From the NCBI GenBank assembly GCA_021784575.1, contig JAJYHX010000005.1, positions 1 through 64,000 on the forward strand: a stretch of DNA of 64,000 nucleotides, read 5' to 3'. Shown piece by piece: positions 1 to 64,000 of this stretch. A program made the position numbers and the translations under genes. The notes under the pieces were generated by a model that made no database searches, was not told the origin of the DNA, and saw nothing but the letters and a program-made list of their open reading frames with translations. The DNA is from Nitrospirota bacterium (lineage in GTDB: Bacteria > Nitrospirota > JACRHJ01). Every line of letters starts with the position of its first letter. The stretch's first letter is position 1.

Positions 1-122
1 AAGACGCCGATGCAGACCTTCATGGACACGCTACCGCTTGCGAAGGAGAAGATGCTCGGCGAGACCTTACAGACAGTCGCATGACTGAGGGGCGGGTGTC
101 AGGTCAAGTCGCGGCCACTACA
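1..122 (+). mobile_element. 3' end of an IS481-like insertion sequence (cut by window edge)
   Basis: Bases 1-84 encode the last 27 residues of a protein containing TPMQTF and LPLAKEKM, which I recognise as the usual C-terminus of IS481-type DDE transposases, ending in TGA at 82-84. Just downstream, bases 97-122 start TGTCAGGTCAAGT and end CTACA, which resembles the terminal inverted repeat of this family. The left part lies outside the window, so completeness and activity cannot be judged. The family call is from memory of the motif, not a search. Confidence 0.7.
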
Positions 123-294
123 AATAACTGCTACAGGAAATCTTGGTGATTTAACTGTCTCATAGGGAAATTTGCCGCCTGACAATCTTTTTCTTGGTGT
201 TGGAGGCTTAACTTAAAGAGGAGATATTAAAAACGACGAGTGTGAGATGGATTCAACAGTTGAATATGAATAGCATTACATAAATTTTCAGTTT
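123..294. other. Region between IS end and MarC gene
   Basis: This AT-richer stretch holds an AAGAGGAG ribosome-binding-site-like sequence near 217-225. It is not followed at normal spacing by a long reading frame; an 8-codon frame begins at 247. No clear promoter pair was found. It may be ancestral upstream sequence of the MarC gene separated from its promoter by the insertion sequence. Confidence 0.3.
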
Positions 295-930
295 ATGCTT
301 CCCCTGACCGAATACATAAAGATTTTTGTCGCGCTTGTCTCCATCGTTGACCCGGTCGGGGCCATACCGATACTCGTGGGCCTGACCGAGGGCATGAGCG
401 AGGGGGAGAGAAGGAACATCGCCCGCGTGACCGGTTTCTCGGTTGCGGCGATACTTGTCGGCTCGGCCCTGTTCGGCAGGATCATCCTCGGCTTCTTCGG
501 CATCAGCATCGGCTCGTTCAAGATAGGCGGCGGCATAATAATCCTCCTGATGGCAGTATCCATGATGCAGGCGCGCAATACCAGCGCGCGGCAGACGGCG
601 GAAGAATATCAGGAGGCGGAGGAGAAAAAGAGCATCGCCGTCGTGCCCATAGCCATGCCGCTTCTGGCCGGCCCCGCCGCCATTTCCGCCGTAATAGTCT
701 ATGCGCAGTCCCCTTACGAACCACTGCATATCGCTGTTATCGTATTCGTCTGCATACTCGTCGCATTCCTCACCTGGGCGCTGCTCCGCGCGGCGAGCAA
801 GGTAAGCCGCGTCATGAGCAGGACCGCGATAAACGTGGTTACGCGCCTCATGGGACTTCTGCTCGCGGCAATCTCCGTGGAGCTTATTACCGGCGGCCTG
901 GCCCAGATATTCCCCGCGCTGACAAAATAA
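295..930 (+). CDS. MarC family integral membrane protein
   Basis: This 211-residue protein matches the MarC/UPF0056 family in length and pattern: about six hydrophobic segments, an early SIVDPVGAIPI motif (the family's D-P-x-G signature) and a second-half PLLAGPAAIS motif. MarC proteins sit in the inner membrane and resemble amino acid exporters; the transported substrate is unknown and the old link to multiple antibiotic resistance is not supported. The ATG at 295 is the furthest upstream start in frame, but it has no obvious ribosome-binding site, so the exact start is uncertain. A possible small membrane ORF follows 21 bases downstream. Confidence 0.88.
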   Translation: MLPLTEYIKIFVALVSIVDPVGAIPILVGLTEGMSEGERRNIARVTGFSVAAILVGSALFGRIILGFFGISIGSFKIGGGIIILLMAVSMMQARNTSARQTAEEYQEAEEKKSIAVVPIAMPLLAGPAAISAVIVYAQSPYEPLHIAVIVFVCILVAFLTWALLRAASKVSRVMSRTAINVVTRLMGLLLAAISVELITGGLAQIFPALTK

Positions 931-951
931 AAGAACAGATTAAAGGGCCGC

Positions 952-1101
952 ATGGGGGAGGAATATACAAGGGTCTCGCTCATTATGTACGCCTCCGCCC
1001 TTCTGCCCCTCATGCTCTCGCTTGCATGGCTCGGTTTCCGCATGGCAATGTTCGGCCTTGGAAACCGTAATTTGACAGGGGCGCCTTTTTTGCTAAACTG
1101 A
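952..1101 (+). CDS. Possible small membrane protein (49 aa), unrecognised
   Basis: A short frame starts with ATG 21 bases after the MarC stop and encodes 49 residues with one hydrophobic stretch (about residues 9-36). An AAAGGG sequence lies just upstream of the start. Its 3' end overlaps the promoter proposed for the next operon. I do not recognise it; it could be a chance frame, a remnant, or a single-span membrane protein co-transcribed with the MarC gene. Confidence 0.25.
   Translation: MGEEYTRVSLIMYASALLPLMLSLAWLGFRMAMFGLGNRNLTGAPFLLN
1072..1099 (+). promoter_or_regulatory. Sigma70-type promoter upstream of the CgeB-like glycosyltransferases
   Basis: TTGACA at 1072-1077 and TAAACT at 1094-1099 are separated by 16 bases. 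The expected start of transcription is about 1106, giving a leader of roughly 195 bases before the gene at 1301. I see no riboswitch motif in that leader. Confidence 0.5.
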
Positions 1102-1300
1102 ATATAACAATAAAAAAATCGTTGGCCCTTGCGGCTGCAGGTTTCTTCGCAGCACAAGCGTTGAGAGACCTTAACCGGAAAGCCACCTGATTACCTGCAG
1201 AAATCCGCTTGAGAACCTTCTTTCAACCGCGCCCAAACCGTATGGTAATAACTGCGCTCTATCGCCTTGTCATCGCTGGTAAAGCTGCAGGAAGCGGCTT

Positions 1301-2392
1301 ATGATGGATGGCGGCATGGAGATAGCCTTCTTCGGGCCCGGCCTTTTCCCGGCGTACCGAAACGGCGTCTTGTCCTACTACCGTGGAATAATCCGGGCGC
1401 TGCACGAGCGTGGACACAGGATTACGTTTTACGAGCCGGGCACGATGACAAGCCGTTCAATCGGCAGCCGGTCGAACGGCCCGGAATGGGCCGCCGTGCT
1501 CGTATATCCGCCGAACGAGGAGGGCGCGCGCCACGCGCTTAAAATGGCGCGGGAGGCGGATATACTGATAAAGGTCTCCTGCGGTGTCTTGGGGTCTGCC
1601 GGGCGGCTCGACACCTGGTTCGAAGAGGCCATGTTAACCGCAAGGAAAGGCGGGGCAAGGGCCGTGTTCTGGGATGTGGACGCCCAGGCGACGCTTGAGC
1701 GCCTGCGGCGGAACGGCAAAGACCCCTTCAGGCGTCTTGTGCCGGAATACGATTATATACTTACTTACGGCGGCGGAACGCCCGTAATAAAGGGATACAG
1801 GGAACTGGGCGCAAAGACCTGCGTGCCCATATACAACGCGCTCGACCCTTTGATGCATTACCCGGCGCCCTGCGAAAAAAGGTTCCGTGCGGACATGTCT
1901 TTTCTTGGAAACCGCATGCCGGACATGGAGGACAGAATGGAGGAGTTTTATCTCCATCCTGCGCGTATGCTGAAGCGTAAATCATTCGTGCTGGGCGGCG
2001 CCGGATGGGAAGGAAGGGCAAAACCGCCGAACGTGCGTTACGTGGGGAACGTCAGGCCGTGCGAGCAAAACGCCTTTAACTGTTCCGCGAAAACGGCGTT
2101 GAACGTCTGCGATGGGAGCGCGGCGCTCGCGGGCTACATGCCGCCGGAGAGCATATTCGAGGCGGCGGGCGCGGGCGCGTGCATCATAACGGACAACTGG
2201 GAGGGGATAAAACTGTTTTTTGAGCCGGGCCGAGAGATACTTGTGGCGAGGGACGGAGGAGCGGTGGCGGAAATAATTTCTTCGCTCGACCAGGACGACG
2301 CCAGGGAGATAGGCCAGGCCGCGCTCTGCAAGGTTCTGGCCCAGCATACCTATGCGCACCGCGCGGCGCAGTTCGAGATGGTCTTCGGCTGA
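1301..2392 (+). CDS. CgeB-like glycosyltransferase (first of a pair)
   Basis: This 363-residue protein resembles the CgeB/GT4-like group. It has an N-terminal MEIAFFGPGLFP segment typical of the first beta strand of a GT-B fold. Its C-terminal half carries the pattern PESIFEAAGAGACIITDNWEGIK followed shortly by FEPGREILVA, the usual nucleotide-sugar-binding end of these enzymes. CgeB-type proteins modify surface structures such as spore coat or polysaccharide; the sugar and acceptor here are unknown. The start at 1301 is chosen for AGGAA eight bases upstream; ATG at 1316 is an alternative. The next gene is a paralogue 22 bases downstream, so the two probably act in the same surface glycan pathway. 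Confidence 0.75.
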   Translation: MMDGGMEIAFFGPGLFPAYRNGVLSYYRGIIRALHERGHRITFYEPGTMTSRSIGSRSNGPEWAAVLVYPPNEEGARHALKMAREADILIKVSCGVLGSAGRLDTWFEEAMLTARKGGARAVFWDVDAQATLERLRRNGKDPFRRLVPEYDYILTYGGGTPVIKGYRELGAKTCVPIYNALDPLMHYPAPCEKRFRADMSFLGNRMPDMEDRMEEFYLHPARMLKRKSFVLGGAGWEGRAKPPNVRYVGNVRPCEQNAFNCSAKTALNVCDGSAALAGYMPPESIFEAAGAGACIITDNWEGIKLFFEPGREILVARDGGAVAEIISSLDQDDAREIGQAALCKVLAQHTYAHRAAQFEMVFG

Positions 2393-2414
2393 AGGCTTGC
2401 AGGGGGGTAATGAA

Positions 2415-3503
2415 ATGCGTATCGTCATCCTCGGACATTCCATAACGTCTTCCTGGGGCAACGGACATGCCGTCGCCTACAGATGCCTGGCGCGGGAGCT
2501 TTCGGAATTGGGGCATGACGTCCTGTTCCTTGAGCGCGACCTGCCGCAGCATGCGAAACACCGGGACCTGCCCAGGCCGCCTTACTGCCGCGCATGTCTG
2601 TATGGCTCCGTAGCGGAGCTGAGGAAAAATTTCATTGATGACATAATGACCGCCGACTGCGTAATTGTCGGCTCGTATGTGCCGGAAGGCGCAAAGGTGG
2701 GCGAACTCGTATCCGGCGCCGGCGGAGTGACCGTTTTTTACGACCTGGACACCCCGCTCACGCTCGCGGGCCTCAAGGAGGGGCGGTGCGGCTATCTTAC
2801 ACGGAAACTCGTAAGGAACTACTCCATTTATCTGTCCTCCAGCTCTGGGCCGATACTTGAGAAAATCGAGCGGGAGTTCGGCTCTCCCATGGCCAGGCCG
2901 CTTTACTGTCCCGCCGACCCGGAGACCTACTACCCGGAGGCCATAACCGACCGCCGCATATGGGACATGGGATATATGGGGACATACAGCCCGGACCGGC
3001 AGCAATCGTTCGAAGAGATGATGCTGAAGGCCGCGAGAAAGCTTAAGGCCAAGACGTTCGTTGTGGCAGGGCCGCAGTATCCGGAAGATATAATCTGGCC
3101 GGTCAATCTCCAGAGGCTGGAATACCTGCCTCAGAACATGCACAGGAGGTTCTACAACTCTCAAAAATTCACGTTGAACATCACTCGCGCCGACATGAAA
3201 AGGGCCGGATATTCCCCGTCGGGGCGTCTGTTCGAGGCGGCGGCATGCGGCACGCCGATTATAAGCGACCTGTGGGAGGGTTTAAGCGAGATATTCGAGC
3301 CGGGGAGGGAAATACTTATCTCGCGCTCCGCCGATGAGACGATGGACTATCTTCTTTATACGCCTGAGCGGGAGAGGGTAAAACTGGGCATAAGGGCGAG
3401 GGAGCGGGTTCTCCGCTCGCATACCGCCGCGCGCAGGGCGAAAGAGCTTGAAGATTATATCCGCGAGGCCTCAGGCGCGGCGCGGCTTCCAAAGGCGGGG
3501 TAG
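2415..3503 (+). CDS. CgeB-like glycosyltransferase (second of a pair)
   Basis: This 362-residue paralogue of the preceding gene begins MRIVILGHSITSSWGNGHA, a GT-B N-terminal strand with a glycine-rich loop. It ends with the same block, RLFEAAACGTPIISDLWEGL followed by FEPGREILI. The start at 2415 is preferred because AGGGGGG lies at 2401-2407; a longer frame back to 2352 overlaps the previous gene and lacks such a site. The pair are translationally close and probably co-expressed. Substrates cannot be told from sequence. No clear terminator follows; bases 3504-3630 are an AT-rich gap before the convergent SRPBCC gene. Confidence 0.75.
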   Translation: MRIVILGHSITSSWGNGHAVAYRCLARELSELGHDVLFLERDLPQHAKHRDLPRPPYCRACLYGSVAELRKNFIDDIMTADCVIVGSYVPEGAKVGELVSGAGGVTVFYDLDTPLTLAGLKEGRCGYLTRKLVRNYSIYLSSSSGPILEKIEREFGSPMARPLYCPADPETYYPEAITDRRIWDMGYMGTYSPDRQQSFEEMMLKAARKLKAKTFVVAGPQYPEDIIWPVNLQRLEYLPQNMHRRFYNSQKFTLNITRADMKRAGYSPSGRLFEAAACGTPIISDLWEGLSEIFEPGREILISRSADETMDYLLYTPERERVKLGIRARERVLRSHTAARRAKELEDYIREASGAARLPKAG

Positions 3504-3630
3504 GTTTTTTGGGGGCGGGGGCATTCTTGAAGAAAAATTATCTTGAACGTAAAAAAGACCTATAGCCGTTAAAGCTAACTTGTGAATAATGATTTTTCGG
3601 AAAGAATGTTCCCGCCACCGGCACATAGAC

Positions 3631-4068
3631 CTATAAAGTCGGCAGTTGCGACTCGGCCTTTTCCTTGAGATCGCTTAACATGCCGACGGTTATATTTCTC
3701 AGCTTCGCCTCCGGCAGAAACATCAGAAAGGTTTTAGGCCCGACGAATCTCTCCCTGCTTGTGACAAGCACCGCCCCGCCGAGATTCGTAAACAGAAACT
3801 CGTGTTTTGCAAACAGCCCGAATTTCCTGGCGGACCATACCACGCGGTCGTGCGGCACGACACATTCCACTATGGGCCTTATCGAAAACGGAAGGACGCA
3901 GGGCCTGATAATGAGCGACAGCTTCTGGCCCTCGGACATAAAATATCCCTGCGGCTTTGCGGCCTCCTTCACGGACCGGCACCAGTTGTTCCAGCAGGCA
4001 AGGTCTGTGAAGATGTCCCAGACGCGCTCCATCGCGGAGAATATGGTTACCGATTCGACTATTTCCAT
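3631..4068 (-). CDS. SRPBCC-fold protein (polyketide cyclase/dehydrase-like)
   Basis: This 145-residue protein has the small START-like SRPBCC pattern: an N-terminal strand and helix with ERVWDIFTDLACWNNWC, a central set of beta strands, and a long C-terminal helix ending LKEKAESQLPTL. Such proteins bind hydrophobic ligands; no catalytic function is implied. It lies just after the permease stop codon on the same strand. However, TATAAT at 4076-4081 is only eight bases from its ATG and there is no ribosome-binding site, so it may have its own leaderless transcript. Confidence 0.7.
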   Translation of the reverse strand: MEIVESVTIFSAMERVWDIFTDLACWNNWCRSVKEAAKPQGYFMSEGQKLSLIIRPCVLPFSIRPIVECVVPHDRVVWSARKFGLFAKHEFLFTNLGGAVLVTSRERFVGPKTFLMFLPEAKLRNITVGMLSDLKEKAESQLPTL

Positions 4069-4075
4069 CGATTAC

Positions 4076-4081
4076 ATTATA
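4076..4081 (-). promoter_or_regulatory. Candidate -10 box for a leaderless SRPBCC transcript
   Basis: On the minus strand TATAAT ends eight bases before the A of the start codon. The -35 match 17 bases upstream is poor (TGCTGA). No Shine-Dalgarno sequence lies between the box and the ATG. Confidence 0.35.
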
Positions 4082-6049
4082 TCACACCCTGACCGGCATC
4101 AGCATAATCGGTATGCCCTGGTTGTAGAATTGGCGCTGGACGGCGAAGATGGTGTAATTGTGCAGCATACCCGTGAAGACGCCTGGGTTCGGAAAAACGA
4201 GCTGGCCGCCGAAGAACGCGGAATTTGGGAAGCGGTCTATAATCTTCGGGGAGAGCTTGGATATTTCGCCTACGACATCCGTGCCGAACGAAGAGAAGCC
4301 TTCGGCGTACAGACCGTGAGTGCGGGCAAGCCTCATGTATTTTTCCAGGTCGTCGCCTACCCGCTTCTTCAGGGCGTCCAGCTCCTGTACGCCCTTGAAT
4401 GTTCCCGCGTCCACGACGCCTACCTCGATAAAAACAAAATTCTTGAATACGCCCCCGAACTGTCGGATTACGTTCAGAAAAGTGTGCAGACCCAGGCCGT
4501 TGTAGCCGCTTACGAGCAGGATTGCCGTCTTCCCCGCCGTGTCAAGCGCAGGCGTATTCCCCGCCGGCCCTGCCGGAGCCTCGTCCAGGCCGTATCCCGC
4601 CGCTTCGACCAGGGAGTCCAGCCTTTTTAGGAGCTTGGCGGTATTTTGATAATGACTTCTTATTAGGAACGCAAGGCCTACCAACACGCACGTTATGGCT
4701 ATCGTTATCCAGCCGCCCTCGGTGAATTTGAGCACTATGACCGTGATGAGTATGAATGTGGTCATGGAGAACCCCAGCCCGTTTATGAAGAGCTTTTTCT
4801 TCCAGTGCTCCGCCTTGCCGCGTTCAAGCCACCAGTGCCGCACCATGCCGAGTTGGGAGAGCGAGAATGTTATGAAGACGTTTATGGAGTACAGCACCAC
4901 GAGGAAATCCACCGAACCCCTGGTAATCCCCATCATCAGGAAGGCGGCGACACCCATTATAAGAATGCCTTTCTGGGTGACAAGCCTGTCTGAAAAGGCC
5001 GCGAACTTTGTCGGGAACCACCTGTCGAGAGCCATGTTCGCCAGTACCCTTGGGCCGTCGAGGAAGCCGGTCTGCGCCGCGACCAGAAGCAGTAAAGCTT
5101 CCGAAAGCAGGGTGACAATCAGCATGACGTATCCGCCCGTGCCCCAGCCTTTCGTAATGGCCTCGTAGAGCACGGCGTTCAGTGTCTTGCCTTCCACGTG
5201 CTTTACGTCGTACAGGAGATAGGCGATCATCAGGCCCAGGACCATGAACGAAAGCGAGAAGGCCATGTATCTCATGGTATGCTTGCCAGTCTTTACCCTC
5301 GGCTCCCGGAGTACCGGCAGGCCGTTTGAGACGGCCTCGATGCCGGTATACGTTCCCGCGCCCATGCTGTATGCCCTGAGGATGAGGAATATCATACCGA
5401 ATGTTCCCACGGCGGCCTGCGTATTGTGCATGTCCGCTCTTGTCGCGGAAACCATCGCCGGGAAATTGGCTGCGTTATGCGCGAACGCATAGACGATGAA
5501 AAAGACGTGAGTGATGATGAATACCATAAATAGTGGCACAAGCGGCAGGACGGATTCCTTGACGCCGCGCATGTTCATTACGGTCATGAAGAGAAGCGCC
5601 GCGAAAGCGAAGTATAGTTTGTACTGAAGCCAGGCCGCCGGAAGGAAGCTGAAAATATAATCCGCGCCGGAGGCTATGGAAAGCGTAATGGTGAGGACGT
5701 AGTCTATCAGTAGAGCGGAACCGGACAGCATTCCCGCGGTGGGGGACAGTAGTTTTGTCGCCACGAGGTAGCCGCCGCCGCCCGTGGGGAAAAGCTCTAT
5801 TATCTGCGAATAGCTGGTGCTTATTATGAATACGGTGATTGCGGAGGCGACGGCCACGAATATGGCAAGATGCACATGGCTCTGGAGGGCCAGGAACGCC
5901 TCCGCCGGGCCGTATGACGAAGACGACAGCCCGTCCGCGCCCAGGCCTACCCAGGCGAAAAAGGCTATAAGGGAGACGTTGTGGAAGATACGCGGGTCGT
6001 AGATGTCGCGCGCGCCGCCGATAATGATTCTTTTCAGACGCTCGAGCAT
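4082..6049 (-). CDS. APC-superfamily permease, KimA-like potassium importer candidate
   Basis: This 655-residue inner-membrane protein has about 12 hydrophobic segments in residues 20-460 and a soluble C-terminal part. Motifs GADGLSSSSYGPAE, FPTGGGGYLVATK and GSALLIDYVLTITLSIASG line up in order with those of Bacillus KimA (YdaO). KimA is a high-affinity K+/H+ symporter of the APC family whose expression and activity are shut down by c-di-AMP. A c-di-AMP riboswitch followed by a terminator precedes this gene, which strongly supports a potassium or osmolyte role over ordinary amino acid uptake. GGAGGT at 6061-6066 serves as ribosome-binding site and sits directly behind the terminator T-run. 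The C-terminal domain may sense a nucleotide, by analogy only. Substrate is inferred, not shown. Confidence 0.82.
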   Translation of the reverse strand: MLERLKRIIIGGARDIYDPRIFHNVSLIAFFAWVGLGADGLSSSSYGPAEAFLALQSHVHLAIFVAVASAITVFIISTSYSQIIELFPTGGGGYLVATKLLSPTAGMLSGSALLIDYVLTITLSIASGADYIFSFLPAAWLQYKLYFAFAALLFMTVMNMRGVKESVLPLVPLFMVFIITHVFFIVYAFAHNAANFPAMVSATRADMHNTQAAVGTFGMIFLILRAYSMGAGTYTGIEAVSNGLPVLREPRVKTGKHTMRYMAFSLSFMVLGLMIAYLLYDVKHVEGKTLNAVLYEAITKGWGTGGYVMLIVTLLSEALLLLVAAQTGFLDGPRVLANMALDRWFPTKFAAFSDRLVTQKGILIMGVAAFLMMGITRGSVDFLVVLYSINVFITFSLSQLGMVRHWWLERGKAEHWKKKLFINGLGFSMTTFILITVIVLKFTEGGWITIAITCVLVGLAFLIRSHYQNTAKLLKRLDSLVEAAGYGLDEAPAGPAGNTPALDTAGKTAILLVSGYNGLGLHTFLNVIRQFGGVFKNFVFIEVGVVDAGTFKGVQELDALKKRVGDDLEKYMRLARTHGLYAEGFSSFGTDVVGEISKLSPKIIDRFPNSAFFGGQLVFPNPGVFTGMLHNYTIFAVQRQFYNQGIPIMLMPVRV

Positions 6050-6063
6050 TGGATTCTTCTACC

Positions 6064-6103
6064 TCCAAAAATGAAGAGCCGCCGGGCGAACCGGCGGCTC
6101 TTT
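6064..6103 (-). terminator. Terminator hairpin in the riboswitch expression platform
   Basis: On the minus strand a 12-bp perfect stem (arms 6091-6102 and 6074-6085, 5-nt loop) is followed by TTCATTTTT. It lies between the c-di-AMP aptamer and the permease ribosome-binding site, where ligand-controlled termination would be expected. Confidence 0.8.
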
Positions 6104-6139
6104 GCACGAGCGCGGATTCCGCGCCGCATACGCTGCCAT

Positions 6140-6300
6140 GGCTGCTCTCCAAATGCCTGCGAGGTTAGCTGCCGGGCTCAGGCTTGGCAGTGCCTTATCC
6201 CCTCGAAGCGCCCGAATAAGCCGGGCAGGCTTTGTAGGGAATTCGCCCCGTAAATCACTGGTTCCCCCGCATCCACCGGTCTGCCGTTTTGACTGGTCGG
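6140..6300 (-). ncRNA. c-di-AMP riboswitch (ydaO/yuaA class)
   Basis: Read on the minus strand the leader contains, in order, GCGGGGGAACCA (from 6270 down), GGGGCGAATTCCC (6238-6250) and CCCGGCAGCTAACCTCGCAGGC (around 6153-6174). These are the conserved blocks of the ydaO/yuaA aptamer, which binds cyclic di-AMP and normally switches genes off. An expression-platform terminator follows. The 5' boundary and the P1 stem were not resolved by eye. The controlled gene, a KimA-like permease, is the classical target of this class. Confidence 0.88.
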
Positions 6301-6381
6301 CCTTTAATAAGGCCGAGCCTTCTCTGCCGCAGTCTACCGGCCCCGCATGGATTTAGGCCGCAATCTTGTTTAGCGGAAAGT

Positions 6382-6410
6382 AAAATAATCCCGTTTCATT
6401 TTGTTGTCAA
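6382..6410 (-). promoter_or_regulatory. Sigma70-type promoter for the riboswitch-permease transcript
   Basis: On the minus strand TTGACA (6405-6410) and TATTTT (6382-6387) are 17 bases apart. The predicted transcript starts near 6375, ahead of the riboswitch. The promoter lies just downstream of the DsrE-like gene's stop codon. Confidence 0.65.
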
Positions 6411-6417
6411 GAAAATT

Positions 6418-6780
6418 TTAAAACGTCATAACCTCCCGTTCCATAGCAAGTTCGACGAGCGTCAGGGCGCCGGCAATCTCGGTATTGGGGAGCAGGTCCT
6501 CCGGGTTTATGTCGAACTGCTTGGCGCACGGGGCGCAGACGTAAAACTTCTGCCCCATCTCAACCAGGGACGCAAGCAGGTCTTTTATCGGCGGAAACGC
6601 CTTCTGCTCCCCGATGGTCTCGGCAAAGCCCTTCTTGACCAGCAGAGCCCCCTCGTTTATGGTAAATATTATCACGTCAATGCCGTTCGCGGCGGCTGTA
6701 TTTGCGATTGCCAGCGCGGCACCGGCCCTCTCCTGCGCATCGAAGGAGTGCGTGGCGACCAGGAGCAGTTTTTTGTCCAT
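6418..6780 (-). CDS. DsrE/DsrF-like small protein
   Basis: This 120-residue protein starts MDKKLLLVATHSFDAQERAG and has the alternating strand/helix pattern of the DsrE/F (and peroxiredoxin-like DsrE/MrsE) fold. It contains FYVCAPCAKQFDI, two cysteines in the region where sulfur-relay members carry their active cysteine. These proteins take part in sulfur transfer or have unknown roles. It has its own promoter and a GGAGGT ribosome-binding site about eight bases from the ATG. No other sulfur-relay gene is adjacent, so the pathway is unknown. Confidence 0.75.
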   Translation of the reverse strand: MDKKLLLVATHSFDAQERAGAALAIANTAAANGIDVIIFTINEGALLVKKGFAETIGEQKAFPPIKDLLASLVEMGQKFYVCAPCAKQFDINPEDLLPNTEIAGALTLVELAMEREVMTF

Positions 6781-6821
6781 TTTTACACCTCCAGTTGTTC
6801 TGGTATTTATAATTTTAGTTT

Positions 6822-6851
6822 TTTATACATTATTCCTGGAGACGCTGTCAA
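6822..6851 (-). promoter_or_regulatory. Promoter for the DsrE-like gene
   Basis: On the minus strand TTGACA (6846-6851) and TATAAA (6822-6827) are separated by 18 bases, 42 bases before the start codon. It is divergent from and close to the trmFO promoter. Confidence 0.6.
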
Positions 6852-6860
6852 TAGAAATGG

Positions 6861-6889
6861 TTGACTATCGTCGATATTAAAAATAGAAT
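6861..6889 (+). promoter_or_regulatory. Promoter for the trmFO operon, placing transcription at the start codon
   Basis: TTGACT (6861-6866), a 17-base spacer and TAGAAT (6884-6889) form a good promoter. The -10 box ends nine bases before the GTG at 6898, so the mRNA would start within about three bases of it. There is no Shine-Dalgarno sequence, which suggests a leaderless message. Confidence 0.6.
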
Positions 6890-6897
6890 GATTAGCC

Positions 6898-8217
6898 GTG
6901 CTCAATAAATTTCTGACAGTAGTCGGCGGGGGACTTGCCGGCTCGGAGGCCGCCTGGGCGGCGGCGAGGCGCGGGATAAAGGTCAGGCTCTTCGAGATGC
7001 GGCCCCGTGTAATGACCCCGGCGCACAAGACCGGGCTTTTGGCCGAGCTGGTATGCTCGAACTCTCTGCGCTCCTCCGACATGCATAACGCCGTGGGCCT
7101 GATGAAGGAGGAGATGCGGCGTATGGGGTCGCTCGTGATGGAGGCGGCGGACAAGACCGCAGTCCCCGCCGGGAGCGCCCTTGCCGTAGACAGGGAGGCC
7201 TTTGCAGGATATATGACCGAGGCAATCGAAGGAAATCCGGGCATAGAGGTAATCCGGGAGGAGATAACCGCGGTTCCGGAGCCTGTGGCCGTAATCGCCA
7301 CCGGGCCGCTGACGTCCGACAAAATGGCGGACGCAATCGGCGCGCTTACCGGCTCGGAACACCTGCATTTCTACGATGCCATCGCGCCGATAATCGACGC
7401 TGATTCCGTGGACATGTCCGTCGCTTTCCGTGCGTCGCGCTATGGCAAGGGCGGGGACGATTACGTCAACTGCCCGATGACGAAGGAAGAATACGACACG
7501 TTCTACGACGCCCTGATGGGCGCGGAGAAGGTCCCTGTGCGCGAGTTTGAAAGTATGCGATGCTTCGAGGGCTGTATGCCCATCGAGACAATGGCGGAGC
7601 GCGGGAGGGAGACGCTTGCGCACGGGCCCATGAAGCCCGTGGGAATAGTTGACCCCAAAACGGGCGCGAGGCCTTATGCGGTGGTTCAACTGAGGCGGGA
7701 AGACTCCGAGGGGACGGCGTATAATATCGTCGGGTTCCAGACGAGGCTCAAATGGCCGGAGCAGGGGCGCGTTTTCCGTATGATTCCGGGGCTTGAGGGC
7801 GCGAAATTTATAAGGTACGGGAGCCTGCATCGCAACACTTTCATAAACGGGCCGATGTTCCTTGAGCCGACTCTTGAGCTTAAGGGCCGGCCCGGCCTTT
7901 TCATGGCAGGCCAGGCATCGGGGGTCGAGGGATATGTCGAGTCCTCCGCGATGGGAATCCTGGCTGGGATAAACGCGGCGCGGATTATCAATGGCCTGCC
8001 GCCGCTTGCGCCGCCGGATACGACTGCGCATGGCGCGCTCGTTACGCACCTGACGAAGACGGATCCGGCCCGCTTCCAGCCGACGAACGTGATATTCTCA
8101 CTGTTCCCGCCGCTTGACAGGAAGGTGCGGAAAAAGGAAGAACGGCGCGAGCTTCTGGCCGCGAGGGCGCTTAAGGACCTTGAGTCCTGGAAATCGAGAC
8201 TTGAGCAAGATGACTGA
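6898..8217 (+). CDS. trmFO: Folate-dependent tRNA (uracil-54-C5)-methyltransferase TrmFO
   Basis: This 439-residue FAD enzyme makes ribothymidine at position 54 of tRNA using methylenetetrahydrofolate. The N-terminal [13 protein letters not shown] is the FAD-binding loop. [37 protein letters not shown] and [13 protein letters not shown] are TrmFO signatures, the last two carrying conserved cysteines. The start is GTG with no ribosome-binding site and a -10 box close by. It is first in a tight operon: xerC overlaps its stop by eight bases, then hslV, hslU and argB. The same neighbourhood (gid-codV-clpQ-clpY) is known from Bacillus. Confidence 0.95.
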
Positions 8218-9127
8218 TTATCTCTCAGGATTCCTTGACTACATGCGCTACGGGAAAGGCGCCTCCGAAAATACGCTCGTCGGCTACGAGAACGATATCC
8301 GGCAGTTTGTGGAATATCTGAAAGGGCCGGGCGAGCCGGTTGAGAGGCGTCGGGCCGAGCCGGACCTGCTGAAGGCGGATAACCTCGATGTCCGGGGTTT
8401 CCTGGCGCATCTCGTGAAGCTGGGGATGAAAAAATCTTCCGCCCAGAGGAAGGCGGCGGCGATAAGAAGCCTTTACCGCTATCTTTTCAGGGAAGGTCTT
8501 GTCGAGAAAAACCCGGCGAAGCTTGTCGCTACACCGAAGAAGGAGAAATCCCAACCCTCCGTGCTCTCGGTGGACGACGCCTTCATGCTGGTCGAGGCGC
8601 CGGCCTGCGACAAGCTTGAGGGCATGAGGGACAGGGCAATACTCGAGGTATTTTACTCGGCGGGCATCCGCATATCGGAGCTTGCGGGCCTTGACCGCGA
8701 GCAGGTAGACCTGCTTCAGGGTCTGGCAAAGGTAACGGGAAAGGGAAATAAGGAGCGGTTCGTGCCCCTTGGCAGGAAGGCGGTGGAGGCCGTGTCGGAA
8801 TATATCGCCGCGGCGGACGCATCAGGCCGGAAGTCCCCGGCGCCATGCCCGTTGTTCCTCAACAACAGGGGACAAAGGTTAAGCGTCCGGAGTATTCGCC
8901 GCGTGGTTATGAAATACGTGCGCGAGAAATGTATTCATGGGAACGTGTCCCCGCATACCCTCCGGCACACCTTCGCCACGCACCTGCTTGGAGCGGGGGC
9001 CGACCTGCGGGCCATCCAGGAGATGCTCGGACACGCCTCGCTCTCCACGACGCAGAAGTATACGCATCTCGACATGGAGAGACTTATGGAGGTATACGAC
9101 AAATCACATCCGAGGGCGAAAGGATAA
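8210..9127 (+). CDS. xerC: Tyrosine recombinase XerC
   Basis: This 305-residue site-specific recombinase resolves chromosome dimers at dif with XerD. The N-terminal SAM-like domain (about residues 1-90) begins [22 protein letters not shown]. The catalytic domain shows Arg in SAGIRISEL, Lys in [11 protein letters not shown], the [12 protein letters not shown] box (His and Arg), [14 protein letters not shown] (His and the Tyr nucleophile). The start at 8210 overlaps the trmFO stop; a longer frame from 8114 would lie inside trmFO. No XerD partner is in the window, and XerC versus XerD was decided from the operon context. Confidence 0.92.
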
Positions 9128-9128
9128 A

Positions 9129-9662
9129 ATGGAAAACATGCACGCGACCACTATTTTATGCGTACGCCGCGACGGCCGTGTCTCCATCGGCGGAGACGGG
9201 CAGGTCACACTGGGCCAGACGGTAATGAAACACAATGCGAAGAAGATCCGGAAGCTGTATAATAATACCGTGCTTGCAGGGTTTGCCGGGGCGACAGCCG
9301 ACGCGTTTACGCTTATAGAAAAATTTGAAGGAAAGATAGAGGAATATCACGGCAATATCGCGCGCGCGGCGGTCGAGCTTGCGAAGGAATGGCGGACGAA
9401 CAAGATGCTGCGGCAGTTGGAGGCGCTTTTGATTGTCGCGGACAAGGAGCATACGTTCATTATTTCCGGAACAGGCGACGTCATAGAGCCGGAGGACGGC
9501 ATAGCCGCCATAGGCTCCGGCGGGGCGTACGCCCAGGCCGCGGCCCAGGCTCTAATCGGGCATTCGCCGCTCGACGCGAAGGCGGTAGTGAAGGAAGCGA
9601 TGGAGATTGCGGCGAGGATATGCATTTACACAAACTCAAACATATTGATAGAGGAGTTATAG
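9129..9662 (+). CDS. hslV: ATP-dependent protease subunit HslV (ClpQ)
   Basis: This 177-residue N-terminal-nucleophile peptidase forms the proteolytic core of the HslUV complex. The sequence [26 protein letters not shown] places the catalytic threonine at residue 7, exposed after removal of a short propeptide. Start at 9129 is supported by AAAGGA just upstream and one base separates it from the xerC stop; ATG at 9138 is a less likely alternative. The ATPase partner hslU follows two bases downstream. Confidence 0.95.
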
Positions 9663-9664
9663 AA

Positions 9665-11080
9665 ATGCGGGAGCTTACCCCGAGGGAAGTGGTCGCGGAA
9701 CTGGACAAATATATAATCGGCCAGAATAACGCCAAGCGCGCGGTGGCCGTCGCGCTTCGGACGAGGTGGCGCAGGCAGCGCCTGCCGGAGGAACTCCGGG
9801 ACGAGGTGGTGCCGAAAAATATCATAATGATAGGCTCCACGGGGGTCGGCAAGACGGAGATTGCGCGCCGTCTGGCGAAGCTTGTGGACGCGCCTTTTGT
9901 AAAGGTGGAGGCCTCGAAGTTCACGGAGGTCGGCTACGTCGGACGGGATGTCGAATCAATCGTCCGGGACATCACGGAACAGTCTGTCGCCATGGTGCGT
10001 TCCGAGCATTCGGATGCCGTCATGGAGCGCGCGCGCGCCGCGGCTGAGGAGCGGGTGCTTGACGCGCTTCTCCCAAGGCGCAGGAGCGACGCCGGGCTTG
10101 GGTTCAGGGAGTCATACGACCCGGCGGAACGGATGCCGATGAACCGGCTTCAGGACGACGGGGAGAGCGGGGATGCCGCGGGCCGTGAGGTCGAGGGCGC
10201 CACGCGAGAAAAATTCAGGAAGATGTTAAGAGACGGCAAGCTCGATGACCGCACCATCGAACTGGAAGTCAGGGAAAAGGGCGGGATGCCGCTCGGAGTC
10301 ATTTCCAACATCGGCATGGAGGAACTGGAGATAAGCCTGAAGGAGATGATGGGGAACATGTTCCCGGAGAAGACAAAGAGAAGAAGCCTGAAGGTTCCGG
10401 AGGCGATGAAGGTGCTGACGCAGGAGGAGGCGTCGAAGCTCATCGACATGGACAAGGTGGCAAGAGAGGCCATATCCCGCGTGGAGCAGTCGGGTATTGT
10501 ATTTATAGACGAGATAGACAAGGTGGCCGGCAGAGAATCAGGAGGCGGGGGCGGCCCGGATGTCTCGCGCGAAGGCGTGCAGAGAGACCTGCTCCCGATA
10601 ATCGAAGGCTCGACGGTCAACACGAAGCACGGCCCGGTGCATACGGACCATATACTGTTCATAGCCGCCGGAGCGTTCCATGTGTCCAAGCCCTCCGATT
10701 TGATACCGGAGCTCCAGGGCCGTTTCCCCATACGCGTGGAACTGGATAACCTCACGGAAGAGGATTTCGTGCGCATACTCACAGAGCCGAGGAACGCCCT
10801 GATACGCCAGTATGTCGGGCTTCTCGGCACGGAGGGTCTGGACGTGGAATTTACGGACGACGCCATCCGCGAGATTGCGAGCATCTCGGCGTCCGTTAAC
10901 AGCCGCACGGAGAACATCGGGGCGAGGCGCTTGTATACCGTGATGGAGAGACTCCTCGAAGAGGTGAGCTTCCACGCGCCCGACGCCGTGCAGAAAAAGA
11001 TTACGGTTAATGCGGAATACGTGAAGAAACAGCTTGCCGACATCACAAAGGACGAAGACCTGAGCAGGTTTATCTTATGA
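9665..11080 (+). CDS. hslU: ATP-dependent protease ATPase subunit HslU (ClpY)
   Basis: This 471-residue AAA+ unfoldase feeds substrates to HslV. Walker A GSTGVGKT is at residues 57-64 and Walker B is [11 protein letters not shown]. An inserted I-domain spans roughly residues 110-240 and the [15 protein letters not shown] sensor-2 region lies near the end. The start at 9665 follows hslV by two bases; a longer frame from 9389 lies in hslV and is rejected. The stop overlaps the argB start (ATGA), so translation of the two is coupled. Confidence 0.95.
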
Positions 11081-11958
11081 AAAAATTAATCGAGAAGGCC
11101 GAGATACTGATGGAGGCCCTGCCGTACATAAGGAATTTCTACGGCAAGACCATAGTAATAAAATACGGGGGACACGCGATGGCGGACGAGGCCCTGAAGG
11201 CGTCTTTCGCCAAAGACGTGGTGCTGATGAAGTATATCGGCCTGAACCCCGTCATCGTCCACGGGGGCGGGCCGCAGATCTCCAGGACTATGGAGAAGAT
11301 GGGGCTCACGCCGAAGTTCGTTTCCGGCTACCGCGTCACGGACTCGGAGACGATGGACATAGTGGAGATGGTCCTGGGCGGGGCCATCAACAAGGAAATC
11401 GTGAGCCTGATTAACGCAAGCGGCGGACGCGCGGCGGGACTTACCGGCAAGGACGGCGGGCTTATAAAGGCCCGGAAGAAGTTCCTGAAAGGCACTTCCC
11501 CGGAGACCGGAGCGCCGGAGATTATTGACGCCGGGCACCTGGGCGAGGTGGAACGTGTCGATTCCGCGATACTTTCGGCGCTTGAGAAGGGCGGGTTCAT
11601 ACCGGTCATCGCCCCTGTCGGCGTGGGCGCGAAGGGCGAGACTTACAACATAAACGCAGACCTTGTCGCCGGAGCGGTCGCGGCGGCTCTCTCGGCCTCG
11701 AAGCTTATCCTGCTTACAGACATAGAGGGTATCCTCGACGCGGAGGGCCGGCTTATCTCCGCGCTGACAAAGGCCCAGGTTGAGAAGCTGATAAAGAAAA
11801 AGGTAATCTCCGGAGGGATGCTCCCGAAGGTCGCGGCCTGTTTCGATGCCCTGGGCGGCAAGGTCGGCAAGGTGCATGTCGTGGACGGCCGCGTCCCGCA
11901 CGCGCTCCTCCTTGAAATATTTACGGACAAAGGCATCGGGACGGAAATATCGATGTAA
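11077..11958 (+). CDS. argB: Acetylglutamate kinase ArgB
   Basis: This 293-residue amino acid kinase phosphorylates N-acetyl-L-glutamate, the second step of arginine synthesis. It shows the phosphate-binding KYGGHAM and HGGGPQIS motifs, [13 protein letters not shown], and the C-terminal [14 protein letters not shown] substrate region. Its ATG overlaps the hslU stop by four bases, so it is the last gene of the trmFO operon rather than part of an arginine cluster. No other arginine gene is in the window. The start includes an N-terminal helix, as in arginine-regulated hexameric forms, but regulation is not shown. Confidence 0.95.
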
Positions 11959-11982
11959 GATTGGAAAATTTCTCCCGTTTCC

Positions 11983-12011
11983 TTGACAGATTGCCCGCGC
12001 CCGGCTATACT
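11983..12011 (+). promoter_or_regulatory. Strong sigma70-type promoter for yqeY-mutS2
   Basis: TTGACA at 11983-11988, a 17-base spacer and TATACT at 12006-12011 are near consensus. The predicted start is about 12018, giving a leader near 70 bases. No terminator was seen between argB and this promoter. Confidence 0.75.
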
Positions 12012-12089
12012 TCATCCCCAAACCTGAAGACCAATGCCGCTCCCGAAGGCTGTTTCTCCTGAATATTCCAATAGATAGCGAGGTTAAAG

Positions 12090-12536
12090 ATGACTTTGAA
12101 AGAGAGGCTGAACTCAGACATGAAGGAGGCGCTCAAGGCCCACGACGCGGCCCGGCTCTCCGCGATAAGGATGATTATCTCCGCCTACCGGAACAAGGAG
12201 ATAGATTCGCGCAAGGACCTGGACGACGAAGGGATTCTCTCCGTGCTCGCAACCTCCGCGAAACAGCGCCGGGAGTCCATAGAGCAGTACGGGAAGGCCG
12301 GTCGGCAGGATCTGGCGGACAAGGAGACGGCGGAGCTTTTAGTCATCCAGTCCTACATGCCAACACAGATGAGCAGGGAGGAGATAGAGACGCTGGTTAA
12401 GGAAGCGGTCTCCGAGTCCGGCGCGAAGGGGCCTTCCGATATGGGCAAGGTAATGAAGGCCCTGATGCCGAAGGTCAAGGGCCGCGCGGACGGCAAGCTT
12501 GTGAACGAACTGGTAAAGGCTGCGCTGGGCGGCTGA
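12090..12536 (+). CDS. yqeY: GatB/YqeY domain protein
   Basis: This 148-residue protein is the stand-alone YqeY form of the tRNA-binding C-terminal domain of the amidotransferase GatB. It starts MTLKERLNSDMKEALKAHD and contains RLSAIRMIISAYRNKEID and QSYMPTQMSREEIE, typical of the family. Its role outside the amidotransferase is uncertain. GAGGT lies about seven bases before the ATG. The stop codon overlaps the mutS2 start by one base (TGATG), so it is co-translated with mutS2. Confidence 0.92.
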   Translation: MTLKERLNSDMKEALKAHDAARLSAIRMIISAYRNKEIDSRKDLDDEGILSVLATSAKQRRESIEQYGKAGRQDLADKETAELLVIQSYMPTQMSREEIETLVKEAVSESGAKGPSDMGKVMKALMPKVKGRADGKLVNELVKAALGG

Positions 12537-14920
12537 TGGACGAACACGCATTAAATGTCCTTGAGTTTCATAAGATAATCGAGGCTGTCTCCGTCCGGGC
12601 GGTATCGGAACCCGGGCAGGCCGAAGCGCTCACAATCGCTCCTTTAACCGATATAAGAGAAGTAACGCACAGGCTCAAGGAGACCGGCGAGCTTAAAAGA
12701 TACCTCTCGTCCCGCCATGAATTCCCGATAAGAGGCCTTCAGGATATTTCGGGCCAGTTAAAGAAAGCGTCCATGGAAGGGGCTATCTTAAGCCCGGATG
12801 ATCTCTTGCGCGTGCTTTCCGCAGCCAAGGCCTCAAGGCTTATGAAGTCTGCGCTGGGAAAAGCGAAGGACGAATACCCCCTGCTTGCGAAGAGGTCCGG
12901 CGCTTTATCGGTGTTTGAAACCCTGGAGACCGAGATTTCGCGCGCGATAGGCGAGGACGGCGAGGTTCTGGACTCCGCATCTCCGGAGCTTAAAAGAATC
13001 CGCGTCTCGGCCGCGCAGGCGCGTTCCCGGATAAACCGGGAGCTCGAAGGCATAATACAAGACCCGTCGCTCTCGAAGGCCGTCCAGGAACCCGTGATAA
13101 CCATGCGCGGCGAGAGATACGTCCTCCCGTTGAAGACCAACTTCCGCACGTATCTCCAGGGCATAGTCCACGACCACTCGCAAAGCGGCTCGACGGTATT
13201 CGTCGAGCCTGAGAAGACCGTGGATCTGAATAACCGGCTCGCGGGCCTGAGGAAGGACGAACTCCGCGAGATAGAAAGGATACTGTGGCGGCTTTCGACA
13301 ACCGTCCGGGAAAACGGCGGCGGCCTGGAGGCATCATATCTCGCCCTCGTAAAGCTCGATGCGCTTCATGCGGCCGCGTCTTTCGCCATCGAAGCCGGCG
13401 GGAACCTGCCGTCCGTCAACGACAGGGGGCAGATAGAGCTTAAGGACGCGCGCCATCCGCTCCTAATCATGTCGAAGGGGATGGAAAATGCCGTGCCGCT
13501 CGACATCCGTCTCGGGCGCGATTTTGACACGCTCGTTATCACCGGCCCGAATACCGGCGGCAAGACGGTAGTGCTGAAGACCGTTGGGCTTCTGACACTC
13601 ATGGCGCAGGCCGGGCTTCTCATTCCCGCCGCGCCGGATTCGTCCGTCGCCGTGTTCGACGGCGTGTTCTCGGACATCGGGGACGAGCAGAGCGTGGAGC
13701 AGAACCTGAGTACCTTTTCGTCGCACATGAACCAGATTGTCCGTATGCTGGCGGGCGCAAACAAAAACTCCCTCGTCCTGCTCGACGAACTCGGCGCTGG
13801 GACGGACCCGTCCGAAGGCTCGGCGCTCGGCGTCGCCATCATCGAGGAGCTGCACAGGCGCGGGACAAAAACCGTCGCCACGACACATCACGGCGCGCTG
13901 AAGGTCTTCGCATCCAATACCCCCGGCGTGATGAACGCCTCGGTCGAGTTCGACCCTGTGAGCCTTATGCCGACATACAGGCTGGCTATCGGCAGGCCGG
14001 GGCGGAGCAGCGCGATACTTGTCGCCTCCCGGCTCGGTATGCCAAACGGCATCCTGGAACGGGCGAGAAAGAGCAGACGCGCCGGCGAGGCGGAGCTCGA
14101 TACGCTTATCGAGAAGCTCGAAAAAGAAGCCCAGGGAGCGCGCGAGGACAGGCGGAAGGCCGCGCAGGAAGCGCAAGAGGCGCGGGCCGAGAAGGAGCGT
14201 ATGCAGGGGCTTGTAAGGCGCGCCGAAGACGAGCGCAGGGAGGCCGTCAGGAAGGCCCGCGAGAAGGCGCAGAACGTGATTAATCAACTGAAATTCAAAC
14301 TCCGTGACCTTGAGGATCTGTCGAAGAAAGCCGCTTCCGGAAACGGTCGACCGGCGGAGCGGGCGGAAGTAAGGAAGCAGTCCGAGGAAATATCCGCGCT
14401 TGAGGCGCAGTTGAAGGACGTCGAGGCCGCCGCGCCGATTAGAAAGCTGGAAATTGAATCGCTCTCCGTCGGGGATACGGTGAAAGTGTACAAATATAAC
14501 AGACTCGGCCAGGTGGCGGAGATCAAGCGGGATAAACACAAGGTCGTCGTCCAGCTTGGGACGATGCGGATAACCCTCGGTCCGGAAGAGCTCGAGCTTT
14601 CCACCCGCGCGGCGCCAGGCAGAGCGAAGCAGGCGGCGTTCACGGTCTCGCGCGCGGAAGAGGAAGAGGACGAATCGCCGGGGCTTGAGATAAACATCAT
14701 CGGTCTTCGCGTGGAAGAGGCTATCCCGAAGGTGCAAAAGTTCATAGACAAGGCGATGCTGTCCGGCATCGGGAGCGTAAGAATAATCCACGGGCGCGGC
14801 ACCGGGGCGCTACGGAAGGCCGTCCGCGAGGAGCTGTCGATTACCCCCGGCGTGAAGGACTTCCGCGACGAGTCCTTCGACCACGGCGGCGACGCGGTCA
14901 CGTTGGTTGGGTTTAAATAA
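12536..14920 (+). CDS. mutS2: Endonuclease MutS2
   Basis: This 794-residue protein has the MutS core and ATPase domains: Walker A GPNTGGKT, Walker B LVLLDELGAGTDP and THHGALK. A long charged coiled coil spans about residues 515-640. A C-terminal Smr nuclease domain carries IHGRGTGALR. MutS2 lacks the mismatch-recognition domain of MutS and acts in anti-recombination and on collided ribosomes. A copy of the dispersed palindrome (encoding Asn-Gly-Arg-Pro-Ala) sits near residue 603, in the helical linker before the KOW-like and Smr parts. This is the normal family length, so the insert replaces or extends linker without disrupting domains. Confidence 0.95.
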   Translation: MDEHALNVLEFHKIIEAVSVRAVSEPGQAEALTIAPLTDIREVTHRLKETGELKRYLSSRHEFPIRGLQDISGQLKKASMEGAILSPDDLLRVLSAAKASRLMKSALGKAKDEYPLLAKRSGALSVFETLETEISRAIGEDGEVLDSASPELKRIRVSAAQARSRINRELEGIIQDPSLSKAVQEPVITMRGERYVLPLKTNFRTYLQGIVHDHSQSGSTVFVEPEKTVDLNNRLAGLRKDELREIERILWRLSTTVRENGGGLEASYLALVKLDALHAAASFAIEAGGNLPSVNDRGQIELKDARHPLLIMSKGMENAVPLDIRLGRDFDTLVITGPNTGGKTVVLKTVGLLTLMAQAGLLIPAAPDSSVAVFDGVFSDIGDEQSVEQNLSTFSSHMNQIVRMLAGANKNSLVLLDELGAGTDPSEGSALGVAIIEELHRRGTKTVATTHHGALKVFASNTPGVMNASVEFDPVSLMPTYRLAIGRPGRSSAILVASRLGMPNGILERARKSRRAGEAELDTLIEKLEKEAQGAREDRRKAAQEAQEARAEKERMQGLVRRAEDERREAVRKAREKAQNVINQLKFKLRDLEDLSKKAASGNGRPAERAEVRKQSEEISALEAQLKDVEAAAPIRKLEIESLSVGDTVKVYKYNRLGQVAEIKRDKHKVVVQLGTMRITLGPEELELSTRAAPGRAKQAAFTVSRAEEEEDESPGLEINIIGLRVEEAIPKVQKFIDKAMLSGIGSVRIIHGRGTGALRKAVREELSITPGVKDFRDESFDHGGDAVTLVGFK
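14343..14357. repeat. Dispersed palindrome, copy in mutS2
   Basis: ACGGTCGACCGGCGG carries the CGGTCGACCG palindromic core of the family described at 17331. It encodes Asn-Gly-Arg-Pro-Ala in the linker of MutS2. Confidence 0.55.
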
Positions 14921-14956
14921 CAAATTCCGTCAACTGATTTTAACCCGGAGAGTATT

Positions 14957-15898
14957 ATGGACGAGAGTAATATGCCTTTGGCAAGCGTTATCATACCGAC
15001 ATACAACGGCGAAGCATTCATCCGCGAGGCGGTCGGGAGCGCCCTGGCGCAGACGTATCCGAATATCGAGATAATGGTGGTGGACGACGGCTCTACTGAC
15101 GGCACGAGGAAACAGCTTGAGGATTTCATAAAGGATGGGCGGATAAAATACGTGTTCCAGCAGAATGCCGGGCCCGGCGTTGCGCGTAATACCGGCATAA
15201 GGAATACGTCAGGAGAGCTTATTGCGCTCCTCGACCATGATGATTTATGGATGCCGGAGAAGATTGAAAAACAGGTTCGGTACATGCTGGAGAATCCACG
15301 GGTGGATATTGTTTTTTGCAACGGCTGTTGCTTCGACGACAAGAGAAAAGATGAGTTGCGGCCTGTGCATGACGTGTCGGAAAAATTTGAAGGGCTTGAT
15401 TTCTTCGAGATGTTCGACAAGGGATTGCAAACTCTGCCTACTGCAGTTGTGTTCAAGCGGCGCGCAATTGAATTGACCGGGGATTTTATAAATGGGATAG
15501 ACGGAGGGGAAGATTGGGACATGTGGTTCCGGATGGCGGCAAAGGGCCTGAAGTTTGCCTACGTGGTCGATATGTTGTTTAAAAGAAGGCTGCACTCGGC
15601 AAATATGACAAATTCATTAACGGCTACCAAGGCTGAATATTACAGATTAAGTTACGGTATTTTTGAGCCATTAATAAAAAACTTATCCAAGAAGGATTCG
15701 ACGCATGTAAAAAAGCGGCTTGCCCTGAATATCTTTATATCGGCGCGCAAGGCGATGGGCGGAGGTAACTTCAAAGACGGCGTGCATTACGGCTTAAAGG
15801 CCGCAGGATTTCAATATAAATATTATTTTAAACTGCCGGGGCTTATTGTGAGATATTTGAGATTCATGCTCAGACGGAAGTTTGGGATTAACCAATAA
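14957..15898 (+). CDS. Family 2 glycosyltransferase
   Basis: This 313-residue GT-A fold enzyme has VIIPTYNGEAFIREAVGSAL at its start, VVDDGSTDGT and the metal-binding LLDHDDLW. The C-terminal third lacks a clear membrane span and is Lys-rich. Donor sugar and acceptor are unknown. The gene is visibly richer in A and T than its neighbours, especially from about 15590 on, and sits alone between mutS2 and dnaG, which suggests acquisition. CGGAGAG about five bases upstream supports the ATG at 14957. Confidence 0.85.
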   Translation: MDESNMPLASVIIPTYNGEAFIREAVGSALAQTYPNIEIMVVDDGSTDGTRKQLEDFIKDGRIKYVFQQNAGPGVARNTGIRNTSGELIALLDHDDLWMPEKIEKQVRYMLENPRVDIVFCNGCCFDDKRKDELRPVHDVSEKFEGLDFFEMFDKGLQTLPTAVVFKRRAIELTGDFINGIDGGEDWDMWFRMAAKGLKFAYVVDMLFKRRLHSANMTNSLTATKAEYYRLSYGIFEPLIKNLSKKDSTHVKKRLALNIFISARKAMGGGNFKDGVHYGLKAAGFQYKYYFKLPGLIVRYLRFMLRRKFGINQ

Positions 15899-15924
15899 CT
15901 CCTCTCGCAGCACGTTAATTTTCA

Positions 15925-15951
15925 TTGATTTTGTTATACTTATAGTATAAA
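15925..15951 (+). promoter_or_regulatory. Weak candidate promoter upstream of dnaG-rpoD
   Basis: An AT-rich stretch contains TTGATT (15925-15930) and TATAAA (15946-15951) with a short 15-base spacing, plus overlapping TATACT and TATAGT boxes. One of these may drive dnaG-rpoD, but the pairing is not clear. Confidence 0.3.
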
Positions 15952-15989
15952 ATTATTAGTTCACGTTTTCATAGGACATAGGCAGCATT

Positions 15990-17843
15990 TTGAACGGCTT
16001 AATCACGGATGAGGCGCTTGACAGGGTGCGGCAGGCGACGGACATCGTCGAGCTTGTCTCCCAGCACGTCTCGCTGAAGAAGAGCGGCGCGAACTACCTG
16101 GGCCTGTGCCCGTTCCATCAGGAGAAGACGCCGTCTTTCACCGTGAGCCCGTCCAAGCAGATTTTTCACTGTTTCGGCTGCGGGGCGGGCGGGGACGCCG
16201 TCGGTTTCGTGATGCGCCAGGGGAACTACTCCTTCCCGGACGCAGTGCAGTTCCTGGCCGACCGGGCCGGAATAGAGCTTCCTGAGCGGACAGTCCGAGG
16301 CCAGTCCACTGGCGGCGACTGGGAGAAATTAACCGCAGCGAACGAGGCGGCGGCGAAATTCTACCAGGAGCGGCTCTGGAATTCACCGGACGGGAAAAAG
16401 GCCCTGAATTACCTCCGGGGCCGCAACATGCCGGACGAGGCGGCGAAGGGTTTCGAGCTGGGCTACTCCCCGGCATCGTGGGACGCGCTTCTGGCCCATT
16501 TAAAGGCCCGGGGACACGATTTCGGCATAATCGAAAAAGCCGGTCTTACTGTAAAAAAAGCTGATGGGACAAGCAGTTACGACCGATTCCGCGACAGGCT
16601 CATGTTTCCCATAAAAGACGTCAAGGGAAGGTATATCGGCTTCGGCGGAAGGGCCTTAAAAAACGAGGAGTTACCGAAATATTTGAACTCGCCGGAGACG
16701 CCGCTCTTTAAAAAGGGCGAAACGCTCTACGGCATCAATATTGCAAAAGACGAAATTCGCAAGAAAGATTATGGAGTTATAGTCGAAGGATATATGGACG
16801 CCATTGCCTGCCACAGGGCTGGAATAACGAACGCGACGGCGACCCTGGGAACGGCGCTAACTCCCGGACATCTAAGGCTTTTATCAAGGTTTAGCAGGAA
16901 TGTTTTATTGGTCTTTGACGCTGATGAAGCTGGCCAGAAAGCGGCACGGCGCTCCATGGACGTTTTCCTGTCCTTCGGCTCGAAAATGACCGCGAAGGTC
17001 GCGCTCCTGCCCAAGGGAGACGACCCGGACAGCCTCCTTGCCCGGGAAGGCCCGAATGCCCTCAGGGAGGCGTTCAAGGGACGAGAAAACCTGCTTGAAT
17101 TTGTAATCAAACGGGAGTCCGCAGGCGTCTTGGATATAGACGGGAAAATAAAGGCGGCGGCGGCCCTGACGGGCATACTTGCGAGGCTTGACGATGCCGT
17201 CGAGCGCAGCCATTATGTGAAGATGGCCGCATCCGAGCTTGGCGTCGAGGAGTCGGCTGTCAGGGAGGAGATGGAAAAAAAGATTGGCGGGGGCGCAAGG
17301 ACCGGGGTCTATCGTTCGAGGGCCTTTGAAGCCGGTAGACCGGCCGCCCCGCTTGACAAGATAGAATCCGGTCTCATCCAGGCGGCGCTTAAAGACCCTG
17401 AGGCGGCGCTGTATGCGGCGGATAATTTAACTCCGGGCGACTTTTCCGACGAGCGGCTTAGGGTTATCGCGGACGCGCTTTTCAAGACAGCCCTGACCGG
17501 CGGCGCGGTTTCCATGCCCAAGCTGCTTGACGCGCTCGAAGACGAGGGCGCCAAACGCGCGGCGTTGGAGCTGTCTGTGCGTGAGGCCGCCCATGAAGAC
17601 TCCCTGGAATATGTCAGGGGGGCGGTTTCAAAACTTATGGAGGCCCGTTACAGGAAGACCGTCGAGGAGACCCACGCCCTTCTTTTAAAGGCGGGCACGC
17701 TCGGCGAGAGCGATGCCGTGGCGGAGCTTTCGGACTTCCGGATGAAGATGATGAAGGCGTTATCAGGCAAGGACTTTGAGCTTTTAAATAAACTGCAGAA
17801 GGAGCTAACCGAATGGCAAAAGAAGAGAAGCTGGACGAAGTAA
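15990..17843 (+). CDS. dnaG: DNA primase DnaG
   Basis: This 617-residue primase makes RNA primers at the replication fork. The N-terminal zinc-binding motif uses C40, H43, C61 and C64 ([11 protein letters not shown] ... HCFGCGAGG). The TOPRIM catalytic core shows [10 protein letters not shown] and [13 protein letters not shown], with [17 protein letters not shown] after it. The C-terminal part binds DnaB. The start codon is TTG with a weak ribosome-binding site; the frame and N-terminal sequence fit DnaG well. A palindromic repeat encodes Ala-Gly-Arg-Pro-Ala at residues 448-452, in the linker between catalytic core and helicase-binding domain. rpoD overlaps its 3' end by 31 bases, as in a macromolecular synthesis operon. 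Confidence 0.96.
17331..17344. repeat. Dispersed palindrome GCCGGTAGACCGGC, copy in dnaG
   Basis: Reference copy of the family: two arms GCCGGT and ACCGGC around AG. It is preceded by GAA and reads Glu-Ala-Gly-Arg-Pro-Ala in frame. Near-identical copies occur in mutS2, DUF1015 (three), phaE, phaC, treZ, malQ-treY (two) and zwf. Confidence 0.8.
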
Positions 17844-19636
17844 AGCAGTTAATCAGCGTCGGGAAGGAAAAAGGCTACCTGACCTACGACGATTTGAATA
17901 ACGTCCTGCCGCCCGAAATATCGTCCTCCGAGCAGATAGAGAATATAATGAACATCTTCGGGGACATGGACATCGAGGTCATCGATTCCGGGCAGGAGGA
18001 GCGCTACGCCCGGATAATTGAAGCGGAAGAGGAGGAAGAGACGGCGAAGCCCCGCACCTATGCCGACCTCGACTTCGAGGAGGAGGGCGAGGAGGAAGAG
18101 GAGGAAGAAGCGCTCGACCTGACCCCCGGCGCCATAGGCAAGACGGACGACCCCGTGCGGATGTACCTCCGGGAGATGGGGACGGTGTCCCTTCTTTCCC
18201 GCGAGGGCGAGATAGAGATCGCCAAGCGCATCGAGGACGGCCAGAGGGAGATTGCCAAGGTCATGTACAGTATGCCAGCCGCGCTCAAGGAGCTTATCCT
18301 GCTCGGCGACAGGCTCAAGAGAGGCCGCCTCAGCGTCCGGGATGTCGTGCATACATACGAGGAGGAGTTCGAGGAGATAGAGGATATAAACGAGGAAGAG
18401 CTGAAGGAAAAGACGATGGCCCTGCTTGACGAGGCGACCGCCCTCTACGAAAAGCTTATCCCTCAGCTTGTCGAGCTTAAAAAGCCGAACCTCTCAGAAT
18501 CTAAGCAGAAGAGGCTTAAAGGCTCTGTCCGCCAGATAAAAAAGGAGCTTTCCGAGAAACTCGACATGGTAAACCTGCACCCCAGGCAGGTGGAGCTTGT
18601 CGCGCAGAAGCTCAGGGACTATGCCTGGACTGTGATGGAGGCGGAGAAAGACATACGGGCGTGCGCAAGGCGCGCAGGCGTAACTATCGACGAACTGCAC
18701 AATATATTCCTGAAGCCCCGCCCGGAAAAAGGGAAGGTAAAGGTCCCGAAAAGGGTAAAGCTTACCGCCGACCAGTTCCTGGAGCTCGAGAAGTCTTACC
18801 AGAACGCGAGGAAGAAGCTTGAGCGCGTGCAGGCGGAGACGCTGGTCGCCCCGGACGAGCTTCGGGCGGCGGTATCGTCGCTCGACAAGGGCGAGTTCAA
18901 CATGAAGACCGCGAAGACGGAGCTTGTCGAGGCGAACCTCCGGCTTGTGGTTTCGATAGCGAAGAAATACACGAACAGGGGCCTTCAGTTCCTCGACCTA
19001 ATACAGGAAGGCAATATCGGCCTGATGAAAGCGGTGGACAAGTTCGAGTACAAGCGCGGTTACAAGTTCTCGACGTATGCGACATGGTGGATACGCCAGG
19101 CTATCACGCGCGCAATAGCAGACCAGGCGCGCACCATACGCATACCGGTGCATATGATCGAGACTATAAACAAGCTTATCCGCACATCGCGGCATCTCGT
19201 GCAGGAACTCGGACGCGAGCCGTCCCCGGAGGAGATTGCAAACGAGATGGGTCTTCCATTGGAGAAGGTCCGAAAGGTCTTGAAAATAGCAAAGGAGCCC
19301 ATCTCGCTCGAGACTCCCATAGGCGAGGAAGAGGATTCTCATCTCGGAGATTTTATCGAGGACAAGCGCTCCCCGTCGCCGCTTGAGTCCGCCATAAACT
19401 ACGACCTCTCCGAGCAGGTGCGCCGGGTGCTCCAGACCCTTACCCCAAGGGAGGAAAAGGTGCTCAGGAGGAGGTTCGGCATAGGCGAGGCCGCAGACCA
19501 TACCCTGGAAGAGGTCGGGCAGGAATTCGACGTAACCAGGGAGCGCATACGCCAGATTGAGGCGAAGGCATTAAGGAAGCTTCGGCATCCGTCAAGGAGC
19601 AAGAGACTTAAAAGCTTCGCTGAAGGCGGGGCGTAA
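17813..19636 (+). CDS. rpoD: Primary sigma factor RpoD (sigma70)
   Basis: This 607-residue protein is a housekeeping sigma factor. Region 1.1 is followed by a very acidic stretch at about residues 68-100. Region 1.2 begins [17 protein letters not shown]. Region 2 contains [18 protein letters not shown] and [13 protein letters not shown], which reads the -10 box. Region 4 ends with [18 protein letters not shown], the -35-binding helix-turn-helix. The start lies inside dnaG (31-base overlap). No palindromic repeat is inserted here. The near-consensus promoters listed in this window fit recognition by such a factor. Confidence 0.97.
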
Positions 19637-19729
19637 AATTCCAGTAACGCCCCCTCCTGTTCCCCTCTTAAGATAAGATGGGGCGGCAAAGCCGGGGGAG
19701 TTATTAAAAACAACAGGAGACGTTTCCAG

Positions 19730-21124
19730 TTGGCCGATATAATACCTTTCCGAGGACTAAGATACAGCGAGTTGTCAGGACTTTCCAGGCTTGTTGCGCC
19801 GCCTTACGACATAATATCGCCGCAGTACAGGCGCGAGCTCTACGCCCGCGACCCGCATAACGTGGTCCGGGTGGATTTCGGGATGCCGGAAGACGGCGAC
19901 TCGGAAGGCAACAACCAGTACACGCGCGCGGCAAAGAATCTCGGGCGGTGGCTCGGAGACGGGGTATTGAAACGCGAGGGGAAACCCGCGCTCTACCTCT
20001 ACGAAATTGAATATGAGACCCCGTCGGGCGAGAAAAAAACCATGCGCGGATTCATATGCCTGCTTAAGCTCGAAGAGTGGGACAAGGGCATCGTCCTTCC
20101 GCACGAGGGAACCCTGAAAGGCCCCAAGGCGGACAGATTCGAGCTCCTGAAGGCCGCCTCTGCCTCCGCAAGCCAGGTCTTCGCGCTGTATTCCGACCCG
20201 GAAAAGAAAATATCAAGGCTGCTTGCATCGGCTGTCCGTTCCGAGGCCGGTCTGCCGGCTCTACCGGTCGAGGCAATCGACGACGACGGCTCAAGGCACA
20301 GGCTGCGGGTCGTGACGGACACGGAGACCATAGATGCCGTGCGAAGGGCAATGACCGGCAAGAAGATATTCATAGCCGACGGGCACCACCGCTACGAGAC
20401 CGCGCTCGCATACCGCGACTACAGACGCGCCGAGGCCGCCGGTCAGTCCGAAGCCGGCAGACCGGCGGCTTGGACCGGCGAAGAGGGCTTCAACTTTTTC
20501 CCTGTGTTCCTGTCCAACATGGATGAAAACGGCCTTACCATACTTCCCACCCACAGGCTGATCCTCGATGCCGGGAACCTGACGCTGGACGATGTGCTGG
20601 AACGTTCGTCCCGCTATTTCAAGATAAAGAGGTTCCCTTTCCTGCCGGAAAACGAGGACGAGGCCCGTGCCGGGTTTTTGCGGTCGCTTGCCGAGGCCGG
20701 GAAGGATTCCCCCCATGAGGCCGGCAGACCGGCTTTCGGCTTCTGCTGGGACAGCGCGCCGTGCTATTATCTCCTTACATTGAAAGACATGGATGCCGTG
20801 TCGAGGCTGCACGGGCATAACCGCTCCGAAACCTACTGCAACCTCGACGTCACAATCCTGCATTCGCTAATCGTGGAAAACGCGCTTGGAATAGACACGG
20901 ATAAGATTTCTTCTTCCCAGCCTGTGCAGTTTGAAAAAGACAGCGAAAGGGCGATTGACCGGGTAGCCTCCGGAGAGTTCGCGATGTGCTTTCTTTTAAA
21001 CCCGACGAAGGTCGGCGAGGTCAAAAAAATCGCTCTGGCGAGGGAGATTATGCCGCAGAAATCGACATACTTCTATCCGAAGCTTTTGACCGGCCTGGTT
21101 ATAGCGGACTTGAACCAAATATGA
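19730..21124 (+). CDS. DUF1015 family protein
   Basis: This 464-residue soluble protein has the DUF1015 hallmarks: IIPFRGLRYSE at the N-terminus, LVAPPYDIISP, RDPHNVVRVDF, IADGHHRYETAL in the middle and a C-terminal LLNPTKVGEVKKIA. Members are of unknown function, sometimes found near serine or sugar metabolism genes. The start is TTG with AGGAGA about nine bases upstream. Three copies of the dispersed palindrome lie at residues 173, 242 and 331, the densest load in the window; two read Ala-Gly-Arg-Pro-Ala and one, inverted, Ala-Gly-Leu-Pro-Ala. It follows rpoD by 93 bases without a clear terminator. Confidence 0.85.
   Translation: MADIIPFRGLRYSELSGLSRLVAPPYDIISPQYRRELYARDPHNVVRVDFGMPEDGDSEGNNQYTRAAKNLGRWLGDGVLKREGKPALYLYEIEYETPSGEKKTMRGFICLLKLEEWDKGIVLPHEGTLKGPKADRFELLKAASASASQVFALYSDPEKKISRLLASAVRSEAGLPALPVEAIDDDGSRHRLRVVTDTETIDAVRRAMTGKKIFIADGHHRYETALAYRDYRRAEAAGQSEAGRPAAWTGEEGFNFFPVFLSNMDENGLTILPTHRLILDAGNLTLDDVLERSSRYFKIKRFPFLPENEDEARAGFLRSLAEAGKDSPHEAGRPAFGFCWDSAPCYYLLTLKDMDAVSRLHGHNRSETYCNLDVTILHSLIVENALGIDTDKISSSQPVQFEKDSERAIDRVASGEFAMCFLLNPTKVGEVKKIALAREIMPQKSTYFYPKLLTGLVIADLNQI
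20246..20259. repeat. Dispersed palindrome, inverted copy 1 in DUF1015 gene
   Basis: GCCGGTCTGCCGGC is the reverse complement of GCCGGCAGACCGGC, so this copy lies in the opposite orientation. A degenerate half (CTACCGGTCGAGGC) follows at once. It reads Ala-Gly-Leu-Pro-Ala in frame. Confidence 0.75.
20453..20466. repeat. Dispersed palindrome, copy 2 in DUF1015 gene
   Basis: GCCGGCAGACCGGC encodes Ala-Gly-Arg-Pro-Ala at residues 242-246, flanked by other Gly/Ala-rich codons. Confidence 0.8.
20720..20733. repeat. Dispersed palindrome, copy 3 in DUF1015 gene
   Basis: GCCGGCAGACCGGC, identical to copy 2 and also preceded by a Glu codon, encodes Ala-Gly-Arg-Pro-Ala at residues 331-335. Confidence 0.8.
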
Positions 21125-21126
21125 AG

Positions 21127-21168
21127 GCCGTTGAAGCGAGCTGACACCGAATAAGCGAGTTCAACGGC
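21127..21168 (+). repeat. Inverted repeat between DUF1015 and DciA-like genes
   Basis: Perfect 9-base arms GCCGTTGAA (21127-21135) and TTCAACGGC (21160-21168) flank 24 bases. No T-run follows, so it is not a standard terminator. It could be an mRNA processing or stability structure. Confidence 0.5.
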
Positions 21169-21185
21169 TAAAGCAGGTATTTAAT

Positions 21186-21689
21186 ATGCCGCGACAGTTT
21201 ATACCCGTCGGCGAAATCTTAAAGGAAACCCTCAAGTCGCGCGGCCTGGGAAACGGAGACCTGCTTTTTCGGATACGGCGCGGCTGGACATCGGCGGTAG
21301 GGGTAAAAATCGCTCAGCACGCCTGCCCGCACATGCTCCGGGGCGGCAGGCTTACTATCGGCGTTGACAGCCCGGCCTGGATGTCCGAGCTTTCCATGCT
21401 CTCGCCTCAGATTATCGAGAAAATAAATTCCGGGCTGAATGATGCGGCTGCCGACAGCGGAGGGCATACGCCCGGCGCTGTGCAAGAGCTGAAATTCCGC
21501 CTGGCAGGTCAACCCGCGGCAGATGCCGCCGGGGCGGCTTCCGGCAAGAACACGCCTCCCATAAAAAAACGCGCGCTTACCCCTGACGAAAAGACCGCCG
21601 TCGAGGCCGCCTCGGCCAATATCCCGGACGGCGAGCTTCGCCGCCAGGCCGTGAGGATGCTGTCCAATTCGTGCAGGAGGAAAAGATAA
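21186..21689 (+). CDS. DUF721 protein, DciA-like
   Basis: This 167-residue protein has an N-terminal DUF721 domain (about residues 1-90) with IRRGWTSAVGVKIAQHACPHMLRGGRLTIGV and PAWMSELSMLSPQI. DciA proteins with this domain load or activate the replicative helicase DnaB in bacteria lacking DnaC. The C-terminal half is Ala-rich and basic, as expected for a flexible tail. Location five kilobases from dnaG is consistent but not proof of a replication role. The next gene starts immediately at the stop codon. Ribosome-binding site is weak. Confidence 0.75.
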   Translation: MPRQFIPVGEILKETLKSRGLGNGDLLFRIRRGWTSAVGVKIAQHACPHMLRGGRLTIGVDSPAWMSELSMLSPQIIEKINSGLNDAAADSGGHTPGAVQELKFRLAGQPAADAAGAASGKNTPPIKKRALTPDEKTAVEAASANIPDGELRRQAVRMLSNSCRRKR

Positions 21690-22376
21690 TTGGCCTGCGA
21701 CTGCAAAAACTGCATAGTAAGGAGCCTGACGATTTTCTCGGACCTCGGCATGGGCGAGCTTGAGGAGGTGGGCTCCCTTATATACCTCAAGACATTCCGC
21801 CGGAAGAAAGTCATATTCCTCGAAGACACGCCGAGCCAGACGGTATATGTGATCCGCTCCGGGACCGTCAAGTGCTATAAATCCCTGCCCGACGGACGCG
21901 AGCTTATAATCAGTATCCTGGCCGCCGGAGACATGCTGGGGTTCGATTCCCTCTATGAAGACCACTACTCCAATACCGCCGAGGCCATACAGGATACGGA
22001 GCTCTGCTGCATCCGCAAAAAGGATTTGGTGGGCCTGCTCCGGAAAAGCCCGGAAGTAGGCGTCCGGTTCATCAAAAAAATGAACAAGGAACTCCAGAAC
22101 GCGCAGGATCGCATCCGGGACCTGGGCCTGAAGGACGCCCGCGAGCGTGTGGCGACGCTCCTTATGACGCTTTTCATCTCCCGCGGAGAAGGGCGTGGGC
22201 CGAAGTTCACGCTCTCGCGGCAGGAGATATCCGAGATGGCCGGAGTCGCTCAGGAAACGGTGATAAGAATACTTTCCGAGTTCAAGTCCGACGGGTTGAT
22301 TGCCTCCGAGGGCAAGAATATAATGGTATTAAAACCGGAAGAGCTTAAGAGAACCGCGGGGATTTTCGAGATATGA
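21690..22376 (+). CDS. Crp/Fnr family transcriptional regulator with N-terminal cysteine cluster
   Basis: This 228-residue regulator has a cyclic-nucleotide-binding-like sensor (residues 10-130, with VIRSGTVKCYKSLPDGRE and AGDMLGFDSLY) and a C-terminal winged helix (SRQEISEMAGVAQETVIRILSEF). Cysteines at 3, 5 and 8 and a pair at 106-107 resemble the positions of FNR's iron-sulfur ligands, although the N-terminal spacing is tighter than in Escherichia coli FNR. It may sense oxygen or redox state; cluster binding is inference. The TTG start abuts the upstream stop codon, and the TPR gene start overlaps its stop, so the three form one operon. Its target site was not identified. Confidence 0.85.
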   Translation: MACDCKNCIVRSLTIFSDLGMGELEEVGSLIYLKTFRRKKVIFLEDTPSQTVYVIRSGTVKCYKSLPDGRELIISILAAGDMLGFDSLYEDHYSNTAEAIQDTELCCIRKKDLVGLLRKSPEVGVRFIKKMNKELQNAQDRIRDLGLKDARERVATLLMTLFISRGEGRGPKFTLSRQEISEMAGVAQETVIRILSEFKSDGLIASEGKNIMVLKPEELKRTAGIFEI

Positions 22377-23683
22377 AAGACTTGCGAAGCCTTGCCCTGC
22401 ATAAAATAACTTTCCTCGCCGCGACAGCGGTATTTTTATTCGCGTCGCCGGCCTTTGCCCAGCCCCCGAAAACCCCTCTGGACGACGGGAACGCACGGTA
22501 TAACACGGGCATTGAGCTTATAAAACAAGCCCGTTACGCCCGCGCGCTCCGCGAGCTTTCGATTGCCGCCAGGCTGAAGAAAGGGGACAACAAGGAAGAG
22601 GCGCGGATATACGACGCCGAGGGCATTGCTTATTACAAACAGGGCCTGAACATAGAGGCGCAGGGCGAGTTCGGCAAGACCCTTTTGAAAGACCCCGGCA
22701 ACATAGACGCGCTATATTATATCGGACTTATAAACTACAAGGTAAACGGCTGCACAGCCGCATCGAGGTTTTTCGACAAGGTCGTCGCCGCCGGGAGAAA
22801 CGACCGGAAAATCAAAAATAAATTCTTCAAGAAGTTCTTCGCCTTGGGCATGGACTTCCAGAACCGAGGCAAGTCCAGCTCGGCGGCGGAGATGTTCGGA
22901 GTGGCTCTGGGCCTGAAGCCGGACGACCCTGAGACGCATTTCCGCCGTGGACAGGACTTCATGGCGCTTGAGAGATACGGCGATGCGGTCTCTGAGTTCA
23001 AGAAGGCGCTTGCGCTTAAGCCCGATTCGGCGAAGACAAAGGCGCAGCTTGAGGCAGCCGGGAAACTGGCCGCGGAAGACGCCGTGAAGGATGCCGTGAA
23101 AGCCTGCGGCATGGGGAAATATTATGCCGCCCTGAAGCTCTACAAACAGGCGGTTTCTTACGACCCGTCCAACACGGATGCAGAGAAGGGAATGGCAAAG
23201 AGCTCCACGCTTCTCGGCGCCCTGACCGGAAAAGAATCCCTGAATGTAAAGGCGCTAATTGAAAAGGGGGATTTTGCCGGCGCGAGGGACGCGCTTGCCG
23301 CGTTAAAGAAACAGAACCCGGACTCGGACGAGGCGAAATCATTATCCGCCGAGCTTGCCGCGACATCCGCGCAGGCGATTAAGGACCTGTTCTCAAGGGC
23401 GAAAAAGGCCAGGGACACCGAGGCCGTTTCAAGGGCGGAAGAATTCTATTTCAGGATACTTTTGATAGAGCCCTCAAACAGGGAAGCGGCGAAAGACGAG
23501 CGGCTCATGCGCGAAAAGATAAGCGGTGAATGGAAAAAGGCGAAGGCGGCCGAGGCGGAAGGCAACCTTGTGCTGGCGGAGAAACGCCTTGAGAAACTTG
23601 CCGTATATACGCCGGACGACCCGGTGGTAAAGGCCGACCTGAAAAAAATCATGGGCGGGATTCGAGACAAAAAAAAGCCGTAA
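22373..23683 (+). CDS. Secreted tetratricopeptide-repeat protein
   Basis: This 436-residue protein has an N-terminal signal peptide (basic MKDLR, hydrophobic core, cleavage likely after ASPAFA near residue 29). Repeated 34-residue helical pairs follow, such as ARYNTGIELIKQARYARAL and ETHFRRGQDFMALERYGDAV, marking TPRs. It probably acts in the periplasm as a protein-binding scaffold; partners are unknown. It is the third gene of the dciA-like/crp operon with a four-base overlap. Its last codons carry eight A residues that serve as the U-run of the terminator of the opposite-strand RND gene. Confidence 0.85.
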   Translation: MKDLRSLALHKITFLAATAVFLFASPAFAQPPKTPLDDGNARYNTGIELIKQARYARALRELSIAARLKKGDNKEEARIYDAEGIAYYKQGLNIEAQGEFGKTLLKDPGNIDALYYIGLINYKVNGCTAASRFFDKVVAAGRNDRKIKNKFFKKFFALGMDFQNRGKSSSAAEMFGVALGLKPDDPETHFRRGQDFMALERYGDAVSEFKKALALKPDSAKTKAQLEAAGKLAAEDAVKDAVKACGMGKYYAALKLYKQAVSYDPSNTDAEKGMAKSSTLLGALTGKESLNVKALIEKGDFAGARDALAALKKQNPDSDEAKSLSAELAATSAQAIKDLFSRAKKARDTEAVSRAEEFYFRILLIEPSNREAAKDERLMREKISGEWKKAKAAEAEGNLVLAEKRLEKLAVYTPDDPVVKADLKKIMGGIRDKKKP

Positions 23684-23702
23684 GCGGCGGTCCGCTTACG
23701 GC
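23669..23702 (-). terminator. Intrinsic terminator of the RND efflux operon
   Basis: On the minus strand an 11-bp perfect stem (23692-23702 with 23677-23687, 4-nt loop) is followed by eight T residues. The structure overlaps the 3' end and stop codon of the convergent TPR gene. On the plus strand no T-run follows, so it works in one direction only. Confidence 0.9.
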
Positions 23703-23750
23703 GGCGGCGAGGCCCTGCATCCGGGCCGCGCTTCCGCCCGTCATATGATT

Positions 23751-26700
23751 TTATTCGAGCGCGGTATCTTTTGCTGCGCCGCCGAATTTCCCGTAACGGA
23801 GGGAAAGCGCCGGAAGGAGCAGGAGATTAAGCGCGGTGGACGTGAAAAGTCCGCCCAGTATAACCACCGCAAGCGGCCCTTCTATCTCCCGGCCCGGCGC
23901 GTTGCTCCCGATGGCGAGCGGCAGAAGTCCAAGCGCCGTCACAAGCGCGGTCATTAGTATTGGAGTTAATCGCTCCGACGCCCCTTTAAGGCATGTTTCG
24001 GCGCCCCACTCCATGCCCTCAACGCCTACAAGATGCTCGTAGTGCGAGATAAGCATTATCGAGTTGCGAAGCGTTATGCCAAAAAGGGTCACGAAGCCGA
24101 CCATCGAGCCCAGTGAAAGCTCGCCGCCGGATAGAAGCACGGCAACAACCCCTCCGACAAGCGCGAAGGGGAGGTTCAATACGAGAAGCAGCAGGTTCCT
24201 GAAACCGGTAACTATCGAAAGGAGGAGGATTATTCCGAAGCCCGCCATGATGGAGTGGACGATCAAGTCCCGCCTGGACCGGGCTTCCGCCTGGGCCGCG
24301 CCGGTAAACTCAAAATAGCCGCCCGCAGGGAGCTTTACGTCCGCGGTTATCCTTTTTTCGGCCTCCTTTACAAACGAATTCAGGTTCCGCCCGCTCACGC
24401 TGCACGTGACCGTCTGAACCCTTCTTGCCCCCTGGTGCAGGATGATATACCGTCCGGGGATTTCGCGGATGTCCGCAAGCCTGCTTAATCTCACGTATGC
24501 CCCGGAGGGACTTTTCAGCGTTAGCCTGCCGACCGATGACGTCTTTCCCCTCTCTCGGGGAGGAAGGATGACGGAGACGTTGAAGCTCCGGTCCCCTTCG
24601 TATACCTTGCCGACGATCGTCCCCTGATAGCATGTCCGCACCGCGTCCATCACGCCGACTGGGTCGAAGCCCCACCTGGAGAGGCTGGCCTTGTTCAAGT
24701 TAATCGACATCTCCGGCATCCCGGGCACGGACTGCACCTGCACGCCGGACGCGCCCCGGATTCCGTTCAGGACGGCGGCTGTCTCTTCCGCCTCCATGTC
24801 CAGGTCTCCCAGTTTTTTCCCGTAAATATTCACGACGACCGGGGCGACGTATCCGGATATGGTTTCGCCTATGCGCTCTGCAAGGAACGTGTCCACCTCA
24901 AAATTCGCGCCGGGGAATTTTTTTAGTTTGTCCTCAATCATTGCCCTGGCCTTTTCGATTTCGCTGCCGTTTAAGCGTTTTAAATCCACCTCCATCTCGC
25001 TCTGGTGCGTGCCGTGTATGTCGTCTTCCTCCGGCGCGCGGCCCGCCCTCTGCGCGACGGTCTTTACATACGGAATCTTGAGGAGTTCGTTGGTTACGCG
25101 CCGCCCGAGCCGCATGGACTCCTCAAGAGAAGTGCCCGGAAGCATGTTCATGTGGACGATGAAATGCCCTTCGTGCAGGCGCGGCAGGAACGTGCCGCCA
25201 AGGAAGAATGCGGCAGAAAACCCGGCCAGCGTCAGAAGCGCCGCGACCGCAGCCGCCGCCTTGAAATGTCTTTCGACGGCTTCGAGGACAAACCTGTATT
25301 TTTTCTTCAGCCATGCGACCACGGGCGGCTCCTGCTCCTTTAGCCGATGCCGGAGCAGGAGGTACGAGAGCGCTGGCACGACGGTAAGCGCCACGGAGAG
25401 CGAGGCCAGGACGGCAAAGATGTATGCGGCTCCGAGCGGCCTGAAGAGGCGGCCCGCCACGCCGGACATGGTGAGTATCGGCACGAACACGAGCATTACC
25501 GCGAACGTCGCGTATACGACCGCGCTCCGCACCTCAACGGACGCGTCCTTCACCGCCTGCCAGGCCGGACGGGGGCGCTCCAGGCGGCGGTTTTGGGTAA
25601 GCCGCCGCATTATGTTCTCGACGTCGATTACGGCGTCGTCCACGACTTCGCCGATGGCGATGGCCAGGCCGCCTATGGTCATGAGGTTCAGGCCGAAGCC
25701 GAACCTGTCCAGGACTATCGCGCCCGCCAGAAGAGAAAGCGGTATAGCCGTGCAGGAGACTGCCGCGGCCCGGAAATTAAAGAGAAAAAGGAAAAGGATT
25801 ATTATGGCAAGGACGGCGCCGATAAGAAGAGATGACCTGAGGTTCGCGAGCGCGGTGTCGACAAAGCTCGCCGGGCGGAAGACAATCCGCACGGTTATTC
25901 CGTCCGAGTCGAGGGCGGGTTTAAGCTCGGCAAGGGCCTTTTCTATTCCCTTTGTAACCTGGAGAGTGTTCGCGCCGTACTGCTCTGATACGAGGAGCTG
26001 CACCCCCGGCTTACCCATTACGCTCGCCATGCCGGTGGGCGGGGCGGGGGCCGCCGTTACGCGCGCAACGTCCTTAAGCTTTAGCGGCGCTCCGCCGTGA
26101 AAGGCCACGACGGTATCGCCGATGCCCCCGGACGTAATCGGCGCGCCTTCGGTTCTCAGGATGATGCGCTGGTTTTTTGTGTCGGCAAACCCGGCGCCCT
26201 TTATGCCTGTGGCGTTTCGCGCGGCGGCCAATACATCGCTTAGCGAGACGCCGTATTTTACAAGCCGCCCGGGAATAACCTGCACCTGGAACTGCCGCTC
26301 TTCGCCTCCGTGGACGACTACCTTCGAGACGCCGGGCACCGCGATGAGCCTCTGGGTGACCGTCCAGAACGCCGCCGTCCGAAGGTTCATGAGCGAGAGC
26401 TTCCCGGACGTAAGCCCTATGACCATCACGATGCTTGTAGACGAGGTGAGCGGGACGATAACGGGGTTCCTGGCCTCGCGCGGCAGGCTGGCCAGGATGG
26501 TGGAGAGCCGCTCGGACACGAACTGCCTGTCCTTGAGCACGTTGCTATCGGACTTGAATATGACCTTAATGACGGAGAGGCCCTGGATGGAACTGGAGCG
26601 CACCGTCTTCACTCCGAGTATCCCGCTTACCGCAGTTTCTATCGGCTGGGTGACAAGCAGTTCGACCTGTTCCGGAGACAGGCCGGGGCTTTCTGTCTGT

Positions 26701-26846
26701 ATCGTGACGGTCGGCGGCGCGAACTCCGGGAAGACATCATACCTCGCGTGTTCGAGGGTATAGATGCCGTAACCCAGGAGCAGACATGCCAGAGCAACGA
26801 CTATCCACCTGCGCCGTATGGAGAATCCGACGATTGAACTAAGCAT
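23751..26846 (-). CDS. Heavy-metal-type RND efflux permease (CzcA/CusA family)
   Basis: This 1031-residue inner-membrane pump has the RND layout: first membrane helix near residues 13-30, large periplasmic loops, and 12 membrane helices. PEFAPPTVTIQTESPGLSPEQVE near the start and AIAIGEVVDDAVIDVENIMRRL in helix 4 (the proton-relay aspartates) are characteristic of the CzcA/CusA branch. It would export divalent or monovalent metal ions from periplasm or cytoplasm through the adaptor and TolC-like proteins encoded just upstream. The metal cannot be assigned. Gene order outer membrane factor-adaptor-pump on the minus strand is normal, with three bases between adaptor and pump. Confidence 0.93.
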   Translation of the reverse strand: MLSSIVGFSIRRRWIVVALACLLLGYGIYTLEHARYDVFPEFAPPTVTIQTESPGLSPEQVELLVTQPIETAVSGILGVKTVRSSSIQGLSVIKVIFKSDSNVLKDRQFVSERLSTILASLPREARNPVIVPLTSSTSIVMVIGLTSGKLSLMNLRTAAFWTVTQRLIAVPGVSKVVVHGGEERQFQVQVIPGRLVKYGVSLSDVLAAARNATGIKGAGFADTKNQRIILRTEGAPITSGGIGDTVVAFHGGAPLKLKDVARVTAAPAPPTGMASVMGKPGVQLLVSEQYGANTLQVTKGIEKALAELKPALDSDGITVRIVFRPASFVDTALANLRSSLLIGAVLAIIILFLFLFNFRAAAVSCTAIPLSLLAGAIVLDRFGFGLNLMTIGGLAIAIGEVVDDAVIDVENIMRRLTQNRRLERPRPAWQAVKDASVEVRSAVVYATFAVMLVFVPILTMSGVAGRLFRPLGAAYIFAVLASLSVALTVVPALSYLLLRHRLKEQEPPVVAWLKKKYRFVLEAVERHFKAAAAVAALLTLAGFSAAFFLGGTFLPRLHEGHFIVHMNMLPGTSLEESMRLGRRVTNELLKIPYVKTVAQRAGRAPEEDDIHGTHQSEMEVDLKRLNGSEIEKARAMIEDKLKKFPGANFEVDTFLAERIGETISGYVAPVVVNIYGKKLGDLDMEAEETAAVLNGIRGASGVQVQSVPGMPEMSINLNKASLSRWGFDPVGVMDAVRTCYQGTIVGKVYEGDRSFNVSVILPPRERGKTSSVGRLTLKSPSGAYVRLSRLADIREIPGRYIILHQGARRVQTVTCSVSGRNLNSFVKEAEKRITADVKLPAGGYFEFTGAAQAEARSRRDLIVHSIMAGFGIILLLSIVTGFRNLLLLVLNLPFALVGGVVAVLLSGGELSLGSMVGFVTLFGITLRNSIMLISHYEHLVGVEGMEWGAETCLKGASERLTPILMTALVTALGLLPLAIGSNAPGREIEGPLAVVILGGLFTSTALNLLLLPALSLRYGKFGGAAKDTALE

Positions 26847-26849
26847 TGT

Positions 26850-27878
26850 TTAACCGTCTCCCCCGTCGCCCGCGGGTTTTGCGAGAAACTCCTGCGATAG
26901 AAGCGTCTGCGCGCCCTTTACGACAACTTCATCCTCCGGAGAAAAACCGCCGGATACGAACCATCCGCCGGACACGGGATATTCCGTGGAGACCTCCCGG
27001 CGCGTGAAGGTATCGGGGGCGGTTTTTACATACGCCCAGGCGCGTCCCTGCCACCAGACGACGGCGGAGGCCGGGACAAGAAGACCGCTTGCGCGCGGCC
27101 CCGTCGGGAATACGGCGGACGCGCTCATGCCGGGGAGAAGGCCGGTCTTCGCGGATGCGGCATAGAAAAAGCTCATCCCCTGAATCTGCGGGTTGGTTGC
27201 CGGGGCGCGGGAGATGAACCTTGCGGTTACAGCCTTACCCGAAGGCGCAATAATCCTAAGCCCGGACGGGGGCGCACTGGCGTTGTAACCCTGCGGCAGG
27301 GTAACCTGCAAGAGCACGTCCCGGCGGGTCTCCAGCCTTAAAAAGGGCTTCGTCTCGTTCCGTGCCCCGCCCGCGAGCGCTCTCCCAAACCGTTGGTTCG
27401 AGCCTGTCTCTATCGCCCTTAAATCCCCTTTTGCAAGCGCAAGGTCTGCCGTATCCATGCGGAAGGCCGCTCTTGCAGCCTGGTAATCTTTTAAAGAAAC
27501 GTTCTTCTCGCCGTAGAGCTTCTTCATCCGCTCATATTCCCCGCGCGTGGCTTCGAGGGCGGCCTCGGCCTTTTCCACCCCGCCACTGGCATCGAGATAA
27601 TTTTTTCTTAAGTTTATCAAGTCCCCGACGCCCTGCGCCGCCGCATAGGCATGGGTTTGTTCCCGGTAAACATAGGGTTTCGGAGCCGCCGTCTCTATAC
27701 CGGCGTTTTTCAGCATCTCGCGGCTTACGGTTACTGTGCCCGCCTGAGCCGAAGCGGGAACTGCTGGCGTTTCATGCTCTTCTTCCCTGCCGCCCGTCGG
27801 CAGGAAACGCCAGAGCAGAAATACGGCCAGGGCGGCAAGTATTAAAAGCGCAATTACGGTCTTGCTTCTTCGTGTCAT
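26850..27878 (-). CDS. RND efflux periplasmic adaptor (HlyD/CusB-like)
   Basis: This 342-residue membrane fusion protein has one N-terminal hydrophobic segment (about residues 8-27), a central alpha-helical hairpin (KAEAALEATRGEYERMKKLYGEKNVSLKDYQAARAAF) and a beta-barrel/C-terminal part (SASAVFPTG, LLVPASAVVWWQGRAWAYV). It links the RND pump to the TolC-like protein. It lacks the His- or Met-rich metal-binding N-terminus of some CusB proteins and is shorter than usual. Confidence 0.88.
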   Translation of the reverse strand: MTRRSKTVIALLILAALAVFLLWRFLPTGGREEEHETPAVPASAQAGTVTVSREMLKNAGIETAAPKPYVYREQTHAYAAAQGVGDLINLRKNYLDASGGVEKAEAALEATRGEYERMKKLYGEKNVSLKDYQAARAAFRMDTADLALAKGDLRAIETGSNQRFGRALAGGARNETKPFLRLETRRDVLLQVTLPQGYNASAPPSGLRIIAPSGKAVTARFISRAPATNPQIQGMSFFYAASAKTGLLPGMSASAVFPTGPRASGLLVPASAVVWWQGRAWAYVKTAPDTFTRREVSTEYPVSGGWFVSGGFSPEDEVVVKGAQTLLSQEFLAKPAGDGGDG

Positions 27879-27903
27879 GTTAATTCTCCGGTCCCATACC
27901 GAT

Positions 27904-29322
27904 TTACCGGCCCAAAGCCGGCCTGCCTGTCCGAGGCCGGCCGGCCGGCCGGGCTACCGGCTCCTCAAGGGCGTCTTCAAGAAGCCCAAGCGCCCTGTCC
28001 GCGTTTACGAGGCTCCCGAGGCGCAAAAGGCGCGCGTTTTCGTATTCCGTTTCGCCGCCGAGCAGCGCGAGGCGGTCTACCTCCCCGGCATCGAACGTGG
28101 ACTTGAGCGAGCGGACGGTTTTCCTTTTTTGCAGGACAAGCCGTTTGGCTCCGGCGAGCCTTCCAAGAGACGAGAGATAGATATTAACGGCCCGCCCAAG
28201 GTTTATTATCGCCCCGTCCTGTATGGCCTCAAATTTTGCGGCGGCCTCGGAGCGCGCGGCCTCGGCCTGCGCAATCGGCCCCTGGTTTTGGTTCAGCACG
28301 GGCAGTTCGATTGAGACGCCAAGCCCCCACTTGTTCTGCCCCTGGTCGTATTTATAGCCCGGCCCTATGTGGATGTCCGGGTATTGTTTCGCGATTTCGA
28401 GCTGAAGGCGGGACTGGCTCGCGGAGTATCGCGCCAGGGCTTCGAGTATGTCCGGGCGGTTCGTCAGGGCTTTTTGCCTGAGTCTTTGGAAAGAGAAACC
28501 GTAAAGCGGCGGAGGCGTATTGAAAAGGTCGACCGGGAGAGACACGCTGTTAAGCGCCGATACCGGGACGCCGATGGCGGAAGCGACATTCGTGCGCGCC
28601 TTGACAGCCCTGGAGGTTTCATCGCTGATTATAAGCATTATCTTCTCGTAGTCTATGGATGCCCGCGTTACGTCCGGCTCCGGGATTTCGCCGACTTTTT
28701 GCCGCTCCTTCATAATGCGGAGAACCTTTTCCTGCAATACCGCCTGCTTCGCTGCAATGGCCCCTCTTTGGATTGCGGCGAAATAATCGAGCAGCGCGCT
28801 CCTTAGCTTGCTCCGAACCTTCCATGCCGCCTCGGCCAGCGCATAGCGCGCGGCAAGTGTGCGCCCCTTTGCTTCGGCGATGCGGTAGCCGCGCTTCCCG
28901 GCGGTCTCGATCGGAATATCGAAAGAGAAGCCCAGCACCCAAGGCTCCGAGCCGGACGAGAGGTTAGTCACGTATTGGGGTGAAACGCTTACGGAGGGGT
29001 TTGGTCGCTCTCCGGCGGTTACGACTGAGGCCTGTGCCTCTTTGAGCCTCCAACGCGCGGTATCGAGGCCGGGGTTGTAATAAAACGCCGCAAGCGAAAG
29101 GGTGTTCATATCCCATTTCGCGGGCGGCCAGGGGCTTATTTTTCTTCGGAGGTTTTTTTCGATGAATTTCTCAAGCGCCGGGCTGGAAAGGGAACGGTTT
29201 TCAAACTGCCGGGCTGTCTTTTCGGGCAGGAGCGGTTTCGGGGTGTATATTGCACATCCGGCGAGAAAAGCGAGGACGGCCATGACAGCGGCGGCCATCC
29301 CCGGCCTTGAGATGTTCGGCAT
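27904..29322 (-). CDS. TolC-family outer membrane efflux lipoprotein
   Basis: This 472-residue protein forms the outer membrane channel of the pump. The start MPNISRPGMAAAVMAVLAFLAGC gives a lipoprotein signal with the acylated Cys in LAGC. The body shows the two OEP repeats, with coiled segments and SASQSRLQLEIAKQYPDIHIGPGYKYDQG. The ATG at 29322 is chosen over a TTG at 29340, because TATACT lies at 29330-29335 and would start transcription at the ATG. The C-terminus (Arg-Pro-Ala-Gly-Arg-Pro and Thr-Gly-Arg-Pro-Ala) is built from degenerate copies of the dispersed palindrome. It is first in the operon with adaptor and pump. Confidence 0.88.
   Translation of the reverse strand: MPNISRPGMAAAVMAVLAFLAGCAIYTPKPLLPEKTARQFENRSLSSPALEKFIEKNLRRKISPWPPAKWDMNTLSLAAFYYNPGLDTARWRLKEAQASVVTAGERPNPSVSVSPQYVTNLSSGSEPWVLGFSFDIPIETAGKRGYRIAEAKGRTLAARYALAEAAWKVRSKLRSALLDYFAAIQRGAIAAKQAVLQEKVLRIMKERQKVGEIPEPDVTRASIDYEKIMLIISDETSRAVKARTNVASAIGVPVSALNSVSLPVDLFNTPPPLYGFSFQRLRQKALTNRPDILEALARYSASQSRLQLEIAKQYPDIHIGPGYKYDQGQNKWGLGVSIELPVLNQNQGPIAQAEAARSEAAAKFEAIQDGAIINLGRAVNIYLSSLGRLAGAKRLVLQKRKTVRSLKSTFDAGEVDRLALLGGETEYENARLLRLGSLVNADRALGLLEDALEEPVARPAGRPRTGRPALGR
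27907..27960. repeat. Degenerate palindrome copies at the tolC 3' end
   Basis: This 54-base stretch has GCCGGCC tracts, a CCGGTAG-type half (27955-27960 read from the minus strand) and CAGGCAGGCCGGC. On the minus strand it encodes the last residues of the TolC-like protein, with repeated Gly-Arg-Pro. It appears to be two diverged or nested copies of the element. Confidence 0.5.
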
Positions 29323-29329
29323 CCGGAAA

Positions 29330-29335
29330 GTATAA
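29330..29335 (-). promoter_or_regulatory. Candidate -10 box for a leaderless tolC message
   Basis: TATACT on the minus strand ends eight bases from the A of the ATG. The -35 region is unclear. No ribosome-binding site precedes the ATG. Confidence 0.4.
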
Positions 29336-29373
29336 CACAATCTGAACCGGGAAGAAAAAAAATTCCCCGGCGG

Positions 29374-30162
29374 CTAATGGCCTCCCAGCACCTGGCGCCA
29401 CATCTGTATGCCGGTGATGACGATAAGCACTGCGATTGCGTAGCGCAGGTTCCTGGTGTTTATCCGCCTGCTCAGCCGCCCGCCTATCTGCGCTCCGGGC
29501 ACGGCGCCCGCCACGAGCGCAATCGCATAGGGCCATATCACCTGTCCCGTTGCGATCTTCCCAAGCGTGCCCATCACGGCGCTCATGAACACGATGCCAA
29601 GCATGCTGCCTATCGTTATGCGCGTCGGGATATTGAGGAGATATATCATTATCGGGATGAACATAAACGCCCCGCCCGCGCCCACCATCCCCGCGAAACC
29701 GCCGACGGCGAGACTTATAACCGCCGCGAGGGGCCTGTTGTATTTTATCTCGTCCGGCGAAAGGTCCTCTCCCTGCTCGCGTTTCGGCACGAACATCACG
29801 ACCGCCGATATGATCGCAAGGGTTGCGAAGACGGCAAGGAGGAACTCGCTTTTCGCGTGTTTGGAATAGACCGCGCCGACGAGATTGCCCGCCGCTCCGA
29901 ATACACCGATATACAGAAGCAGGGACTTGCTTACCAGCTTGTTCTTGTGATGCGCAACAAGGCCCGAAACAGACGCCGCGAGCACCTGCACCATGCTTAT
30001 CGCCGACACGTGTTTCATGTCGAGATGTCCTGCGCCCATCATGGGCGGGACGTAAAGAAGGAGCGGGATCATGAATATGGCCCCGCCAAGACCAAGAAGC
30101 CCGGAAAGAAACCCGCCTCCCAGCCCCAGGAGAACGAGCGCTGCCAGAAACGATATTCCCAT
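29374..30162 (-). CDS. TauE/SafE family permease (sulfite exporter-like)
   Basis: This 262-residue inner-membrane protein has the two-fold TauE/SafE pattern: GGGFLSGLLGLGGAIFMIPLLL in the first half and GGFAGMVGAGGAFMFIPIMIY in the second, with about eight membrane segments. Family members move sulfite, sulfoacetate or other organic anions; the substrate here is unknown. AAAGGAG eight bases upstream supports the ATG at 30162 rather than a GTG at 30183. It is downstream of the ArsR and DUF5714 genes on the same strand. Confidence 0.88.
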   Translation of the reverse strand: MGISFLAALVLLGLGGGFLSGLLGLGGAIFMIPLLLYVPPMMGAGHLDMKHVSAISMVQVLAASVSGLVAHHKNKLVSKSLLLYIGVFGAAGNLVGAVYSKHAKSEFLLAVFATLAIISAVVMFVPKREQGEDLSPDEIKYNRPLAAVISLAVGGFAGMVGAGGAFMFIPIMIYLLNIPTRITIGSMLGIVFMSAVMGTLGKIATGQVIWPYAIALVAGAVPGAQIGGRLSRRINTRNLRYAIAVLIVITGIQMWRQVLGGH

Positions 30163-30210
30163 CGCCTTCGCTCCTTTCGCCACAAGTCCTTTAACAGCCC
30201 GGCCGGCCGC

Positions 30211-31017
30211 TCATACCCTATCGGGCGCGGCCTTAAGCTTCAGGCCGATTCCCTTCGCCGCCCGAGCCTCTTCCTTTGTCTTTGGGAAATACGCGCACCT
30301 CGAGCCGTGGCAGTGGTTGCCGCGCTTGAAGTGATGGCAGATTATCCTCTCTTTGTGTATCGGGAGCCTGACGTTAAAATACTCCTTGGCCATCTGACAG
30401 CCGACGGTCAGCGCCGTGCGCACGAAGTCCTTGTCGCAGCATGGCCCGCCCTCGGCGGCTATGGCCTCGGTCGCCCTTGCCATCGCCATTAGCGTCATGC
30501 CGTATTCCCTGTCCTTGTCGCAGCTTGAGCCGAGTATTACGCTGAAGCCCGCGGCAAGCCCCGACGCTATACCGCACGTCCCGGCGAGCCCGCAATACGC
30601 GGCCTTTGAAATCGTGTTGGCGCGCCGCATGGCGTCGATTACCTGCGCGTCGGTTACATTCAGGCTTCCTTCGTTCCTCAGGGCGGACATGAATGCCCCG
30701 GCGGTAATAAATGCGTGTTCACAGCCTGTCATCGGTATAGCCGGACTGTCCATCATCGCCTCAGCCGTGGCGAACGGGTCTTTAGACTTTGCCGCCAGCG
30801 CCATTTCCCTGATTACCTCAAATGCCCCGGCCTTGTGGCATGTGTCGCAGATGTAATGGCCCTTCTCGCATGAGACGTAGCCCTGCTCCACCCTGCCGCA
30901 GTGGCCGCACGTGAACTCTTTCGGCTCCTGGAAATAGACAATCCTGCCGCCGCAGACGAAGCACTTGTCCTTGCCCGTTCCTTCGCTCCCTGCCGGAGAA
31001 CAACAGCACTCGCTCAT
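30211..31017 (-). CDS. DUF5714 cysteine-rich protein
   Basis: This 268-residue protein starts with MSECCCSP and a zinc-ribbon-like part (KCFVCGGRIVYF, FTCGHCGRVE, CEKGHYICDTCHKAG). An alpha-helical body follows with TGCEHAFITAGAF and several conserved Cys. The ending HHFKRGNHCHGSRCAYFP is also Cys/His-rich. I recognise it as DUF5714, found mostly in anaerobes and of unknown function. The many cysteines suggest metal binding or redox chemistry. It lies between the ArsR regulator and the TauE/SafE permease, 10 and 48 bases from each, so the three are likely one operon. Confidence 0.75.
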   Translation of the reverse strand: MSECCCSPAGSEGTGKDKCFVCGGRIVYFQEPKEFTCGHCGRVEQGYVSCEKGHYICDTCHKAGAFEVIREMALAAKSKDPFATAEAMMDSPAIPMTGCEHAFITAGAFMSALRNEGSLNVTDAQVIDAMRRANTISKAAYCGLAGTCGIASGLAAGFSVILGSSCDKDREYGMTLMAMARATEAIAAEGGPCCDKDFVRTALTVGCQMAKEYFNVRLPIHKERIICHHFKRGNHCHGSRCAYFPKTKEEARAAKGIGLKLKAAPDRV

Positions 31018-31027
31018 GTAAAGCTCC

Positions 31028-31394
31028 TTATTGTTGATTTGTCGTATGCGCGCTTACGGAAGTCGCGGCCTTTTTCGGCTGCGTATGCGGCCTTGCCGGA
31101 CAGCACGCCGGCGCGGGCAGCGGCTCGTCGTATTTCTTCTTCAGCAATACGAGTATGTCGATTACGCGCGGATCCCTAAGGAAGTAGCACCGAAGCTTCC
31201 CGTCCACATAATAATCCACCAGGCCAAAGCGCCTGAGAATAGACAGGTGCTGCGAGACGTTGGACTGCCCGACGCCAAGAAGTCCTTCGATGTCGGAGAC
31301 GCATAAGACCTCGGCTTCGAGTTTCCTTAAGATTTCGAGCCTCGCCGGGTGCGCGACGATTTTCAGAAGCTCTGCGGTATCCTTCAGGCCTTCC
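31028..31394 (-). CDS. ArsR family transcriptional repressor
   Basis: This regulator of about 122 residues (TTG start at 31396) has a winged helix with IVAHPARLEILRKL, VLCVSDIEGLLGVGQSNVSQHLSILRRFGLVDYY. The LCVSDIE segment matches the ELCVCDL metal-site helix of ArsR but keeps only one cysteine; a CC pair occurs in the C-terminal tail (PACCPA). It might respond to arsenite, a metal or a thiol-reactive compound. AAGGAGA lies nine bases from the TTG. An inverted repeat in its upstream region may be its own operator. Confidence 0.85.
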
Positions 31395-31428
31395 AAGTGG
31401 ATGTTTCTCCTTGCCGGTTACGTATTAA

Positions 31429-31449
31429 AATATTACAAGATGTAAATAT
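31429..31449 (-). promoter_or_regulatory. Candidate ArsR operator overlapping its promoter
   Basis: TTACA-AGA-TGTAA (31433-31445) is an inverted repeat, extended by ATA/TAT on both sides. On the minus strand it contains TAATAT, a possible -10 box. It lies about 35 bases upstream of the ArsR-type gene, the usual place for autoregulation. Confidence 0.45.
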
Positions 31450-31606
31450 GTATACACGAGAGGGAGGCGCATGTCAAATGAAATTCCAACGGACCGACGG
31501 AAATTCACGGCTCCGATTCGGCTGATTTTATGGCTGCGGGGGCGGGTTTCAGGGCCTCCCGGCATGGGGCAAAGAGGGCAAAAATGCCGGGTATTCCGGC
31601 CTAAAA

Positions 31607-31653
31607 AACCGTTTAAAAAAACGGTTGACTATGGAAGTTCAAGGTGTTATCCT
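31607..31653 (+). promoter_or_regulatory. MFS pump promoter with palindromic operator on the -35 box
   Basis: TTGACT (31625-31630), a 17-base spacer and TATCCT (31648-31653) form the promoter. A perfect inverted repeat AACCGTTT-AAAA-AAACGGTT (31607-31626) overlaps the first two bases of the -35 box, which suggests a repressor or activator site. The regulator is not obvious in the window. Confidence 0.55.
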
Positions 31654-31697
31654 GCATAGTTGTTTTAATACCCACCCGAGGCTTACAAGACGTTGCA

Positions 31698-31796
31698 ATG
31701 AATGAGAAAACCGAGCTTAAGGCGGGCCCCCGCATATTCTTAAGGGCCCGTTTTTATTCACATCCCCGGCGGGGATGCCGGAAAGGAGGCGAATAA
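31698..31796 (+). CDS. Possible leader peptide in the MFS pump leader (32 codons)
   Basis: A short frame from ATG 31698 to TAA 31794-31796 runs through the terminator hairpin of the leader. It has several Arg codons and no good ribosome-binding site. If translated it could couple ribosome stalling to read-through into the efflux gene, but this is only a possibility. Confidence 0.2.
   Translation: MNEKTELKAGPRIFLRARFYSHPRRGCRKGGE
31723..31756 (+). terminator. Attenuator-like hairpin in the MFS pump leader
   Basis: Arms CGGGCCC (31723-31729) and GGGCCCG (31744-31750) with a 14-nt loop are followed by TTTTTATT. It lies about 90 bases after the predicted transcript start and 150 bases before the pump gene, so it looks like a conditional terminator. 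A second weaker hairpin with a TTTT tail sits near 31830-31855. No known riboswitch class was recognised. Confidence 0.6.
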
Positions 31797-31904
31797 GCGC
31801 AGGCGGAGATTCCGCTATAACCTGAGGCGCCAGAGAACCTTCTGGCCTTTTGTCTATATGATCGCGGCAATTTAAAGGGATATGTCTTAAAAAGGAGTAA
31901 AATC

Positions 31905-33407
31905 ATGCAGTTTCCTCATCCGTATTTTTCATCCAAGCCCAGCTGGAAGTGGTTCATCCTGATAAACGTCTTAATAGGCGCCACAATGTCCGCCCTCGAC
32001 GTCAGCATCGTTAACGTTGCCATGCCGACCCTGAAAGTCTATTTCAATACGTCCATGGCGACCATAGAATGGGTGGCAATGGCCTATATGCTCACACTTA
32101 CGGTCTTCCTCCCGTTTTTCGGAAGGCTCGCCGACATGATGGGCCGCTCAAAGCTGTATAACATAGGCTTCGTCATATTCACGATAGGGTCGGTGCTCTG
32201 CGGCGCTGCGACGTCCGCCATGTTCATAATCCTGGCGCGTATCCTTCAGGCCGTCGGCGCGGGCCTTCTCCAGGCCAATTCCGTCGCGATAATCACGCAG
32301 GCATTCCCCGGCAACGAAAGAGGCAAGGCCATAGGCATACAAGGCGCCGTCCAGGCGATCGCGATGGCCGTCGGGCCTTTCGTTGGAGGCATTCTTATAT
32401 CAAACTGGAACTGGCGGTGGGTTTTCTTCATTAACCTCCCGATTGGCATCATCGGCACCTTCGCCGGTCTCCTTATCCTCCCCAGGCAGGAGCAAGCTGG
32501 CAAGAAAGAGAAGATCGATTACCTGGGCACGGCCCTTTTCGCATCGGGTCTTGCGTTCCTCGTGCTGGCGTTCAACAACGTCGGGAAACTCGGATGGGGC
32601 TCACCCGTTGTCATGGGCTACTTTGCGGGGGCGTGCGTGCTTCTGCCCGCGTTTGTCTTTACGGAGTTTAAGGTGGATGCTCCCATGATGGACCTGAAGC
32701 TCTTCAAGAACTGGACCTTCACTACCGGGAACCTGACAGGTATGCTTTCCTATTACGTCATGTTCGCGGTACTTTTCCTGATGCCGTTCTATTTCGAGAA
32801 CGTGATGAATTACAGCCCGGCGAAGGCGGGCAGCCTCCTTACCCCCATCCCGCTCGCCATGGCCGTCGTGGCACCCTATGCCGGCCACATATCCGACAAA
32901 CACGGGCCGCGAATAATGACGTCCGCCGGTATGCTGGTGGCGGCGCTTTCATGTTTTGCCTTTATGTTCCTGGGGCCGCAGTCCAGCCTGTTCGTCATGA
33001 TCGGCGAGCTGGTCCTGCTCGGCATCGGCATGGGGTTGTTCACGCCTCCAAACAACAGCGCCATAATGGGCGCCGCCCCGAAGGACAAGCTTGGCCTTGC
33101 GGGCGGCCTTCTGAACATGATGAGGTCCCTTGGACTTATCTTCGGCGTGGATATTTCCGGTCTGATATTTACCAAGCTTGAGCGCACCAGCCTGGCCAGT
33201 CAGGGTTACCCCAACGCCCAGCACGTGTTCAGGGAGCCGAGCATACCGCTTGCCGTCAAGGACAGCGCGTTCATGCACGGTTTTATGATAGTCATGATCA
33301 CGCTCCTGCTGCTGACTGCCGTCTCCACCTTCCTGTCGATTATGAGGAAGAGCGAGGCGATAGACGCCGAGGCCGCGGCGGCGGCAAGGGAGTTTGCGGG
33401 AGAGTAA
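31905..33407 (+). CDS. MFS multidrug efflux transporter, DHA2 (EmrB/QacA-type)
   Basis: This 500-residue inner-membrane transporter has 14 hydrophobic segments. Early MSALDVSIVNVAMPTL is the DHA2 motif (D1), followed by GRLADMMGRSKLY (motif A) and GAVQAIAMAVGPFVGGIL (motif C of drug-proton antiporters). Motif SDKHGPRIM marks the second half. It should export hydrophobic drugs in exchange for protons; no EmrA adaptor is adjacent. AAAAAGGAG lies seven bases before the ATG. The long leader with a palindromic operator and terminator suggests inducible expression. Confidence 0.9.
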   Translation: MQFPHPYFSSKPSWKWFILINVLIGATMSALDVSIVNVAMPTLKVYFNTSMATIEWVAMAYMLTLTVFLPFFGRLADMMGRSKLYNIGFVIFTIGSVLCGAATSAMFIILARILQAVGAGLLQANSVAIITQAFPGNERGKAIGIQGAVQAIAMAVGPFVGGILISNWNWRWVFFINLPIGIIGTFAGLLILPRQEQAGKKEKIDYLGTALFASGLAFLVLAFNNVGKLGWGSPVVMGYFAGACVLLPAFVFTEFKVDAPMMDLKLFKNWTFTTGNLTGMLSYYVMFAVLFLMPFYFENVMNYSPAKAGSLLTPIPLAMAVVAPYAGHISDKHGPRIMTSAGMLVAALSCFAFMFLGPQSSLFVMIGELVLLGIGMGLFTPPNNSAIMGAAPKDKLGLAGGLLNMMRSLGLIFGVDISGLIFTKLERTSLASQGYPNAQHVFREPSIPLAVKDSAFMHGFMIVMITLLLLTAVSTFLSIMRKSEAIDAEAAAAAREFAGE

Positions 33408-33440
33408 ATATCGCCTCCAAACGGGCTGTGCAACCAAAAG

Positions 33441-33471
33441 AGGGCTGCCGTTTTCGGCAGTCCTTTTTTTT
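33441..33471 (+). terminator. Intrinsic terminator after the MFS pump
   Basis: AGGGCTGCCG-TTTT-CGGCAGTCCT forms a 10-bp stem with one G-T pair, followed by seven T residues. Confidence 0.9.
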
Positions 33472-33551
33472 ATTGCATCGAAAAGGGTTTTACAGCCGGG
33501 GACATACGTATTAAACTTATATCATGTGAATCTTACACGAGGGAGGCTGCC

Positions 33552-34109
33552 ATGTTCCAGAACAGATTGCGCATATTTCTTCTCTTGGGAGTGGTCCTGT
33601 TGTTCGCGTCTTCGTGCGCATATCCCATCGCCCAGAGATTCCGTCGGCAGGCCAAGCCCGGCCTTACCTTCGGGATGGTAAAGAGTAAGCCCGACGCATA
33701 CAGGGGCGACATGGTGATATGGGGCGGCATGATTATAAAGACCGTCAACGACTCCAAGGGCAGCGAGATATACGTTCTCGAAACGCCGCTCCACTACGGC
33801 GAAGAGCCAATGCCCACAGAATACTCCCGCGGCCGTTTCATAGCCGGGACCAGGTCTTACATGGATCCCTTGGTATACCGGAAGGGAAGGATTGTCACGG
33901 TAGCGGGCGTGGTCGTGGGCCAAAGGAGCGTGTTACAGGAAAACAGGCCGACCTATGCCTACCCCGTCATACAGATACGACAGATTAGTCTCTGGAGAAG
34001 ACGGAGATATTATTATTACCCGTATTACCCATACTATCCATACGGCTGGTATGGGTCGTACGGGGACTACGGCCCATACTGGGGCTATGGGCCATACTGG
34101 GGCTACTAA
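33552..34109 (+). CDS. Slp family outer membrane lipoprotein with Tyr-rich tail
   Basis: This 185-residue protein has a lipoprotein signal (hydrophobic core to FASSCAYP, Cys about residue 22). It has the Slp domain motifs FGMVKSKPDAYRGDMVIWGG, ETPLHYGEEP, RFIAGTRSYMDPLVYRKGR and TVAGVVVGQR. Slp proteins are outer-membrane lipoproteins induced by starvation or acid in enterobacteria. The last 35 residues are an unusual run of Tyr, Pro, Gly and Trp after RRRR, encoded by short direct repeats. GAGGGAGG precedes the ATG. A TauE/SafE gene follows 13 bases later. Confidence 0.88.
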   Translation: MFQNRLRIFLLLGVVLLFASSCAYPIAQRFRRQAKPGLTFGMVKSKPDAYRGDMVIWGGMIIKTVNDSKGSEIYVLETPLHYGEEPMPTEYSRGRFIAGTRSYMDPLVYRKGRIVTVAGVVVGQRSVLQENRPTYAYPVIQIRQISLWRRRRYYYYPYYPYYPYGWYGSYGDYGPYWGYGPYWGY

Positions 34110-34122
34110 GACAAGAGGAAGC

Positions 34123-34959
34123 GTGGATACGCTTTACATTACACTCCTGATACTGGCCGGGTCGCTGCTCGCGGGCTTTTTCGGCGCGATGACCGGGCTT
34201 GGGGGCGGGGTGATAATCGTCCCGATGCTCACTCTCGCCTTCGGCGTGAACATACGCTATGCCGTGGGGGCCTCGCTCGTATCGATAATCGCGACTTCCT
34301 CCGGAGCGGCGGCGGCATATGTTCGTGAGGGATACACGAATATACGGGTTGCGATGTTCCTTGAAATAGCCACGACGTTCGGGGCGCTCTTCGGGGCCTT
34401 TATCGCGGCGAGGATTTCGACATCGGCGATCAGCATAATCTTCGGGATTGTCCTGATATACTCCGCTTTTCTCTCCAGGCATCCGCCGAGGAAGTCTGGG
34501 GCCGAAAAGCCCGGCCTCGTGGCCGCAAGGCTCAGGATGGATTCCGATTATCCCTCCTCGGAGGGGCGCACAAGCTATCATGTCGGCAATGTGCCTGCCG
34601 GTTTCGGGATAATGCTCGCGGCGGGCGGGCTATCGGGCCTTCTTGGAATCGGCTCCGGGGCCGTGAAGGTCCTGGCGATGGACCGCGCAATGAAGCTCCC
34701 TTTCAAGGTGTCCACCACGACGAGCAATTTTATGATAGGCGTTACAGCGGCCGCAAGCGCCGGGGCATACCTGCACCTCGGCTACATCGACCCCGGCCTT
34801 GCGATGCCCGTTATGCTCGGAGTTCTCCTTGGCTCCTGGGTTGGCGCAAGGGCGCTTGTCAGGACAAAAACCGTAAAGCTGCGGACTCTCTTCAGCGTCG
34901 TCATTGCCGTCATGGCGCTTGAGATGATATATAACGGCATTGCAGGCGGCGCGAAATGA
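34123..34959 (+). CDS. TauE/SafE family permease (second copy)
   Basis: This 278-residue permease has the two repeats FFGAMTGLGGGVIIVPMLTL and LSGLLGIGSGAVKVLAMD, with about eight membrane segments. It differs from the copy at 29374 and belongs to the group often paired with DUF1634 proteins, as here. The start is GTG 34123 with GAGGAA just before it; a longer frame from 33955 runs through the Slp gene and is rejected. The substrate is unknown. The next gene overlaps its stop by four bases. Confidence 0.87.
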   Translation: MDTLYITLLILAGSLLAGFFGAMTGLGGGVIIVPMLTLAFGVNIRYAVGASLVSIIATSSGAAAAYVREGYTNIRVAMFLEIATTFGALFGAFIAARISTSAISIIFGIVLIYSAFLSRHPPRKSGAEKPGLVAARLRMDSDYPSSEGRTSYHVGNVPAGFGIMLAAGGLSGLLGIGSGAVKVLAMDRAMKLPFKVSTTTSNFMIGVTAAASAGAYLHLGYIDPGLAMPVMLGVLLGSWVGARALVRTKTVKLRTLFSVVIAVMALEMIYNGIAGGAK

Positions 34960-35333
34960 ATACGGCAGCCGAAAAGAAAGGCCGGACGCAGGAGATGCTC
35001 GGAGCGCTCTTGATTACGGGCGTCGCAGCCGCCGCGGCGATTGTATTGACCGGCGGCATATTGTATCTGGTCAAATACGGCGCGCTTCATCAGGATTACA
35101 GCTTATTCCGGGGAGAGCCTCCAGGCTTGAGACACTTGGGCGGGATTTTCAGGCTCGCCTGGTCATTGGAGAGCCGCGGGATTATACAGGCCGGTCTTGT
35201 AGTCCTCATCGCCACGCCTATAGCGCGGGTGGCTTTTTCGTTCGCGATTTTCTTAAGGGACAGAGACTGGATGTACAGCTTCTTTACGCTGGTCGTGTTC
35301 ACTGTTCTCATGTACAGTCTCGCGGGAAGATAA
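34956..35333 (+). CDS. DUF1634 membrane protein
   Basis: This 125-residue protein has three hydrophobic segments (about residues 17-37, 70-90 and 100-120) and the DUF1634 pattern: EMLGALLITGVAAAAAIVLTGG, FRLAWSLESRGIIQAGLVVLIATPIARV. Such proteins are regularly encoded beside TauE/SafE permeases and may be their small partner. The ATG overlaps the permease stop, which implies coupled translation. Confidence 0.85.
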   Translation: MNTAAEKKGRTQEMLGALLITGVAAAAAIVLTGGILYLVKYGALHQDYSLFRGEPPGLRHLGGIFRLAWSLESRGIIQAGLVVLIATPIARVAFSFAIFLRDRDWMYSFFTLVVFTVLMYSLAGR

Positions 35334-35334
35334 C

Positions 35335-37170
35335 TTACCTGTGCGGTATGTCCATGGCCGCCAGGAATTCCTCCTGAAAACCGGGGTCTGTCGAGATCTC
35401 TATGTGCCTCAGCTTCGCGGCTTCTCTTTCGGCCTCTTCCCTCTTCCCGACATTCAGCAGGGCCAGTACGGCGCCCTCGCCCGCCGCGTTCCCGGCTGCG
35501 GAGATATTCTCCGGCGCGCACTCAGGAAGCATCCCGATGGCCAGGGCCGATTCCTTGTTGATGTAGCTCCCGAACGCGCCCGCAAGGATTATCCGGTCGA
35601 TTCTCTCTATGCCCATCTTCCGCATCAGGAGCTTCGCCCCGGCATGGAGCGCGGCCTTGGCGAGCTGGACCGCCCGAACGTCCGCCTGCGTGACGGTTAT
35701 GTCCGCGCCCGTCTCCGTCTGCCCCTTCCACGCGAGGACATATTCCGGTCTGCCATCGGCGTCCAGCCTTAATCTTTCCGTATGCGGCAGGTCTTCCGTC
35801 AGAGGCGTCTCGAGCCGCCGCAGACGCCCGGATTTGTCGATTATCCCGGCCTTGAAAAGCCCCGCCACGGCGTCGATGATGCCGGAGCCGCAGATGCCCC
35901 TGGGCCTGACGTTTCCTATGGTTTCGAGCGTCGGCTCCTTTGTGTCAGGGTCTATCCACACCCGCTCGATTGCTCCCTCGGAAGCCCGCATGCCGAACTT
36001 TATTCTCTCTCCCTCGAACGCGGGGCCGGTGGCGCAGGAGGCGGAGTATACGCCGTCTCTGTCTCCGAGCAATATCTCCCCGTTCGTGCCCACGTCGATT
36101 ATCAATACCTTCTCGTCCCGGCTGTATGGTCTGAGCGCCACAAGGACGCCCGCGCTGTCCGCCCCGATAAACCCGGAGGCTGCCGGGAGGATGTATATTC
36201 GAGCCGATTCGTTTATGTCTATTCCAAGCTCGCGCGCCGTAACGTAAAGCGGGCGGGAGACGGCCTGGACGAACGGGGCGGCTCCGATGCCGGAGGGGTC
36301 GATACCTAGGAAGATGTGGTGCATGACCGTATTGCATACGACCGTCATGTCGAGGATGTCTTCAGGCGGAATGCCGGTCTGCCGGATTATTCCGTTTATG
36401 CAGTCCCGTATCTCGCCCTGCATGACCGAAAGGCCGTCTTTGTTTGTCATGGCGAAGGTTATCCGGGACATGACGTCTTCGCCGTGCGCGGCCTGCGGGT
36501 TTGTTGCGGAAAAGGTTTTCAGGACGCTGCCGGAGGAAAGGTCGCAGAGGTATGCCGCGACGGTCGTGGTGCCTATGTCCACGGCAAGTCCGTATGCGGC
36601 GCCGGAGGCAAAAGGCTCGAGCCTTATTATCTCCCTTCCCGTCCATACCGACGCCGTAACCTCCCACATGCCGTCTCTCAGGGTTTTCTGGAGGCCCTTC
36701 AGGACGCTGTAGGCCATGGACAGGCCGGATAGACCGTGCCCGGCCTCAAGGGCCTCCGTGACGCGCTCCCTGTCGCCCTGGCCCATGTCCTGCATCGAGG
36801 GCGGATTGATCTTTACGGAATATTTTTTGACGGCCGGGTCGAGGTTCACCGAGATTTTCCGCGCGGTTTTCCTTGGCAGCGTATCCGCCGGCGGCGCGTA
36901 TACCGTCACGTCTCCGTGTACGCGGCTCTCGCAGGCGAGCCGCACCGGGCCGTCCTTGGGCCCGATGAATTCTTTCTCGGTGTCGGAAGGCGCGCCAAGG
37001 GATGACATGCCGTCCTTCACGACGACCACGCACTTGCCGCAGATGCCGCTGCCGCCGCAGACGCTCGCAAGGCCTGCGCCCGCCCTGGCCGCAGCCTCCA
37101 GGAGCGTCGCGCCGTCGCTGACCGTACACTTTTTCCCGGCAGGCTCGAAGATTACCGTATGCTTTTTCAC
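35335..37170 (-). CDS. ASKHA-domain protein with N-terminal 2Fe-2S ferredoxin (RACo-like)
   Basis: This 611-residue protein has an N-terminal ferredoxin domain with cysteines at 38, 44, 47 and 80 (CGGSGICGKC ... LAC). A DUF4445/ASKHA ATPase body follows (AVDIGTTTVAAYL, LIIDVGTNGEILLG, GSGIIDAVAGLF, ILAGAFGSYI). It matches RACo-type reductive activators, which use ATP to reduce inactive Co(II) corrinoid proteins in acetyl-CoA or methyl-transfer pathways. No corrinoid protein, methyltransferase or CO dehydrogenase is in the window, so the partner is unknown. Only one base separates its stop from the convergent DUF1634 stop. Confidence 0.87.
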   Translation of the reverse strand: MKKHTVIFEPAGKKCTVSDGATLLEAAARAGAGLASVCGGSGICGKCVVVVKDGMSSLGAPSDTEKEFIGPKDGPVRLACESRVHGDVTVYAPPADTLPRKTARKISVNLDPAVKKYSVKINPPSMQDMGQGDRERVTEALEAGHGLSGLSMAYSVLKGLQKTLRDGMWEVTASVWTGREIIRLEPFASGAAYGLAVDIGTTTVAAYLCDLSSGSVLKTFSATNPQAAHGEDVMSRITFAMTNKDGLSVMQGEIRDCINGIIRQTGIPPEDILDMTVVCNTVMHHIFLGIDPSGIGAAPFVQAVSRPLYVTARELGIDINESARIYILPAASGFIGADSAGVLVALRPYSRDEKVLIIDVGTNGEILLGDRDGVYSASCATGPAFEGERIKFGMRASEGAIERVWIDPDTKEPTLETIGNVRPRGICGSGIIDAVAGLFKAGIIDKSGRLRRLETPLTEDLPHTERLRLDADGRPEYVLAWKGQTETGADITVTQADVRAVQLAKAALHAGAKLLMRKMGIERIDRIILAGAFGSYINKESALAIGMLPECAPENISAAGNAAGEGAVLALLNVGKREEAEREAAKLRHIEISTDPGFQEEFLAAMDIPHR

Positions 37171-37200
37171 TTGGACGATATTACCACAAAACGGCGCGGA

Positions 37201-37229
37201 CTGACAAAATTACTGCGCTCTGCTATCGT
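37201..37229 (+). promoter_or_regulatory. Promoter placing transcription at the YihY-like start codon
   Basis: CTGACA (37201-37206), 17 bases, and TATCGT (37224-37229). The -10 box ends seven bases before the A of the ATG at 37236 and no ribosome-binding site is present, so a leaderless mRNA is likely. Confidence 0.5.
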
Positions 37230-37235
37230 TTAATT

Positions 37236-38597
37236 ATGAAAGCGTCCGAAAAAATAAGGAATGCCCGCCGCTTCCTTGCGGAAGAGGTCTGGACAAGGGA
37301 CATGTCCGGACTGAGAAGGCGCGAGGCTTGTCTCGTTTCGGCATGGAAGCTCCTGTGGTCGGCCGTGCGGGCGTACCGGGATACTCAGCTGCAACTGAGG
37401 ACGATGAGCCTTGTCTATACCACGCTTCTCGCCATCGTCCCGCTCCTGGCGGTAAGCTTCTCCGTCCTTCAGGCGTTCGGCGTGCACAATATGATTGCGC
37501 CGCTCCTGCTGGGTTTTCTGAAACCCCTGGGGCCGCAGGCCGCGGTGATTGTCCGGAACATAACCGCGTATATCGGCAGGATAAAGATCGGGGTCTTAAG
37601 CTCCGTCGGGCTTTCCCTGCTTTTCTATTCCATGATAGGGGTAATATACAAGATAGAGGAGGCGCTGAACTACATCTGGCGGGTTAAGAAACCCAGGAGC
37701 TTCTCGAGGAGGTTCAGCGAATACCTAAGCGTGCTGCTCGTCGGGCCGATACTGATGTTCTCCGCAATGGGGTTTACCGCCGCGATACAGAGCAACGACC
37801 TTGTCCGGAGGATTACATCCATAGGCGCGCTCGGACAGGCATACGTATTCCTGGGCCGCCTCCTCCCGTATGTAACGACATGCGCGGCATTCACGCTGGT
37901 TTATGTCCTTATGCCCAACACCAAGGTAAAATTCTCCTCGGCTCTTGCGGGCGGGATATTCGCGGGCGTGACATGGGAGGTAACGGGCTGGGCGTTCGCC
38001 ACGTTCGTCGCGTCATCCAAGAGTTATTCCGCCGTATACGCCGGACTTGCCATAATCCTGCTCTTTATGATGTGGCTTTACTGGAGCTGGCTGATATTTC
38101 TCATCGGCGGCGCCGTGTCGTTTTTTTTCCAGTATCCCCGCTTCGTCCGCAAGGGCGGAATATCCGCGGAGGATTTAAGCGGCAGCGCGAAGGAGCGGCT
38201 CGGCGTGCTTGTGATGTATCTCGTCGGGTATAATTTTTATTACAACCGGCCCCCCTGGACGCTGGAGAGGCTCTCCGAGCGGCTCGGTCTGCCGCCGGAT
38301 GTCGTGCTCGAGGCTGTGTCGGCCCTCTCTATCGAGAAGCTTGTCTACGAAACCGCCGGCGAAGCGGCCGGTTACCTGCCGGGCAGGGACATCGGCGGCA
38401 TTACCATAAAAGAGATAGTCGCAAAGACCAGGGCCGCCGGAGATGCTTCCTTTGCGCGGCACGATAAGGAGGATGTTCCGGAGGTGGACGCGCTCTTTGG
38501 CCGGATGGAGGAGAAGATGTCCGACGCCCTTGAGGGCTGGACGGTAAAAGATTTAATCGTTTCAGACCGGGAGACTAAAAAAGAGCGGGCGGCATAA
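37236..38597 (+). CDS. YihY/BrkB family membrane protein
   Basis: This 453-residue inner-membrane protein has about six membrane helices in residues 60-310 with the family pattern RTMSLVYTTLLAIVPLLAVSFSVLQ, LNYIWRVKKPRSF, ILLFMMWLYWSWLIFLIGG. The C-terminal 130 residues resemble a winged-helix module (LERLSERLGLPPDVVLEAVSAL) present in the longer members of this family. It was once misnamed ribonuclease BN; function is unknown. Start is the ATG at 37236, without ribosome-binding site. Confidence 0.87.
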   Translation: MKASEKIRNARRFLAEEVWTRDMSGLRRREACLVSAWKLLWSAVRAYRDTQLQLRTMSLVYTTLLAIVPLLAVSFSVLQAFGVHNMIAPLLLGFLKPLGPQAAVIVRNITAYIGRIKIGVLSSVGLSLLFYSMIGVIYKIEEALNYIWRVKKPRSFSRRFSEYLSVLLVGPILMFSAMGFTAAIQSNDLVRRITSIGALGQAYVFLGRLLPYVTTCAAFTLVYVLMPNTKVKFSSALAGGIFAGVTWEVTGWAFATFVASSKSYSAVYAGLAIILLFMMWLYWSWLIFLIGGAVSFFFQYPRFVRKGGISAEDLSGSAKERLGVLVMYLVGYNFYYNRPPWTLERLSERLGLPPDVVLEAVSALSIEKLVYETAGEAAGYLPGRDIGGITIKEIVAKTRAAGDASFARHDKEDVPEVDALFGRMEEKMSDALEGWTVKDLIVSDRETKKERAA

Positions 38598-38636
38598 ATT
38601 TAATTATCATTCTGAACACAGTTAAGGATCCGCTTT

Positions 38637-38684
38637 TAAAACCATCCAGGCGGATTCATCGGCTGCGCTCGGAATGGTTTTTTT
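38637..38684 (+). terminator. Terminator after the YihY-like gene
   Basis: AAAACCATCC pairs with GGAATGGTTTT (one bulge), enclosing a 23-base inner region, followed by a T-run up to 38684. It abuts the stop codon of the convergent thiolase gene. Confidence 0.65.
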
Positions 38685-39866
38685 CTATTTTGCCCGTTCG
38701 ATGACCATCGCTATTCCCTGCCCGCCGCCGATGCACAGGCTCGCAAGGCCGAGGCGTGCGCCCCGACGCGCCATCTCATACATCAGCGTCACAAGTATCC
38801 GCGCCCCCGACGCGCCGACGGGATGGCCTATGGCTATTGCGCCGCCATGCACGTTCACCCTGTCCGTTTCCCAGCCCATCTCGCGCTGTACCTGTATGGA
38901 CTGCGAAGCGAATGCCTCGTTTACCTCTATGACGTCGAGGTCGCTCACGGCCACGTCCGCCTTGGCGAGAAGCGCCTTGCAGGCCGTTATCGGCCCAAGC
39001 CCCATGAAGGCGGGGTCGAGCGCGGATGCCTGCGAGGCCAGTATCCTGAATGCCCAGGGCGGGTTCATCTCTTCGAGCATCCTCTTCGACACCACCATGA
39101 CCGCTGCGGCGCCGTCGTTTATGCCTGATGCATTGCCAGCGGTTATTGTGCCGTCCATCTTGAACGCGGGCTTGAGCCTGGAGAGGTTTTCGACAGTCGT
39201 CCCGAAACGCGGGTGCTCGTCAACCTCGAATATTTTGTCTTCACCGCGCTCCTGCCTCACGCGGACGGGCATAATCTCATCCTTGAACACGCCTTCCTTT
39301 ATGGCGGTCTCCGTCTTCTGCTGGGAGCGCGCCGCGAACTCGTCCTGCTCATTCCTTGATATGTGGAATTTCTCGGCGACGTTCTCCGCCGTGATGCCCA
39401 TGTGGCAGTCATAGAAATTGTCCCAGAGCGCGTCGTTTATCAGCGTGTCGATCATCTCGGCGTTTCCGAGCCTCTGCCCCCAGCGCATCGAGCGGGACAG
39501 AAACGGGGCGTTTGTCATGCTCTCCATGCCGCCCGCGACTATAATGTCGGAGCCTTCCGCCGCGATTGCCTGCCCCGCGAGCGCCACGGCCTTGAGGCCA
39601 GAGCCGCAGACCTTGTTCACGGTGAAAGACGGCACGTTCTCCGGAAGTCCGGCCATTATGGCGGACTGCCTTGCAGGGTTTTGCCCGAGGCCCGCCTGGA
39701 TGACGTTGCCCATTATCACCTCGTTCGTCCGCTCAGGGCCTGTGCCGCACCTCCTTATGACCTCCTTTATGACTATCGTCCCAAGCTCAACCGCGCTCAC
39801 GGGCGCAAGAGATCCGTTGAACTTCCCGACGGCGGTCCGCACCCCGCCGATTATGTATGCTTCCAT
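38685..39866 (-). CDS. Thiolase, acetyl-CoA C-acetyltransferase (PhaA/AtoB-type)
   Basis: This 393-residue enzyme condenses two acetyl-CoA to acetoacetyl-CoA or does the reverse. The nucleophilic cysteine is in VNKVCGSGLKAV. GGMESMTNAPF, NASGINDGAAAV, GHPVGASGARI (catalytic His) and CIGGGQGIAMV (second Cys) are all present. Next to two reductases and divergent from phaEC, it most likely supplies the first step of polyhydroxybutyrate synthesis. GGGAGG lies six bases upstream of the ATG. Confidence 0.93.
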   Translation of the reverse strand: MEAYIIGGVRTAVGKFNGSLAPVSAVELGTIVIKEVIRRCGTGPERTNEVIMGNVIQAGLGQNPARQSAIMAGLPENVPSFTVNKVCGSGLKAVALAGQAIAAEGSDIIVAGGMESMTNAPFLSRSMRWGQRLGNAEMIDTLINDALWDNFYDCHMGITAENVAEKFHISRNEQDEFAARSQQKTETAIKEGVFKDEIMPVRVRQERGEDKIFEVDEHPRFGTTVENLSRLKPAFKMDGTITAGNASGINDGAAAVMVVSKRMLEEMNPPWAFRILASQASALDPAFMGLGPITACKALLAKADVAVSDLDVIEVNEAFASQSIQVQREMGWETDRVNVHGGAIAIGHPVGASGARILVTLMYEMARRGARLGLASLCIGGGQGIAMVIERAK

Positions 39867-39875
39867 TAAGCCTCC

Positions 39876-40619
39876 CTATATCCGCATCCCGCCGTCCACT
39901 TCGAGGATACGCCCGTTGAAGAAATCGTTCTCCAGGACAAACCGCACCGCCTGCGCGACGTCATCCGTCTCGCCCAGCCGCCCGACCGGGATGTTCGCTA
40001 TAATCTTCTCCATCACGTCCGGGCGGATGTCCTTCAGCATGTCCGTGTTTACATATCCCGGCGCGACGGAGCTTACCCGGATGCCGAACCTTGAGAGCTC
40101 GCGCGCCCAGGTTACCGTCATGGCGTCCACGGCGGATTTCGAGGCGGAGTAGTTCGTCTGGCCGAGGTTCCCCGCGCGGCATATGGACGAGATGTTTACT
40201 ATGACTCCCCTTACGCCGCGCATCACCATGTAATACGCCGCCTCGCGCGCGCAGAGGAACACGCCGGTCAAGTTCACGTTCATCACCTTCTCCCAGTTGG
40301 AGAGCGGGAACTTGGAGAGGTTATCCCCTTTTTTACCGATGAAGAGCGCGTCCGCGGTTACGCCCGCGTTGTTTATCACTATGTCCGGCGCGCCGTGCTC
40401 CGCCGCGTAGCCGCCGAAGAACCTTTCCACCTGGCCCTCGTCGCCCACGTCCACGGCGGCTCCGGGAATCCCGAACTCCCTGCCCATCTCGTCGATGCCG
40501 CTCTGCGTGCGGCTTATTACGTACGGACTCGCGCCGAGGGCCTTCAACGTAAGCGCAATTTCCCTGCCGAGGCCCCTGCTCCCGCCGGTGACTATTGCCT
40601 TTTTGCCAGCGATTTCCAT
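39876..40619 (-). CDS. SDR, acetoacetyl-CoA reductase-like (PhaB/FabG type), copy 1
   Basis: This 247-residue Rossmann-fold reductase has TGGSRGLGREIAL for NAD(P) binding, NNAGVTADALF, the catalytic Ser in VNISSICRAGN and Tyr/Lys in YSASKSAV. By context it would reduce acetoacetyl-CoA to (R)-3-hydroxybutyryl-CoA for PHA; a FabG role is also possible. A second SDR of identical length lies 23 bases upstream and is a clear paralogue, so the pair arose by tandem duplication. Confidence 0.88.
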   Translation of the reverse strand: MEIAGKKAIVTGGSRGLGREIALTLKALGASPYVISRTQSGIDEMGREFGIPGAAVDVGDEGQVERFFGGYAAEHGAPDIVINNAGVTADALFIGKKGDNLSKFPLSNWEKVMNVNLTGVFLCAREAAYYMVMRGVRGVIVNISSICRAGNLGQTNYSASKSAVDAMTVTWARELSRFGIRVSSVAPGYVNTDMLKDIRPDVMEKIIANIPVGRLGETDDVAQAVRFVLENDFFNGRILEVDGGMRI

Positions 40620-40642
40620 TGTCGCGTCCTCCCCTTATATCC

Positions 40643-41386
40643 TCATATCCTCATGCCGCCGTCCACTTCGAGAACCCTTCCGGTGTAGAAGTCGTTCCTG
40701 ATGATAAACTCCACCGCATATGAAATCTCCCCCATCTCGCCGAGGCGCCCGAGCGGAATGTTCCGGATTATCCTGTCAAGCACCTCCGGGCGTATCTTTG
40801 CGACCATCTCCGTGTTTATGTATCCGGGCGCGACGGCCCCGACGCGGATGCCGTATTTGGCAAGCTCCTTGGCCCACGTGACCGTCATGGCGTCCACGGC
40901 GGCCTTCGCGGCGGAGTAGTTCGTCTGCCCGACGTTGCCCGCGCGCGATATGGACGATATATTGACAATCACGCCCTTCACGCCGTTTTTTACCATGTGA
41001 TAGGCCGCCTCGCGCGCGCAGAAGAAGACGCCGAAGAGGTTTATTTTTATCACCCGCTCACAGTTCGACGTCGGGAACCTTATTATCTCCGGCTCCTTTT
41101 TCTTTATGAAAAGCGCGTCGGCGGTAATACCCGCGTTGTTTATAACCGCGTCCGGGACGCCGTTTTCACGGGCGTAATTCTCGAAGAAATCCACCACCTG
41201 ATTCTCGTCCGAGACGTCCACAACCATACCCGGTATCCCGGATTCGTTTTTAAGCAGGTCGAGGTTCGCCTGTTCCACGTCAACAACGAACGGCCTTGCG
41301 CCAAGCCTTTTGAAGTCCAGCGCAAACCTCTTTCCCATGCCCCTGCCGCCGCCGGTAATGATTATTTTTTTATCCGCCACGTCCAT
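40643..41386 (-). CDS. SDR, acetoacetyl-CoA reductase-like (PhaB/FabG type), copy 2
   Basis: This 247-residue paralogue has TGGGRGMGKRFAL, NNAGITADALF, VNISSISRAGN and YSAAKAAV. It keeps the same length and active site as copy 1 but differs in many surface positions (for instance KKKEPEIIRFPTSN). Two copies may differ in chain length or cofactor. The ATG at 41386 is chosen for GGAGGGG nine bases upstream; a longer frame to 41437 has no such site. It is the first gene of the minus-strand operon. Confidence 0.87.
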   Translation of the reverse strand: MDVADKKIIITGGGRGMGKRFALDFKRLGARPFVVDVEQANLDLLKNESGIPGMVVDVSDENQVVDFFENYARENGVPDAVINNAGITADALFIKKKEPEIIRFPTSNCERVIKINLFGVFFCAREAAYHMVKNGVKGVIVNISSISRAGNVGQTNYSAAKAAVDAMTVTWAKELAKYGIRVGAVAPGYINTEMVAKIRPEVLDRIIRNIPLGRLGEMGEISYAVEFIIRNDFYTGRVLEVDGGMRI

Positions 41387-41438
41387 TTCAAGACCCCTCC
41401 GTAATACGAGCTTGCGAACCCGACACATCTGTTGCAAT

Positions 41439-41467
41439 ATTATATCGCCTCATTAAAATATGCACAA
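41439..41467 (-). promoter_or_regulatory. Promoter of the SDR-SDR-thiolase operon
   Basis: On the minus strand TTGTGC (41462-41467), a 17-base spacer and TATAAT (41439-41444). The -10 box is perfect, the -35 weak. It is divergent from the pha operon promoter about 80 bases away, so one regulator could control both. Confidence 0.5.
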
Positions 41468-41520
41468 ATCGCCTCGCGCTTAACCTGGTTCTTATTGATA
41501 GCGGTTCCAAACGCCGTGTT

Positions 41521-41548
41521 TTGACAGGGATTATCCACCGGCTATAAT
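41521..41548 (+). promoter_or_regulatory. Consensus sigma70 promoter of the pha operon
   Basis: TTGACA (41521-41526), 16 bases, and TATAAT (41543-41548) both match the consensus exactly. The predicted start is near 41555, about 40 bases before the first gene. Confidence 0.8.
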
Positions 41549-41593
41549 TAAACCTAATAAGCTTCGGACCGGACAACGGAGGCCGGAAAAACG

Positions 41594-42022
41594 ATGTGCA
41601 GCGAGGAGACATTCAGGAAAACCGCCGAGCTATTCTCCAACCCTCTCTTCAAGAAAAGCTTCTTCGATTTCTTTCTGAAGATGCAGGCGGAGGGGATAGA
41701 GGCCGCGAGGAGGTTCTGGAAGATGAACCCCGCGAGCGAAAACTTCCCGTTCGGCGTGGAGATGTTCGAGAAAATGGCGGACTTCTACATAATCCTGGGC
41801 TTCGTGCCCGGCTACAAGCACGAAGAGACGGTGAAGGAAAAAGAGAGGTTGAGGAAGGAAAACGAATTCCTGAGGGAGACGATGAAACAGCTCCAGATGA
41901 ATATCTTCAGCGAGGCCGGAGATAGGATGCAGGGGGTTTGGGAATCCATTATCTCGAAACAGTTCGAGATGAACAAGGATATGTCGCGGAATTTCTTCGG
42001 GTTCCTGAAGGGGCTAAAATAA
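41594..42022 (+). CDS. PHA-locus small protein 1 (phasin/PhaE-like helical protein)
   Basis: This 142-residue, largely helical protein has no signal peptide. A hydrophobic/aromatic first half (KKSFFDFFLKMQAEGIEAARRFW) is followed by a coiled coil (about residues 78-105, KEKERLRKENEFLRETMKQLQ). The end, with KQFEMNKDMSRNFF, resembles PhaE or phasin repeats. It is probably bound to the granule or to the synthase, but I do not recognise a named family. GGAGG lies ten bases upstream. It is first in the pha operon, 17 bases before the next gene. Confidence 0.6.
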   Translation: MCSEETFRKTAELFSNPLFKKSFFDFFLKMQAEGIEAARRFWKMNPASENFPFGVEMFEKMADFYIILGFVPGYKHEETVKEKERLRKENEFLRETMKQLQMNIFSEAGDRMQGVWESIISKQFEMNKDMSRNFFGFLKGLK

Positions 42023-42039
42023 AAACCGGAGGTGGACAC

Positions 42040-42483
42040 ATGGCGGGAGAATTTGAAATAATCGACAGTTGGATGCAGTCCCAGAAAGAGTTCATGGATA
42101 CCTGGATGAACGCGCAGAAGGAACTATGGGAGCGCCTGACGGAGTCCACGCGGAAGATGCAGGAGGCGCTCATGCCGCTCTGCCGGACGTCCGGGCAGGA
42201 GACGGCGGGCGAGACCGGGCAATCGGGCGAAGGCGCGAGGTGGGCGGCCCAGGCCGCGCAGGGGGAGTTCATGAACATCTACAACACGATGATGGAGAAT
42301 ATGATAAACACTTCGAAGGTCTGCGCCGACGAGGTTATAAGGATGCAGGACGCCTGGATGCATACCTTAAGCAATCAGATGGAGATGGGCCGGAAGATGA
42401 ACGCGGGCATCTTCGAGGCGGGCAGGCGCGCCGCCGCAGAGACGGGCGGTATGGCCGGCCAGTCCGGGGAACAGGCGGCCTAA
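42040..42483 (+). CDS. PHA-locus small protein 2 (phasin-like)
   Basis: This 147-residue helical protein is rich in Trp, Met and Gln: IDSWMQSQKEFMDTWMNAQKELWERL resembles the N-terminus of PhaE and phasins. The C-terminal part has EVIRMQDAWMHTLSNQMEMG. It likely coats PHA granules or assists PhaE. GGAGG seven bases before the ATG at 42040 sets the start; a longer frame from 41938 overlaps the previous gene. Confidence 0.6.
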   Translation: MAGEFEIIDSWMQSQKEFMDTWMNAQKELWERLTESTRKMQEALMPLCRTSGQETAGETGQSGEGARWAAQAAQGEFMNIYNTMMENMINTSKVCADEVIRMQDAWMHTLSNQMEMGRKMNAGIFEAGRRAAAETGGMAGQSGEQAA

Positions 42484-42585
42484 TAACAGTCCCTTCCTTG
42501 TTACCCTCTCGCGTTTCTTGGAAGGGGGACCGGCTCCTGCCGGTGGGTGAGGGTGGCGCGGAGCCTGAAGCAACCGGAGGACATC
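42484..42585 (+). other. Structured gap in the pha operon
   Basis: The gap before phaE holds nested inverted repeats: GTCCCTTCC with GGAAGGGGGAC, ACCCTC with GAGGGT, and an inner ACCGGC-TCCT-GCCGGT hairpin. No T-run follows. The CCGGC/GCCGG hairpin resembles the dispersed palindrome. It may tune mRNA stability or expression between the phasin-like genes and phaEC. Confidence 0.4.
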
Positions 42586-43704
42586 ATGGCAATGGACGCG
42601 GCGGGTTATTTCGGCGATTGGCTCAGATCACAGGAGAGGTTCGTCCAGTCGTGGATTGAATCCGCCGGAAAACTGCGCCAGGCGATGTTCGTTCCGCCGA
42701 AGCGGGAGGCCCAGGGCGAGGACGCCGGGAGGCTTTTTCTCAAGCTCTACAACTCGTGGATTTCGATGGCCGCGCACTCCGTCCCGGACACGAAGTTTAT
42801 GAACCTGCGCGTTGTCCGGGAGGCGATGTTGAAGACCTGCAACGGATCGAGCGTGTGCCTGAAGTTATACGAGGTCTGGCTCCCGCTCTTCCAGGCAGCT
42901 CAGGAAAAGTCGTTCGACCCGGCCCTGTATAAAAACCTCTTCGACCCGGCGCGGCTAAAGGATGCCATAGACAGGACGTTCGGTTTTTCGCCGGACGGCA
43001 TAAAGGAGATGTCAAACCAGACCTCCAGGGTATACGACACCTGGAGCATCGCGGCCACCGAGTTCTTAATCCCCTGGATGGAAGGGGTGCAGAATAACAT
43101 CGAGACGCTCCCGGAGCTTATGCAGGGACACCCGGAATCCCTGACGGACATATTCCACAACGTCTTCAACTCCTACGACCGCACGTTCGGCAGGTTCTTC
43201 CATATCAGGCAGGTGGGCAAGGACCGGGAAAAGATCGAGCTCCTGCTCCGCGGCATGGACGAAATGGCCGTCTTTATGACAAAGGCCGTGAAATACCAGT
43301 ACGTGATGTACATGACAGGCCTGAAGGCCGCGGAGAGGGTCGTCGAGGTCTTCGCCGGCAGGATAAGGAACGGCGGCATACGGGGGTTCAACGAGTTCTT
43401 CGACCTGTGGATGGACGTGACCGAGAAAAAATACCTGGAGTTCGGCAGGACAAAGGAATACGCCATGCTCCAGGGAGACCTGATGAACTCGTCCATGACC
43501 GTCCGGGGGCATTATTTCAAGCTCATGGAGCTTTATCTCTACGACGTCCCGGTGGCCCTGCGATCGGAGATGGACGACCTCTACAAGACCATCTACACCA
43601 TGAAGAAAAAAATAAGGTCCCTTGAAAAACGCGTGGACGAGCTTGGCCCGAAACCGGTAGACCGGTCGAGGCCGGCAGGTCGGCGGCAGCGGGAGGCGGC
43701 ATGA
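42586..43704 (+). CDS. phaE: PHA synthase subunit PhaE (class III)
   Basis: This 372-residue protein matches PhaE, the non-catalytic partner of class III PHA synthases. Residues 5-25 (GYFGDWLRSQERFVQSWIESAGKL) and IDRTFGFSPDGIKEM are typical, and a coiled C-terminus (TMKKKIRSLEKRVDELG) is present. The ATG at 42586 is chosen for GGAGG eight bases upstream. The last residues are encoded by a long copy of the dispersed palindrome (Lys-Pro-Val-Asp-Arg and Arg-Pro-Ala-Gly-Arg-Arg). phaC starts inside its stop region (four-base overlap). Confidence 0.85.
   Translation: MAMDAAGYFGDWLRSQERFVQSWIESAGKLRQAMFVPPKREAQGEDAGRLFLKLYNSWISMAAHSVPDTKFMNLRVVREAMLKTCNGSSVCLKLYEVWLPLFQAAQEKSFDPALYKNLFDPARLKDAIDRTFGFSPDGIKEMSNQTSRVYDTWSIAATEFLIPWMEGVQNNIETLPELMQGHPESLTDIFHNVFNSYDRTFGRFFHIRQVGKDREKIELLLRGMDEMAVFMTKAVKYQYVMYMTGLKAAERVVEVFAGRIRNGGIRGFNEFFDLWMDVTEKKYLEFGRTKEYAMLQGDLMNSSMTVRGHYFKLMELYLYDVPVALRSEMDDLYKTIYTMKKKIRSLEKRVDELGPKPVDRSRPAGRRQREAA
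43653..43686. repeat. Dispersed palindrome, long copy at phaE 3' end
   Basis: ACCGGTAGACCGGT is followed by CGAGGCCGGCAGGTCGGC, so a second half-element is joined. It is read one frame shifted relative to most copies, giving Lys-Pro-Val-Asp-Arg then Arg-Pro-Ala-Gly-Arg-Arg. A similar long version occurs at the start of zwf. Confidence 0.75.
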
Positions 43705-44963
43705 ACGGCGCGGCGGTCTTCGACGCGAAGGACATAATAAAGGAGATGGGCGAGCTAAGCGAGAAGACCATAAAAGGCCTTCAGACCATCTCGACGATTG
43801 AGAAGATCGACGTAGGCACCGCGCCGAAGGAGCTCGTGTTCGAGGAAGACAAGCTTAGGCTTTATCACTACCTGCCCGAAGCCGAAGTAACCTGCAAGAT
43901 ACCGATGCTCGTCGTCTATGCGCTCGTGAACCGGCAATACATGCTTGACCTCCAGCCGGACAGGAGCCTGATAAGAAAACTCCTCCGGAACGGCCTGGAC
44001 ATATACATCATAGACTGGGGCTATCCCACGAAGCAGGACATGTACATTACGCTCGACGACTACATCGACGACTACATAAACGACTGCGTGGATTTTGTCC
44101 GGCGGCATTCGGAATCCGGGAAGGTGAACCTCATGGGGATATGCCAGGGCGGGACATTCTCGGCGATATACGCCGCCCTGTATCCCGAAAAGATACAGAA
44201 CCTCGTCACGCTCGTCACGCCCGTCAATTTCGACACGAACGACGCCCTGCTCTTCTCATGGGCGGGCTACATGGACGCGGGCAAGATTGCCGAGGTATTC
44301 CGCGTCGTGCCGGGCGAGTTCCTGAATGCCGGGTTTTTGATGCTCATGCCCTTCACGCTCAACATCCGCAAGTACGTCGAGATGATCGACGTTATGGAAG
44401 ACAGGGAAAAGCTCCTGAACTTCCTCCGGATGGAGAAATGGATTTTCGATTCCCCCGGTCAGGCTGGCGCGGCATACAGCCGGTTCATAAAGGACATGTA
44501 CCAGGAAAACAGGCTTGCCAAGGGCAGTCTTGAGATAAACGGCAGGCGGGTTGACCTGAAGAACATCACCATGCCGCTGCTAAATATCTACGCGCGCTCG
44601 GACCACCTCGTCCCGCCAAGCTCGACAACTCCGCTAAACGACCTCGCAGGCTCCACGGACAAGGCGCTCTACGAGTTCAAGGGCGGGCACATAGGGGTCT
44701 TCGTCGGCTCCAAATCCCAGAAGGAGCTGGCCCCGAATATCGCCAAATGGCTGCACGACCGCTCGCAGTGCAATGGCGGCGGAGCCGGCAGACCGGCGGC
44801 AGGGAAGACTACCGAGCCTAAGAAGCCGGAAATTTCGGCGATGCCCGAGGCCGCTCCATCGGCGACGGGCGCTTCCAGGAAACAGGCAAAACGGCCCGAT
44901 GCGGCTCCAGCCGCCCCTCCGCGCCCGAAGCCCGCGAAGAGGGCGGGGAAAAAGAAGGGGTGA
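43701..44963 (+). CDS. phaC: PHA synthase catalytic subunit PhaC (class III)
   Basis: This 420-residue alpha/beta hydrolase-type enzyme polymerises hydroxyacyl-CoA. The nucleophile Cys148 lies in the lipase-like box GICQGG. The Asp of IYARSDHLVPP and His of GGHIGVFVG complete the triad. The size (about 355 residues of core) and partner PhaE mark class III. A Pro/Ala/Lys-rich C-terminal tail of about 60 residues is extra; the dispersed palindrome encodes Ala-Gly-Arg-Pro-Ala at residues 362-366, exactly where core and tail meet. Confidence 0.94.
   Translation: MNGAAVFDAKDIIKEMGELSEKTIKGLQTISTIEKIDVGTAPKELVFEEDKLRLYHYLPEAEVTCKIPMLVVYALVNRQYMLDLQPDRSLIRKLLRNGLDIYIIDWGYPTKQDMYITLDDYIDDYINDCVDFVRRHSESGKVNLMGICQGGTFSAIYAALYPEKIQNLVTLVTPVNFDTNDALLFSWAGYMDAGKIAEVFRVVPGEFLNAGFLMLMPFTLNIRKYVEMIDVMEDREKLLNFLRMEKWIFDSPGQAGAAYSRFIKDMYQENRLAKGSLEINGRRVDLKNITMPLLNIYARSDHLVPPSSTTPLNDLAGSTDKALYEFKGGHIGVFVGSKSQKELAPNIAKWLHDRSQCNGGGAGRPAAGKTTEPKKPEISAMPEAAPSATGASRKQAKRPDAAPAAPPRPKPAKRAGKKKG
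44784..44797. repeat. Dispersed palindrome, copy in phaC
   Basis: GCCGGCAGACCGGC, identical to the copies at 20453 and 20720. It encodes Ala-Gly-Arg-Pro-Ala at the junction of the catalytic core and the C-terminal tail. Confidence 0.8.
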
Positions 44964-45040
44964 CAGATCCCGCCGATTATTTATTGCCAGGCTTAAGCCC
45001 AGTCCGCTCGCAGTATCCCGGCGGAGCGATCATCCTGAGT

Positions 45041-45307
45041 TTATAGATTTTTAAAATATTGAATGACTTCGTGCAGTATTTTATCCCAACCATCATCCCC
45101 GGCCTGACCCATGAAATATTGCACTCTCCCCTTTTGACGCGCAGCTCCTTTTTTAGCGTAATTCGGGACCAGGACGACAACGCCTCTTTTTCTGTCCACG
45201 GATTTTATCTTACCCCATACGCCTTCTTCCGTTTTGCAGGTCTTTACGCCGCAGGATTTTTCCGAAGCCGCTTTCCCGCCCGCCAGGGCCAACATGAACT
45301 CATCCAT
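45041..45307 (-). CDS. Unrecognised ORF overlapping the sigma factor fragment (88 aa)
   Basis: This frame encodes 88 residues in a different frame from the sigma fragment it overlaps. It contains VWGKIKSVDRKRGVVVLVPNYAKKG and ends EVIQYFKNL. No domain was recognised. It may be a chance frame, or the remains of what followed the sigma factor after a frameshift. Confidence 0.25.
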   Translation of the reverse strand: MDEFMLALAGGKAASEKSCGVKTCKTEEGVWGKIKSVDRKRGVVVLVPNYAKKGAARQKGRVQYFMGQAGDDGWDKILHEVIQYFKNL

Positions 45308-45486
45308 GCGGAGATATTCGATTCGCCCTTGAAGCCCCCGATTGAGCGGCAGGCGCGCAGGAACACCTCCTGCGCGAGGTCTTCGGCATCCTCCTCAGAG
45401 ACCATCCGCGCCATGTAGCGCTCGACCTTCGGCTTCAGTTGATTATAGGAAGAAATCAGTAACTCGTCCATGCAACATTTATTCAT
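45244..45486 (-). pseudogene. Truncated ECF sigma factor (region 2 only)
   Basis: The 80-residue frame has DELLISSYNQLKPKVERYMARMV and SEEDAEDLAQEVFLRACRSIGGFKGESNISAWM, a normal ECF sigma region 2. Homology stops at the region 2.3 tryptophan, and the frame ends after 20 unrelated residues. Region 4, needed for -35 recognition, is absent in any frame downstream. It is probably a decayed gene; a short regulatory form is possible but less likely. Confidence 0.6.
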
Positions 45487-45779
45487 ACATAAAACTCAAA
45501 GTCAACGGATTTGTTTTCCGAAGAAAGCCGCCTTACGCTTTACGAAAATGACAACCGATGAAAAAAGTCCCTAATTTTTGAAACGGGTCATTTATGGGCG
45601 TTTCCCGGGGCGGGTTTAATGGCGTAAGGGGCGGTTTCCCGGCGTTTTCAGGCGGGCGCGGACATGGGTGATTTTAACGGGGTGTCCAGCCCCGCAAATT
45701 TGTTATTGACCTCAAAGCCCTTAATCTATAAGATATTCCTGCCCTGTGTGTTCCGCTTTTTAAATCCGCGAGGTATAAG
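45487..45779. other. Gap between sigma fragment and DAHP synthase gene
   Basis: This stretch has two similar GC-rich blocks (around 45597-45640, each containing GTTTCCCGG and GGCG) in an otherwise mixed sequence, and the aroF-type gene promoter at its right end. No gene or known RNA was recognised. Confidence 0.35.
45706..45734 (+). promoter_or_regulatory. Promoter of the DAHP synthase gene
   Basis: TTGACC (45706-45711), a 17-base spacer and TAAGAT (45729-45734) precede the gene by 46 bases; GAGGT near 45770 is its ribosome-binding site. Confidence 0.55.
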
Positions 45780-46808
45780 ATGAGCTTCCAACGCATAAGA
45801 AAAATGCCGTCCGTAGAGGAAATACTGGAAACGATGCCGCTCCCGGAGAAGCTTGCCCGGGTCAAGAGGGAGCGGGATGGCGAGATAACATCCGTGATAA
45901 ACGGCGAAAGCGAGAAGTTCCTTGTAATTATAGGACCTTGCAGCGCCGACAACGAGGACGCGCTGATAGAGTATGTCATGAGGCTCGCCAGGCTCCAGGA
46001 CGAGGTGCAGGATAAAATAGTATTGATTCCAAGGATTTACACGAACAAGCCCCGCACCACAGGCGAGGGCTACAAGGGCATGGCGCACCAGCCGACGCCG
46101 ACCGAGGCGCCGAACATGGTCAAGGGATTGAAGGCAATAAGGAAAATGCACATCCGTGCCATGAAGGAGGCGCACCTGACCGCCGCCGACGAGATGCTTT
46201 ACCCGGAAAACTACGCATATATCGAGGATATTTTGAGCTATGTCGCCGTCGGGGCGCGCTCCGTGGAAAACCAGCTGCATCGGCTGACCGTAAGCGGAAT
46301 ATGCGTTCCAGCCGGGATGAAAAACCCGACTAACGGCGACATGGAAGTAATGCTCAATTCCGTGAACGCGGCCCAGCTCCCGCACGTCCTGGTATACAAC
46401 GGCTGGGAGGTAAAAACCTCCGGGAACCCGCTAACACATTGCATTTTAAGGGGCGCGGTCGACCAGCACGGCGCCAGCATCCCGAACTACCACTACGAAA
46501 ACCTCGTGCGCCTCTCCGAGGCTTACAAGAAGCGGAACCTGCAATTCCCGGCGATTATCGTCGATACCAACCACGCTAATTCAAACAAGCTCTTCCACGA
46601 GCAGCCGAGGATTGCCAGAGAGGTCATGCAAAGCCGCGCGGCCTCAAGGACGCTTAAGAACAGGGTAAAGGGGCTGATGATAGAGAGCTATCTCGTCGAA
46701 GGGTCTCAGAAAATCGGAGAGAACGTCTACGGCAGGTCCATAACAGACCCCTGCCTCGGATGGGAGGATTCCGAGCGGCTCGTCCGCGAACTTGCCGAAC
46801 TTGCGTAA
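45780..46808 (+). CDS. 3-deoxy-7-phosphoheptulonate synthase, type I
   Basis: This 342-residue enzyme joins phosphoenolpyruvate and erythrose 4-phosphate in the first step of the shikimate pathway. LVIIGPCSADNEDALIEYV, KPRTTGEGYKG, GARSVENQ and DTNHANSNK are signatures of the AroF/G/H type. The N-terminal extension usual for allosteric enterobacterial forms is present (about 40 residues). It is a single-gene transcript with its own promoter and terminator. Feedback inhibitor cannot be told by eye. Confidence 0.94.
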   Translation: MSFQRIRKMPSVEEILETMPLPEKLARVKRERDGEITSVINGESEKFLVIIGPCSADNEDALIEYVMRLARLQDEVQDKIVLIPRIYTNKPRTTGEGYKGMAHQPTPTEAPNMVKGLKAIRKMHIRAMKEAHLTAADEMLYPENYAYIEDILSYVAVGARSVENQLHRLTVSGICVPAGMKNPTNGDMEVMLNSVNAAQLPHVLVYNGWEVKTSGNPLTHCILRGAVDQHGASIPNYHYENLVRLSEAYKKRNLQFPAIIVDTNHANSNKLFHEQPRIAREVMQSRAASRTLKNRVKGLMIESYLVEGSQKIGENVYGRSITDPCLGWEDSERLVRELAELA

Positions 46809-46835
46809 CGACAATATCCCGCGCAGGGCAACGAA

Positions 46836-46873
46836 AAGCGGCCAATCCGTCCGGGGGAAGGCCGCTTTTTTTA
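46836..46873 (+). terminator. Terminator of the DAHP synthase gene
   Basis: AAGCGGCC (46836-46843) pairs with GGCCGCTT (46860-46867) around a 16-base loop, followed by T residues to 46872. Confidence 0.85.
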
Positions 46874-47068
46874 TGTGATTATGGGGCCGAGCGCGATGAA
46901 CGGCTCCTTCCGGCTCATCCCGGCCACCGTAAACGGCCCGATAAGACAGAAGAACATTATCACCAGGTTCGCAAGCAGCCCAGGCGCCGGGATAACGAAG
47001 TGCTTGTTGCCGTTATGCCGAGTTTTTGCCGCATAGCGAACGAGCCTCGAAATTTCCCGAACGAATCC
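46871..47068 (-). pseudogene. C-terminal fragment of an APC-type amino acid permease
   Basis: The minus strand, without a start codon, encodes about 65 residues including YAAKTRHNGNKHFVIPAPG, NLVIMFFCLIGPFTVAGM and KEPFIALGPIIT, before a TAA that lies in the aroF terminator T-run. Hydrophobicity and the HFVIPAPG-type loop resemble the last helices of amino acid permeases. A TGA at 47069-47071 blocks the frame upstream. It appears to be the decayed end of a lost transporter gene, unrelated to the KimA-like permease at 4082. Confidence 0.5.
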
Positions 47069-47108
47069 TCATGAAGCGAGTCCAACCAGCCGATATTTTT
47101 CCCCGTCT

Positions 47109-47921
47109 TTACGGTAAGTTGATGTCGAGCTGCGTCGTGAAGGCCGGCTGGCCGCCGGTGGCCTTCTTGTTGAAGATGTCGTAGCCGACCAGCAGAGCGA
47201 CGTTCTTCGAGAAGTTCCACGAGGCCCCGAAGCTGAGCGCGCCGAAGGCGTTGTTGCCGCCCTGGTAGTCCACGCCCGCCCAGAGCTTGTCGGATATCTC
47301 GGATATGGTGCGGTCCCAGGAGGCGAGCACGCCGTTGTTCTGGGTGCGGCCTATGCCGTTTGCCTGGATGTTGTCGTCCTTCATGAAGATGTTCCCGCCG
47401 TTGCCGACATACCATCCGGCGGAAAGCCTGCCGACGTAGGGGAACGTCCTCGCCACAAGGGCGTAGGATATGTCCGTCTCGGTGTTGTGGAAGACATCCC
47501 CGCCGCGCACGCCCGCGTTGTAAATCCCGACCGCGACTGCGGGCTGGTATTTGAAAAAGGCATCCTCGGGCGCGGCAATCTTGGCGTTGAAATATACCGG
47601 GGCGTCGTCTATGGCCTCGCTCGTGCCGCCGTGGCCGTCCGCCTGCGGCCCGACGCGCATGTAATCGACGCCGACTTCCGCCTGCACCTTCTTAAACGGC
47701 AGGACACCCGCCAGGACGCCCATGTCATACATTATCGGGGCGTAAGAGCCGCCGGTCTTCCTGGTCCGGACATATGTGTCGAGGTCCAGGTGAAATGTCC
47801 CGTACGGCTGGATGTCCGTGGAAGGTATCCATATCTGCGTGGAAGGCGTGGCCAGCGCCGTGCCCGAAGCCAGGGCCGAAAAAAGGCCGCCAATGAGCAA
47901 AATTGCCCATCTCTTCTTCAT
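47109..47921 (-). CDS. Outer-membrane beta-barrel-like protein (hypothetical)
   Basis: This 270-residue protein has a signal peptide (MKKRWAILLIGGLFSALASG, cleavage near ALA-TP at residue 25). Alternating hydrophobic and Gly/aromatic strands follow, for example YGTFHLDLDTYVRT, VQAEVGVDYMRVG, LSAGWYVGNGG and SFGASWNFSKNVALLVGYDIF. The end lacks the terminal Phe of classical porins (it ends LDINLP). It likely forms a small barrel in the outer membrane; function unknown. AAAGGA lies eight bases upstream. A sigma54-like site occurs about 85 bases upstream. Confidence 0.65.
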   Translation of the reverse strand: MKKRWAILLIGGLFSALASGTALATPSTQIWIPSTDIQPYGTFHLDLDTYVRTRKTGGSYAPIMYDMGVLAGVLPFKKVQAEVGVDYMRVGPQADGHGGTSEAIDDAPVYFNAKIAAPEDAFFKYQPAVAVGIYNAGVRGGDVFHNTETDISYALVARTFPYVGRLSAGWYVGNGGNIFMKDDNIQANGIGRTQNNGVLASWDRTISEISDKLWAGVDYQGGNNAFGALSFGASWNFSKNVALLVGYDIFNKKATGGQPAFTTQLDINLP

Positions 47922-48313
47922 TCCCTTTTCCTTTCAGGTTAAAGAAAACTCGAAAACAACTCCCGCGCCAAAGCCGCTTCGGCGCTCCCCTGCAAGTAGT
48001 TTTTACAAAAGCCGTGCCATTTTAAAAAAAAGCCTCCGACTTTAAGTCAACTCATTAATAAATCAGGTTATTTTGTGCTTACAATTTATGCCGTCATTTG
48101 TTTTGCACGCCCTTTGTCTTGCATAATAATACGGCCGGGCCGGGCTGATGATTAATTCTTAGGCACATTTTCGCGTATTGAGTCCGGGTGGGAAACGGGC
48201 GCCCCGGGGGAATGTTATGTTATACTTCTTCCAGCCGTCCTCCCTTCAGAAAAAGCATAATCCAGTCCGTCGCCGTCTTTTGATTTCTCACATCGCGTGG
48301 AAACTATAACCAA
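47922..48313. other. Divergent intergenic region with sigma54-like sites
   Basis: This 392-base AT-rich gap separates the outer-membrane protein gene from the trehalose operon. It contains a sigma54-like element on the minus strand (see 48004), a weaker one on the plus strand near 48096, an 11-base palindrome GACTTTAAGTC (about 48039-48049) and a TATACT near 48221 that may serve treZ. No RNA gene was recognised. Confidence 0.4.
48004..48019 (-). promoter_or_regulatory. Candidate sigma54 (-24/-12) promoter of the outer-membrane protein gene
   Basis: On the minus strand TGGCACGGCTTTTGTA matches the -24/-12 pattern TGGCACG-N4-TTGC except that the last C is T. It is about 85 bases before the start codon. 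Confidence 0.35.
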
Positions 48314-50212
48314 ATGAAACGCAGTCACGAAATGGGCTTCGGGGCGAGAGTCCTGCCGGAAGACGGCGTCGAATTCCGGCTCTTTGCGCCTGCGGCGGTA
48401 AAGGCCGAGCTGTGCCTCCTGCGCGGGCCGGGCCGGGAATTCATAGGCATGGGCGATGCGGGCGGCGGCTGGCGCGCGGCGACCGTCCCGGAGGCCGGAC
48501 ACGGGACTTTATACTGCTACAGGATAAACGGAGAAACACTCGTGCCGGACCCGGCCTCGCGGTTCCAGCCGCAGGGCACGTCCGGCCCGGGCGAGGTTAT
48601 AGACCCGGAGGCGTTCGAGTGGACGGACGGGCAGTGGCGCGCAAGGCCGTGGGAGGAGGCGGTATTCTACGAGCTGCACATCGGCGCGGCGACGGCGCGC
48701 GGGACGTTCGATTCGCTTAAAGAGAGGCTGGATTACATAGCGGACCTCGGGGCGACGGCGATTGAACTCATGCCCGTGAACAGCTTTCCGGGAGAGCGGA
48801 ACTGGGGCTACGACGGCGTGCTCCTGTTCGCCCCGGCGAACGTCTACGGACGCCCGGAGGACTTGAAATCCCTCGTATGCGAGGCCCATGCGCGCGGGCT
48901 TATGGTGTTTCTCGATGTCGTATACAACCACTTCGGGCCGGTTGACAATTACCTGGGCCTGTATGCGCCGCAGTTCTTCACAAGCCGCCGTGCCACGCCC
49001 TGGGGCGATGCGATAAACTTCGACGGCGACGGGAGCGGGAGCGTCAGGGAGTTCTTCATGGCCAACGCGCTATACTGGCTTTTCGAGTATAACTTCGACG
49101 GCCTGCGCCTCGACGCGACGGACTGGATAATGGACGACACGCGCCCGGATTTCCTCACGGAGACAGCCCGCGCGATACGCGCCCGCGCGGGATACGAAAA
49201 ATACCTTGTCATCGAAAACGACGACAACCCGGTGGAGTATATCCGGCGGAATGAAGACGGAGGGCCGAGGTTGTATAACGCCGTGTGGAACGAAGACCTG
49301 CACCACTGCCTGCACACGCTGGCGACGGGCGAGACCGGAAGCTATTACGCGGACTATAAAAAAAACCCGGCCTTTTTCCTCGCCAGAAGCCTCACGGAAG
49401 GATACGCGCAGCAGGGGGAGTGGTCGGAATACAGGCGGAAGAACCGGGGCGGACGGACGCGGGGGCTTTATTCCGCTTCCTTTGTCGCCTTCACGCAGAA
49501 CCACGACCAGGTGGGCAACCGGCCGATGGGAGACCGTATTCACAGGCTTGCCGCTCCTGAGGCCGTTCGGGCGATAACGGAGATATTCCTGCTCTCGCCC
49601 GCGCCGCCGCTTATCTTCATGGGTCAGGAATACAACTCCGAAAGCCCGTTCCCCTTCTTCTCTGACATCTCTCCGGAACTCGCGCAAAGGGTGCGGGAAG
49701 GGAGGCTTGGATATTTCTCCGAGAGGCCGCTGTTCGGCGAGCGCTACGACCTCGGATTAATGCCGGACCCGTTCGCGGAAGAAACATATCAGTCGGCGAA
49801 GCTCGACTTCGAGCGCATCCGCGAGCCCGCGCACGCATCCTGGCACGGGCTTTACAGGAGGCTTCTCGACATCAGAAAGAGGGAGATAATACCGAGGATA
49901 AAGGGCGTGAGGATAGGCGCGGGCGGAACGGGTTTTGCGATGTGCGGCAGGCGGGCGTTCAGGGCGTGGTGGAGACTGGACGACGGCAACATGCTGACGC
50001 TTGCCGCAAACCTTTGCGGCGAGGCCGCGGAATGCGAACTGCCCGATTATCCGCCGATATACGAGACCGGTGCGGGGGCGCGATTCATCGCGCCCGCGGG
50101 CGCAATAAAACCGCGTCCCCGCGGATACGGCAACGAGCCCTGCCCCCGCCGGCTCCAGCCGTGGACCGTCATGTGGTTCGCCGGCAGACCGGCATCGGAA
50201 ATCGGCAGATGA
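48314..50212 (+). CDS. treZ: Malto-oligosyltrehalose trehalohydrolase TreZ
   Basis: This 632-residue GH13 enzyme cuts trehalose from the end of maltooligosyl trehalose. An N-terminal E-set domain (about residues 1-100) precedes the catalytic barrel with the nucleophile Asp in DGLRLDAT, the acid Glu in LVIENDDNP and NHDQVGNRPMGDR. The last 10 residues contain Ala-Gly-Arg-Pro-Ala from the dispersed palindrome. It is first in the operon, 12 bases before the MalQ-TreY gene. Confidence 0.94.
   Translation: MKRSHEMGFGARVLPEDGVEFRLFAPAAVKAELCLLRGPGREFIGMGDAGGGWRAATVPEAGHGTLYCYRINGETLVPDPASRFQPQGTSGPGEVIDPEAFEWTDGQWRARPWEEAVFYELHIGAATARGTFDSLKERLDYIADLGATAIELMPVNSFPGERNWGYDGVLLFAPANVYGRPEDLKSLVCEAHARGLMVFLDVVYNHFGPVDNYLGLYAPQFFTSRRATPWGDAINFDGDGSGSVREFFMANALYWLFEYNFDGLRLDATDWIMDDTRPDFLTETARAIRARAGYEKYLVIENDDNPVEYIRRNEDGGPRLYNAVWNEDLHHCLHTLATGETGSYYADYKKNPAFFLARSLTEGYAQQGEWSEYRRKNRGGRTRGLYSASFVAFTQNHDQVGNRPMGDRIHRLAAPEAVRAITEIFLLSPAPPLIFMGQEYNSESPFPFFSDISPELAQRVREGRLGYFSERPLFGERYDLGLMPDPFAEETYQSAKLDFERIREPAHASWHGLYRRLLDIRKREIIPRIKGVRIGAGGTGFAMCGRRAFRAWWRLDDGNMLTLAANLCGEAAECELPDYPPIYETGAGARFIAPAGAIKPRPRGYGNEPCPRRLQPWTVMWFAGRPASEIGR
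50180..50193. repeat. Dispersed palindrome, copy at treZ 3' end
   Basis: GCCGGCAGACCGGC encodes Ala-Gly-Arg-Pro-Ala at residues 623-627, five codons before the stop. Confidence 0.8.
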
Positions 50213-50224
50213 CCCGGAGGCGCC

Positions 50225-59514: not shown

Positions 59515-60417
59515 CTATCCGCTCTTTTTAAAGCCGTGTCCGCCGAACTCGTCGCGCATGGCGGCAAGGAGCCTCTCCGAGAAACACTGCCTGTCTCTTG
59601 AACGGAACCTCTGAAAGAGCGCGCCGGAGATGAGCGGCGCATGGACGGCAAGGTCCACCGCCTCCCGCACGGTCCATCTCCCCTCGCCGGAGTCCTCCAC
59701 CCACGCTTCGATGTCCTTCAGGTCTCCGTGCTTCCTGAACGCGGCCTCCGCGAATTCAAGCAGCCAGGACTGTATTATGCTGCCGCTGTTCCAGAGCCTC
59801 GCAAGCCCTTCAAAATCGATACTGCCGTAAGGAGATTCCTTCACAATCTCGAAACCCTCTCCGTATGCGGACATAAGCGCGTATTCGATGCCGTTATGCA
59901 CCATCTTTATGAAATGCCCCGCGCCCGCCGGGCCGCAATACATGAAGCCTTTTTCGGGCGCAAGCGTCTCGAATAGCGGGGTGAGCCTGTCGAACAAGTC
60001 CCTGTCTCCGCCTATCATCAGGCAATATCCCCTCTCCAGGCCCCAGATGCCGCTCGACACGCCAGCGTCGAGGAAACCGATGCCCAAAAGCTTCAGGAAG
60101 TTCTCCTGCCGTATCGAGTCCTTGTAGTAGCTGTTACCGCCCTCGACGATTGTGTCGCCCGCAGAGAGGATTGTCTTCAGCGAGTTAATCGTGTCCTCGA
60201 CCGGCTCCCCGGCGGGCAGCATCAGCCATACCGTGCGCGGCGGAGCAAGCTTCCGGACGAGATCCTCAAGAGACGAGCAGGGTTCCGCGCCCTCCCGGAC
60301 GAGGGCATCGACGTTGGAGGGCACGCGGTCGAATACCACCGCGTCGTGCCCGCCTTTGGTGAGCCTTACGGCCATGTTGCCGCCCATCTTCCCAAGCCCT
60401 ATCATGCCGAATTGCAT
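59515..60417 (-). CDS. gnd: 6-phosphogluconate dehydrogenase, short (GndA/YqeC-like) form
   Basis: This 300-residue enzyme oxidises 6-phosphogluconate to ribulose 5-phosphate. QFGMIGLGKMGGNMAVRL is the dinucleotide loop, DAGVSSGIWGLERGYCLMIGG and GHFIKMVHNGIEYALM hold the catalytic residues. The 300-residue length and loop mark the short decarboxylating form, often NAD-linked, rather than the 470-residue enzyme. CAGGAG precedes the ATG. A 14-bp hairpin lies between it and tal. Confidence 0.92.
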   Translation of the reverse strand: MQFGMIGLGKMGGNMAVRLTKGGHDAVVFDRVPSNVDALVREGAEPCSSLEDLVRKLAPPRTVWLMLPAGEPVEDTINSLKTILSAGDTIVEGGNSYYKDSIRQENFLKLLGIGFLDAGVSSGIWGLERGYCLMIGGDRDLFDRLTPLFETLAPEKGFMYCGPAGAGHFIKMVHNGIEYALMSAYGEGFEIVKESPYGSIDFEGLARLWNSGSIIQSWLLEFAEAAFRKHGDLKDIEAWVEDSGEGRWTVREAVDLAVHAPLISGALFQRFRSRDRQCFSERLLAAMRDEFGGHGFKKSG

Positions 60418-60444
60418 AATGTTCTCCTGCCCGGCTTTCTTTTG

Positions 60445-60475
60445 GTTACTTTTCTTTCCCCGAAAGAAAAGTAAC
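60445..60475 (-). repeat. Perfect 14-bp hairpin between tal and gnd
   Basis: GTTACTTTTCTTTC and GAAAGAAAAGTAAC are perfect arms around a 3-base loop. It starts at the tal stop codon. No T-run follows on the minus strand, so it is probably a stability or processing element; similar GTTACTTTTC palindromes occur between genes in many Gram-negative genomes. Confidence 0.65.
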
Positions 60476-61620
60476 TACGCCGCCTTTTTCGCCATGCCTT
60501 CGAGCTTCCTTGCAATCGCGCCGAGGACGTCGTTATACGAGTCGCCGAATTTCTTCAGTCCTTCTTCTTCGAGCCGCTCCGCCGCCTGTTCGAGGTTTAT
60601 GCCTATGGAGGAGACCTTCTCGAACACGTCCCGCGCGTCCTGGGTGTCCTGTTCTATCGTTACGCGGACCTTGCCGTGGTCCTTGAACTTCGTCAGCGTA
60701 TCGAGCGGCATGGTGTTTACGGTGTCGGGGGCTATCAACTCCTCAACGTATTTTATGTCGCTGTACTTCGGGTTTTTCGTCCCTGTCGAGGCCCAGAGAA
60801 GCCTCTGGGCGTTCGCGCCCTTCTCGCGCAGCAGCCTGAAGCCGACGCCCAGGAAAATCTCCTTGTATTTCTGGTATGCGAGCTTGCAGTTTGCGACGCC
60901 CGCCTTCCCGTAGAGGTTCCTTATCCGCAGTTCCTCGTTCTCCGTGCCCGCCGCCGGGAGCTTCTCGTTGAACATCGCGTCGAAGAGCGTGTCCACCCGG
61001 CTGACGAAGAAGCTCGCCACGGAGTGTATCTCCGAGACGGCGAGTCCCTCGCTTATCCTTCTCTCGATGCCCTTCAGATAGGCCAGGGCTGCGGCCTCAT
61101 AACGCTGCACGGAGAAAAGGAGCGTTACGTTCACGTTTATGCCGCCGGCCGTCAGCTCTTCTATGGCCCGGACTCCTTCCGGGACTCCCGGTATCTTCAC
61201 GAGTATGTTCTTCCTGCCGATTTCCGAGACAAGCCGCTTCGCCTCGTTTATGGAGGCGTCGGCGTCCCGGGCCAGGTCCGGCGACACCTCGATGCTGACA
61301 AACCCGTCCTGTCCGCCGCTCCTGTCGTAGACCTCCATAAGAATATCGGCGGCCTCGCGGATGTCTTCCGTCGTTATCGCCTCGTATATCTTCTTCGGCT
61401 CCGAGACTCCGCGCCCGGCCTGTTCCATTATCTGCGCGTCGTAGATGCCGCTTCCCTCGATTGCTCCCTGGAAGATTGTCGGGTTGGACGTGACGCCGGA
61501 GACGTTGTCCTCCATGAGGAGCGCGCCGAGCCTGCCGGAGCGGATGATGTCGCGGCTTAGGAAGTCAAGCCAGACGCTCTGTCCTGCCTGGTTCAATTGG
61601 ATTAAAGGGTTGCCTGCCAT
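60475..61620 (-). CDS. tal: Transaldolase
   Basis: This 381-residue enzyme moves a dihydroxyacetone unit between sugar phosphates. SGVTSNPTIFQGAI begins the active site, and NILVKIPGVPEGVRAIEEL carries the Schiff-base lysine. It is the longer Tal form, like those fused to Pgi in some bacteria but here not fused. The ATG at 61620 follows AAGGAG by seven bases; the longer frame to 61926 overlaps tkt and is rejected. Confidence 0.93.
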   Translation of the reverse strand: MAGNPLIQLNQAGQSVWLDFLSRDIIRSGRLGALLMEDNVSGVTSNPTIFQGAIEGSGIYDAQIMEQAGRGVSEPKKIYEAITTEDIREAADILMEVYDRSGGQDGFVSIEVSPDLARDADASINEAKRLVSEIGRKNILVKIPGVPEGVRAIEELTAGGINVNVTLLFSVQRYEAAALAYLKGIERRISEGLAVSEIHSVASFFVSRVDTLFDAMFNEKLPAAGTENEELRIRNLYGKAGVANCKLAYQKYKEIFLGVGFRLLREKGANAQRLLWASTGTKNPKYSDIKYVEELIAPDTVNTMPLDTLTKFKDHGKVRVTIEQDTQDARDVFEKVSSIGINLEQAAERLEEEGLKKFGDSYNDVLGAIARKLEGMAKKAA

Positions 61621-61640
61621 ATCGGTCTCCTTGTAGTTTA

Positions 61641-63734
<2,094 letters not shown>

Positions 63735-63799
63735 GACAATCCTCCCCATACTGTTAACAGCCGAAGAGTCCAGCCTGCAGATATTCCCCTTATAAAAGC

Positions 63800-63826
63800 A
63801 GTATAGCAGAAAAAGTGTTATTTCAA
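63800..63826 (-). promoter_or_regulatory. Promoter of the pentose phosphate operon
   Basis: On the minus strand TTGAAA (63821-63826) and TATACT (63800-63805) are 15 bases apart, a short but tolerable spacing, about 65 bases before the tkt start. Confidence 0.5.
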
Positions 63827-63873
63827 AGGATATAAACATATCCTGCCGGAGATGCCCCGCCCCGGGTTTTGGG

Positions 63874-63903
63874 TTGCTTTCGCGCCTCACCCTGTGCTAT
63901 ATT
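63874..63903 (+). promoter_or_regulatory. Promoter of the radical SAM gene
   Basis: TTGCTT (63874-63879), 18 bases, and TATATT (63898-63903), 40 bases before the start codon and divergent from the tkt promoter. Confidence 0.45.
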
Positions 63904-63943
63904 AACCTCACGCATTTCCAGAGTTTTTGCCGGAGAGTTATGT

Positions 63944-64000
63944 ATGAACATGGATTTTGTCCCGAAGTGGATAGCCTGGGAAGTTACCCGCCGATGCAAC
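63944..64000 (+). CDS. Radical SAM protein, N-terminus only (cut by window edge)
   Basis: The visible 19 residues, FVPKWIAWEVTRRCN after MNMD, are the usual beginning of radical SAM enzymes of the SPASM/heme-synthesis (AhbC/AhbD, NirJ) type, where the first Cys of CxxxCxxC follows WEVTRRCN. CGGAGAG lies seven bases upstream. The enzyme's substrate cannot be given because the gene continues outside the window. Confidence 0.78.
   Translation, partial: MNMDFVPKWIAWEVTRRCN

Follow-up and report, generated by a model that had tools for sequence, protein, structure and literature searches.

Organization of the leader and the permease gene

The window, the whole 64-kb stretch of DNA analysed, belongs to a Nitrospirota MAG (G000) of 2.1 Mb that is 96.7% complete with 0% contamination. 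On its minus strand, a sigma-70-like promoter is followed by an aptamer of Rfam family RF00379, an intrinsic terminator, a ribosome-binding site and a gene for a KimA-like permease. The initial annotation had described this succession of promoter, ydaO/yuaA aptamer, terminator, ribosome-binding site and permease, and every part is present; it had confined the unit to 6064-6410, however, and the unit extends beyond that span, from 6410 to 4082. The promoter, the aptamer class, the terminator and the gene can be read directly from the DNA, with the following features.

6382..6410, minus strand: sigma-70-like promoter TTGACA-17-TATTTT (10/12 matches; hexamers kept in five congeners)
6133..6361, minus strand: c-di-AMP (ydaO/yuaA) riboswitch aptamer (RF00379, 65.5 bits; pairs checked)
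6357..6361, minus strand: GCGGC, candidate antiterminator 5' strand, overlapping the P1 5' strand (by complementarity)
6272..6351, minus strand: genus-specific enlarged hairpin, replacing a small optional hairpin after P1 (17-88 nt between species)
6185..6190, minus strand: pseudoknot 5' half, loop CUGCCA (CUUCCA elsewhere in the phylum)
6133..6138, minus strand: pseudoknot 3' half, UGGCAG (UGGAAG elsewhere in the phylum)
6067..6102, minus strand: intrinsic terminator AAGAGCCGCCGG-UUCGC-CCGGCGGCUCUU plus U-rich tract (stem-loop -23.8 kcal/mol; conserved)
6094..6098, minus strand: GCCGC, candidate antiterminator 3' strand, within the terminator 5' arm (by complementarity)
6062..6066, minus strand: Shine-Dalgarno GGAGG, 12 nt 5' of the ATG (from sequence; kept in congeners)
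4082..6049, minus strand: predicted KimA-like K+/H+ symporter of the APC superfamily, 655 aa (from sequence and fold matches)

The Rfam search returned a strong, full-length covariance match to RF00379 at 6312-6140 on the minus strand (65.5 bits against a gathering score of 38; E 6.1e-13), which bears out the initial aptamer call, and RF00379 was the only Rfam family to reach its gathering score in the 64-kb window. The promoter pattern was seen once against 0.2 expected, and its TTGACA and TATTTT hexamers are common to 5/5 genomes of the genus. The permease gene starts at 6049 and comprises 655 codons. Every part of the unit is kept in four congeners, and in 4/4 of them the riboswitch lies 5' of the same permease. 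Two neighbouring genes run in the same direction: a DsrE/DsrF-like gene (6418-6780, minus strand) upstream of the promoter, kept in 4/4 congeners, and an SRPBCC-like gene (3631-4068, minus strand) 13 nt 3' of the permease, kept in three congeners. The latter may be cotranscribed with the permease and hence also be under the riboswitch.

Inspection of the aptamer showed that GCC (6358-6356) pairs with GGC (6157-6155) in P1 and that GCGGGG (6270-6265) pairs with CCUCGC (6164-6159) in the long-range helix. The ligand-binding core, assigned by class, consists of GGGGCGAAU from 6249 and CCCGGCAGCUAACCUCGCAGGC; this core and the block GCGGCCTAAA (6361-6352) are invariant in five congeners, and 12 of the 12 pairs checked in P1, the long-range helix and the conserved core form. 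The P1 5' strand proper is most probably GCGGCC (6361-6356), which lies 5' of the Rfam match. The strand that Rfam takes for it, a GCC inside the variable 80-nt insert hairpin, was rejected; the insert is absent from one congener. This enlarged hairpin is closed by UCC/GGA or CCC/GGG, the closing pair being U-A in three species and C-G in two, and the GCGGGG/CCUCGC helix comes next.

The loop-tail pseudoknot, which is readable from sequence in the crystallised c-di-AMP riboswitch RNA (PMC5393176), has a strand displaced by insertion at this locus. It covaries from CUUCCA:UGGAAG across the phylum to CUGCCA:UGGCAG in the window, and its length is 6 bp in the window and 4-5 bp in congeners, with 4 bp in two of the five congeners. 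The aptamer core, P1, pseudoknot, terminator-based leader and downstream KimA-type gene are common to this locus and the ydaO/yuaA riboswitch before kimA of Bacillus subtilis, whereas the locus differs in its enlarged hairpin after P1 (17-88 nt), a second enlarged hairpin, the displaced pseudoknot strand and its Nitrospirota host.

Terminator, candidate antiterminator and proposed direction of control

The terminator stem comprises 12 bp at 6102-6074. Since terminator-like sites are frequent in shuffled sequences (mean 1.0), the count alone (1 seen against 1.0 expected) is not significant and the terminator call rests on conservation: the stem, the UUCG loop and the U tract are common to 5/5 genus members, and a terminator is present in most Nitrospirota leaders.

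An antiterminator was sought in three places, and the P1-side pairing, the best of the three, was kept after the other two failed. Pairing of the aptamer 3' half with the terminator arm gave no signal (mean z -0.03). An antiterminator between the aptamer and the terminator gave a weak one (mean z -0.67, 7/33), with GGGC/GCCC being the best pairing in some families but not in the window's genus. On the P1 side, the strand overlapping P1 and the terminator 5' arm read GCAGC:GCUGC in 14 Nitrospirota leaders and GCGGC:GCCGC in 4/5 of the window's genus, an A-U to G-C double change. The pairing is perfect in 18/29 leaders, against 1.3 in shuffled arms. It is just 5 bp long, and one congener and some ten further leaders carry a mismatch; for each species of the window's GC-rich genus, about 20% of shuffles would be expected to contain a match of this length. 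Covariation supports the P1 strand, the pseudoknot and the antiterminator.

OFF switches commonly work by having P1 closure remove an antiterminator, and the covariation-backed pairing of the P1 5' strand with the terminator suggests that the leader is turned OFF by c-di-AMP. Under K+ scarcity, with little c-di-AMP in the cell, the GCGGC strand on the P1 5' side would be free to pair with GCCGC of the terminator 5' arm, the terminator would not form and the importer would be made. When K+ is plentiful, CdaA would raise c-di-AMP, which would close the aptamer and P1 and sequester the GCGGC strand; the terminator would then halt transcription directly 5' of the ribosome-binding site. We infer both the binding of c-di-AMP by the leader and this direction of control. 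At a probability of roughly 0.86, then, the leader would be a ydaO/yuaA-class c-di-AMP riboswitch that turns off a KimA-type K+/H+ importer via transcription termination.

The U tract ends right at the Shine-Dalgarno, so a structural change could affect ribosome access, and the aptamer might act on translation instead of termination or be an ON switch. We consider this improbable, because the hairpin does not include the Shine-Dalgarno, every congener and most other leaders of the phylum have a canonical terminator with a U tract, and the B. subtilis kimA riboswitch is an OFF switch (PMC10284832).

The permease, c-di-AMP enzymes and K+ supply

We compared the permease with B. subtilis KimA, a K+/H+ symporter of the KUP group. 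The sequence matched KimA (6s3k) over residues 29-479 (E 8.6e-55), and the three best PDB fold matches of an AlphaFold2 model (mean pLDDT 78.9) were 8b70, 8b71 and 6s3k, all of them KimA (E 1.9e-27 to 9.7e-22). Identity to KimA is about 23-30% (23% in the structural alignment). KimA coordinates K+ through Asp36, Tyr43, Thr230 and Tyr377 (PMC10284832), which align with D39, Y46, T235 and Y387 of the permease, and these four residues are invariant in 53 relatives. KimA has three further residues described as characteristic, Arg337, Tyr118 and Asn237 (PMC10284832), which together with a PPAT-like C-terminal domain belong to its c-di-AMP-binding features; the last two are kept as Y117 and N242, whereas Arg337, a c-di-AMP contact, is replaced by Thr347. 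Judging from sequence and fold, the permease groups with KimA, as the initial annotation had proposed, in a divergent subfamily that retains all K+-coordinating residues.

Like KimA, the permease has the APC fold, and the model predicts a cytosolic C-terminal domain with five strands plus helices, as KimA has. This domain is unalignable with that of KimA by sequence, and searched alone against the PDB by sequence it did not match KimA. Because Arg337 has been lost and no sequence match links the C-terminal domain to KimA's, inhibition of the permease protein itself by c-di-AMP is possible but not supported. The subfamily has no NCBIfam model and is widespread, at ~60% identity, in Omnitrophota, Planctomycetota, Spirochaetota and others; the nearest named relatives (89-91% identity) are from Nitrospirae MAGs, for example JAJYJM010000002 and JAJYGS010000068. 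Other Nitrospirota KimA proteins are much nearer to B. subtilis KimA (E 1e-134).

The genome contains both a diadenylate cyclase and a phosphodiesterase, for which the initial annotation had proposed a search, each evident from its sequence. The single DAC domain lies in a 254-aa CdaA (TIGR00159, 252.2 bits; equivalog cut-off 188.8), encoded in the order ftsH-folP-cdaA-orf-ybbR-glmM, with YbbR and GlmM downstream and a gene that we take, by sequence alone, to be folP. At locus L031 (5350-6954), a 534-aa membrane-protein-like frame without a Pfam match lies between cdaA and ybbR. The phosphodiesterase is PgpH-like, with 7TM-7TMR_HD and HD domains, and an NrnA-like DHH protein is also encoded. 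No GdpP-type phosphodiesterase was recognised among the DHHA1 matches of the genome, which proved to be AlaRS-like, NrnA-like and a 909-aa frame outside the family scans.

Family searches of the same genome for K+ transporters gave no match to TrkH/KtrB, KdpA or Kup and no second KimA; TrkH is absent from 6/6 genomes of the family. One channel carries Ion_trans_2, TrkA_N and TrkA_C domains. From these absences, the permease is probably the genome's sole member of a recognised K+ importer family, at 96.7% completeness. If KimA is truly the sole importer, its control by c-di-AMP should be near essential.

The same permease subfamily occurs, at about 65% identity, in four other Nitrospirae, directly 3' of a KdpD and a response regulator closest to KdpE. 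These KdpDE-KimA units, with no kdpFABC between, lie at L041:3-2963, L040:3-2772, L042:3-2289 and L101:3-2961. No riboswitch was found at any of the four loci, even at E up to 1. KdpD at these loci has KdpD, Usp and DUF4118 domains, and the L041 copies of KdpD and KdpE, identified with NCBIfam and Pfam, both fall below NCBI's strict cut-offs. In a tree built by a quick method, the KdpDE-linked permeases are sister to those that follow a riboswitch (supports 100 and 95, with 94 for the joint fork).

KdpDE and the c-di-AMP riboswitch are reported to be mutually exclusive for kdp operons (PMC6488665). The alternation of the two regulators between permease clades agrees with that report and is a separate pointer to K+ as the substrate, which we infer for the permease. 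In both cases a c-di-AMP riboswitch and KdpDE appear to be alternatives for one K+ transporter, but the Bacillus thuringiensis example concerns kdpFABC within Bacillales (PMC6488665), and the present one a KimA subfamily within Nitrospirota. The clades form a natural sister pair, in which one importer is controlled by a two-component system on one side and by a riboswitch on the other. Tentatively, and with rather low confidence, the divergent KimA could be the genus's only K+ importer and have swapped KdpDE, kept in the sister clade, for a c-di-AMP riboswitch, or the reverse, perhaps with c-di-AMP control at the RNA level only and the protein site changed.

The Pfam name of the permease is AA_permease_2 and the APC superfamily consists mostly of amino acid transporters, so it might carry amino acids or another solute, and the unit would then place uptake of an osmolyte, not K+, under c-di-AMP. 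This is slightly less probable still than the ON or translational alternative: KimA is the best match by sequence and fold, the K+ ligands are invariant in the 53 relatives, kdpDE adjoins the sister clade, and the genome is otherwise without a recognised K+ importer.

Distribution of the riboswitch in Nitrospirota

RF00379 was found in 64 of 379 Nitrospirota genomes and DAC in 193 of the 379. DAC was present in 60/64 genomes with the riboswitch and in 133/315 without it (Fisher odds ratio 20.5, p 1e-15, a p value that is too small as the species are related). At 40 loci the gene 3' of the riboswitch encoded KimA (25), Kup (11), KdpA (2), TrkH (1) or another APC permease (1, L117, counted as generic AA_permease_2 and not as KimA), so that the gene next to the riboswitch belongs to a K+ transporter family (KimA, Kup, KdpA or TrkH) in 39/40.

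The genus of the window scores 60-68 bits, among the lowest in the phylum (most others 75-96), but an aptamer that has decayed, losing c-di-AMP binding or turning to another ligand, is the least probable of the alternatives, as the low score is accounted for by the two enlarged hairpins and the P1 strand outside the match, the core is nearly identical to the crystallised RNA (PMC5393176), and a cyclase is present in the genome.

The initial annotation had set the c-di-AMP unit against a Gram-negative background. Its Nitrospirota host is indeed Gram-negative; the surprise is smaller than implied, since earlier work had described c-di-AMP riboswitches 5' of K+ transporter genes in several Gram-negative phyla, namely Cyanobacteria, Proteobacteria, Verrucomicrobia and Fusobacteria. 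Both the class itself and its association with K+ importers are likewise on record, as is its occurrence in Gram-negative bacteria (PMC6488665). We found no report of a c-di-AMP riboswitch in Nitrospirota in a literature search that covered few subscription papers, so novelty is unproven. With Nitrospirota, the c-di-AMP/K+ regulon apparently gains a Gram-negative phylum that is mostly uncultured, in which genes of four K+ importer families follow the riboswitch.

Several individual loci were also recorded. Aptamers lie upstream of kdpA at L130:1501-3134 and L135:1063-1196, despite the report that kdp riboswitches are seemingly confined to Bacillales (PMC6488665), and at L136:1-1634 an aptamer precedes a gene for TrkH (Pfam E 1.7e-69). 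In genome G012, which has a c-di-AMP riboswitch before KimA, TrkH is in three pieces with stops (C42:65951-66742) and looks like a decaying importer gene. Genome G259 carries a pair of c-di-AMP aptamers separated by 2 kb on the same strand (C228:8856-11054).
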